38,480 nt of DNA, taken from an uncultured Oscillibacter sp. Lineage in GTDB: Bacteria > Bacillota > Clostridia > Oscillospirales > Oscillospiraceae. This document shows positions 1 to 38,480 of this stretch, in pieces (the first letter of the stretch is position 1; every line of letters starts with the position of its first letter). A program made the translations under genes and the position numbers. Location of the stretch: the NCBI GenBank assembly GCA_947382875.1, contig CANDBG010000021.1:1-38480 (forward strand). The letters are read 5' to 3'. Below the pieces are notes generated by a model. It did not search any database and was not told where the DNA came from. It worked only from the letters and a program-made list of their open reading frames with translations.

Positions 1-59
1 TGGACTGCGGTTCTTGCTGCGACAGCTGCCCCAACGGCGCCATTGTTCCCGAGGAATAA
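1..59 (+). CDS. 4Fe-4S ferredoxin-type protein, C-terminal fragment
   Basis: Only the last 18 codons are in the window, read from base 3 to a TAA at 57-59. They contain a CGSCCDSCPNGAI segment, which lines up with the second half of a bacterial ferredoxin cluster motif (CxxCxxxCP followed by xGAI). The protein therefore ends shortly after an iron-sulfur motif, as small clostridial ferredoxins often do. The rest of the gene lies upstream of the window, so it could also be the C-terminal end of a larger iron-sulfur protein. An intrinsic terminator follows 13 bases after the stop, so this is the last gene of its transcript. Confidence 0.75.
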   Translation, partial: DCGSCCDSCPNGAIVPEE

Positions 60-72
60 GAACGGGATACAT

Positions 73-107
73 AAAACCCCGCCGGCTGCGTGCCTGCGGG
101 GTTTTTT
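73..107 (+). terminator. Rho-independent terminator of the ferredoxin gene
   Basis: AAAACCCCGC at 73-82 pairs perfectly with GCGGGGTTTT at 96-105 around a 13-base loop, and the stem runs into a T tract. It sits directly behind the ferredoxin stop codon. Confidence 0.9.
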
Positions 108-174
108 GTTTCTCCCTTTTCCCTTTCGTGTTGTCGCTCCATTTTCTAAATTTCCTGTTAAAATAGCCAAATGG

Positions 175-199
175 GCCGTTATCAATTGCGGATAACGGC
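175..199 (-). terminator. hairpin at the end of the zinc-ribbon gene
   Basis: GCCGTTATC at 175-183 and GATAACGGC at 191-199 form a perfect 9-bp stem with a 7-base loop. It begins 15 bases downstream of the reverse-strand stop at 215. The tract after the stem on that strand is only moderately T-rich, so this may be a weak terminator or simply a stabilising 3' hairpin. Confidence 0.5.
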
Positions 200-214
200 T
201 TTATAAACTGGAAG

Positions 215-421
215 TTATCGGTTGGTGAGTTTATTCGGTTTATCCGTTAAAGCGAAATCAAATACAGCCCCGCAATCCCTGCAAGCGGAGCATATAAGGA
301 AGGAACTCTTTTTAACTAAGCCTTTTTGGTTGTTAGGGATAAACGTAAATCCGTATGGAGCTGTTAGACTTCCGCTTATAACATCTACGCTCCCGCATTT
401 TGGGCATTTCCTGCTTTCCAT
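215..421 (-). CDS. small zinc-ribbon protein, function unknown
   Basis: This 68-residue protein starts with CPKCGS at residues 6-11 and carries a second cysteine cluster, CSACRDCG, at about residues 44-51. Two paired-cysteine knuckles separated by roughly 35 residues are what a zinc ribbon looks like. The middle contains an aromatic and proline-rich strand (TAPYGFTFIPNN). The ATG at 421 is preceded by GGAGAG at a normal distance. It is monocistronic, between the ferredoxin terminator and a convergent-free gap. Proteins of this size are often called hypothetical or DNA/RNA-binding; no specific role can be read from the sequence. The forward ORF over the same bases is a shadow. Confidence 0.7.
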   Translation of the reverse strand: MESRKCPKCGSVDVISGSLTAPYGFTFIPNNQKGLVKKSSFLICSACRDCGAVFDFALTDKPNKLTNR

Positions 422-546
422 AACATTCTCTCCATAAATACCGATTTGTCGTTTCCATTATGCCACAGTCCATTTTAACCTGTATTTGGTGAAACTGCCA
501 AAGCTATACTCCAGTAACACAAAAGATAAACGGGATTTTTTGTTTT

Positions 547-915
547 TCAGCCGCGCTTGAAGCCCAGGTAACGGGAACCTTGAAAGGTAAGGCTGCCCCG
601 GTCGCCCTCGGCCAGCTGGCCGTATTCCTGGCCGGTTACGCTAAATTCCATGCGGTCGCCGCTGTCGACCTGGAAGGTGACGTAATACCATGTGGAAGCG
701 GAGGCGCTGCCGTGTCCGCCGCTGACCTTCGTGCGCTTGGTGATAACCACGGCGGATACGGTGAGTTTGGGAGAGTGATTGTCCTTGCTTCGCTGGCGCA
801 GGCCCTGCACGAGAAATAATATGACACAGCCTAAAAACAAACCGGCAATCAGCAGCCAAATAACGCCAAAAAGGCCGAAATTCGAAAAAAATCCCATGCC
901 ATAGCCTGGATACAT
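547..915 (-). CDS. DUF2500-like single-pass membrane protein
   Basis: The predicted protein is 122 residues. A glycine/aromatic N-terminus is followed by one hydrophobic segment at about residues 13-37 (FGLFGVIWLLIAGLFLGCVI), then a soluble C-terminal domain rich in beta strands (VSAVVITKRTKVSGG, WYYVTFQVDSGDRMEFSV, GDRGSLTFQGSRYLGF). That arrangement matches the DUF2500 family of small membrane-anchored proteins, whose role is not established. I place the start at the ATG at 915, because AAAGGGG lies 9 bases upstream. A longer reading from the TTG at 972 would begin inside the -35 box of its own promoter. It is transcribed divergently from trmN6. Confidence 0.75.
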   Translation of the reverse strand: MYPGYGMGFFSNFGLFGVIWLLIAGLFLGCVILFLVQGLRQRSKDNHSPKLTVSAVVITKRTKVSGGHGSASASTWYYVTFQVDSGDRMEFSVTGQEYGQLAEGDRGSLTFQGSRYLGFKRG

Positions 916-943
916 AATAACACGCCCCTTTCTTTGTTCCATC

Positions 944-972
944 ATTCTATCATAAAATACCTCCTCCCGCAA
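944..972 (-). promoter_or_regulatory. sigma-A promoter of the DUF2500-like gene
   Basis: On the reverse strand TTGCGG (972-967) is followed after 17 bases by TAGAAT (949-944). Transcription would begin near 937, which rules out the upstream start codons of the gene. Confidence 0.6.
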
Positions 973-982
973 GTCTGCACAT

Positions 983-1011
983 TTGACAGAACCCGCATTC
1001 TGTTGTAAAAT
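983..1011 (+). promoter_or_regulatory. sigma-A promoter of the trmN6 operon
   Basis: TTGACA at 983-988, a 17-base spacer and TAAAAT at 1006-1011, 33 bases before the trmN6 ATG. It stands back to back with the reverse promoter at 944-972. Confidence 0.75.
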
Positions 1012-1043
1012 TTCCTGTATTACATTTGCGGAGGAAAATCCTG

Positions 1044-1769
1044 ATGGAACACTGGGAAGAACTCAAGCCCGGCGGTTTCCGGTTCGTCTGGGCGGACGAT
1101 TTGTTCCGTCCGGGAACTGATACATTTCTTCTGTCGTCGCTGCCGCGGCTGAAACCGGGCTTACGGGTATGTGACCTGGGCTGTGGGACGGGTCTGCTGG
1201 GGCTTTTGCTGTTGCAGCGGGAAACGGGGATTTTTGTAACCGGCGTTGAAATTCAAACGGAGGCTGTTCAGTTGGCGGAAGAAGCTGTACGGGAAAACGG
1301 CCTGCAGGATCGTTTCACAATTCGTCTGGAAGACTTACGGGAAAGCGCCCTGCCCGCCGGGAGCTTTGATCTGGCGGTCTGCAACCCGCCGTATTATCCT
1401 CTGCAAAGCGGCTGCGCCACCGCGGACGCCGCCCGCCGAGCGGCCCGTTCGGAGTCCGTCTGCACACTGGCGGATGTCTGCCGCACAGCGGCGCGGCTGG
1501 TTCGCTGGGGCGGAGCGTTCTGCCTCGTCCACAAGCCGGAACGCCTTGCCGACCTGTTCTGCACCTTGCGGGAAACCGGCTGGGAAGCGAAACGTCTGCG
1601 GTTCGTGAGCCAAACGCCGGAGTCGGTCCCGTCGCTGGCGCTTCTGGAAGCCCGGCGGGGCGGAAAACCTGGCTTGACGATGGGACCGCCCTTGCTTCTG
1701 CAAGCCTCGGACGGAAAACCGTCTTCGGAGCTGGAACGCATTTATTTTCGACAGGAGGCCCCTCTATGA
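1044..1769 (+). CDS. trmN6: tRNA1(Val) (adenine-N6)-methyltransferase family protein
   Basis: This 241-residue protein is a class I SAM-dependent methyltransferase. Residues 44-50 read DLGCGTG (the SAM loop) and residues 114-117 read NPPY, the catalytic motif of N6-adenine methyltransferases. The N-terminal FRFVWADDLFRPGTDTFLLSS stretch is typical of the TrmN6/YabB group, which methylates A37 of certain tRNAs in the cytoplasm. The ATG at 1044 is chosen over the TTG at 1026 because GGAGG at 1030-1034 is then correctly spaced. The gene overlaps rsmI by four bases (ATGA), the same yabB-yabC order seen in Bacillus, which supports the call. The exact target tRNA is inferred from the family only. 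Confidence 0.88.
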   Translation: MEHWEELKPGGFRFVWADDLFRPGTDTFLLSSLPRLKPGLRVCDLGCGTGLLGLLLLQRETGIFVTGVEIQTEAVQLAEEAVRENGLQDRFTIRLEDLRESALPAGSFDLAVCNPPYYPLQSGCATADAARRAARSESVCTLADVCRTAARLVRWGGAFCLVHKPERLADLFCTLRETGWEAKRLRFVSQTPESVPSLALLEARRGGKPGLTMGPPLLLQASDGKPSSELERIYFRQEAPL

Positions 1770-2602
1770 GCGGAACACTGTATCTGGTTGCAACGCCCAT
1801 CGGCAACCTGGGAGACTTTTCCCCCCGAGCCGTGGAGACATTGCAAACCGTGGATTTTGTCGCAGCGGAGGACACACGGGTATCCTTGAAGCTGCTGAAC
1901 CATTTTCAAATCAAAAAGCCTTTGGTCAGTTACCATGAACACAATCACGTCACGGCGGGACAGACGATTCTGGCGCGGCTGCTGGCGGGCGAGTCCTGTG
2001 CGCTGGTCACGGATGCGGGCACTCCGGCCGTCTCGGATCCCGGGGAAGATTTAGTGCGTCTGTGCGCCGAAAGCCATGTGGAGGTATTGGCGGTGCCCGG
2101 CTGCTGTGCGGCGGTGAACGCCCTGGCAGTCAGCGGCCTGCCGACCGGACGCTTTACCTTTGAGGGCTTTCTTGCCGTCAACAAAAAGAACCGTCGGGAA
2201 CACCTGAACAGTCTTCGGACGGAAACCCGGACGATGATTTTTCACGAGGCCCCTCACAAGCTCCGCGGGACGCTGGACGATTTCGCAAAGACCTTTGGTC
2301 CGGAACGGCGAATAACTCTCTGCCGGGAGATGACGAAGCTCCATGAAGAAACGTTCCGCTGCACGCTGGAGGAAGCCGCCGCCTTTTATGCGGAACATAC
2401 CCCGCGGGGGGAATATGTGCTTGTGATAGCGGGCGCGGAGGAACGTTCGGAACCCGCCGTGACGCTGGAAGAAGCCGTCGCGCAGGTGTTGGCGCTCCAG
2501 AGGGAGGGCCTGCGGCTGAAAGACGCCGCAAAAGAAGTTGCGTCCTACACGGGATTGAGCAAAAATGAGCTGTACGCCGCTGCGTTGGGAAAAGAGGGGT
2601 AA
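1766..2602 (+). CDS. rsmI: 16S rRNA (cytidine1402-2'-O)-methyltransferase
   Basis: The 278-residue protein belongs to the tetrapyrrole-methylase-like RsmI family, which puts the 2'-O-methyl group on C1402 in the decoding centre of 16S rRNA. Visible hallmarks are LVATPIGNLGD near residue 7, AAEDTR at about 33-38, and VTDAGTPAVSDPG at about 79-91, all in the expected order. The length is normal for the family. Translation is coupled to trmN6 by a four-base overlap. The C-terminal part (LKDAAKEVASYTGLSKNELYAAAL) is the small helical domain usual for RsmI. Only five bases separate it from the following acetyltransferase, so the three genes form one transcript. Confidence 0.95.
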   Translation: MSGTLYLVATPIGNLGDFSPRAVETLQTVDFVAAEDTRVSLKLLNHFQIKKPLVSYHEHNHVTAGQTILARLLAGESCALVTDAGTPAVSDPGEDLVRLCAESHVEVLAVPGCCAAVNALAVSGLPTGRFTFEGFLAVNKKNRREHLNSLRTETRTMIFHEAPHKLRGTLDDFAKTFGPERRITLCREMTKLHEETFRCTLEEAAAFYAEHTPRGEYVLVIAGAEERSEPAVTLEEAVAQVLALQREGLRLKDAAKEVASYTGLSKNELYAAALGKEG

Positions 2603-2607
2603 CAAAA

Positions 2608-3177
2608 ATGGATCAGGTTGAGATCCGGCTGGTTACGGAGAACGATGCGCCGGGACTTTTGAACGTTTATCAATATTACGTCGAACACACGGCGATTTCG
2701 TTTGAATACGAAGTTCCGTCGCTGGAAGAATTCCGGGGGCGGATTGCCCGGGCGCTGCAGAAATATCCCTATTATGCGGCGACAGAAAACGGCAAAATCC
2801 TGGGCTACGCCTACGCGGGACCGTTTGCGGCACGGGAGGCTTACAACTGGTCGGCGGAGCTGACGGTTTACCTGTCGCCGGAAGCCAAGGGGAAAGGTTT
2901 TGGACGAAAGCTCTATGAGACCATGGAAAAATCTCTGAAAGACATGGGAATTCTGAACCTTTACGCCTGCATTGGATATCCGGAGGAAGAAGACGAGTAT
3001 CTGACCCGGAACAGCGCGGATTTTCACGCGCACATGGGTTTTTCCCTAGCGGGACGCTTCCGCAAGTGCGGTTACAAATTCGGCCGCTGGTATGACATGA
3101 TTTGGATGGAAAAAATCATCGGGACACATATGGACGGTCAAAAACCGGTCCGGCGGTTCCCGGAGGCGGGAGCGTGA
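2608..3177 (+). CDS. GNAT-family N-acetyltransferase, phosphinothricin-acetyltransferase-like
   Basis: The 189-residue protein has a GNAT fold. It opens with VEIRLVTENDAPGLLNVY, has the family strand AELTVYLSPEAKGKGFGRKL with the acetyl-CoA loop KGKGFG, and ends with the HAHMGFSLAGRFRKCGYKFGRWYDMIWMEK pattern seen in Pat/YwnH-type enzymes that acetylate small amines or amino-acid analogues. The true substrate cannot be read from the sequence. The start ATG at 2608 has AGAGGGG upstream, inside the end of rsmI. It is the last gene of the trmN6-rsmI operon, followed by a strong terminator. The function is unrelated to rRNA methylation, so the linkage probably reflects convenience of expression. 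Confidence 0.85.
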   Translation: MDQVEIRLVTENDAPGLLNVYQYYVEHTAISFEYEVPSLEEFRGRIARALQKYPYYAATENGKILGYAYAGPFAAREAYNWSAELTVYLSPEAKGKGFGRKLYETMEKSLKDMGILNLYACIGYPEEEDEYLTRNSADFHAHMGFSLAGRFRKCGYKFGRWYDMIWMEKIIGTHMDGQKPVRRFPEAGA

Positions 3178-3194
3178 ATTCCCGGCAAAATAAG

Positions 3195-3222
3195 AAACCG
3201 GTGTGGAAAACCACACCGGTTT
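3195..3222. terminator. bidirectional terminator between two convergent operons
   Basis: AAACCGGTGTGG (3195-3206), loop AAAA, CCACACCGGTTT (3211-3222): a perfect 12-bp stem. A T-rich stretch follows on the plus strand and CTTATTTT on the minus strand. It serves the GNAT gene and the HAD gene, whose stop codons lie 18 and 21 bases away. Confidence 0.85.
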
Positions 3223-3243
3223 TGTGTTTGCCGAAACGCCGTT

Positions 3244-4086
3244 TCAATATTTTTGGTTCAGGCGCTCAATTACGTCCCCGATGGCCCCGTCCCGGGCGTG
3301 GCGGACGATGGTTGCGCCGCAGGCCCGTACCGCCGGAATGCAGTTCTCCGGCGCGAAGCCTTCCGCGGCGGCTGTGAGCATAGAGATGTCGTTGGCCTCG
3401 TCGCCGGCGCAGTAGACGTGTTCCATAGAAATGCTCAAACGCGCCGCCAGACGCCGCAGCATATCTCCCTTATTGGCCCCCTTGGCGGTCATTTCCAGCA
3501 ACGTTTTTCCAGAGAAAATCAACTCGTAATCCGCTGCCCAGCCCTGCTCGTGCAAAAACGCGACAATGCCTTCCAGCGTCTGGCGGTCCGCCTCGTAAAG
3601 CAGCTTTCCCAGCGGAAGCGGCACATCCGCCATGGACGGCAGTTCCACAACGGAAACCTTGGTAATCCGTTCATGCTGGCGGGTGATTTCGTTGGGATGT
3701 ACCGCGTGAATCACGTTGTCAATATGATACGCTTCAATCGCCGCGCCGGGGAAACGGTCCAGAACGGCCTGTCCGCGTTCCCGGGCGCGTTCATCCAGAA
3801 GGGCGGCTTCCAGGTACTCATCCTTGATGAAATCGTAAATTGCCGCGCCGTTGCACACCACGCCCGGACTGTTCATCGGCACTTCGTTTGCGTAATTCAA
3901 AAACGCCGCCAGCGCCCGGCCTGTGGCTATGGCAAACCGTCCGCCCTCCGCCATGAAGTATTCCAGCGCCTTTCGGTTTCGTTCCGGCAAAGGCGGCACC
4001 GGCGTACCGGAACGCAGGGCGTCCTCTGTGTAAATAAGGGTGTTGTCGAAGTCGCTTGCCAGCAAAACACCGTCAAATTTTCCCAT
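3244..4086 (-). CDS. Cof-type HAD-superfamily (IIB) phosphatase
   Basis: The 280-residue protein begins LLASDFDNTL, which is HAD motif I (DxDxT), and has motif IV as GDEANDISML near residue 228. A conserved lysine is likely within the GKTLLEMTAKGANKGDML stretch typical of Cof/YkrA-like sugar phosphatases. The segment between motifs is long enough for the type IIB cap domain. Such enzymes dephosphorylate sugar phosphates or nucleotides; the substrate cannot be assigned. It is the third gene of the holB-ricT-HAD transcript, 18 bases behind ricT, with AAAGGGG before its ATG. It ends at the shared terminator at 3195-3222. Confidence 0.85.
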   Translation of the reverse strand: MGKFDGVLLASDFDNTLIYTEDALRSGTPVPPLPERNRKALEYFMAEGGRFAIATGRALAAFLNYANEVPMNSPGVVCNGAAIYDFIKDEYLEAALLDERARERGQAVLDRFPGAAIEAYHIDNVIHAVHPNEITRQHERITKVSVVELPSMADVPLPLGKLLYEADRQTLEGIVAFLHEQGWAADYELIFSGKTLLEMTAKGANKGDMLRRLAARLSISMEHVYCAGDEANDISMLTAAAEGFAPENCIPAVRACGATIVRHARDGAIGDVIERLNQKY

Positions 4087-4104
4087 CTTATGCGTCCCCT
4101 TTCT

Positions 4105-5238
4105 TCAGCCCTTGTTCGGCTGTTCGCCCTTGTTCCAGCGGCGTCCCCCGCGGTAGGGCGGACGCCGTTTTCCGTCATTGTTCCGGCCCTCGCCCTTTGC
4201 GGGCGGCTTGCCGGAACGGGGCGGCTTTCCGCCGGAGGGACGCGGCGGCTTGCGGTTGTTGTTCCGCCGTCGGTGGGAAAGAGGCTTTTCCTCTCCCTTT
4301 TCCGGCGGGAGGGGCGTGTCCATATGGAAGGGAACGGAAAAGACGGGCGGCATCAGTTCTTCCTCCTGGGTTTCCTCCACGAACCGCGCGGGACGGTCAG
4401 GAAGCTCAATACCGTCGCGGCTGCCCTTGCCGTTCCGCAGAACCTGAATTTCACAATTGTGATAACTTTTGAGGGTTTCCGGCGCGCTGTCCAGGCTGAC
4501 CTTCACCATCTCCCGCAGCAGGTCAATTCCTTTGACGTTGCCGGGGCCGTCGGGCGTTTGAACGAAGGATTCCACTTTCGGCATCCGCCTGGAGGCGTCC
4601 TCGTAAACGTTCTGCTCATATTTCAGACAGCACATCAGCCGTCCGCAGGTGCCGGAAATTTTGGTGGGATTCAGGCTGAGGTTTTGGGTTTTCGCCATCT
4701 TAATGGAAACCGGCATAAAACCTTCCAGAAAGGAGGAACAGCAGAAAGGGCGTCCGCAAATGCCAAGACCGCCGATCATCTTGGCCTCGTCCCGCACGCC
4801 GATCTGACGCAGTTCAATTCTGGCCCGGAAGACCGACGCCAGGTCCCGCACCAGCTCCCGGAAATCTACCCGTCCGTCAGCGGTGAAATAGAAAACGATT
4901 TTGTTGCTGTCGAACCCGGCGGAGACGCTTACCAGCTTCATCACCAGTCCATGCTCTGCGATTTTCCGTTCACAGATGGAAAAGGCTTCCCGCTCTTTTT
5001 TGTGGTTGTACTCCAAAATACGGAGGTCGTTGTCGTCGGCGATCCGCACCATGACGCTCAAAGGCTTGACGATAGCCTCATCCTCCACTTCATGGTTTCC
5101 CTGGGTGCAGACGGCCACTTCCAGGCCCTGGGCGGTCTGGACGACAACCTGTTCGCCCGCCCGCACAAAAATTCCCTGGGAATCAAAAAAATAGTTTTTG
5201 CTTCCGTTCCGAAAACGGACGCTGATTACTTCCGTCAA
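4105..5238 (-). CDS. ricT: PSP1-domain protein RicT (YaaT)
   Basis: The 377-residue protein carries the PSP1/RicT core in its first 210 residues. Six cysteines occur in two CxxxxCC-type sets: C161, C166 and C167 (ICGRPFCCSSF), and C198, C203 and C204 (TCGRLMCC). In Bacillus RicT partners with RicA and RicF in a complex carrying 4Fe-4S clusters that stimulates RNase Y processing and affects sporulation and competence. The C-terminal 90 residues are different: a low-complexity tail rich in Arg, Pro, Gly and Asn (RRRNNNRKPPRPSGGKPPR), probably disordered and possibly RNA-binding. The gene overlaps holB by four bases (ATGA), the same pairing found in Bacillus. No ricA or ricF lies in the window. 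Confidence 0.93.
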   Translation of the reverse strand: MTEVISVRFRNGSKNYFFDSQGIFVRAGEQVVVQTAQGLEVAVCTQGNHEVEDEAIVKPLSVMVRIADDNDLRILEYNHKKEREAFSICERKIAEHGLVMKLVSVSAGFDSNKIVFYFTADGRVDFRELVRDLASVFRARIELRQIGVRDEAKMIGGLGICGRPFCCSSFLEGFMPVSIKMAKTQNLSLNPTKISGTCGRLMCCLKYEQNVYEDASRRMPKVESFVQTPDGPGNVKGIDLLREMVKVSLDSAPETLKSYHNCEIQVLRNGKGSRDGIELPDRPARFVEETQEEELMPPVFSVPFHMDTPLPPEKGEEKPLSHRRRNNNRKPPRPSGGKPPRSGKPPAKGEGRNNDGKRRPPYRGGRRWNKGEQPNKG

Positions 5239-6089
5239 AGAGGTTCACACTCCAATTCTGCGGCGAGGGCGCCCAGCACGTGGCCGGGGCCGACGTTGTA
5301 AGCGCATTCGCCGTGATACTTTTTGAATAGCTCTATTGTGCGCATGATTTGTACATTTGTCAAGTTCTTCGCTAAAAATGGCGCAATTTCCCGGTTTGGG
5401 TCCTCCGGTTCCCGTCCGTACTGGAGCAGCAGCGCGGCGGAAAAGGCGTCGCGGCAGCGGTCCAGGAGGGCCGACAGGTCGTCCCGGCTGATTTTCCGGC
5501 GTTCCAGACGCACGGCAATTTCCGCCGCCGCGCCCCGCCGGCGTACCGCCGCACGACACAAGGCTTCCGCGTCCTCAAGGGCGTCGGCGGTTCCCGGCCC
5601 GGCGGGACGCAGCTTCAATTCGACGCAGCGGGAACGAAGGGTTTGCAGGACCACCGCCGGATTTTCCGCACAGAAAAGAAAGGCGGCATACGGCGGGCCT
5701 TCCTCCACCAGCTTCAGAAGGACGTTTTGATCCTGTTCCGTCAAAAGGGTGCAGTCCGGAAAGAGGTAGACCTTCCGGCGGCCCTCGTTGGGCTGGATGT
5801 AGGCGTCGGCCCGCACGGCCCGCACCACTTCCACGGCAATGTTTTTATGCTGCGGGTCCTGAACGGTGGAAACATCCGGATGGATCTCGGCCAGAACCTT
5901 CCGGCAGGCGGCGCAGACGCCGCAGGGGGGCCCGCTGCCCTCGCACTGCATGGCGGCGGCGGCGTAACGAGCGGCATGGAGCCGGTCGCCGCTGCCAGTG
6001 ATGAGCAGGGCATGGGAGAGCGTGCCCCGCGCCGCCGCTGCGCGGATGCGGGACAGGATCGGGTCTTCGTTTGCGGCAGATGCTGGCAT
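5235..6089 (-). CDS. holB: DNA polymerase III delta-prime subunit
   Basis: The 284-residue protein is a clamp-loader AAA+ subunit. Four cysteines, C49, C56, C59 and C62, form the zinc-binding insert seen in delta-prime. The Walker A position is degenerate (ITGSGDRLHAAR, no GKT), as expected for a subunit that does not hydrolyse ATP. LLKLVEEGP (about 123-131) and LRSRCVELKL (about 150-159) correspond to the LLKxLEEP and SRC motifs. The ATG at 6089 has AAGGAGG seven bases upstream. It overlaps ricT. In Bacillus tmk precedes holB, whereas here a divergent DeoR regulator lies upstream instead. The sequence is more Ala/Arg-rich than average. Confidence 0.9.
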   Translation of the reverse strand: MPASAANEDPILSRIRAAAARGTLSHALLITGSGDRLHAARYAAAAMQCEGSGPPCGVCAACRKVLAEIHPDVSTVQDPQHKNIAVEVVRAVRADAYIQPNEGRRKVYLFPDCTLLTEQDQNVLLKLVEEGPPYAAFLFCAENPAVVLQTLRSRCVELKLRPAGPGTADALEDAEALCRAAVRRRGAAAEIAVRLERRKISRDDLSALLDRCRDAFSAALLLQYGREPEDPNREIAPFLAKNLTNVQIMRTIELFKKYHGECAYNVGPGHVLGALAAELECEPL

Positions 6090-6217
6090 GACGGTTCCTC
6101 CTTATGCGGTGAATAGCCGCTTTCTCACAGCATAACACATTTTGCGGCAAAAGAAAAGGGGTTCTCCCGGTTCCGAGCGTTGCCGTGAAGTTGCACAAAA
6201 ACGGAGGAGGTTTTTTG

Positions 6218-6267
6218 TGATTGAAATTGATTGAAAAATATTGACTTTGATTGAAAATAGTGATAAT
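6218..6267 (+). promoter_or_regulatory. phased operator array over the DeoR-gene promoter
   Basis: TGATTGAAA occurs exactly at 6218-6226, 6228-6236 and 6248-6256. A degenerate copy (ATATTGACT) fills the place at 6238-6246, so the repeat unit is 10 bases, one helical turn. A possible promoter lies among them: TTGACT 6241-6246 and GATAAT 6262-6267 with a short 15-base spacer. Direct repeats of this type are usual binding sites for DeoR-family repressors. Binding by the adjacent regulator, and therefore autoregulation, is an inference. Confidence 0.7.
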
Positions 6268-6320
6268 CTAAAAATGCAAAGAGCAAAACGATAAAAAACA
6301 ATCAAAAAGAGGTGAGACAG

Positions 6321-7070
6321 ATGGCACTGTTGGCCGAACAACGGGCGGAAGTCATTTTGCAGGAGCTGGAAACCCACCGGGCCGCCAGCGTAACGGATCT
6401 CTGCCAGATCACAGGCGCTTCCGAGGCCACCATCCGGCGGGACCTGAACGCCCTGGCCAAACAGGGAAAGCTGAGCAAGGTCCACGGCGGCGCGGTACAG
6501 GTGAACGGGGAATTTCTTGCGGAGGACCCGGAGATGTCCGTCAAGCGGGCGCAGCACATTCCGGAAAAGGAACGGATTGCCCAGTATGCCGCCGGTCTCA
6601 TCCAGGACGAGGATATCGTGTTTCTGGACGGCGGAAGCACCGTCATGCGAATGACCGAACACCTGAAGCCTACCAAGGCCCTGTTTGTAACCAATGGCGT
6701 GGAGTGCGCCTTCTGGCTGCTGGAACGAGGACTGCGGGTGTATGTCCTGGGCGGCGCGCTGAAGCGCGACACCGCCGCCACCGTAGGGGCGCAGGCCATG
6801 GACGCCCTGCGGCGGTATAATTTCACGAAAGCGTTTCTGGGCGCCAGCGGCGTCACCGTGGAGCACGGCTTCACCGTGTCCGACCCCGAGGACGCGGCGC
6901 TCAAGGCCCTGGCCGCCGAGCGTGCGCGACAGGTTTATATGCTGGTGGATTCCAGCAAATTCGGACGCTCCGGCGCGGCGGTGGTTTTCCCGGCGGAGGA
7001 GGCGGCCATTGTCACCGACAAACCCCTTGGCAGGGAATATCTGGATTACACCAGCGTTGTGGTGGTTTAA
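6321..7070 (+). CDS. DeoR/GlpR-family sugar-phosphate-responsive transcription regulator
   Basis: The 249-residue protein has a DeoR N-terminal winged helix at about residues 3-57 (VTDLCQITGASEATIRRDLNAL as recognition region, then LSKVHGGAV). The C-terminal sensor domain includes VFLDGGSTVMRM, LFVTNGVE, VYVLGGALKRDTAATVG and MLVDSSKFGRSG, motifs shared with GlpR, FruR and AgaR that bind phosphorylated sugars. I use the ATG at 6321, which follows AGAGGTGA, rather than the GTG at 6312 that overlaps this ribosome binding site. It heads the ptsH-ptsI-mtlA transcript and has repeated operator-like sequences upstream. It probably represses the operon until its effector, likely a hexitol phosphate or fructose phosphate, accumulates. 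Confidence 0.88.
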   Translation: MALLAEQRAEVILQELETHRAASVTDLCQITGASEATIRRDLNALAKQGKLSKVHGGAVQVNGEFLAEDPEMSVKRAQHIPEKERIAQYAAGLIQDEDIVFLDGGSTVMRMTEHLKPTKALFVTNGVECAFWLLERGLRVYVLGGALKRDTAATVGAQAMDALRRYNFTKAFLGASGVTVEHGFTVSDPEDAALKALAAERARQVYMLVDSSKFGRSGAAVVFPAEEAAIVTDKPLGREYLDYTSVVVV

Positions 7071-7082
7071 CTGCGTGATTTA

Positions 7083-7091
7083 TGATTGAAA
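7083..7091 (+). promoter_or_regulatory. single operator copy ahead of ptsH
   Basis: The same TGATTGAAA unit found three times upstream of the DeoR gene recurs here, 12 bases after its stop and 44 bases before the ptsH ATG. A weaker match sits one turn upstream. It suggests a second point of control on the PTS genes. Confidence 0.55.
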
Positions 7092-7134
7092 GGTCATAAT
7101 GATAATATTTCAAAAGTAGAAAGGAAGCATCATC

Positions 7135-7401
7135 ATGGTATCTGCAACGACAAAGGTTATCAATCCCCAGGGGCTGCATATGCGTCCCGCACAGCTCTTC
7201 GTCACGGAGATGGGCAAGTATCAGAGCGACGTAACCATCGTGTTCAACGGCAAGAGCATCAACGCCAAAAGCATCATGAACCTCATGGCATCCTGCATCA
7301 AGCAGGGCAGTGAAATTGAAATCCAGTGCAGCGGCGAGCAGGAAGCCGAAGCCCTGGCCGCCGCCGTGAAGCTGGTCGAGTCCGGCCTGGGCGACATGTA
7401 A
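7135..7401 (+). CDS. ptsH: phosphocarrier protein HPr
   Basis: The 88-residue protein has the HPr signature with the phosphorylatable His15 in NPQGLHMRPAQ and a Ser46 in NAKSIMNLM, the position phosphorylated by HPr kinase in Gram-positive bacteria. HPr relays phosphate from enzyme I to EIIA domains in the cytoplasm. The usual GLHARPA is GLHMRPA here, a mild variation. AGAAAGGAAG precedes the ATG. It lies between the DeoR regulator and ptsI, 15 bases ahead of ptsI, so this may be either the general HPr of the organism or one dedicated to this sugar operon. The presence of Ser46 favours a role in catabolite control as well. Confidence 0.92.
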   Translation: MVSATTKVINPQGLHMRPAQLFVTEMGKYQSDVTIVFNGKSINAKSIMNLMASCIKQGSEIEIQCSGEQEAEALAAAVKLVESGLGDM

Positions 7402-7416
7402 CCAAGGAGGTACGGG

Positions 7417-9129
7417 ATGATTCTGCGAGGAATTGCCGCGTCCGACGGCGTGGGCCTGGGCCGGGCGGTGTGCATCCGGGAGGAAAGCCTGGATTATTCC
7501 GCCGTCACTTACTCCGGCAAGGAAACGGAGAAGGCCCGGCTGCAAAGCGCCATCGACCAGTTTAACGAGCGCACCGCCCACATGGCGGAACATATCCGCA
7601 AGCAGGTAGGGCAGAAGGAGTCCGAAATTCTCACCGGGCAGATTGCAATGCTGGCAGACCCCTTCATGCTCTCCCAAATGCAGGAATCCATTGACAACGG
7701 GTCCTGCGCGGAGGCGGCGGTGGATGCCATCTGCACCATGTACGCCGATATGTTCGCCGCCGTGGAGGATGAACTCATGCGCCAGCGCGCGACGGACGTG
7801 CGGGATGTGCGGAGCCGTCTGCTGTCGATTCTGCTGGGTACGGCGGGCGTGGACCTGTCCGACCTGCCTGCCGGAAGCGTGCTGGTGGCCCAGGACCTGA
7901 CGCCCTCCATGACGGTAGGGCTGAAAAAGGAGAACGTCGCCGCCATTCTCACCGCTACGGGCGGCAAAACGAGCCATTCGGCGATTCTGGCCCGGGCGCT
8001 GGAGCTGCCGGCTGTGCTGAGCGTGTCGAACGTGATGGAGGCCGTGAAGGATGGCGACGGACTGATTGTTGACGGCGGCGAGGGCATTGCCATTCTGAAC
8101 CCCGACGAGCGTACCCGGAACGAGTACCTGGACCGTCAGGAGGCGTTTTTGAAGCAGCGGGCGGCCCTGGAGGTCTACCGCGATCAACCCACTGTAAACG
8201 CTGACGGAAAACAATACAGTCTGTATGCAAACATCGGCTCGGTGAAGGACGCCGAAGCCGCCGCCAAATCCGGCGCGGAGGGCATCGGTCTGTTCCGGAC
8301 GGAGTTCCTGTTCATGAACCGCACCAGTCTGCCGGATGAAACCGTCCAATACGAAGCGTATAAGGCCGTGTCCCAGATCATGGAGGGCAAAGAGGTCATC
8401 ATCCGTACGCTGGATGTCGGCGGAGACAAGGCCATTGAGTACCTTGGCATGGAAAAGGAAGAAAACCCCTTCCTTGGCTACCGCGCTGTCCGCTACTGCC
8501 TGGACCGTCCCGAGCTGTACAAGGTGCAGCTGCGGGCGCTGCTGCGGGCCGGAGCGGAAGGACATAACATCAAAATCATGATTCCCCTCGTGACCTGTGT
8601 GGACGAAGTCCGCGCGGCGCGGGAGCTGTTGGAGCAGTGCAAGAAAGAGCTGGAGGAGGCCCAGATTCCTTTTGACAAGGATATCGCTCTCGGCGCAATG
8701 ATCGAAACGCCCTCCGCGGCGCTGATTGCGGACCTGCTGGCGAAGGAGTGCGACTTTTTCTCTATCGGCACCAACGACCTGACCCAGTACACCATGGCTG
8801 TGGACCGGGGCAATGCAAAAGTGGAAAAATTGTATTCGCCCCTCCAGCCCGCGGTGCTGCGGTCCATCAAGAACGTCATCGCCGCCGCCAGGGACGCCGG
8901 AATTCCGGTGGGAATGTGCGGCGAAGCCGCGGCGGACCCCCGTCTGCTGCCTCTGCTCATGACGTGGGGGCTGGACGAGTTTTCCGTGAGCGCGTCGGCG
9001 GTTCTGGCAACCCGCGCAAACATCCGCCGCTGGCTGTCCGCCGACGCGGCCCGCGTCACCGACGAGGCCATGAGCCTTTCCACCGCCACCGGCGTGGAGG
9101 GATATCTGGCGGCCTCTGTGGCGCAATGA
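7417..9129 (+). CDS. ptsI: phosphoenolpyruvate-protein phosphotransferase (PTS enzyme I)
   Basis: The 570-residue protein has normal enzyme I length and domain order. The N-terminal domain carries the active-site His187 in GGKTSHSAILAR. The C-terminal PEP-binding barrel carries GAEGIGLFRTEFLFM, IRTLDVGGDKA, GAMIETPSAAL, DFFSIGTNDLTQYT and the catalytic cysteine in GMCGEAAADP. It takes phosphate from PEP and passes it to HPr. An AAGGAGGT ribosome binding site lies just upstream of the ATG at 7417. It is followed by mtlA after 31 bases. Having enzyme I and HPr inside a sugar-specific operon with its own regulator means PTS capacity may rise together with this substrate. Confidence 0.95.
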   Translation: MILRGIAASDGVGLGRAVCIREESLDYSAVTYSGKETEKARLQSAIDQFNERTAHMAEHIRKQVGQKESEILTGQIAMLADPFMLSQMQESIDNGSCAEAAVDAICTMYADMFAAVEDELMRQRATDVRDVRSRLLSILLGTAGVDLSDLPAGSVLVAQDLTPSMTVGLKKENVAAILTATGGKTSHSAILARALELPAVLSVSNVMEAVKDGDGLIVDGGEGIAILNPDERTRNEYLDRQEAFLKQRAALEVYRDQPTVNADGKQYSLYANIGSVKDAEAAAKSGAEGIGLFRTEFLFMNRTSLPDETVQYEAYKAVSQIMEGKEVIIRTLDVGGDKAIEYLGMEKEENPFLGYRAVRYCLDRPELYKVQLRALLRAGAEGHNIKIMIPLVTCVDEVRAARELLEQCKKELEEAQIPFDKDIALGAMIETPSAALIADLLAKECDFFSIGTNDLTQYTMAVDRGNAKVEKLYSPLQPAVLRSIKNVIAAARDAGIPVGMCGEAAADPRLLPLLMTWGLDEFSVSASAVLATRANIRRWLSADAARVTDEAMSLSTATGVEGYLAASVAQ

Positions 9130-9160
9130 CAACAAACCGAATAGAAAGGTCTGATTTCCT

Positions 9161-11062
9161 TTGAAAGAGCGCGTGCAAAAATTCGGGCGCTTCCTGAGCG
9201 GAATGGTCATGCCCAACATCGGCGCGTTTATCGCCTGGGGCCTGATTGCCGCCCTGTTCATCCCCGACGGCTGGTTAGGCAAGTGGGGACCGGCCGAGAC
9301 CATCAACAGCATGGTGGGTCCGATGCTCTCCTACCTGCTCCCGATTCTGATTGGCTACACCGGCGGCAAGGCCGTCGGCGGCCAGAAGGGCGCCGTCACC
9401 GGCGCGCTGGCAACGCTGGGCGCGATTGCCTCCACAAGCAGCACCATGTTCATCGGCGCCATGATCTGCGGCCCTCTGGGCGGCTGGTGCATCAAGAAGT
9501 TTGACAAGGCCATGGAAGGCCATATCCCCGCCGGCTTTGAGATGGTGGTCAATAACTTCTCGGTCGGCATTATCGGTGGCGTCCTGGCGGTTCTGTCCAT
9601 CTTTGTGATCGGTCCCGCCTGCGTGGGACTCACCGGCATTCTGGAAAAGGGCGTCGGCATTCTGGTGAGCAACGGCCTGCTGCCCCTCACCGCGATTCTG
9701 GTGGAACCTGCGAAGGTTCTGTTCCTGAACAACGCCATCAACCACGGTGTTTTCACGCCGATTGGCACGGCGGAGGCCCAGGAAGTCGGCAAGTCCATCC
9801 TGTTCATGATTGAGTCCAACCCCGGTCCTGGTCTGGGCCTGCTGCTGGCCTACTGCGTGGCCGGTAAGGGCGAAACCCGTTCCTCTGCGGGCGCGGCGGC
9901 GTTCATCCAGTTTGTCGGCGGCATTCACGAGATTTATTTCCCCTATGTCCTTATGAACCCTATCGTAATCCTGGGGCCAATGATCGGCAACATCGCCGGT
10001 ATCTTCACGCTGTCCCTGCTGGGCGGCGGACTGGTAGCGGCGGCATCTCCCGGCAGCATCATTGCTGAGATTCTCATGACGCCCAAGGGCGGTTATCTCG
10101 CCAACTTTGCCGGAATCGGCGTGGCGGCGGCGGTCAGCTTTGCCGTCTCGGTGTTCCTGCTGCGGTTCTTTGGCAAGGACGCCAGTCTGGAAGAGGCGCA
10201 GGCACAGGTTGCCGCCAGCAAAGCGGCTTCCAAGGGAGAGAAGGCTCCTGCCAGCACCGGGGTTTCCGTATCCCCCAAGGACGTGAAGAAGATCGTCTTT
10301 GCCTGCGATGCCGGTATGGGTTCCTCCGCCATGGGCGCGACGATGCTTCGCAACAAGCTCAAGGACGCGGGGATCACGGATATCGAAGTTATCCACTATC
10401 CGGTTTCCGAGATTCCGGGCGACTGTCAGATTGTTGTGACACATCACGAGCTGTCCGGACGCGCGGCGCAGCGTGCGCCCCAGGCGCGGATTATTCCGAT
10501 CAAGAACTTCATGGGCGCGCCGGAGTACGACAAGCTGGTGAAGGAAATGGTAGAAGGCCGCAAGGGCGGTGCGGAACCGGCTCCCGCCCCGGCGGCGGAA
10601 ACGAAGCCCGCGGAAACGCCTGCCGCCGACAGCGGTACGATGCTGGAGAAGAAAAACATCGTGCTTGGCTGTAAGCCCGTCACGCCGGAAGAAGCCATCA
10701 AAGCCTGCGGCAGACTGATGGTGGAGAGCGGTTATGTCGGTGAGGGCTACATCCAGGGCATGCTGGACCGGGAAGCCAGTTTCTCCGTAGCGATCGGCAA
10801 CCATGTGGCGATTCCCCACGGCACCAACGATGTAAAGCCTACCATCAAGCGTACGGGCATTGTGGTTATGACGTACCCCGAGGGCATTGACTGGAACGGC
10901 GATAAGGTCAAGCTGGTGGTTGGCATTGCCGCCAAGGGCGACGAACATCTGGAAATTCTTGGCCGTATTGTGGCGATTGCCTCCACGGAGGAGGACACGG
11001 ATCAGATCGTCGCAGGCGCGGACGCGGAAAACCTGTTCAAGAAATTGAACGGACTTGCGTAA
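9161..11062 (+). CDS. mtlA: PTS mannitol-type transporter subunit EIICBA
   Basis: The 633-residue protein fuses three PTS domains in the order of E. coli MtlA. The membrane IIC domain spans about residues 1-345 and starts VQKFGRFLSGMVMPNIGAF, a mannitol-permease hallmark; it also has GGIHEIYFPYVLMNP. The IIB domain has Cys382 in FACDAGMGSSAMG. After an Ala/Pro linker the IIA domain has His553 in HVAIPHGT. These positions nearly match Cys384 and His554 of E. coli MtlA. The start is a TTG at 9161, supported by alignment to the family N-terminus and AGAAAGGT ten bases upstream. Mannitol is the likely substrate, but no mannitol-1-phosphate dehydrogenase gene is in the window, so another hexitol remains possible. 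Confidence 0.92.
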   Translation: MKERVQKFGRFLSGMVMPNIGAFIAWGLIAALFIPDGWLGKWGPAETINSMVGPMLSYLLPILIGYTGGKAVGGQKGAVTGALATLGAIASTSSTMFIGAMICGPLGGWCIKKFDKAMEGHIPAGFEMVVNNFSVGIIGGVLAVLSIFVIGPACVGLTGILEKGVGILVSNGLLPLTAILVEPAKVLFLNNAINHGVFTPIGTAEAQEVGKSILFMIESNPGPGLGLLLAYCVAGKGETRSSAGAAAFIQFVGGIHEIYFPYVLMNPIVILGPMIGNIAGIFTLSLLGGGLVAAASPGSIIAEILMTPKGGYLANFAGIGVAAAVSFAVSVFLLRFFGKDASLEEAQAQVAASKAASKGEKAPASTGVSVSPKDVKKIVFACDAGMGSSAMGATMLRNKLKDAGITDIEVIHYPVSEIPGDCQIVVTHHELSGRAAQRAPQARIIPIKNFMGAPEYDKLVKEMVEGRKGGAEPAPAPAAETKPAETPAADSGTMLEKKNIVLGCKPVTPEEAIKACGRLMVESGYVGEGYIQGMLDREASFSVAIGNHVAIPHGTNDVKPTIKRTGIVVMTYPEGIDWNGDKVKLVVGIAAKGDEHLEILGRIVAIASTEEDTDQIVAGADAENLFKKLNGLA

Positions 11063-11093
11063 ACGTCACGGCAGAATTTGCAAGACGAAAAAA

Positions 11094-11122
11094 GGACGGG
11101 TACAGCGTACCCGTCCTTTTTT
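11094..11122. terminator. strong terminator between mtlA and the reductase gene
   Basis: GGACGGGTAC (11094-11103), loop AGC, GTACCCGTCC (11107-11116), flanked by A6 on one side and T6 on the other, so it works in both directions. It ends the PTS operon and the convergent reductase gene. Confidence 0.95.
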
Positions 11123-11136
11123 CGCCGCGTGTTTCA

Positions 11137-12690
11137 TTAAGGGAGATATTTGGCGGCGATTTTCTCCAACGCATCAGGGTTGGCGTTCCGCCAGGAGACG
11201 TAATCCTGTCCGGCGGCCGCGGCAGCCTGTCCGACTTCCACCAGGAACGCCGGAATTTCCGTTTCCAGAAGGACGCCCAGTTCTTGTCCCATCGCTTCCT
11301 CACCCTGGCGGCTCTGGCCGCCCACGTAGAGCGTAAAGGCAGCCTGCGGTTTGCCGTCAACCATCCTGGACGCGCCCCGGAAGCCAATGACGCCGGTCTG
11401 GTGCGTACCGCAGGAGGAAGGACATCCGGAAATGTGAATCTGTGGGAGCGCGCCGTCGGGGAGTCTGGCGTCCCGCACGGCGGCCACACACGCCGCCAAC
11501 AGCTTTTGGGAGTCCCGGACACCCACTTGACAGGTAGCCCCGCCGATGCAGCTGACGGAGGTTTCAAACAGGCTTTGCGCGCTGTCGCTGGCCGTCAAGT
11601 CCCGTACCGTTTGGGCCTGGGTTCCGGTGAGGTTGATGATATAAACCGATTCATCCGGCGCGAGCCGCAGCTCTGCCGCGTCCATTTCCGCCAGAGCGTC
11701 GCTGAGAGCGCAGAGGGTTTCCAGGTTCGGCTGTCCCCCCAGAGGATGCCACACAACGGCATAGCGTCCCGGCTGTTTCTGTGCAATGACCCGGGGACCG
11801 GAAATGGATGATCCGTCCCCGGCCAGGTCCGCAGGCGCTTCGAGACGGGTGATGTCAAGGTTTTCGCCGGAGGCAAGGACTTCAGCGAGTTTTTCGTTGT
11901 AAGCCCTGACGTAATTTTCCGGACCGCCCAGAACTTCCTGCATATAGCGGGTACGGGCTTTGGCACGGTTTTCGTAGTTGCCATAGGCCCGGAAGGTTAA
12001 CCACATGGCTTTGATATAATAAAGAATTTTTCGCGGCTCCACGGCCTCCGCCACCCGGACGCCAAACCGTGGATTTCCACCCAGGCCGCCGGCGCTGTAT
12101 ACGTCGAAGGTTCCGTCGGGCCGGGCGGCAAAGCCCAGATCGCGGTAAGTGGCGTGCGTGAGGTTGCTGGGGGAGTTGGAAAAGCCGACTTTCAGTTTGC
12201 GCGGCATTTTTTCCGCCTTAATGAAATGCAGCAGGTATTCCCCAGCGGCCTCGGCCCAGGGCATCACGTCAAAATACTCGCCCTGCTCCACGCCGGAGAG
12301 GGGAGAGCACATGACGTTCCGCGGAAAATCCCCGCCGCCGCCCAAGGTGACGATTCCCGCGTCCAGAGCCTGCTCCATGATGGCGCAGACCTGCTCACAG
12401 TTCAGGTCGTGGAGCTGGATGGTCTGGCAGGTGGTGAAATGCGCCCGCGGCACGTGATATTCCCGCAGGACTCTGGCAACAAAGGCGAGCTTTTCCCGCG
12501 TGACCCGCCCGGCGGGCATCCGCAGGCGGAGCATGCTGGATTTGCCGTCCCGCTGAGCGTAGCTGCCGTAAAAACCGGAAAAGCCTTTATAGGCGGCCTT
12601 GTCCAGTTCACCGGCGTAAAAGGCGGCGGTTTTCTCCCGGAAGGCAGGCAGCTCCTGTTTCCAGGTTTCCGAATGGATCGTTTCTATCAT
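11137..12690 (-). CDS. siroheme-dependent nitrite/sulfite reductase
   Basis: The 517-residue protein is made of two nitrite/sulfite reductase repeats. The siroheme/4Fe-4S ligands are C381 and C387 (SCIGGATCQVG) and C423 and C427 (SGCPSSCGTH), in the CX5C...CX3C spacing of the family. Upstream motifs PRAHFTTCQTIQLHDL and PRNVMCSPLSG are also typical. Such enzymes carry out six-electron reduction of nitrite to ammonia or sulfite to sulfide, with ferredoxin or similar donors, in the cytoplasm. No nitrate reductase, sulfate activation or siroheme gene is nearby to decide between substrates. The ATG at 12690 has AGGGGG seven bases upstream. It is monocistronic with its own promoter and terminator. 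Confidence 0.88.
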   Translation of the reverse strand: MIETIHSETWKQELPAFREKTAAFYAGELDKAAYKGFSGFYGSYAQRDGKSSMLRLRMPAGRVTREKLAFVARVLREYHVPRAHFTTCQTIQLHDLNCEQVCAIMEQALDAGIVTLGGGGDFPRNVMCSPLSGVEQGEYFDVMPWAEAAGEYLLHFIKAEKMPRKLKVGFSNSPSNLTHATYRDLGFAARPDGTFDVYSAGGLGGNPRFGVRVAEAVEPRKILYYIKAMWLTFRAYGNYENRAKARTRYMQEVLGGPENYVRAYNEKLAEVLASGENLDITRLEAPADLAGDGSSISGPRVIAQKQPGRYAVVWHPLGGQPNLETLCALSDALAEMDAAELRLAPDESVYIINLTGTQAQTVRDLTASDSAQSLFETSVSCIGGATCQVGVRDSQKLLAACVAAVRDARLPDGALPQIHISGCPSSCGTHQTGVIGFRGASRMVDGKPQAAFTLYVGGQSRQGEEAMGQELGVLLETEIPAFLVEVGQAAAAAGQDYVSWRNANPDALEKIAAKYLP

Positions 12691-12733
12691 TGAGATTCCC
12701 CCTATGCCGGGTTTCCCCGAAAAGTTATGCTTA

Positions 12734-12762
12734 GTTTAACACAGCAGTTCCCTTGCGGCAAC
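12734..12762 (-). promoter_or_regulatory. promoter of the nitrite/sulfite reductase gene
   Basis: Reverse strand TTGCCG (12762-12757), 17 bases, TAAACT (12739-12734) with a TG two to three bases ahead. It lies 44 bases before the start codon. Confidence 0.5.
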
Positions 12763-12827
12763 TCCTTTTCAGGAATTTATTTTACCCGTCCAATCAAAAA
12801 AAGACTCTTTCGAATGGAGCGGAAGTG

Positions 12828-12836
12828 TGCTATAAT
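12828..12836 (+). promoter_or_regulatory. extended -10 promoter of the 71-residue gene
   Basis: TGCTATAAT is a perfect extended -10 element. The -35 region 17 bases upstream (TTTCGA, 12808-12813) is weak, as is common with extended -10 promoters. Confidence 0.6.
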
Positions 12837-12885
12837 ACGTACTGTATAGAAAAATCAGGATTCCACAGGCGGGGAGGTGGATGTT

Positions 12886-13101
12886 GTGAGTAAGTATAAA
12901 TGGTTTCTGCGGCAGGAAATTCGGACGAGGGAAGATATGCCGACACAGGCGGTTTTCTTTCACCTTCCACGGGGACCGGAGGGCACGGAACCGGATTATA
13001 CCGTAATTTTGAAGTATGATCTTGTGTGGTGGCCGGAGAAGGAACAGCGGTTGAACCGTTCCTATTTGCTTGCCCGGTATGAAGCGGATGGTTCGGCCTG
13101 A
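12886..13101 (+). CDS. small protein of unknown function (71 residues)
   Basis: I do not recognise this protein. It is hydrophilic with several aromatic residues (KYKWFLRQEIRTRE near the start, YTVILKYDLVWWPEKEQ in the middle), without a signal peptide, membrane segment or cysteine motif. The strand-like YTVILKYDLVWW segment hints at a compact beta fold. A GTG at 12886 is the best start because GGGGAGGTGG lies six bases upstream; the in-frame GTG at 12877 falls inside that ribosome binding site. It has its own extended -10 promoter about 50 bases upstream and is followed by a palindromic repeat, so it is a single-gene unit. Coding status rests on promoter plus ribosome binding site only. Confidence 0.6.
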   Translation: MSKYKWFLRQEIRTREDMPTQAVFFHLPRGPEGTEPDYTVILKYDLVWWPEKEQRLNRSYLLARYEADGSA

Positions 13102-13142
13102 AAAGCGTCTGCATGGAAGGCAGGCCATTCCTTCAAGGGGAG

Positions 13143-13166
13143 GGGGCGGACACATAGGTCCGCCCC
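13143..13166. repeat. REP-like GC-rich palindrome, copy 1
   Basis: GGGGCGGAC, loop ACATAG, GTCCGCCCC: a perfect 9-bp stem with a 6-base loop and no T tract. A sister copy with the same stem and loop sizes is at 17955-17978. It looks like an extragenic palindrome rather than a terminator. Confidence 0.65.
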
Positions 13167-13191
13167 TGCGGCCAAAATTTTAAGAAGCCCC

Positions 13192-13220
13192 TTGACAAAT
13201 CGGGTTACATGTGGTATCGT
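13192..13220 (+). promoter_or_regulatory. sigma-A promoter of the leader at 13.2-13.3 kb
   Basis: TTGACA at 13192-13197, a 17-base spacer and TATCGT at 13215-13220. It predicts transcription from about 13227, leaving a leader of about 135 bases before the next start codon. Confidence 0.7.
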
Positions 13221-13226
13221 AAGTAG

Positions 13227-13322
13227 GTAAATCCAGCCGCGCAGGGAGCGCCTTTTTGAAAAATGAAATAGTAAGATGAGGATGCAGGAATCGTAACATA
13301 CAGGATTTTTGCGTCCTTTTTT
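13227..13322 (+). ncRNA. candidate structured leader or small RNA of about 95 nt
   Basis: Between the promoter at 13192-13220 and a 14-bp intrinsic terminator lies a short transcript with no convincing reading frame. It contains a small GCGC/GCGC hairpin (13239-13251), a TTTTTGAAAAA palindrome (13253-13263), and the terminator stem. The next gene begins 40 bases beyond the terminator, so this could be a cis-acting attenuator or an independent small RNA. I cannot match it to a riboswitch class I know. Confidence 0.45.
13279..13322 (+). terminator. intrinsic terminator or attenuator ahead of the 126-residue gene
   Basis: AGGATGCAGGAATC (13279-13292) pairs over 14 positions, including G-U pairs, with GATTTTTGCGTCCT (13304-13317), followed by T6. 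It stands between the promoter and the start codon, the usual place for an attenuator. Confidence 0.75.
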
Positions 13323-13361
13323 GTGTGCTTACGAAAATTTTTCAAGAAAGGTGACTCCATT

Positions 13362-13742
13362 ATGAAAGAACTGAATTCCAACAACCGCACCGCCAAGACG
13401 CCCGCTTTCTCCGTTTACGCCCGCCAGGTATTGCGTGAGCAGCTCCGACAGGAGGCCGCCGCTCAGGCCCAGCGGCTCAACCGCTCCGTTGGACGCCTCA
13501 CCTCCTGCGACTCGCTGCCCTGCTCGGAGTACGGCGGCGAAGTGCAGAGGGAATGCGTTCTCATTGAACGTCTCCTTTACCTTCAGCACTGCCGTTCCGC
13601 CCTGGAACACTGCCTGGAACACGGCAGCGCACGTCTCCGGTATCGCTGGAAGGACGGTGCGCTGACCGTCACAACGTTCCAGCGTCTCCGCCAGGGGCGG
13701 GTACGCGTGAGCGGACTGGAAAGCCGCAGCGACTGCGCATAA
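13362..13742 (+). CDS. hypothetical protein, 126 residues
   Basis: I do not recognise this protein. It is basic and helical-looking: after a polar N-terminus (MKELNSNNRTAKTPAF) comes YARQVLREQLRQEAAAQAQRL, a predicted amphipathic helix, then a region with five cysteines (CDSLPCSEYGGEVQREC and LQHCRSALEHC), and a C-terminal basic strand pair (ARLRYRWKDGALTVTTFQRL). GAAAGGTGA precedes the ATG at 13362. The gene is preceded by a promoter, a structured leader with a terminator, and is followed by its own terminator, which argues for a real, conditionally expressed gene. The cysteines might bind metal, but they do not form a classical motif. Confidence 0.6.
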   Translation: MKELNSNNRTAKTPAFSVYARQVLREQLRQEAAAQAQRLNRSVGRLTSCDSLPCSEYGGEVQRECVLIERLLYLQHCRSALEHCLEHGSARLRYRWKDGALTVTTFQRLRQGRVRVSGLESRSDCA

Positions 13743-13747
13743 ATAAT

Positions 13748-13781
13748 GCCGGACCACAGAGAACCTGTGGTCCGGCGTTTT
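13748..13781. terminator. terminator after the 126-residue gene
   Basis: GCCGGACCACAG (13748-13759), loop AGAAC, CTGTGGTCCGGC (13765-13776), then GTTTTT. A weaker ATTATTT tract on the other side may let it end the convergent nifJ transcript. Confidence 0.9.
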
Positions 13782-13802
13782 TGTTTTGCTGCAAAATACG
13801 GA

Positions 13803-16800
13803 TTAGTCTTCCGCCATTTTGCGGTATTTGGCATAGCGCGCCTTGACGTCGGCAATTTCCTTTGCATACAGGGCGTCGGCCTTGCCGGGGAAGTTGTTCT
13901 TCAAGGAGGCAAACCGATTTTCACCCATGAGGAAGTCCATGAGCTTTTCCGTATCCGGTTCGGGAGAATCCAGCTGGAACGGATTCTTGCCCTCGGCGAT
14001 GCGGCGGGGATCATAGCGGTACAAGTGCCAGTAGCCGCACTCGACGGCCTTTTTCATTTCATCCTGAGAGCAGCTCATACCGGCTTTGATGTGCTGCTCC
14101 AGGCAGGGGCAGTAGCAAATGACGATGGAGGGACCGGGATAGGCTTCGGCTTCCCGCAGGGCCTTCAAAGTCTGTGCCTGATCGTAACCCATAGCCACCT
14201 GTGCGACGTATACATAACCGTACTGTATCAGGATACCGCCCAAATCTTTCTTGGAAACCTGCTTGCCGCCGGCAGCGAACTTCGCCACGGCAGAGGTAGG
14301 CGTAGACTTGGAGGACTGACCGCCGGTGTTGGAGTAGACTTCGGTATCGAGAACGAGCAGGTTTACGTCACGGTTCTGCGCCATAACGTGGTCAATGCCG
14401 CCAAAGCCGATGTCGTAAGCCCAGCCGTCGCCGCCGATGGCCCAGACGGACTTTTTCGACAGATATTCCTTGTTTTCCAGGATATACTTCACATCTTCGG
14501 TCTGCTCAGAGGTTTCCAGAGCAGCGATCAGGGCGTCGGAAACGGCGCGGGATTTTTCGCCGTCGTTCCAGTCGGCCTGATAGGCGCTGATGGCGTCCGC
14601 GGCAATACCGGCCTCTTTCAGCGCGTCCATACGGACCAGCAGTTCCTTACGGATGGCGTCCTGGGCATGGAAGTAGCCGTAAGCGAATTCGGCATTGTCT
14701 TCAAACAGGGAGTGCTCCCAGGCGGGACCCCAGCCCCGGCTGTCCTTGCAGTAAGGCAGAATCGGCGCGCCGCCGCTGATGGCAGAGGAGCACCCTGCTG
14801 CATTGCCTGCATACATCCGGTCGCCCACCAGCTGGCTGAGGAGCTTAATATAGGTTGTTTCCGCACAGCCCGCGCAGGCGGCGGAGAACTGGAAGTAAGG
14901 CTTTGCGAACTGGATATTCTTGACGCTCTTGTTGTTGATGACATCCTTCTTGAGATAGGCGTCGTTCATGGCAACCTTGTCGAAGTTCTCCTGTTCGGGC
15001 TTCATTTCCTCGAAGGGGGTCATGACGAGGGCGTCGGCGGACTTTTCGTTTTTGTTGGCGGGGCAGGCCGTCAGGCACACGCCGCAGCCAAGGCAGTCAT
15101 AAGGAGACACCTGCATCCGGAAGGAGTAAGCGGGGGCGTCCTTGCCCAAGCCCTTGGCGGGTACGGTGACAAAGGAAGCGGGAACCTGTGCTTTTTCCTC
15201 TTCGGTCAGCAGCACGGGACGAATGGCCGCATGAGGGCAGCACATCGCGCAGCGGTTGCACTGGATGCAGCTTTCGGCGTTCCACTTCGGCACCTTGAGG
15301 GCGACGCCGCGCTTGGAATAAGCGGAGGTGCCGTTTTCCCAGGTGCCGTCCAGAACGCCGTGTTTCTGGAACACGGAGACAGGCAGCTTATCTCCCTGCT
15401 GGCGGTCCATAGGAATGACGATTTCCTTGACAAAGGGCGTCGCATTGATTTCAGCGGCGGGGGTGTCGGGAGCGTCGGCCCAGCCGGCGGGGATATCCAC
15501 CTTGACGGCGGCGCTCACGCCCACGTCGACGGCCTGGTTATTCATGTCGACGATTTTCTGTCCGGCTTTTTTGAAGTAGGAGTTATAGTTATTCTGCTTC
15601 ATGTCCTCGACGGCCATTTCCAGCGGAATGACTTTTGTGAGGGCAAAGAAAGCGGCCTGTAAAATACTGTTGGTGCGGTTTGCGCCCAGACCGACCTCCA
15701 CGGCCAGCTTGGCGGCGTCGATGATATAGAACTGCGCGTGTTTACGGGCAAGGTCCCGTTTCATCTTGCCGGGAAGGCGGGCATCCAGTTCGTCGGCGCT
15801 CCAGGGGCAGTTCAGGAGGAATGTACCGCCTTCCTTGAGGTCTTCGGTGGTGTCGTATTTGTTGACGTAAGTCGGCGCGTGGACGGCCACGAAGTCGGCG
15901 GAGGAAACAGTGTAAGTAGAGCGGATTGGCGTATCACCGAAACGCAGGTGACTTTGTGTAAGGCCGCCGGACTTCATGGAGTCATAGGAGAAATAGGCTT
16001 GTGCGTACTTGTCCGCAACGAGGCCGATGGTGCTGATGGCGTTTTTGTTTGCGCCGACGGTACCGTCGCCGCCCAGGCCCCACAGCTTGCAGGAGACCTC
16101 GCCGGGGTGCGCCATTTCGACTTCTGTGTAGTCGAGGGAGGTGTGGGTCACATCGTCAATAATGCCGATGGTAAAATTATTTTTCGGCTGTTCCTGCTTG
16201 AGATTGTCGTAAACGGCGATGATCTGACCGGGGGTGGTGTCTTTGGAGCTGAGACCGTAGCGTCCGCCCACAACCTGGATATTGGTTCGTCCCGCCTGAT
16301 TCAGGGCGGTGACAACGTCGAGGTAAACGGGTTCGCCAACGGAACCGGTTTCCTTGGAGCGGTCGAGGACGGCGATTTTCTTGCAGGCAGCAGGAATCGC
16401 GTCAGTGAAGTGCTTGACAGAGAATGGGCGATACAGGTGAATCTGCACCAGGCCAACCTTACGGCCCTGCGCGTTCAGGTAATCGACGGTTTCCTTGACG
16501 GCCTCCGAAGCGGAGCACATCACGACGATGACTTCCTCAGCGTCAGGCGCGCCATAGTAGTTAAAGAGCTTATAATCGCGGCCGGTAAGTTTATTGATTT
16601 CGTCCATATAGTGCTGGACGGTATCCGGCACAGCGGCGCTTTTGACGTTTGCGCCCTCTTTGCACTGGAAGTACACATCGGGATTGACGTTGTTGCCGCG
16701 GTTTGTAGGATGTTCGGGATTGAGCGCCTGACGGCGGAATGCGTTCAGGGCATCGTAGTCGATGAGACCGCGGAGGTCTTCATAATCGAGGGCTTCAATG

Positions 16801-17345
16801 CGCTGCATTTCATGAGAGGTACGGAAGCCGTCGAAGCAGTGCATGAAGGCGTAGCGGGAGCTGATAGCGGACAAGTGCGCCACTGCGCCCAGGTCCATAG
16901 CCTCCTGGGGAGAGGAGGACATCAGCATACCATAACCGGTCATACGGCAGGTCATGAAGTCGGTATGATCGCCGAAAATGGAGTGATGATTTGAAGTCAC
17001 CACACGGGATGCGATATGCATGACGCTGGGAAGGAACTGACCGCCCATAGCGTACATAGCGGGAATCATGAGCATCAAGCCCTGGGAGGAAGTGAAGGTA
17101 GTGGTCAGAGCGCCGGCCTGAAGGGAACCATGACAAGTACCCGCGGCGCCGGCTTCGGACTGCATTTGGATGACGTCGACCGTGGACCCGAACAAGTTCT
17201 TACGGCCCTTGGCGGACCACTCGTCCACCTTTTCCGCCATTGGCGAGGAGGGCGTGATCGGATAGATTGCCGCAACTTCGGTAAAAGCGTAAGCGACGTG
17301 TGCCGCGGCGGTATTTCCGTCCATAACGACATACTTTTTTTTCAT
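13803..17345 (-). CDS. nifJ: pyruvate:ferredoxin (flavodoxin) oxidoreductase, single-chain
   Basis: The 1180-residue protein converts pyruvate and CoA to acetyl-CoA and CO2, passing electrons to ferredoxin. It has the full single-chain domain order: pyrimidine-binding domain from residue 1 (AAIYPITPSSPMAEKVDEW), gamma domain, then two ferredoxin-type clusters (CIQCNRCAMCCPHAAI at about 691 and CLGCGVCLTACPANKNE at about 747). CAGCAETTYIKLL starts the TPP domain with its own cluster ligands, and IGGDGWAYDIGFGG plus EVYSNTGGQ bind TPP and metal. Length is normal. AGAGAGGTG precedes the ATG. A perfect consensus promoter and a 165-base leader precede the gene. Its product feeds pta, which is also in this window. 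Confidence 0.97.
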   Translation of the reverse strand: MKKKYVVMDGNTAAAHVAYAFTEVAAIYPITPSSPMAEKVDEWSAKGRKNLFGSTVDVIQMQSEAGAAGTCHGSLQAGALTTTFTSSQGLMLMIPAMYAMGGQFLPSVMHIASRVVTSNHHSIFGDHTDFMTCRMTGYGMLMSSSPQEAMDLGAVAHLSAISSRYAFMHCFDGFRTSHEMQRIEALDYEDLRGLIDYDALNAFRRQALNPEHPTNRGNNVNPDVYFQCKEGANVKSAAVPDTVQHYMDEINKLTGRDYKLFNYYGAPDAEEVIVVMCSASEAVKETVDYLNAQGRKVGLVQIHLYRPFSVKHFTDAIPAACKKIAVLDRSKETGSVGEPVYLDVVTALNQAGRTNIQVVGGRYGLSSKDTTPGQIIAVYDNLKQEQPKNNFTIGIIDDVTHTSLDYTEVEMAHPGEVSCKLWGLGGDGTVGANKNAISTIGLVADKYAQAYFSYDSMKSGGLTQSHLRFGDTPIRSTYTVSSADFVAVHAPTYVNKYDTTEDLKEGGTFLLNCPWSADELDARLPGKMKRDLARKHAQFYIIDAAKLAVEVGLGANRTNSILQAAFFALTKVIPLEMAVEDMKQNNYNSYFKKAGQKIVDMNNQAVDVGVSAAVKVDIPAGWADAPDTPAAEINATPFVKEIVIPMDRQQGDKLPVSVFQKHGVLDGTWENGTSAYSKRGVALKVPKWNAESCIQCNRCAMCCPHAAIRPVLLTEEEKAQVPASFVTVPAKGLGKDAPAYSFRMQVSPYDCLGCGVCLTACPANKNEKSADALVMTPFEEMKPEQENFDKVAMNDAYLKKDVINNKSVKNIQFAKPYFQFSAACAGCAETTYIKLLSQLVGDRMYAGNAAGCSSAISGGAPILPYCKDSRGWGPAWEHSLFEDNAEFAYGYFHAQDAIRKELLVRMDALKEAGIAADAISAYQADWNDGEKSRAVSDALIAALETSEQTEDVKYILENKEYLSKKSVWAIGGDGWAYDIGFGGIDHVMAQNRDVNLLVLDTEVYSNTGGQSSKSTPTSAVAKFAAGGKQVSKKDLGGILIQYGYVYVAQVAMGYDQAQTLKALREAEAYPGPSIVICYCPCLEQHIKAGMSCSQDEMKKAVECGYWHLYRYDPRRIAEGKNPFQLDSPEPDTEKLMDFLMGENRFASLKNNFPGKADALYAKEIADVKARYAKYRKMAED

Positions 17346-17516
17346 AGGACACCTCTCTACGTATGATTGCGTCTCCTTGTTTGCCGTCCTGCGCCAGCGA
17401 AGAGGACGGTCGGGCCAGGGGGCCAGCCGGAATTATGTTGGAATACCAGTTCCTGCGGGCACCCCCTTTCTCTCTGCAAGAATCCCCTCGAAATGACTCA
17501 GGATTGATCGCTCTTT

Positions 17517-17545
17517 ATTATAACCGATATCCATACAAGTGTCAA
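17517..17545 (-). promoter_or_regulatory. perfect sigma-A promoter of nifJ
   Basis: Reverse strand TTGACA (17545-17540), 17 bases, TATAAT (17522-17517). The resulting 5' leader of about 165 bases (to 17346) contains a 7-bp stem CCGTCCT/AGGACGG and other GC-rich pairing but no open reading frame and no riboswitch I recognise. Confidence 0.85.
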
Positions 17546-17573
17546 AGGATTTTCATTCCTCTCAGTGAGAAAA

Positions 17574-17940
17574 CGCGCCTTGCGGCGCGGGCGCAGGACA
17601 GCCATTTGAAATGGCTGGTCCAAATTTGAACCCCCCATTTTCTTTTCTCTCACGAGAGAAAAGAAAACGGGCCGTTCACGGTCCAAAAGAAAAGAGCGTT
17701 TGTCAGGCTTGGCGAAAGACTCTGGACTGGTGGAAGTTAAACGAGAAGTCCAAATCGACTTGTCTCTGCGTCTAACTCCGCTGCCGCTGCATTGGTGGGC
17801 GAAATAGTGCGGTGGAATCATGCGTTTGAAATAACTTGGAGGATGCCAAACGAGAAAACCCAATCGACTTGTCTCTGTGTCTAGCTCCATTGCGCGAAAT
17901 GACTTGGCGTATTGGGCAGGTGAACGGGCAGGATGCTATT
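17574..17940. repeat. multi-hairpin intergenic repeat, copy A
   Basis: Bases 17574-17814 match 21896-22136 with 5 differences in 241 positions, in the same orientation. The unit is a string of palindromes: GCGCC/GGCGC, CAGCCATTT-G-AAATGGCTG, a 13-bp arm TTTTCTTTTCTCT with its exact complement after CACG, and GGGCCGT/ACGGTCC. Copy A holds an extra, diverged tandem unit: 17838-17893 resembles 17729-17784 at about 80 percent. Similarity to copy B resumes at 17911-17940. No transposase or coding potential is seen. Confidence 0.9.
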
Positions 17941-17954
17941 GAGTGCGCGTTGCA

Positions 17955-17978
17955 GGGGCGGGCCCGCGTGTCCGCTCC
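17955..17978. repeat. REP-like GC-rich palindrome, copy 2
   Basis: GGGGCGGGC, loop CCGCGT, GTCCGCTCC: 9-bp stem with two G-U pairs and a 6-base loop, the same design as 13143-13166. Confidence 0.55.
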
Positions 17979-18021
17979 TCCTTTTCGATTGCCATTTCCC
18001 CCTGGTTTGTTTTTATATGCG

Positions 18022-18051
18022 AAAGCAGCATGGAGAATACCATGCTGCTTT
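18022..18051 (-). terminator. hairpin ending the arc transcript
   Basis: AAAGCAGCATGG (18022-18033), loop AGAATA, CCATGCTGCTTT (18040-18051) is a perfect 12-bp stem nine bases beyond the transporter stop. The stem ends in TTT on the reverse strand, but the following T tract is poor. Confidence 0.7.
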
Positions 18052-18060
18052 GCATTATTG

Positions 18061-19446
18061 CTATCCAATTAGGACGCCGATAATCAAGAAGATAAGGGTT
18101 AGCAGGAAGAAATACAAAATCAATTTCCAGACATACTTAATCCAGCGGTCATAAGGGACATGACCCAAAGCCAAAGCGCCCATAACAACAGCGGCCGTAG
18201 GCGTAACCATATTGACGAGACCGGACGCCGACTGAAACGCGGTCACGACCAAATCACCGCCCACGCCCGCAAATCGTCCCAACGGGGCCATAACTGGCAC
18301 CGAAAGCGTAGCAAGGCCGGAAGATGAAGGAATCAATATAGTCAAAGGCAGATAAATCAGGTAGACCAGCAGCACGAAGCTAATCGGGCCAGCGCCGGAA
18401 AGCGCTTGTTCACCCCAATGCAGTACGGTATCCGTAATAGCGCCATCATTCATCAGCACGGTAATACCGCGGCTGATACCGATAATGAGCGCAACACCCA
18501 ACAAATCCGCGCAGCCGGCGACAAAAATTTCAGCGATTTCATCCTCACGCATTTGCTCAATCAACCCGACAAGAACGCCGCTTGTCAAAAACAGAGCGCT
18601 CAACTCCGGGAACCACCAACCCAGGACAGGAAAAGGCAGACCCATTTCATCAAAAGGGATAACGCCATAAACCATAATCAAAAAAGTGGAGGTAAAGACG
18701 ACCATAATAATTTTCCGCCGCATGGTAAATTCGGTAGTATCCTCCATATTAGCGGAAATTCTGCCCGCGCCGACGCCGACAACCGACTTGGCAGGATTTT
18801 TTTTGACCCGGGCGGCATAAGCCATAACGAACCAAATAGCGGCGCTTTCAAAAACGATCCATTGAATCACGCGCAAAACGATTCCCTCGCCCAAGGAGAC
18901 TCCGGCAAAACCAGCGGCGATACCAGTAGCAAAGGGATTAACGGTAGAGCTGATAATACCGGCGCCCGCGCCCAGAAGAATGACCGAAATACCAACGACG
19001 GCATCATAACCGGCGGCAAGAAAGACAGGAATGAGAAGCGGATAAAAGGCCATGGTTTCTTCCCACATACCATAAGTGGTACCACCCAGACCAAAGAGTA
19101 CCATAAGGATAGGGATAAGCCATTTTTCGTGACCGCCGAGCAGACGAATTATATTGCCGACGCCCGCGTCGACCGCGCCGGTTTTCATCACAATCCCGAG
19201 AAAACCGCCTACCATCAAGATAAAGACGCAGACATCCACGGCGTCATAGAACCCGGAGAAAGCGGCTTTCAAAACGGCCTCGACACCCTGTGGATTTTGC
19301 TCTGCGGCGTGATAGGTTCCGGCAAGGGGGATATCGTTTTCATAATCATACGCGCCCGCAGGGATCAGCCAGGTAGAGACGGCGACAAGGATAATGAGCA
19401 AAAACAAGATGGTGTACGCGGTAGGCATTCGGAACTTAGGCTTCAT
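18061..19446 (-). CDS. YfcC/ArcD-type membrane transporter, probable arginine-ornithine exchanger
   Basis: The 461-residue protein is very hydrophobic with about 11-12 membrane segments, starting with TAYTILFLLIILVAVSTWLI. It belongs to the YfcC/DcuC-like carrier group, shown by GGTTYGMWEETMAFYPLLIPV, IISSTVNPFATGIAAG and LTILIPSSSGLATLSVPVMAPL. Members next to arginine deiminase genes are thought to swap arginine for ornithine. Here it follows arcB by 17 bases in the order arcA-arcB-transporter, which supports that role, though C4-dicarboxylate or peptide transport cannot be excluded. I use the ATG at 19446; a TTG directly before it is better spaced from AGGGGG (8 rather than 11 bases) and is a possible alternative. 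Confidence 0.85.
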   Translation of the reverse strand: MKPKFRMPTAYTILFLLIILVAVSTWLIPAGAYDYENDIPLAGTYHAAEQNPQGVEAVLKAAFSGFYDAVDVCVFILMVGGFLGIVMKTGAVDAGVGNIIRLLGGHEKWLIPILMVLFGLGGTTYGMWEETMAFYPLLIPVFLAAGYDAVVGISVILLGAGAGIISSTVNPFATGIAAGFAGVSLGEGIVLRVIQWIVFESAAIWFVMAYAARVKKNPAKSVVGVGAGRISANMEDTTEFTMRRKIIMVVFTSTFLIMVYGVIPFDEMGLPFPVLGWWFPELSALFLTSGVLVGLIEQMREDEIAEIFVAGCADLLGVALIIGISRGITVLMNDGAITDTVLHWGEQALSGAGPISFVLLVYLIYLPLTILIPSSSGLATLSVPVMAPLGRFAGVGGDLVVTAFQSASGLVNMVTPTAAVVMGALALGHVPYDRWIKYVWKLILYFFLLTLIFLIIGVLIG

Positions 19447-19463
19447 CAAAGGGACAACCCCCT

Positions 19464-20462
19464 TTATTTTCCAATGGTGGCGACCATGACGGCCTTAATG
19501 GAATGCATACGGTTTTCGGCCTCATCAAACACGACGCTGTGACGGCTGCGGAACACCTCATCGGTAACTTCACGGATATCGACGCCTTTTTCCTGCCATT
19601 CTTTTGCGAGTTTGGTTTCAAAATCATGGAAAGAAGGGAGGCAGTGCATATACAGGACGTCTGGGTTTCCGGTGGCCTGAATGGTTTCATCGGTCACACG
19701 GTAAGGGGAAAGCAGTTCCGCACGTTTGGGAATCAGGTCTTCCTCGCCCATAGAGGCCCAGATATCGCCATAAATGACGTCCGCGCCCTTGACGGAATTT
19801 TTATCGTCGGTAATTTCCAAAAGCGCACCATTTTCGCGCGCTTCAGCAAAGACGCGCTTCACGAGCTCATGGTCCATATCCTGGGCCAGCTCCTGAGGAC
19901 CGATTCCGACGAAATGCATCCCCATCTTTGCCGCGCCGATCATCCAGGCATAGCACATATTGTTGCGCACGTCGCCGGGGAAAACGATTTTGATTTTATT
20001 GAGAGGTTTTTTGCAATGTTCCTCAATAGTCATCATGTCTGCCAAAATTTGGGTGGGATGGTCGGCATCGGTAAGGCCGTTCCAGACGGGGACGCCGGCC
20101 CATTTTGCGAGGTTTTCCACGACCGATTGTTCATAGCCGCGGTATTCGATACCGTCAAAGAAGCGGCCAAGGACCTTGGCGGAGTCCTCGAGGGATTCTT
20201 TTTTACCCATTTGGGAACTGCCGGCATCAAGGTAAGTGACATGCGCGCCCTCCTGCGTAGCGGCGACTTCAAAGGAGCAGCGGGTTCTGGTAGAAGTTTT
20301 TTCAAACAGCAAAACGATATGCTTGCCTTTCATAGTCGGCTCACAAATACCGGCGCGGCGTTTTGCTTTCAGGGCGTGGCCAAGGTCAAGGAGGTAACGG
20401 ATTTCAGCGGGGGTAAAGTCTTCGAGGGTAAGGAAGCTGCGGCCTTTCAGATTAACTGCCAT
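19464..20462 (-). CDS. arcB: ornithine carbamoyltransferase, catabolic
   Basis: The 332-residue enzyme interconverts citrulline plus phosphate with ornithine plus carbamoyl phosphate. It has the carbamoyl-phosphate motif FEKTSTRTRCSFE at about residues 54-66, the DHPTQ motif at about 133-137 and the ornithine-site HCLPSFHD at about 271-278. Length is typical. AAAGGAGTA precedes its ATG. Its place between arginine deiminase and the exchanger indicates the catabolic direction, taking citrulline to carbamoyl phosphate. No carbamate kinase gene follows, so that product must be used by an enzyme encoded elsewhere or by another pathway. Confidence 0.95.
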   Translation of the reverse strand: MAVNLKGRSFLTLEDFTPAEIRYLLDLGHALKAKRRAGICEPTMKGKHIVLLFEKTSTRTRCSFEVAATQEGAHVTYLDAGSSQMGKKESLEDSAKVLGRFFDGIEYRGYEQSVVENLAKWAGVPVWNGLTDADHPTQILADMMTIEEHCKKPLNKIKIVFPGDVRNNMCYAWMIGAAKMGMHFVGIGPQELAQDMDHELVKRVFAEARENGALLEITDDKNSVKGADVIYGDIWASMGEEDLIPKRAELLSPYRVTDETIQATGNPDVLYMHCLPSFHDFETKLAKEWQEKGVDIREVTDEVFRSRHSVVFDEAENRMHSIKAVMVATIGK

Positions 20463-20498
20463 AATTAGGGTACTCCTTTTACGATTTGAAAATTTAAG

Positions 20499-20526
20499 GC
20501 AAGCCGAATAGATTTGCGAGGCTTGC
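20499..20526 (-). other. hairpin between arcA and arcB
   Basis: On the reverse strand GCAAGCC pairs with GGCTTGC over 7 bp with a 14-base loop, followed by TTAAATTTT. It may be a leaky terminator or an RNA processing site lowering arcB expression relative to arcA. Confidence 0.4.
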
Positions 20527-20549
20527 GGGGGAAGAACGAAGGAAAAAGG

Positions 20550-21773
20550 TCAAGGGTCCTCTCTCCAGAGGGGCATAGACATACAGCGCGGGCCGCCGCG
20601 TCCACGAGAAAGCTCTGCACTGGGGATTGTGTGGACACGGATACCGGCTTCTTCGAGGGAGCGATTTGTCACGTAGTTACGGGAATAGACAACAACCTCA
20701 CCGGGAGCGATTGCGAGGGTATTGCTGCCATCGCTCCACTGTTCCCGGGCGGCATCGATTTCGCTGCCCTGTCCGCAGGGGATCAGGGAAACATGATCGA
20801 GGTTCAGGTGTTCCTTGAGGATATCCTCCAGCCGGGCATCCTCCTGTTCGATTCTCATTTTACGATTTTCGTCAAGTTCCATAACAAAAACGGTAATACT
20901 GCTTAAAATATTAGGGTGTACAGTAAACTTATCCCGGTCGACCATAGTAAAGACGGTATCGAGGTGCATAAAGGAGCGGGTTTTCGGGATATTGAACGCG
21001 AGGATTTTTTTGAACGTTTTGCTATGAGACAAAACGGCTTCTGCGAGGGTGTCAATGGAATCGCCGCGGGTACGCTGCGAGATACCGACGGCGAGGACCT
21101 GCGGGGAGAGGATCAGGATATCACCGCCCTCAAGGGAGGAGACTTCGCCGCGGTCATACCAGCGGGGTGTGTTCATAAATTCGGGATTGTGTTCAAAGAT
21201 AAACTTACCGAATAAGGTTTCACGATTCCGCGTAGCGGTGTGCATTTTGTGGATGGAGACGCCGGTACCGATTGTAGCGAAGGGGTCACGGGTAAAATAG
21301 AGGTTCGGCATTGGATCGACGGCGAAAGGGTATTCCGCTTCGGCGGCAGAGAGGAAGTCGCCAAGTTTATCGCTTTCGTGCCGGAGCTGGCTTTTGCGTA
21401 CGCCGGCCATCATGGTAGAAACCATTTCCTTGTCAGGCATTTTGCCCAGGTAGTCAGCGAGCAATTCACAGGTACGCTGATCTTGGACCCCGGATTCATT
21501 CAGGAACTGCTGAAGGAAGTCCCTGCGGACGTCATCAGAGGTGAGGGAATTAACAACGAGATCGGTCAGGTAGACGACTTCGACGCCTTGCTGTCGCAGG
21601 CAATCTGCGAAAGCGTCATGTTCCTTCTGGGCTTCACGCAGGTAAGGGATGTCGTCAAAAAGCAAACGCTCCAGGTATTCAGGCATCAGGTTTTCCAGTT
21701 CCGTACCGGGGCGATGCAGAAGCACTTTTTTCAACCGTCCGATTTCGGAGGTGTTATGGATTCCTGTTTCCAA
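20550..21773 (-). CDS. arcA: arginine deiminase
   Basis: The enzyme (407 residues) hydrolyses arginine to citrulline and ammonia, the first step of the arginine deiminase pathway for ATP and acid tolerance. Visible features are SEIGRLKKVLLHRPG at the N-terminus, NLYFTRDPFATIG, SLEGGDILIL, FMHLDTVFTMVD with the catalytic His, and the nucleophile Cys in RGRGGPRCMSMPL about ten residues from the end. I place the start at the TTG at 21773, eight bases behind AAGGAG, because the upstream GTG at 21782 sits inside the ribosome binding site and family members begin close to GIHxxSEIG. It leads the arcA-arcB-transporter operon. Confidence 0.95.
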   Translation of the reverse strand: METGIHNTSEIGRLKKVLLHRPGTELENLMPEYLERLLFDDIPYLREAQKEHDAFADCLRQQGVEVVYLTDLVVNSLTSDDVRRDFLQQFLNESGVQDQRTCELLADYLGKMPDKEMVSTMMAGVRKSQLRHESDKLGDFLSAAEAEYPFAVDPMPNLYFTRDPFATIGTGVSIHKMHTATRNRETLFGKFIFEHNPEFMNTPRWYDRGEVSSLEGGDILILSPQVLAVGISQRTRGDSIDTLAEAVLSHSKTFKKILAFNIPKTRSFMHLDTVFTMVDRDKFTVHPNILSSITVFVMELDENRKMRIEQEDARLEDILKEHLNLDHVSLIPCGQGSEIDAAREQWSDGSNTLAIAPGEVVVYSRNYVTNRSLEEAGIRVHTIPSAELSRGRGGPRCMSMPLWREDP

Positions 21774-21895
21774 TATAGTCACTCCTTTTCACACTTGACC
21801 GTATAGGGTCTTTCGCTCTTTAGAATCCCAGGAATTTTTGGTTTCATTCATTATTTGCAAAAATTTTGCCTCCCTTCACAGGAGAACAGGGAGGT

Positions 21896-22168
21896 CGCGC
21901 CTTGCGGCGCGGGCACAGGACAGCCATTTGAAATGGCTGGTCCAAATTTGAACCCCCCATTTTCTTTTCTCTCACGAGAGAAAAGAAAACGGGCCGTTCA
22001 CGGTCCAAAAGAAAAGAGCGTTTGTCAGGCTTGGCGAAAGACTCTGGACTGGTGGAAGTTAAACGAGAAGTCCAAATCGACTTGCCTCTGCGTCTGACTC
22101 CGCTGCCGCTGCATTGGCAGGCGAAATAGTGCGGTGCAATTGGGCGGGTGAACGGGCCTGGTGCAGTT
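21896..22168. repeat. multi-hairpin intergenic repeat, copy B
   Basis: Direct repeat of 17574-17814 (bases 21896-22136; only 5 of 241 differ), offset 4322 bases. Similarity picks up again at 22139-22168 with 17911-17940 of copy A, which means copy A carries about 96 extra bases. The remaining bases to 22400 contain no gene I can support; the reverse ORF across the element is explained by the repeat. Confidence 0.9.
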
Positions 22169-22401
22169 GGTGGGTGAAATAGCTTAATGGAATGCATTTT
22201 GTTCGGAGAAGGAGGGGAACTGTCGGCCCAGGGAAACATACGGGTGCTCTTGGACCGCTGTTCTCCGTGTGAGCTGTGTCTTGCGGAGAAGGTTTTACAG
22301 TTATTTCTTTTGCGCGGCGACGTGTAACGGCGAAGGGTGGAAGGATAATGCTTGATTCTGGAAGGGCGATGCATTTTTTTCTTTTCCTTCGGGCCGGAAT
22401 G

Positions 22402-22410
22402 TGGTATTAT
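22402..22410 (+). promoter_or_regulatory. extended -10 promoter of thiI
   Basis: TGGTATTAT, an extended -10 element 33 bases before the thiI ATG. The -35 region is weak. Confidence 0.45.
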
Positions 22411-22442
22411 GCCTGTGAGTACAAATTTTTTGGAGGGACTTT

Positions 22443-23621
22443 ATGAAAAACAACGAAACGCTTTTGCTCAAACTGGGAGAAGTGGTTCTCAAGGGCCAGA
22501 ACCGCCGCGCCTTTGAAGACCGTCTGACGGCCAACGTCAAGCGACGGCTGAAGGGCCTTGGAAGTTTTCAAATTTACATCCGGCAAAGCACGATATACGT
22601 TGAGCCGGTCAGCGAATCCTGCGACATGGACGCGGCTTGGACCGCCTGCGGGCAGGTATTTGGCGTGGTATCGGTTGCGCGGGCGGTTCCTTGTGAGAAA
22701 ACGGTGGAGGCCATTGTTGAGACGGCAAAGGAGTATTTGTCAGAGGCGTTTGCATTGGCCCGGAGCTTCAAGGTGGAGAGCAAACGGGCGGACAAAAATT
22801 TCCCGATGAATTCCATCCAGATTTCCCAGGCGGTAGGAGGCGATCTGGCAGAGGCGTTTCCCCGCGTAGCGGTGGACGTACACAACCCGGACCTGACGGT
22901 ATTTGTCGAGATCCGCGAAAAATATGCCTATGTCCATGCGCCGGCCATTCCCGGCGCGGGCGGGCTGCCGGTAGGAATGGGAGGCCATGCAATCAGTCTG
23001 CTGTCGGGCGGGCTGGACAGCCCCGTATCTTCCTGGATGATGGCTCGGCGGGGCGTGGAGCTTGAGATGGTGCATTTTGTATCGCCGCCGTATACCTCGC
23101 AGCAGGCCCAGGACAAGGTACTGGAACTGGCACGGCTCCTGACGGCCTGGTGCGGCCGTTTACGGGTTCACATTGTTCCGTTTACAGAAATCCAGGAGGA
23201 AATCCGCCGAAATTGTCCGGAGGAATTCTTTACCCTGATTATGCGTCGTTTTATGATGCGCATTTCGGAGACGATTGCAAAACGTGCAGGCGCCAAGGCT
23301 CTGATTACCGGAGAATCGCTGGGACAGGTGGCAAGTCAAACCATGGCCGCTTTGGGCGTTACGGAAGATGGAATCACCCTGCCGGTTCTGCGGCCCCTGA
23401 TTGGCATGGACAAGGTGGAAATCATTCACATGGCACAGCGGATTGGAACCTACGAGACCTCGATTCTGCCCTACGAGGATTGCTGCACGGTGTTCACGCC
23501 CCGTCACCCTGCAACACAGCCCCGCGCGGAGGACGTACGGGCAGCGGAGGCCGCTCTGGATGTAGAGAAATTGATTGCAAAGTCTCTGGAAGGTGAACAA
23601 TGGGTCTGGGTGAAGCCGTAA
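22443..23621 (+). CDS. thiI: tRNA 4-thiouridine synthase ThiI
   Basis: The 392-residue protein adenylates U8 of tRNA for sulfur insertion and can also serve thiazole synthesis. A ferredoxin-like and THUMP region covers about residues 1-165. The PP-loop SGGLDSP is at 188-194, followed by MARRGVEL and later ITGESLGQVASQT. It has no C-terminal rhodanese domain, as in Bacillus, so a separate sulfur donor (NifZ-type cysteine desulfurase) is expected; none is in the window. GGAGGGAC precedes the ATG. The HD-domain gene follows after 21 bases and cinA after that, forming a probable three-gene transcript. Confidence 0.95.
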   Translation: MKNNETLLLKLGEVVLKGQNRRAFEDRLTANVKRRLKGLGSFQIYIRQSTIYVEPVSESCDMDAAWTACGQVFGVVSVARAVPCEKTVEAIVETAKEYLSEAFALARSFKVESKRADKNFPMNSIQISQAVGGDLAEAFPRVAVDVHNPDLTVFVEIREKYAYVHAPAIPGAGGLPVGMGGHAISLLSGGLDSPVSSWMMARRGVELEMVHFVSPPYTSQQAQDKVLELARLLTAWCGRLRVHIVPFTEIQEEIRRNCPEEFFTLIMRRFMMRISETIAKRAGAKALITGESLGQVASQTMAALGVTEDGITLPVLRPLIGMDKVEIIHMAQRIGTYETSILPYEDCCTVFTPRHPATQPRAEDVRAAEAALDVEKLIAKSLEGEQWVWVKP

Positions 23622-23642
23622 TGGTTGAAGGAGGAACTAACT

Positions 23643-24194
23643 ATGCAGCTTGACGAAAATCTGTGCAGGAAGATGAATCGCAGTCATGCGATGAAGCGTC
23701 TCAAGAAGAAAGCGCAGCATAGTAAACGGGTTCGCAGATTCAGTGAGCAGATTGTGGACCAGTTGGAAGAAAAAGGAATGTGGCTTGATTCCGATTTGCT
23801 GAACAAGGCCGCTTTGCTGCACGATATCGCCAAATTTGACGATGAGAAAAAACACAACAGAAAAGCAAAGAAAGCCATAGCCAAGGAGTACAAAAAGTAC
23901 ACCCAAAAAGATATGGACAAGCAGGAGCTGAAAGAGCTGGGGGCAGTAATCAAGGCCCACAAGGGAACATTTGACCCTCCAAAGTCTGTGGCTCTGGAGG
24001 CGGCAGTTTTACGGATGGCGGACAAAATTGATAAGACTGCCCGCGCGGAGAAAAAAGCAAAAAAAGCCTATAAAAAGCACTTGCATGACATAAAAAAAAG
24101 TCACCTGCTTGGCGGCAAGAAGAATTTCAAACGGTTTAAGAAAGCCTGTAAAAAAGTCCGCAAAGAGGTAAAAGCCGAATTTCAATCCAAATAA
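23643..24194 (+). CDS. HD-domain protein with a lysine-rich C-terminus
   Basis: The 183-residue protein has an HD metal-binding pattern: H26 (QHSKRV), H60-D61 (ALLHDIAKF), H106 (IKAHKG) and D127 (RMADKIDK). HD proteins of this class are phosphohydrolases acting on nucleotides or signalling phosphates. The C-terminal third is strongly basic (RAEKKAKKAYKKHLHDIKKS, then KKNFKRFKKACKKVRKEVK), which suggests contact with RNA or another polyanion. I use the ATG at 23643 with GGAGGA upstream; the earlier TTG overlaps the ribosome binding site. It lies between thiI and cinA, so a link with tRNA thiolation or nucleotide repair is possible but not shown. Composition is lysine-rich compared with its neighbours. 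Confidence 0.8.
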   Translation: MQLDENLCRKMNRSHAMKRLKKKAQHSKRVRRFSEQIVDQLEEKGMWLDSDLLNKAALLHDIAKFDDEKKHNRKAKKAIAKEYKKYTQKDMDKQELKELGAVIKAHKGTFDPPKSVALEAAVLRMADKIDKTARAEKKAKKAYKKHLHDIKKSHLLGGKKNFKRFKKACKKVRKEVKAEFQSK

Positions 24195-24209
24195 AGGAGG
24201 AATTTTTCC

Positions 24210-25472
24210 ATGTCACACACCGCGGAAATTATTGCCGTGGGAACCGAGCTGCTCCTTGGCAATATCACCAATACCAATGCGCGGACGCTTTCGGAAAGCC
24301 TCTCCACGTTAGGCATTAACGTTTTCTGGCATACGGTCGTAGGCGACAACCCGGAACGTCTCCGGGAGGCCCTTGAGATTGCACGACGCCGGGCGGATAT
24401 CATTCTCACAACCGGCGGTCTTGGTCCCACTTACGACGACCTCACCAAACAAACCATCTGTGAGACCTTCCATCAAAAACTGGTATTACATCCGGACATT
24501 TTGGAGGATATCCGTTCTTTTTATGAATCCGCGCTCCATGTTCCGATGCCGGAGAACAACACCCAGCAGGCCGAATTGCCGGAGGGCTGTACCGTTTTTG
24601 ACAACCCCGTCGGCACGGCCCCCGGCTGCGCCTTTGAGGCGGACGGCGTTCATGTCCTCATGTTCCCCGGACCGCCTCACGAAATGGAAACCATGCTCCG
24701 CCGCTGCGGGGAACCGTATCTCCGGAAGCTGTCCAAAGAAGTGATCGTTTCACGGGATATCATGACCTTCGGTATGGGGGAAAGCTCCGTGGATGAGCTT
24801 CTTCATGAAACCATGTCCAAAATGACCAATCCGACCCTTGCCACTTATGCCAAGCCCAGTGAAGTGCGCCTCCGGGCCACGGCCAAGGCCGCCACGGAAG
24901 AAGAAGCAAACGCCATGCTGATTCCGGTCTGGGAAATGGTCTGCAAAACCCTGGGTAATGTGGTTTACGGCGTGGATGTGTCAGGGCTGGCGGAGGTGTG
25001 CTATGCGCAGCTTCTGCGGCGCGGGCTGACCCTCGCCACCGCGGAAAGCTGTACCGGCGGCATGGCTGCGGAACGTATGACGGCAATTCCAGGCGCGTCA
25101 AAAGTCTATCGGGGCGGCGTCGTGAGCTACTGGACCTCCGTCAAGGCGGAAGTACTGGGAGTGCCGCAGGAAATTCTGGACGCCTATGGAGCCGTTTCCG
25201 AGGAAACCGCACGGGCTATGGCTGAGGGCGTCTGCCGCGTTACCGGAGCCGATGTGGGCGTTTCCGTCACAGGCGTGGCGGGGCCGGACCCGGACGAACG
25301 CGGCGTGCCTGTGGGCATTGTGTACATCGGTCTGGCAACGCCTGAGGGCACCTTTTGCCGGAAAATGGATTCCGGCCGGCGGCGGCGCGACCGCATTCAA
25401 GGCTTAGCGGCGAATCATGCCTTCGACGTGGTGCGCCGCTGGCTGACCGGTTTGCCGGTGGAAACCATCTGA
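24210..25472 (+). CDS. cinA: CinA, competence/damage-inducible protein with nicotinamide-nucleotide amidase domain
   Basis: The 420-residue protein has two domains. The N-terminal molybdopterin-binding-like domain (residues 1-170, AVGTELLLGNITNTNA and TTGGLGPTYDDLTKQT) is the COG1058 type that hydrolyses ADP-ribose. The C-terminal domain from about residue 258 (TAESCTGGMAAERMTAIPGAS, VSVTGVAGPDPDER) is the PncC-type nicotinamide mononucleotide amidase. Together they recycle pyridine nucleotide breakdown products. The full length is typical. AAAGGAGG precedes the ATG at 24210. It ends the thiI-HD-cinA transcript. In Bacillus cinA is beside recA, but no recA is seen here. Confidence 0.95.
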   Translation: MSHTAEIIAVGTELLLGNITNTNARTLSESLSTLGINVFWHTVVGDNPERLREALEIARRRADIILTTGGLGPTYDDLTKQTICETFHQKLVLHPDILEDIRSFYESALHVPMPENNTQQAELPEGCTVFDNPVGTAPGCAFEADGVHVLMFPGPPHEMETMLRRCGEPYLRKLSKEVIVSRDIMTFGMGESSVDELLHETMSKMTNPTLATYAKPSEVRLRATAKAATEEEANAMLIPVWEMVCKTLGNVVYGVDVSGLAEVCYAQLLRRGLTLATAESCTGGMAAERMTAIPGASKVYRGGVVSYWTSVKAEVLGVPQEILDAYGAVSEETARAMAEGVCRVTGADVGVSVTGVAGPDPDERGVPVGIVYIGLATPEGTFCRKMDSGRRRRDRIQGLAANHAFDVVRRWLTGLPVETI

Positions 25473-25503
25473 TTTTGCCGGCGTGACAGGAGTTCGGTTT
25501 TTC

Positions 25504-25532
25504 TTGACAAATTTGGATGGAACGGGTAGTAT
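25504..25532 (+). promoter_or_regulatory. sigma-A promoter of the cupin gene
   Basis: TTGACA (25504-25509), 17-base spacer, TAGTAT (25527-25532), 30 bases before the cupin ATG. Confidence 0.7.
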
Positions 25533-25562
25533 AGTTGGAAGAACAGGAGGGGAAACAGCATT

Positions 25563-25967
25563 ATGGAGGATTTTATGGAGCGGGATCTCCCAGAAGAAAC
25601 CGGTGAGCTTGACCCGCATTTGGTTTTAGCCCGGGTGCAGGATACCAAACCCAGACGGCTTGACGGAGGTCGGACCGTGCTGCGGCCCAGCCTGCCTTTT
25701 GACGAAACAACCCGTCTGGCAAGCTGCTTCCTGGACCTATACATCGGCGCACGTTACGCGCCGTCGCCCTCGCGGCCGGGGTGTATCTGTCATGCTACGG
25801 TCCTGGCGGGGAGCGTCAACCTGACGGTGGGCGGGAAAACCTTCCAGCTTCTGGAACGGGATGCCCTGCGCTTTGCCGCCGATCAGCCCTATCAATTCTA
25901 TAACCTCTCAAATGGCGCGGGACGGCTCTTGCTGGAATACCAATACTTGCAGGGCAACGGAACCTAA
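25563..25967 (+). CDS. small cupin-domain protein
   Basis: The 134-residue protein is probably a single cupin fold. The C-terminal half shows the beta-barrel pattern CHATVLAGSVNLTVGGKTFQLLERDALRFAADQPYQFYNL, with the G(x)5 turn and a late aromatic strand LLLEYQYL. The usual metal-binding HxH pair of the first cupin motif is not evident; only one His (in CHATVL) is present, so metal binding is doubtful. Such proteins may bind small sugars or act as sensor domains. The ATG at 25563 follows AGGAGGGG at a long spacing of ten bases; a second ATG at 25575 is possible. It has its own promoter and terminator, so it is not part of the thiI-cinA unit. Confidence 0.75.
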   Translation: MEDFMERDLPEETGELDPHLVLARVQDTKPRRLDGGRTVLRPSLPFDETTRLASCFLDLYIGARYAPSPSRPGCICHATVLAGSVNLTVGGKTFQLLERDALRFAADQPYQFYNLSNGAGRLLLEYQYLQGNGT

Positions 25968-25981
25968 CCGCAAAAAAACGT

Positions 25982-26012
25982 AACGGCACAGCCTGAAGGC
26001 TGTGCCGTTTTT
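25982..26012 (+). terminator. terminator of the cupin gene
   Basis: AACGGCACAGCC (25982-25993), loop TGAA, GGCTGTGCCGTT (25998-26009), then TTT. A strong stem with A-rich and T-rich flanks. Confidence 0.9.
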
Positions 26013-26020
26013 GACGGGGT

Positions 26021-26069
26021 GCAGGGGAACTCGGTTCCCCTGCCGGGGTCCAGGGGCAGCGTCCCTGGG
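26021..26069. repeat. double GC-rich palindrome after carB-dapF
   Basis: Two hairpins in a row: GCAGGGGAAC/GTTCCCCTGC (26021-26043, loop TCG) and TCCAGGG/CCCTGGG (26049-26069). They lie only six bases from the stop of the reverse gene. The compact pair resembles repeats common in Oscillospiraceae intergenic DNA, and may also protect the 3' end of the carAB-dapF mRNA. Confidence 0.6.
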
Positions 26070-26074
26070 AGGTC

Positions 26075-29000
26075 TCAGTATTCCACCTCTCCAACATATA
26101 TCAGCTTCGCGTCGCCGGTGAGGGTTACGGATTCATCCGTATAGTGAACAATTAAATCCCCGCCGCGGACTCGAACCGTTATGTCCGTGTCCTTCGGACA
26201 TAAACCGTTCGCAATCGCTGCCGTGACCGCTGCGCATGCTCCGGTACCGCATGCCATCGTTTCGCCGCTGCCGCGCTCCCATACGCGCATCTTGATCGTG
26301 CTGGGGTTGACTACCCGGATAAATTCTGTGTTGATGCGCTCCGGGAAATAAGGCGCGTGCTCAAAACGCGGACCAATAAAATCTACATCCACTGCATCCA
26401 CACGGGGACAGAAAACCACACAATGCGGGTTGCCCATATCAACACAGGTGATGTTATAAGGCCGTCCTGCTATGCGGACGGGATAATTTACCACCGTCTT
26501 TTCTGGTATCGTAAACTTCAACGCTGCCGTATCCAACGTTGCCTTTCCCATGTCCACACAGGCGGACGTCACCTTTCCGCTTGTGGTGTACAGCGTTACC
26601 GTCCTGATGCCGCTGCCGGTTTCCACCGTCAGCGTTTCCCCCTTTACAAAACCATTGTCATACAAATACTTGCCCATGCAGCGCAGCGCGTTGCCGGCCA
26701 TTTTGCCTTCGCTGCCGTCGCTGTTGAACATCCGCATTTTTGCGTCGGCTGCTTCCGAAGCCTCCATCAAAATAATGCCATCTGCACCGATGCCGTAATG
26801 ACGGTCGCAGAGCGTGATGCAGAGCGATTCCGGACAGGTGATTTCTCCATGGAAATTTTCCAGGAATATATAATCATTCCCACAAGTCTGCATTTTGGCA
26901 AATGTCAGGCGCTGGCGGCCGCTCCGGAGATGACAGATATCCACGAGCTCCGTGTTCTTCTGCGTGTAACGCGAAGCTAAAATATCTGTGAGGGCGTTGG
27001 CGGTGTCCAGAGAAGTGAGGCAGGGAATGCCCAGCTGGACGCACCGATGATTCAAATGAATAAAATCGCGGATATAATCGGGCTCTGTGGAGCCGGTGAG
27101 AATTACATAATCAATTCTGCCATTTTCCAACAGATCAAAAACCTGGTTGTCCTTGCCCAGCTTGCCGACGATTTCCACGTCCGCGCCCAGCTGGGAAATC
27201 TCCCGTGCTGTGCCATCGGTGGCGTAGAGCTTGTAGCCCATGTCGTCCAGCTTCCGGGCAATGTTTACAACCTCCGGCTGATCCCGGTGGTTGACGGAGA
27301 TCAATACGCCGCCGCGCTGCTCCTTTTCGACCCGGTAGCCCGCCGAAACCAACCCCTTGAACAAGGCTTCCTGCATATCTTTGCCAAGACCCAGAACCTC
27401 GCCTGTGGATTTCATTTCCGGGGACAGCGCCGCGTTTGCGTCGGTGATTTTCTCAAAGGAGAAAACCGGAACCTTAACCGCCACATAAGGCGGCTGCTTA
27501 TACAAGCCCACGCCGTAGCCAAGAGACTTGAGAGGGCGTCCGACCATGACCTTTGTCGCCAGCTCCACCATCGGCACACCGGTGACTTTGGAAATATATG
27601 GAACCGTACGGCTGGCCCGGGGGTTGACCTCTATGACGTACAGCCCGCCTTGGTATATCAAATACTGTATATTAATCAGGCCCTTGGTGCCCAGGGACAA
27701 CGCCAGCTTTTCCGAACAATCAATGATGGTTTTCAACATCCGGTCTCCGATGGAAAAGGGCGGGTATACCGCGATGGAGTCGCCGGAGTGAACGCCGGTG
27801 CGCTCAATGTGCTGCATGACGCCGGGAATCAGGACGTCCACGCCGTCGGAAATGACGTCGACCTCTAATTCCTTGCCCATCAGATACTGATCGACTAAAA
27901 CCGGATTCTCTACCTTGCCGGAAAGAATGATTTCCATGTAGGTACGAACGTCCTCGTCGTTGTGGGCAATGACCATATTCTGACCGCCGATGACGTAACT
28001 GGGACGCAGCAGAACGGGATACCCCAATTCGTTGGCCGCGTCCAGGGCCTCCTGCATTCCAAGAACGCCCCGGCCTTGCGGACGCTTGATGTGGAAGCGT
28101 TCCAGGAGTTCGTCAAACCGTTCCCGGTCCTCCGCCATGTCGATGGATTCCGCACTGGTGCCCATGATCGAAATGCCTTGGCTGTCCAGAAATTTCGTCA
28201 GCTTGATGGCCGTCTGACCGCCGAAAGCCACGACCACACCGACGGGTTTTTCCACATCAATGATCTGCATGACGTCCTCGGGACAGAGCGGTTCAAAATA
28301 CAGACGGTCCGCGGTGTCGTAGTCCGTGGAGACAGTTTCGGGGTTGTTGTTGACGATTACCACGTCATACCCCATCTCTTTCAGCGTCCAGACGCAGTGA
28401 ACAGAAGAATAATCGAACTCAATGCCTTGTCCAATCCGAATCGGACCGGAACCAAGTACCATAATCACAGGGCGTCCGGAACGCGGGAACGCGCGGGATT
28501 CACAGTAATGGTCAAAGCTGGAGTAGAAGTACGGCGTTTCCGCGTCGAATTCCGCGCCGCAGGTATCCACCATCTTGTATACGGCCTTTTGGGGTTCACA
28601 GGGAAGCTCCTTATTGTAAGAGAGACGGAGCAGGGCCTCATCCGTGTAGCCCAGCTGCTTGCCACGCTGGTAATCCTCGGGATGCAGCTTGTCCATCCGC
28701 TCCAAATCCCACTCAAAGCCTGCCAGATTTTCGATCTTATGCAGGAACCACCGGTCAATTTTGGTAATCTGATAAATTTCCTCTACGTCAACGCCGGCTT
28801 TCAGGGCCTCGAAAATGGTGAACAGACGGTGATCGTCCACCTGCTTCAAACGCTCCATGAGCGGAATGCCGGACGTGTCTTTCCGGTTCAGCGTATCCAT
28901 GCCGATCTCCGCGCCCCGGACCGCCTTCATCAGCGCCATCTCAAAGCTGGGGGCAATCGACATGACTTCGCCGGTGGCCTTCATTTGCGTGCCCAGCGTG

Positions 29001-30109
29001 CGGGAGGCGTCGGCAAACTTATCGAAAGGCCACTTCGGCATTTTGACGACAATGTAATCCACCGTAGGCTCAAAGCAGGCGCAGGTTTTGCCGGTAATGT
29101 CATTTTTGATCTCGTCCAGCGTGTAGCCCAGGGCTATTTTGGTGGTAATTTTGGCAATCGGGTAGCCGGTGGCTTTGGACGCCAGCGCCGAAGACCGTGA
29201 AACCCGCGGGTTTACCTCGATTACGGCATACTCAAAGCTGTCGGGGTTCAGGGCGAACTGTACGTTGCAGCCGCCAACGATGCCCAGATTGGTGATAATG
29301 TCCAGAGAAGCGGAACGGAGCATTTGAAATTCCTTGTCCGCCAGGGTCTGGGTGGGAGCCACGACGATGGAATCGCCGGTGTGGATGCCAACCGGGTCCA
29401 TGTTTTCCATGGAGCAAATCGCAATCACATTGCCGATGCTGTCCCGCATGGTCTCGAATTCGATTTCCTTCCAGCCGAATATGGCCTTTTCAACCAGTAC
29501 CTGGGTGATGGGCGAAGCGTCCAGGCCTGTCTGGGCAATGACACGAAGCTCAGCTTCGTTCTGCGCCGCTCCGCCGCCTGCGCCGCCCAGCGTAAAGGCG
29601 GGCCGTACGATGACCGGATAGCCAATCCGGGCGGCAGCTTCCAACGCGCCGTCCACCGTTTCCGCAATGTCGGAGGCAATGACCGGCTGTCCAATTTCCG
29701 CCATGGCTTCCTTGAACAGTTCACGGTCTTCGGCGCGGGAAATGGCCTTGGCATCGGTACCCAGCAGACGGACGTTTTCTTCGGCCAGAAAACCTTCCTT
29801 GTCCAGCTGCATAGCCAACGTCAGGCCAGTCTGACCGCCCAGACCCGCGAGAATGGAGTCCGGCTTTTCCTTTCGGATAATGCGTTTGATGGTCTCTATG
29901 GCCAGCGGTTCCAGGTAAATTTCGTCCGCCATGGCCTGATCGGTCATGATGGTGGCGGGGTTGGAGTTGCAGAGAACAACGTTGACGCCCGCCTCTTTCA
30001 GCACACGGCACGCCTGTGCGCCTGCGTAGTCGAATTCCGCGGCCTGACCAATGACAATCGGGCCGGAGCCTATTACCAGCACTTTTTTGATTTTACGATC
30101 CAACGGCAT
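26075..30109 (-). CDS. carB: carbamoyl-phosphate synthase large chain fused to a diaminopimelate epimerase domain
   Basis: The 1344-residue reading frame holds two proteins. Residues 1-1067 are a complete CarB: two ATP-grasp halves (both with the GSGPI-IGQ start at about 14 and 555) and a C-terminal allosteric MGS domain ending near TELVDICHLR. Residues 1068-1344 are a complete DapF (LTFAKMQTCGNDYIF to GDAKLIYVGEVEY), normally a separate protein of about 275 residues that interconverts LL- and meso-diaminopimelate. No stop codon or good internal start separates them; the only start-like codon at the junction is CTG at 26908. The DapF part has the second catalytic Cys (residue 1287, GETMACGTGA), but Ala1138 replaces the first one (KMAGNALRC in place of CGNGxRC). 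It overlaps carA by one base. Confidence 0.95.
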   Translation of the reverse strand: MPLDRKIKKVLVIGSGPIVIGQAAEFDYAGAQACRVLKEAGVNVVLCNSNPATIMTDQAMADEIYLEPLAIETIKRIIRKEKPDSILAGLGGQTGLTLAMQLDKEGFLAEENVRLLGTDAKAISRAEDRELFKEAMAEIGQPVIASDIAETVDGALEAAARIGYPVIVRPAFTLGGAGGGAAQNEAELRVIAQTGLDASPITQVLVEKAIFGWKEIEFETMRDSIGNVIAICSMENMDPVGIHTGDSIVVAPTQTLADKEFQMLRSASLDIITNLGIVGGCNVQFALNPDSFEYAVIEVNPRVSRSSALASKATGYPIAKITTKIALGYTLDEIKNDITGKTCACFEPTVDYIVVKMPKWPFDKFADASRTLGTQMKATGEVMSIAPSFEMALMKAVRGAEIGMDTLNRKDTSGIPLMERLKQVDDHRLFTIFEALKAGVDVEEIYQITKIDRWFLHKIENLAGFEWDLERMDKLHPEDYQRGKQLGYTDEALLRLSYNKELPCEPQKAVYKMVDTCGAEFDAETPYFYSSFDHYCESRAFPRSGRPVIMVLGSGPIRIGQGIEFDYSSVHCVWTLKEMGYDVVIVNNNPETVSTDYDTADRLYFEPLCPEDVMQIIDVEKPVGVVVAFGGQTAIKLTKFLDSQGISIMGTSAESIDMAEDRERFDELLERFHIKRPQGRGVLGMQEALDAANELGYPVLLRPSYVIGGQNMVIAHNDEDVRTYMEIILSGKVENPVLVDQYLMGKELEVDVISDGVDVLIPGVMQHIERTGVHSGDSIAVYPPFSIGDRMLKTIIDCSEKLALSLGTKGLINIQYLIYQGGLYVIEVNPRASRTVPYISKVTGVPMVELATKVMVGRPLKSLGYGVGLYKQPPYVAVKVPVFSFEKITDANAALSPEMKSTGEVLGLGKDMQEALFKGLVSAGYRVEKEQRGGVLISVNHRDQPEVVNIARKLDDMGYKLYATDGTAREISQLGADVEIVGKLGKDNQVFDLLENGRIDYVILTGSTEPDYIRDFIHLNHRCVQLGIPCLTSLDTANALTDILASRYTQKNTELVDICHLRSGRQRLTFAKMQTCGNDYIFLENFHGEITCPESLCITLCDRHYGIGADGIILMEASEAADAKMRMFNSDGSEGKMAGNALRCMGKYLYDNGFVKGETLTVETGSGIRTVTLYTTSGKVTSACVDMGKATLDTAALKFTIPEKTVVNYPVRIAGRPYNITCVDMGNPHCVVFCPRVDAVDVDFIGPRFEHAPYFPERINTEFIRVVNPSTIKMRVWERGSGETMACGTGACAAVTAAIANGLCPKDTDITVRVRGGDLIVHYTDESVTLTGDAKLIYVGEVEY

Positions 30110-31173
30110 TACAGGTGGCCTCCTTCCATCAAAGCGGTGAAGCGGTCAAAGAGGAACGCGGTGTCGAGGGGGCCGCCGCGGGCTTCCGGGTGAAACTGGA
30201 CGGTAAACGCTTGCAAATCAGGATAATCAATGCCTTCGCAGGTGCCGTCGTTGGCGTTTGCGAAGGAGACTTTTCCGGCTTTGAGATGCTCTGCATCCAC
30301 CGCATAGCCATGGTTCTGACTGGTGATGTACGTGCGGAGCCCGTTCAGGTCCCGTACCGGCTGATTGACGCCCCGGTGTCCGTACTTGAGCTTGAAGGTG
30401 GACCCGCCAACCGCCAAGGCCATGAGCTGGTGTCCAAGACAGATGCCAAACATGGGAACCTTGCCCAGCAGCCTGCGAATCTGTTCAATCTGATAGACGT
30501 TTTCCGCCGGGTCGCCGGGTCCGTTGGAAAGCATGACGCCATCCGGCGAGGCCGCCAGGATTTCCTCTGCGGAGGTTCCGGCGGGGAGAACCGTCACTTC
30601 ACAGCCCCGTTTTTGCAGCTGCCGGACGATGTAACGCTTTGCGCCGTAATCCAGCAGCGCGACGCGGAAACGCGTTCCGCCCTCCGCCGGATGGAGAGAC
30701 GGTTCCTTACAGGTGACGGTCTGCATCATGTTGGCGGAGGTGTGGGCAGCGGCGGCGGCCAGCCCGGCGTTTACGTCGGTGCAGATGGCGGCGTTCATCA
30801 CGCCTTGTTCCCGGATGATGCGGGTCAGCTCCCGGGTATCGATGCCGCAAAGTCCCGGAACGTTCTGTTCCTTCAAAAATTCTTCCAGGGTGCAGTCCGT
30901 ACGGAAATTGGAAGGGGATTTGCAGAATTCCCGCACGATGTAGCCCTCCACACGGCACGCTCCTTCGAAATCCGCCCGCATGACGCCATAGTTCCCAATC
31001 AAAGGGTAAGTTTGCAGAACGATTTGTCCGGCATAGCTGGGGTCGGTCAGAGTTTCGACGTAGCCGCCCATACCGGTGGTAAATACCAGTTCGCCCACGG
31101 CTTCGGTCTCTGCGCCGAAGCGAAGCCCCTCGAAGACCTGTCCATCCTGAAGCACTAAATAACCTTTTTCCAT
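30109..31173 (-). CDS. carA: carbamoyl-phosphate synthase small chain
   Basis: The 354-residue glutaminase subunit supplies ammonia to CarB. The N-terminal domain starts LVLQDGQVFEGLRFG, and the C-terminal class I amidotransferase domain has LLDYGAKRYIVRQL, the nucleophile in FGICLGHQLMALA and VQFHPEARGGP. Length is typical. GGGAGGG precedes the ATG at 31173. The stop overlaps the carB start (TAATG), giving translational coupling. It heads the carA-carB-dapF transcript from the promoter at 31226-31254. I see no pyrimidine or arginine attenuator in the short leader of about 45 bases. Confidence 0.97.
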   Translation of the reverse strand: MEKGYLVLQDGQVFEGLRFGAETEAVGELVFTTGMGGYVETLTDPSYAGQIVLQTYPLIGNYGVMRADFEGACRVEGYIVREFCKSPSNFRTDCTLEEFLKEQNVPGLCGIDTRELTRIIREQGVMNAAICTDVNAGLAAAAAHTSANMMQTVTCKEPSLHPAEGGTRFRVALLDYGAKRYIVRQLQKRGCEVTVLPAGTSAEEILAASPDGVMLSNGPGDPAENVYQIEQIRRLLGKVPMFGICLGHQLMALAVGGSTFKLKYGHRGVNQPVRDLNGLRTYITSQNHGYAVDAEHLKAGKVSFANANDGTCEGIDYPDLQAFTVQFHPEARGGPLDTAFLFDRFTALMEGGHL

Positions 31174-31225
31174 GAAGCCCTCCCATCGCTGAACACAATT
31201 CGGCAGCTTTGAATGATTCTATGTT

Positions 31226-31254
31226 ATTATGCTTTTTTTTTAACGTGCCGTCAA
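31226..31254 (-). promoter_or_regulatory. sigma-A promoter of carAB-dapF
   Basis: Reverse strand TTGACG (31254-31249), a 17-base spacer that contains an A9 run, and CATAAT (31231-31226). Only the last base of the -35 box and the first of the -10 box depart from consensus. Confidence 0.75.
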
Positions 31255-31365
31255 TGGCTCTTTCTTTTTTACCCTAATAAAGTTTCGGACGGATTCCCCG
31301 TCTGTTTTTGTGCAAAACCCCAATTGCCGCTTTCGCCTCTGCCATATTCTGACGCAAAGCTGCTC

Positions 31366-31394
31366 TTGACAAATAAAAACTCATGTTCTATAAT
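31366..31394 (+). promoter_or_regulatory. perfect sigma-A promoter of the SLOG gene
   Basis: TTGACA (31366-31371), 17-base spacer, TATAAT (31389-31394). The gene starts 31 bases downstream. Confidence 0.88.
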
Positions 31395-31425
31395 AGGGGT
31401 AAATCAAAAGACAGGAGGCTTTGTC

Positions 31426-31953
31426 GTGAGAGCAAGACAAGTAAGCTGCTGCTTTACCGGGCACCGGCCGGAGAAGCTGCCATGGCGCTACGATGAAAAA
31501 GACCCGCGCTGCGCCGCCCTCAAGCGCTGCATCGCCGGGGCGGTGGAATCGGCGTATGCCGAGGGCTTCCGCCATTTTCTCTGCGGGATGGCCCTGGGGA
31601 GCGATTTGTATTTTTGTGAAAGCGTCCTGGCTCTGCGGGAAAAATACCCGGATGTCACCCTGGAAGCCGCGATTCCGTGCCCAACCCAGGCCAACGCCTG
31701 GCCGCCGCAGCAACAGGAGCGTTACCGCCGTCTTGTGGCCGCCTGCGACGTGGAAACCATGGTTTCCGCCAGCTACACCCCCTATTGTATGCTGCGCCGG
31801 AACCGGTACATGGTGGACCATGCGTCGCTGGTCGTTGCGGTCTTTGACGGAAGCCCCGGCGGAACGCGCTACACCATCGAATACGCCATGAAGCAAGGCG
31901 TGAAGGTGGTGGACCTGCCGATTTCGACGGAGGAAAAAGGCGGCGGAGTGTAA
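31426..31953 (+). CDS. SLOG-family (DUF1273/YpsA-like) protein
   Basis: The 175-residue protein starts VSCCFTGHRPEKLPW, the signature of the DUF1273/YpsA branch of the SLOG superfamily. It continues with FLCGMALGSDLYFCESVLALR and ends with LVVAVFDGSPGGTRYTIEYAMKQGVKVVDLPI. SLOG proteins have a Rossmann-like fold that binds nucleotide-derived ligands such as ADP-ribose or NAD-like signals; YpsA itself affects cell division in Bacillus. I choose the GTG at 31426, which follows AGGAGG by seven bases, rather than the long upstream open frame. It is monocistronic. Its last codons and stop lie inside the terminator hairpin of the convergent pta gene. Confidence 0.85.
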   Translation: MRARQVSCCFTGHRPEKLPWRYDEKDPRCAALKRCIAGAVESAYAEGFRHFLCGMALGSDLYFCESVLALREKYPDVTLEAAIPCPTQANAWPPQQQERYRRLVAACDVETMVSASYTPYCMLRRNRYMVDHASLVVAVFDGSPGGTRYTIEYAMKQGVKVVDLPISTEEKGGGV

Positions 31954-31966
31954 ACACTCCGCCGCC
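31934..31966 (-). terminator. pta terminator overlapping the SLOG stop codon
   Basis: GGCGGCGGAGTG (31939-31950), loop TAAA, CACTCCGCCGCC (31955-31966). On the reverse strand the stem is followed by T5. The loop supplies the TAA stop of the SLOG gene. There is no T tract on the forward side, so it terminates only pta well. Confidence 0.88.
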
Positions 31967-31974
31967 CATACGGG

Positions 31975-32955
31975 TCAGTCTTCGCAGAGGCCGGCGGTGA
32001 TGATCGCCATGGAATAGACTTCCTGGGCGTTGCAGCCGCGGGAAAGGTCGTTGATCGGCGCGTTCAGGCCCTGGAGAATCGGGCCGTACGCGTCAAAGGA
32101 ACCCATGCGCTGACAGATCTTATAGCCGATGTTGCCGGCGTTGATGTCCGGGAAAATGAAGGTGTTGGCGTGGCCGGTGAGGGGGGATTCGGGGCACTTG
32201 GTATGCGCCACGGTGGGAGACACCGCCGCGTCAAACTGCAGTTCACCGTCAATGATTGTGTCAGGCAGCTTCGCTTTCGCCTTGACGCAGGCATTGCGCA
32301 TCTTATCAACATCCTCGCCTTTGCCGGAACCATGGGTGGAGTAACTGAGGAAGGCAACCTTCGGGTCAATGCCGAAGATTTTCGCCGTGGAGACGGTTTC
32401 CGCGGCAATTTCGACCAGCTCATCCTCGGAGGGCTTGATGTTGATGGCGCAGTCCGCCATGGCCAGAACTTCGCGGTCGCCGGTGGCGGAGGGACGCACC
32501 AGAATGAAGCAGGAAGATACGATGCTGCATCCGGGCTTGGTCTTGATGATCTGAAGGGCGGGGCGTACGGTGTCAGCGGTGGAGTAAGTAGCGCCGCCGA
32601 GGAGAGCGTCCGCGTAGCCCATTTTTACCAGCATGGTACCGAAATAGTTGCCCTGTTTCAGAAGATCGCGGCACTGTTCTTCAGTCATTTTGCCCCTGCG
32701 CAGTTCCACCAGGGCGGCAACCATCTTGTCCATATCCGGGAAGGTGGCGGGGTCCATGATCTCCGCGCCGCGGATGTTGAAGCCAATGTCCTCGGCGGCG
32801 GCCTGCACTTCGTCCGCGTTGCCCACCAGGACGGGAGTCAGGAACGTACCGGACAGCAAACGGGCGGATGCTTCCAGGATACGGGGGTCCGTACCCTCCG
32901 TAAAGACGATTTTGCGGGGATGCTCTTTCAGCTTGTGAATCAGGAAATTAAACAT
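31975..32955 (-). CDS. pta: phosphate acetyltransferase
   Basis: The 326-residue enzyme converts acetyl-CoA and phosphate to acetyl phosphate, leading to ATP through acetate kinase. Features are KIVFTEGTDPRILEAS near the N-terminus, ADALLGGATYSTADTVRPALQII, FLSYSTHGSGKGEDVDK, GELQFDAAVSP and NTFIFPDINAGNIGYKICQRM, all in the order of short-form (single-domain) Pta. GGAGG lies nine bases before the ATG. The usual partner ackA is not adjacent. In the cell it would work downstream of the pyruvate:ferredoxin oxidoreductase encoded at 13803-17345. Its terminator is at 31934-31966. Confidence 0.95.
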   Translation of the reverse strand: MFNFLIHKLKEHPRKIVFTEGTDPRILEASARLLSGTFLTPVLVGNADEVQAAAEDIGFNIRGAEIMDPATFPDMDKMVAALVELRRGKMTEEQCRDLLKQGNYFGTMLVKMGYADALLGGATYSTADTVRPALQIIKTKPGCSIVSSCFILVRPSATGDREVLAMADCAINIKPSEDELVEIAAETVSTAKIFGIDPKVAFLSYSTHGSGKGEDVDKMRNACVKAKAKLPDTIIDGELQFDAAVSPTVAHTKCPESPLTGHANTFIFPDINAGNIGYKICQRMGSFDAYGPILQGLNAPINDLSRGCNAQEVYSMAIITAGLCED

Positions 32956-33005
32956 TTGGTGACGCCTCCATCATTCTTCAGTCCACGACTGATATTTCTC
33001 TCTTT

Positions 33006-33033
33006 ATTATACACAAACCGTTCCGCGGGTCAA
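33006..33033 (-). promoter_or_regulatory. sigma-A promoter of pta
   Basis: Reverse strand TTGACC (33033-33028), 16 bases, TATAAT (33011-33006), 51 bases before the ATG. Confidence 0.75.
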
Positions 33034-33084
33034 TGTATTTTTGATAAATCCGACATAAAAATTTACGATTTTTTTCCAGTCCGG

Positions 33085-33136
33085 AAAAATTGGCCCCAGG
33101 GCCGTGAGGACAAATGGCGTCCTTCCGGCCCTGGGG
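33085..33136 (-). terminator. long hairpin terminator downstream of the HtrA gene
   Basis: Outer stem CCCCAGGGCC (33094-33103) with GGCCCTGGGG (33127-33136), inner stem AGGAC/GTCCT, then ATTTTT on the reverse strand. It lies about 140 bases after the HtrA stop. The bases between (33137-33276) are GC-rich with no gene or other feature I can support. Confidence 0.7.
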
Positions 33137-33276
33137 GAATCTATCTGAAAATTTCGGCTGTGCCGCCGGCGTTCCTGCGCCGCAAATCGGTCCCGCCCGC
33201 CGCATAGCGGCTGTTTGCCTTGCCGCAGCAATTGCCGCGAAGCCGCTTCGGTACGGGAGTTTCTGAAAAGTGCAAA

Positions 33277-34665
33277 TTAGTAGTTGCCGCCGTAGAAGTA
33301 GCGGAAGAAATCCTCAAAGGGGTTGTAAGGAATGACGTCCTCGTTGGAGGGATACTGATTGTTGGGGGTATTCTGGTTTTGATTTTGCTGCTGTTGCTGC
33401 TGAGCGGCAACCTGGTTTTCTTCGGGCGTCGCGCCCCAGGTGATGGTCAGGGTGATGGTCTCGCCGCCCCGGTAGACTTCCAGGGTGGAAGTATCTCCGG
33501 CAGAGTACTTTTTCTTTGCCGCGTTCAGCTCCTCCACGCTGGAAACGCTGGCGCCGTCCACTTTCGTGATGACATCGCCCATTTGAAGTCCGGCGTCTGC
33601 CGCGGCGGTGCCTTCCTCTACGGAGTACACAAACACGCCCTTGCTGATGTCATACCGGTACTGCGCGGCCATTTGCTGGGTCATGGTGCCGGGGGTGATG
33701 CCAAGGAACGGTTTGTTTGTGACGTAGCCGTTGGTCATAATGTCTTTAATCATGGCAAACACATCGTTCATCGGAATGGCGAAGCCCAGGCCCTCGGCCG
33801 CGGTGCCGTTGGAGGAGGCGGAGTATTTCGCGGAGACAATGCCAACCACTTCACCGTACTCATTAAAGAGCGGGCCGCCGGAGTTGCCGGGGTTGATGGA
33901 GGCGTCCGTCTGAATCATGTTGAAGGGCGTGCCGTCGACGTTGATCGCCCGGTCCATGCAGGAGACCATACCGCCAGTCATGGAGAAGGTGAGTTCGCCC
34001 AGGGGGTTGCCGATGGCGAGAACCCGGTCGCCTACGTTGAGCTTGCTGCTGTCGCCCAGGGTGACGGCCTGGAGGTCCGACGCCTCCACCTTGATGACGG
34101 CAATGTCGTATTCCTCGTCGCCGTTGACGAAAACAGCGTCATAGGTATCGCCGTTGTAGAGGTTCACCTTGATGGTGTTGGCATTTTTCACCACATGGTA
34201 GTTTGTGACGATATAGCCGTCCCGGGTCAGAATGAAGCCGGATCCGGCGGAGGCGTTTTCCACAGGCTGTCCGTAAATGTTGTAGCCGGCGCTGACGGAG
34301 GTGTTGATGGAAACCACGCTGTTGACGTTGGCGGCGTAAACTTCCGCATCGCTCAGGCGGGTTTTTCCATCGACGCTGTGCAGGGCCACCTGTGTGACCG
34401 GACGGCTGCTTTGGTTGATCTCGGTGGAGCCGGGACGGTTTCCGAAGACCCAGACGGCTGTGCCTCCCGCCGCGCCGCCCAGCAGGGCGCAGCTCAAAGC
34501 GAAAGCGGCGATTTTCATGCCGCCCCGTTTTTTCTTCACAGGCTTCGGCTGCTGAAGGGGAATCTCCGGACCTGCCGGAGTGGGGCGGAGAACTTCCCGC
34601 TGTCCGGGTTCGCCGCCGCCGTGGTTGTAGGAATGATGGTAAAGATTCCGGTCATCGTTATACAT
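33277..34665 (-). CDS. htrA: HtrA/DegP-type membrane-anchored serine protease
   Basis: The 462-residue protein is a trypsin-like S1C protease with one PDZ domain, acting at the outer face of the membrane on misfolded proteins. A cytoplasmic Pro/Lys-rich tail of about 48 residues is followed by one membrane segment (AAFALSCALLGGAAGGTAVW, about 51-73). The catalytic triad is H157 (TNYHVV), D187 (EYDIAVI) and S262 (NPGNSGGPL). The PDZ domain covers about residues 320-420. A Gln/Asn-rich linker and an aromatic tail, YNPFEDFFRYFYGGNY, end the protein. I use the ATG at 34665, preceded by AAGGAGGAA; 14 upstream codons are open but unneeded. It stands alone. Confidence 0.92.
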   Translation of the reverse strand: MYNDDRNLYHHSYNHGGGEPGQREVLRPTPAGPEIPLQQPKPVKKKRGGMKIAAFALSCALLGGAAGGTAVWVFGNRPGSTEINQSSRPVTQVALHSVDGKTRLSDAEVYAANVNSVVSINTSVSAGYNIYGQPVENASAGSGFILTRDGYIVTNYHVVKNANTIKVNLYNGDTYDAVFVNGDEEYDIAVIKVEASDLQAVTLGDSSKLNVGDRVLAIGNPLGELTFSMTGGMVSCMDRAINVDGTPFNMIQTDASINPGNSGGPLFNEYGEVVGIVSAKYSASSNGTAAEGLGFAIPMNDVFAMIKDIMTNGYVTNKPFLGITPGTMTQQMAAQYRYDISKGVFVYSVEEGTAAADAGLQMGDVITKVDGASVSSVEELNAAKKKYSAGDTSTLEVYRGGETITLTITWGATPEENQVAAQQQQQQNQNQNTPNNQYPSNEDVIPYNPFEDFFRYFYGGNY

Positions 34666-34855
34666 AATTGCTTCCTCCTTATTATGTATCCCGCATCTTT
34701 TGTCCATAGGATTAAGATAGCACAGGATTATGTCAAAGATGTGACAGGGGTTTGTCGGTTTTTTGAATTTTGCCGTTCCCCGAATCGATGGCTTTAGTAT
34801 AAGCGGTTTATCTTAAAAATGCCTGAAAGTATTTTGAAGAAATTATGAAAGCGGT

Positions 34856-34884
34856 TTGAAGTATTTGTAAAGCTGTGTTAGAAT
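34856..34884 (+). promoter_or_regulatory. sigma-A promoter of the flavoprotein operon
   Basis: TTGAAG (34856-34861), 17-base spacer, TAGAAT (34879-34884), 44 bases before the GTG start of the flavoprotein gene. Confidence 0.65.
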
Positions 34885-34928
34885 AGGGAGACGGGAAAAT
34901 TTTACCGCAGATGGAGGAGGTTTGACTT

Positions 34929-36539
34929 GTGCTGAAAATTGAAAATCTCCGCCTGCCGCCCGGGGCCGGACCGGAGAAGCTGACACTTGCAGCGGCGAGG
35001 GCTTTACGGGTTTCGCCGGAGTCCGTACAATGTCTGGAAATTCTCCGGCGAAGCGTCGATGCCCGGGAGAATGTGACCATGATTTATACGGTCCGGGCGG
35101 CGGTGGAGCGGGAAAATGCGGTGCTGCGCCGCTGCCGGAACAAGAAGATTCGCCGCTGGGAACCGGAATCGGACTATCATATTCCGTTCTCAGACACCCG
35201 GGGTTCCTCAGATGTACGTCCGGTCATTGCAGGTGCGGGACCGGCAGGATTGTTTGCGGCCTGGGTGCTGGCGCTGTCCGGACAGGAGCCGGTTTTGCTG
35301 GAACGCGGCCGCGCCGTGGAAGCCCGCAGGGCCGACGTGGAGCGATTCTGGTCGACAGGCAGGCTGAATTTGAACAGCAATGTACAATTTGGCGAAGGCG
35401 GTGCGGGAGCCTTTTCGGACGGCAAGCTGAACACCGGCACCAGAGACCCGCGTCATCGTTTTATTCTGAAAACGCTGACCGCCCACGGCGCGCCCAGGGA
35501 CATTCTCATCGACGCAAAACCGCATATCGGAACGGATTATTTATATGCTGTCCTGCAAAATCTCCGGAAATCGCTGTTGAAAATGAAAACGGATATCCGT
35601 TTTGAGACCTGCCTGACGGACCTGCACATCGAGAACGGCGCATTGGCCGGCATTACAGTGGAAGGTCCGGAGGGCGCGTATGAACTGCCATGCCGGAACC
35701 TGATTCTTGCGCCCGGACACTCCGCACGGGATACCTTTGAAATGCTGTACAAACGCGGCGTACAGATGGAGGCAAAGCCGTTTGCGGTAGGCGTACGGAT
35801 TGAACACCGGCAGGCGGACTGCGACGCCGTCCAGTACCGGGAATATGCCGGGCATCCCGGGCTCCCGGCGTCTTCCTATAAGCTCTCCTGCCATTTGCCG
35901 GACGGAAGATCCGTGTTTTCCTTCTGCGTCTGTCCGGGCGGGGAGGTCGTGGCCGCTGCGTCAGAGGCGGAACGGCTTGTCACCAACGGCATGAGCGAAT
36001 TTGCACGAAATCGCGAAAACATCAACGGCGCGCTTCTTGTGAACGTCAAGCCGGAGGACTTCGGCGGGGCGTCGCCCCTGGCGGGGGTGGAATTCCAGCG
36101 GAAATTGGAAGCGTCCGCCTACGCCCTGGGCGGCGGAGGCTATTGCGCTCCTGTTCAGCGGGTGGAGGACTTCCTCCAAAACCGCGCCTCCGACGGCCCG
36201 GGCCGCGTACGGCCCAGCTATCGTCCCGGCGTTGTCTGGACGGACCTGCGGAAGTGTCTGCCGCCCTTTGTGGCGGACGCCCTGACGCAAGCGCTGCCAA
36301 TTCTTGGCCAAAAGCTCCGGGGATTCGACGCCCCCGACGCCGTGCTGACCGCCGTAGAAAGCCGCAGTTCGTCGCCTGTACGAATCCCGCGGGACGCGGC
36401 CGGCGAGGCCAATATTCAAGGCCTGTTCCCCTGCGGCGAGGGCGCTGGCTACGCCGGAGGCATTCTTTCCGCCGCGGCCGACGGAATGCGCTGTGCGGAA
36501 AACCTGTTGGGAAAAGGCGCTTCCGCGCTTTCCAAATAA
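34929..36539 (+). CDS. FAD-dependent oxidoreductase (COG2509-type)
   Basis: The 536-residue protein has an N-terminal region of about 95 residues, then the FAD-binding Rossmann motif VIAGAGPAGLFAAWVLALSG at about 99-118. Further marks are NSNVQFGEGGAGAFSDGKLNTG, LILAPGHSARDTFEML and a C-terminal LFPCGEGAGYAGGILSAAADG that closes the FAD site. This is the COG2509 group of uncharacterised dehydrogenases, common in Firmicutes. The start is a GTG at 34929 with GGAGGAGG eight bases upstream. It heads an operon with two other redox enzymes, 53 bases ahead of the hydroxyacid dehydrogenase. Substrate and physiological role are unknown. Confidence 0.9.
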   Translation: MLKIENLRLPPGAGPEKLTLAAARALRVSPESVQCLEILRRSVDARENVTMIYTVRAAVERENAVLRRCRNKKIRRWEPESDYHIPFSDTRGSSDVRPVIAGAGPAGLFAAWVLALSGQEPVLLERGRAVEARRADVERFWSTGRLNLNSNVQFGEGGAGAFSDGKLNTGTRDPRHRFILKTLTAHGAPRDILIDAKPHIGTDYLYAVLQNLRKSLLKMKTDIRFETCLTDLHIENGALAGITVEGPEGAYELPCRNLILAPGHSARDTFEMLYKRGVQMEAKPFAVGVRIEHRQADCDAVQYREYAGHPGLPASSYKLSCHLPDGRSVFSFCVCPGGEVVAAASEAERLVTNGMSEFARNRENINGALLVNVKPEDFGGASPLAGVEFQRKLEASAYALGGGGYCAPVQRVEDFLQNRASDGPGRVRPSYRPGVVWTDLRKCLPPFVADALTQALPILGQKLRGFDAPDAVLTAVESRSSSPVRIPRDAAGEANIQGLFPCGEGAGYAGGILSAAADGMRCAENLLGKGASALSK

Positions 36540-36592
36540 ATGGATTGTTCCGGCATACAGCCCGAAACTTTGAAGGAGGTCAAAAGAACCCT

Positions 36593-37573
36593 ATGAGTCG
36601 TGATATCTGCATTTTTCAGAACTTTCTGACAGGTGCCCACAAGAACCAAATTGAAGCGGCTGCCGCTGAAACGGGCTTTACCCCTCACTTTTTCACCGAG
36701 AGCCAGTTTGAAGAGGCGAAAGCCTGCCTGCACGATTGCAGCTGCGAGGTGCTTTACGCCCAGCGTCCGGACCTGCTCCGCGCCGCCCCTGCTGCGCTGA
36801 AATGGTATTGTGCGTCCTCGGCGGGCGTGGACGTTTATTGCACTGACCCGACGCTGTTCGCAAACCCCGATTGTATGCTTACCAATTCCAACTGCTACGG
36901 CGTGACAATTTCTGAACACGTGGTCATGGTACTGCTGATGCTTCTGCGGCGTATGCCGGCGTATGAGGAAATTGTACGGAACCGGGGGTGGGGCGATCAG
37001 TTCCCGGTTCAGTCCATCCGGGACGGCGAATTCACCCTCCTGGGCGCGGGCGACATTGGAAAAACGGTTGCGGCACGTCTGAAGGCTATGGGCGCGGCGA
37101 AAATTACGGCCCTTTGCCGCAGCGGGAAATCGGAGGAACCGGTTTTTGATGAAGTGCTTTCGATTTCGGAACTGGACCGCGTTCTGACAAAGACAAAAGT
37201 ACTGATTATGGCGCTGCCCGGCACGCCGGAAACCACCGGCATTTTAAGCCGGGAACGCATTGGACTTCTGCCGTCGGATGCCTATGTGATCAACGTAGGC
37301 CGGGGCACGGCGGTGGATCAGGAGGCCCTTGCCGATGCGCTGAACCGCGGAGCCCTGGCGGGTGCGGCGCTGGACGTAACGGTTCCGGAGCCGCTTCCGG
37401 CGGACGACCCTCTGTGGAGTGCAAAAAACCTGATTCTGACGCCTCATATCTCCGGAAATCTTACCCTGGGCTATACCTGCGATGCGAATGTTGATCTGTT
37501 CTGCGCCGATTTGAAAAACTATGCGGCAGGCAAGCCGCTCAGAAATCTGGTAGACCGCAAAAAAGGCTATTGA
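36593..37573 (+). CDS. D-isomer-specific 2-hydroxyacid dehydrogenase
   Basis: The 326-residue protein has the two-domain 2-hydroxyacid dehydrogenase layout. The NAD-binding motif is LLGAGDIGKTVAARLKAMG, and the catalytic residues are Arg in VINVGRGTAVD, Glu in VTVPEPLPADD and His in LTPHISG. It reduces a 2-ketoacid to a D-2-hydroxyacid, or the reverse. The substrate (glyoxylate, hydroxypyruvate, a branched ketoacid or another) is not readable. The N-terminal half is rich in Cys. The ATG at 36593 follows AAGGAGGTC at a long spacing of about 13 bases. It shares a transcript with the flavoprotein and the following alcohol dehydrogenase, 29 bases ahead of the latter. Confidence 0.88.
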   Translation: MSRDICIFQNFLTGAHKNQIEAAAAETGFTPHFFTESQFEEAKACLHDCSCEVLYAQRPDLLRAAPAALKWYCASSAGVDVYCTDPTLFANPDCMLTNSNCYGVTISEHVVMVLLMLLRRMPAYEEIVRNRGWGDQFPVQSIRDGEFTLLGAGDIGKTVAARLKAMGAAKITALCRSGKSEEPVFDEVLSISELDRVLTKTKVLIMALPGTPETTGILSRERIGLLPSDAYVINVGRGTAVDQEALADALNRGALAGAALDVTVPEPLPADDPLWSAKNLILTPHISGNLTLGYTCDANVDLFCADLKNYAAGKPLRNLVDRKKGY

Positions 37574-37602
37574 TAAAAACCGAAAAGAAAGGGAGCATCA
37601 CT

Positions 37603-38480
37603 ATGGATAATTTTACGTTCTATTCCCCCACGTTATTCGCCTTCGGCGAGGGACAGGCAAAGGCGACAGGCAGACTGGTCCGTCAGTTTGGCGGCACGAA
37701 GGCCCTGCTGGTTTACGGCGGCGGTTCCGTCAAGCGCAACGGCGCATACGACGCCGTGACGGCTTCCCTGAAAGACGCCGGAATTCCCTTCCAGGAGCTT
37801 TCCGGCATTCAGGCCAATCCCCGCAGCGGCAAGGTCTACGAAGGAATTGCGATCGTGCGTGAGGAAGGGATCGATTTCCTGGTCGCTCTGGGCGGCGGTT
37901 CCGTCATTGATACCGCCAAAGCCATCGGCATGGGCGCACGCTACGACGGCGATTTCTGGGACTTTTTCTCCGGCGAGGCGGAGATTGGCGAAATGGTTCC
38001 GGTGGGAACGGTGCTGACGATTGCCGCCGCCGGAAGCGAGGGCAGCAACAGCTGTGTTATCACCCACGAAAACGGCAACCTGAAATGGGGTATTCCCAGA
38101 ACCGATAAGTCCGATGCCGTTCGTCCGCGGTTCTCCGTTCTGGACCCGCGCTACACCTGCTCTTTGCCGCCGTATCAAACCGCCTGCGGCGCTGTGGACA
38201 TGATGGCGCATATCTGCGAGCGTTATTTCACCAACACCCCCGATGTGGGTCTTACGGACCGTCTTTGCGAGGCGCTTTTGAAAACCGTAGCAGACGCCGC
38301 GCCGAAGGCCCTTGCCGATCCAAATGACTACGCCGCCCGTGCGGACCTCATGTGGGCCGGGATGCTGGCGCATAACAACTCCTGCGGCGTAGGCCGCGTG
38401 CAGGACTGGGCCAGTCACCAGATTGAGCATGAGCTTTCCGCCTTCTACGACTGTGCTCACGGGGCCGGTCTGGCGGCTGT
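37603..38480 (+). CDS. iron-containing alcohol dehydrogenase (butanol-dehydrogenase-like), cut by the window end
   Basis: The first 292 residues are present and show the group III (iron) alcohol dehydrogenase fold: FYSPTLFAFGEGQAKATG, LVYGGGSVKRNGAYD, VALGGGSVIDTAKAIGMGA (NAD(P) binding), TIAAAGSEGSNSCVIT, and the metal ligands Asp and His in AVDMMAHICE plus His residues in DWASHQIEHELS and CAHGAGLA. The pattern is closest to the NADPH-dependent butanol dehydrogenase (BdhA/YqdH) branch, which reduces aldehydes to alcohols during fermentation. AAAGGGAG precedes the ATG at 37603. It is the third gene of the flavoprotein operon. Confidence 0.92.
   Translation, partial: MDNFTFYSPTLFAFGEGQAKATGRLVRQFGGTKALLVYGGGSVKRNGAYDAVTASLKDAGIPFQELSGIQANPRSGKVYEGIAIVREEGIDFLVALGGGSVIDTAKAIGMGARYDGDFWDFFSGEAEIGEMVPVGTVLTIAAAGSEGSNSCVITHENGNLKWGIPRTDKSDAVRPRFSVLDPRYTCSLPPYQTACGAVDMMAHICERYFTNTPDVGLTDRLCEALLKTVADAAPKALADPNDYAARADLMWAGMLAHNNSCGVGRVQDWASHQIEHELSAFYDCAHGAGLAA

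Follow-up and report, generated by a model that had tools for sequence, protein, structure and literature searches.

Why should the large chain of carbamoyl-phosphate synthase (CPSase), CarB, run on into a diaminopimelate (DAP) epimerase, DapF? The question is raised by a locus of an uncultured Oscillibacter sp. (contig CANDBG010000021.1), lying in a stretch of 38,480 nucleotides that was analysed as a whole and is called the window here. An earlier note on this DNA had described CarB and a full DapF domain joined in one reading frame. The features concerned, all on the minus strand, are as follows.

26075..30109 (-), carB::dapF, a single frame of 1344 aa (ORF call and profile searches)
26984..30109 (-), CarB part (TIGR01369, residues 4-1042), comprising both ATP-grasp halves, the oligomerisation domain and MGS
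27014-27274 (-), MGS domain of the fused CarB, residues 946-1032 (profile match)
26078..26908 (-), DapF-fold domain, residues 1068-1344 (profile match and PDB comparison)
26696..26698 (-), codon GCC of Ala1138, equivalent of catalytic Cys73 (E. coli/H. influenzae numbering), the lost base
26249..26251 (-), codon TGC of Cys1287, equivalent of catalytic Cys217, kept
30109..31173 (-), carA, CPSase small chain, its end overlapping the carB start by one base

The fused gene and its spread

As the earlier note had it, the frame passes from CarB into DapF without a stop; it opens with ATG and has no stop anywhere inside it. Its CarB part is complete (1394 bits to TIGR01369 over residues 4-1042, cut-off 1027, with Pfam domains in agreement). 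The CPSase encoded in the window, made of CarA and CarB, is glutamine-dependent and has a DapF domain covalently attached after MGS. Like E. coli CarB (1a9x/1bxr), it has a whole large chain including MGS and a carA upstream, but it differs from it in about 277 extra residues and in changed MGS positions. Of 65 fusions with room for it, 59 have carA no more than 500 nt upstream. The DapF domain has its full length (it scores 268 bits against TIGR00652 across residues 1069-1342; cut-off 114.65), its whole fold aligns by sequence with known DapF (TIGR00652; PDB 2otn, 3ejx, 5h2g), and the DAP-binding residues N11, N64, N75, N157, N190, E208, R209 and S/T219 are all present in the alignment together with Cys217. 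Unlike these enzymes, it is joined to CarB and has Ala for catalytic Cys73, which alignment to 2otn confirmed independently; the domain is thus full in length and not in its catalytic set.

A search of 394 genomes of the order gave junction-spanning matches in at least 136, the window's own counted, and this is a lower bound because a divergent fused frame (G070) turned up outside the order's matches listed. Long CarB chains in related clostridia, mentioned in the earlier note, do exist, and the phylogenetic range of the domain order extends across the order to other clostridial families and Treponema. The fused DapF domains form one clade in the sequence tree, and the fusion is old. Within the genus, the fused domain was matched in 30 of 36 genomes, 28 of them in frames of at least 1320 aa and two in short frames (772 and 788 aa) that reach contig ends; none of the 30 matches has an internal stop, and the six genomes without a fused match are 56-90% complete. 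Since unbroken fused frames recur in so many genomes, an assembly artefact or frameshift can be rejected. The literature, in the parts available, yielded no description of a CarB-DapF fusion. When 30 chosen genomes were searched for CPSase large chains, the fused CarB was the only one found in 22 of the 29 fused genomes tested, including that of the window.

Cys73, the substrate pocket and other routes to meso-DAP

Across 137 fused domains the Cys73 column holds Ala in 70, Cys in 34, Gly in 15, Ser in 10, Phe in 6, and Thr and Pro in one each, so that Cys73 is absent in 103, while Cys217 is kept in 131 and in 101 of those 103. The comparison of loci at position 73 left out the duplicates L001, L002, L004, L005 and L034. 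On one FastTree tree, for which identical domains were merged and L136 and L236 (cut by contig ends), then also L003 and L054, were left out, a count that allows losses and no gains gives 14 losses of Cys73. In C. glutamicum DapF, according to the available text of the report, the Cys73-equivalent mutant C83A "almost completely lost" activity, C221A is nearly inactive, and Asn15, 74, 85, 159, 194, Glu212, Arg213 and Thr223 are required (PMC5296763). Because one catalytic cysteine is Ala in the window, its fused domain is, by analogy with such mutants of other DapFs, unlikely to be a working epimerase.

The pocket has nevertheless been kept. In 166 Cys73-less fusions, 12 substrate-site residues have a mean conservation of 0.967 versus 0.675 in other columns, a value reached by none of 20,000 random column sets; taken singly, the substrate-site residues apart from Cys73 are 79-100% conserved. 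Asn11 is the least kept (79%; Asp in 25 of 138 aligned rows), thus the ligand may not be DAP. Within the genus (27 of 29 loci, 291 of 351 pairs used) the DapF domain has a median dN/dS of 0.21, indicating purifying selection and giving no support to a decaying domain; its dN is roughly double the CarB value.

A second dapF, proposed as a check, was found in the window's genome: it encodes a separate DapF of 277 aa with both catalytic cysteines (TIGR00652, 208 bits). Both cysteines are present in all 48 second, separate DapFs examined, 40 of which come from the 69 genomes where a Cys73-less fusion is accompanied by another DapF match. Such a further TIGR00652 match occurs in at least 69 of 102 Cys73-less genomes; of the 33 remaining, 27 match DAP dehydrogenase (Ddh), weakly in G280 and G064, so at least 96 of the 102 have another candidate route to meso-DAP. 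Ddh was searched for in 68 chosen genomes, among them 20 of 25 Cys73-bearing single-DapF and 15 of 69 Cys73-less multi-DapF genomes; in the 27 Cys73-less genomes with a Ddh match the fusion is the only PF01678 gene, and 11 of the 20 Cys73-bearing single-DapF genomes gave no Ddh match. Genomes with no other route found number 6 of 102 Cys73-less versus 11 of 29 assessed Cys73-bearing ones (Fisher p 5e-5), or 8 of 102 when the weak Ddh matches are not counted (p 2e-4), in a test that ignores phylogeny; the six among the matches listed (G206, G376, G418, G294, G063 and G308) are 84-99% complete. The gene dapL lies downstream in 9 of 57 Cys73-bearing versus none of 152 Cys73-less fusions with room. 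A rule that Cys73 is kept if and only if DapF is single is not exact, with 33 Cys-less single and 9 Cys-bearing multi-DapF cases among the matches listed (136 of 137 rows, G011 being absent and one standalone row of L163 left out), and Ddh, once included, accounts for 27 of these 33 Cys-less cases, or 25 without the two weak matches. A pair test on the tree, asking whether Cys73 loss goes with a second DapF, had just 4 pairs, on starred branches, and no power.

A putative DAP sensor and its alternatives

We propose, with a confidence slightly better than even, that the ancestral fusion was bifunctional and that the DapF of the window lineage was disarmed yet retained, its likeliest role being to bind DAP and regulate the CPSase. 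The ancestor would have been a CarB-DapF with an active two-cysteine epimerase, and the active form would persist in relatives in which no route from LL- to meso-DAP other than the fused domain was found, sometimes with dapL next in the operon. In the window lineage a separate two-cysteine DapF, and in other genomes DAP dehydrogenase, may have taken over meso-DAP synthesis, and the fused domain lost Cys73 (Ala1138 here) but retained fold and ligand pocket. DAP binding would then close the two DapF lobes (C. glutamicum DapF is reported to make a large open/closed movement upon DAP binding; PMC5296763, available text), and the movement might be relayed to the adjacent MGS domain and set CPSase activity, tying the supply of pyrimidine (UDP-sugar) and arginine to that of cell-wall precursors. 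It is possible, at rather less than even chance, that this CPSase class is widespread in clostridia and some treponemes, a DAP sensor replacing or supplementing nucleotide control and peptidoglycan precursors gating pyrimidine and arginine synthesis. If so, cell-wall amino-acid supply would be coupled directly, at the molecular level, to nucleotide and arginine synthesis, through what is in most of the fused genomes tested the sole CPSase large chain found.

Partial parallels are known, each taken from the available text of its report. HisZ, an inactive histidyl-tRNA synthetase paralogue regulating HisG, is an enzyme that has become an allosteric regulator, binding a ligand and acting on the first step of a pathway, but is a separate subunit of unrelated fold and pathway (PMC10795190); the Cys73-less fusions share with regulators of this kind, in the alignment, a lost catalytic residue and a conserved ligand pocket. 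E. coli DapF retains its binding to RppH, and its stimulation of it, in the C73A,C217A double mutant, a DapF fold here acting as regulatory partner of another enzyme without either cysteine, but the two are separate, unfused proteins and no DAP sensing is described in that text (PMC4227774). The C-terminal MGS-like domain of human CPS1 binds a different effector of amino-acid type, N-acetylglutamate, but no domain is added after it (PMC4655335).

The MGS site itself has changed. In a table of 136 fused rows, all 34 Cys73-bearing fusions keep 5-6 of 6 nucleotide-site residues, versus 0-3 in 68 of 69 Ala73 fusions; 5-6 are also kept in 6 of 6 Phe73, 13 of 15 Gly73, 5 of 10 Ser73 and the single Thr73 fusions. 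Judged by these residues, the nucleotide-effector site is remodelled in the main Cys-less clade, essentially one clade, and this does not follow from the loss of Cys73, since all Phe73, most Gly73, the Thr73 and half of the Ser73 fusions stay canonical. At the positions assigned here to the UMP/IMP site, the window differs from E. coli CarB at 954, 1015, 1017, 1020 and 1030; the equivalents of Ser948, Thr974, Thr977, Lys993 and Thr1042 are kept, thus nucleotide or ornithine control may persist.

Alternatively, the domain could be a dead epimerase whose fold is kept for CarB stability or assembly, with no ligand sensing, which we consider unlikely. The repeated loss of Cys73 and the higher dN relative to CarB would fit it, as does the relative G107, which keeps an unfused CarB with the same remodelled MGS; the DapF domain can thus be lost and CarB retained, though this genome also has a second CarB. 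However, pocket residues ought to erode in a structural relic, and in Cys73-less fusions the substrate site, Cys217 included, is conserved far above the remaining domain; the unbroken frames of the genus also speak against it.

It is improbable that Cys217 and the intact pocket carry out one-base chemistry, such as an elimination or a reaction on another substrate, in a new bifunctional chain. The retention of Cys217 and of the pocket would suit this, and other substrates are known among DapF-family relatives (O-ureidoserine racemase, 7vdy; histidine racemase, PMC11602996, available text). Yet A, G, S, F, T and P all occur at position 73, and this lack of a fixed replacement is unlike a new catalytic residue; the DapF-fold racemases compared from the available literature require both cysteines.

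A working DAP epimerase, making the chain a bifunctional enzyme in this organism as the earlier note read it, seems equally improbable. The TIGR00652 score is well over the cut-off, Cys73-bearing relatives look active by sequence, and six to eight Cys73-less genomes have no other route found; on the other side stand the Ala at Cys73 with the near-inactive C. glutamicum mutant (PMC5296763), a Chlamydia C72A allele that, in the available account, fails to complement a D-glutamate auxotroph, and the second two-cysteine DapF of the window's genome. The joining of two metabolic enzymes would probably hold for the ancestor and for Cys73-bearing relatives, and probably not here. Family models label fused genes both CarB and DapF, and metabolic models that read Cys73-less fusions as lysine or peptidoglycan enzymes are probably wrong. 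Under the DAP-sensor proposal, Cys-bearing fusion, disarmed fusion and lost domain would form a natural series for the study of enzyme-to-sensor change.

The junction

Two further features on the minus strand mark the junction.

26924..26956 (-), CarB C-terminal tail motif NTELVDICHLR (sequence comparison)
26906..26908 (-), CTG codon (Leu1068) at the DapF Met1 position, the start not being conserved

The CTG at 26908, singled out before as the possible start of a separate DapF, does fall in the Met1 column; of 137 fusions, 123 have Leu or Ile there and 8 have ATG, GTG or TTG. It had also been stated that no ATG, GTG or TTG with a ribosome binding site occurs here: an in-frame GTG at 26944 (Val1056), within CarB's own ELVDI tail, and an ATG at 26893 (Met1073), within the DapF fold, do exist nearby, and neither has a well-spaced Shine-Dalgarno sequence when the window is read by eye, so on codons and Shine-Dalgarno reading nothing in the window points to a separate start for DapF. 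A separate DapF made by internal initiation or cleavage is very improbable: an ATG (Met of NTELVDINxMR) stands 7 codons ahead of DapF Met1 in 100 of 137 fusions, but the window has Leu (CTC) there, the tested Shine-Dalgarno 5-mers at -20 to -5 occur in 0 of 137 fusions, and much of the stretch before DapF encodes the CarB tail common to unfused CarB. Unfused CarB of this kind end in ..VDITKI or ..THLVDINH.

The fused gene and its product

Two features of the window are concerned:
26075-30109, minus strand: carB::dapF frame, 1344 codons open from its ATG
30109-31173: carA, directly upstream of carB::dapF with a one-base overlap

The earlier note had claimed that CarB, the large chain of carbamoyl-phosphate synthase (CPSase), and DapF are joined in one reading frame, and this was borne out: the frame is unbroken and both family models score above cut-off, the CarB part at residues 4-1042 (TIGR01369, 1394 bits against 1027) and the DapF part at residues 1069-1342 (TIGR00652, 268 bits against 114.65). 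In 59 of the 65 fusions with room upstream, carA lies within 500 nt. In 22 of 29 fused genomes tested, including the window's own (an assembly 87.5% complete in 113 contigs), no CPSase large chain other than the fused one was found, so this chain very likely makes carbamoyl phosphate.

Catalytic cysteines and the proposed role of the domain

Alignment with E. coli DapF places Ala1138 of the window at catalytic Cys73 and Cys1287 at Cys217, with the same outcome for DapF 2otn. Among 137 fused domains, position 73 is Ala in 70, Cys in 34, Gly in 15, Ser in 10, Phe in 6, and Thr and Pro in one each, while position 217 is Cys in 131 and Ser in 6; the 27 fused domains read outside the order have Cys73 in 20, Ala in 5 and Ser in 2. 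Cys73 is present in 48/48 separate DapFs of the tree set, two apparent exceptions being really fusions truncated where their contigs stop, and both cysteines are present in 48/48 second DapFs of fused genomes, a set overlapping with the former. The Ser217 fusions (G152, G199, G239, G041, G064 and G259) retain Cys73 in four of six genomes, and Ser217 with Cys73 present is another way to lose one catalytic cysteine.

The lobes of DapF move a long way to close over bound DAP, as described for the C. glutamicum enzyme (PMC5296763), and a DapF without a catalytic cysteine could bind its ligand yet without turnover. In the experiments cited from PMC4227774, E. coli DapF without both cysteines still bound and activated RppH, and HisZ is presented in PMC10795190 as a dead synthetase serving as regulator. 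Given this lobe closure, the two precedents and the fused chain as CPSase, we lean, with modest confidence, towards the fused domain in the window being a DAP-responsive regulatory domain, and favour this over a relic, a new catalyst, a surviving epimerase and separate expression, while the ligand and the sign of the effect on CPSase are guesses.

That the domain is a relic seems unlikely to us, and is to be weighed beside the substrate pocket and the pattern of selection. Across 166 Cys73-less fusions, twelve substrate-site residues have a mean conservation of 0.967 versus 0.675 in other columns, matched by none of 20,000 random residue sets; the least conserved pocket residue overall is Asn11 (0.79; often Asp), and the window has equivalents of all eight DAP-contact residues that PMC5296763 names as mutated in C. 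glutamicum. Within the genus, purifying selection acts on the DapF domain: its median dN/dS is 0.21 and that of the CarB part 0.13, from 27 loci and the 291 of 351 pairs whose dS is below 1.5, hence near saturation; dN in the domain is roughly double the CarB value.

A new catalyst is improbable in our view, and a surviving epimerase equally so. For C. glutamicum DapF, Ala at either catalytic cysteine almost abolishes activity (PMC5296763, mutant data), the Chlamydia C72A and C207A alleles described in PMC5885031 gave no complementation of a D-glutamate auxotroph, and C67S and C209S strongly impaired the DapF-fold histidine racemase of PMC11602996. A further TIGR00652 match is found in 69/102 Cys73-less genomes (33 without), versus 9/34 Cys73-bearing genomes (25 without; Fisher p 4e-5, phylogeny ignored). 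The fusion is the sole DAP_epimerase gene in those 33 Cys73-less genomes, 27 of which have a match to DAP dehydrogenase (Ddh), although the matches of G280 and G064 are weak and each split in two; Ddh was matched in 4/15 Cys73-less multi-DapF genomes tested, and was not found in 11/20 Cys73-bearing single-DapF genomes tested. Another candidate route to meso-DAP accompanies 96/102 disarmed fusions (94/102 without the weak matches), whereas none was found beside 11/29 Cys73-bearing fusions assessed (p 5e-5, or 2e-4 without the weak matches, phylogeny ignored; a phylogenetic pair test had four pairs only and no power). The six Cys73-less genomes in which no other route was found (G206, G376, G418, G294, G063 and G308) may be assembly gaps or true counter-examples. 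The second dapF proposed as a check is present in the window's genome (locus L003:1495-2328, both cysteines, TIGR00652 208 bits), where Ddh gave no match. Genome G249 (L163/L347, contig 11, 310908-312954) has, some 220 nt after a Cys73-bearing fusion, a separate dapF with both cysteines that resembles a tandem copy of the fused domain.

Separate expression of DapF from the same gene is very improbable. The linker, of nearly constant length (consensus SRYxxxNTELVDINxMRxxRxxLxFxKM), is CarB's own up to VDI, as unfused relatives of the same kind terminate in VDITKI, VDINTIR or (genome G107) THLVDINH. In 137 fusions, the column of DapF Met1 holds Leu in 83, Ile in 40 and an ATG, GTG or TTG codon in 8; an ATG occurs seven codons earlier in 100, where the window has CTC, and no Shine-Dalgarno 5-mer tested was found at -20 to -5 of that position in any. 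From the rarity of start codons in the Met1 column, the missing 5-mers and the CTC, we conclude that the gene yields a single chain.

MGS effector site

The MGS site was scored at positions 954, 993, 1015, 1017, 1020 and 1030 (E. coli CarB numbering), a set of our own choosing in the UMP/IMP site region. Canonical residues number 5-6 in 34/34 Cys73-bearing fusions, 4-6 in 21/22 unfused CarBs and 0-3 in 68/69 Ala73 fusions; 5-6 are also kept in 6/6 Phe73, 13/15 Gly73, 5/10 Ser73 and the one Thr73 fusion. Remodelling thus appears to belong mainly to one large lineage, the window's included, and since Phe73, most Gly73 and half of the Ser73 fusions keep a canonical site, cysteine loss alone would not entail it. 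The window has equivalents of Ser948, Thr974, Thr977, Lys993 and Thr1042, and its changed residues are Q954, L1015, G1017, P1020 and N1030; Thr977, Lys993 and Ser948 are named for this region in PMC6245113. The one unfused CarB with a remodelled site (G107, locus L294) has a second CarB in the same genome; its fusion-type tail meets a stop immediately ahead of where the DapF part would begin, a gene that by eye resembles argF comes next, and this CarB probably represents a secondary, natural removal of the DapF domain.

Range and origin of the fusion

Among 60 relatives searched, 30 of 36 same-genus genomes have the fused domain, 28 in frames of at least 1320 aa and two in frames reaching contig ends, the six others being 56-90% complete; 12 other families of the order have it in frames of 1325-1432 aa. 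A profile of linker and domain, built from 19 fused sequences and run on 394 genomes of the order, gave junction-spanning matches in at least 136, including the window's own, from 20 families (a few frames end at contig edges), bearing out the earlier note's tentative mention of long CarB entries in related clostridia. A search of the class (393 genomes) added at least 44 fused frames outside the order and at least one further fused genome, G070. Named records among the best 80 loci of a longer match list are Ruminococcus sp. FC2018, Neglectibacter sp. X58, one Saccharofermentans MAG, Treponema (isolate sp. C6A8 and two MAGs) and one Spirochaetaceae MAG. The fusion presumably reached the latter two groups by lateral transfer, and MAG records among their loci L277, L274, L278 (all Ala73) and L265 (Gly73) could be binning errors, L277 being the isolate. 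No description of the fusion was found in the literature searched, subscription journals and protein databases lying outside that search, and long entries may already exist in automatic annotation; we rate it as a putative enzyme-to-regulator domain, derived from an epimerase, on a CPSase.

A FastTree tree of 272 rows groups the fused copies, 225 in all, into one clade, thus the sequences fit best with one fusion event, then vertical and lateral spread. Where 600 nt or more are available downstream, dapL, the gene of LL-DAP aminotransferase, directly follows 9/57 Cys73-bearing versus 0/152 Cys73-less fusions (TIGR03542 confirming two of the nine). This points to a possible origin of the fusion in the gene order carA-carB-dapF-dapL and to a domain that would first have been a working epimerase. 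The single separate copy inside the clade (L292, frame from 4956 (+), 295 aa) is possibly a secondary split, and fused frames measured from stop to stop reach about 1500 aa, versus the usual 1345, at L099, L105, L106 and L110 (family f3) and in genomes G065 and G083 (family f7).
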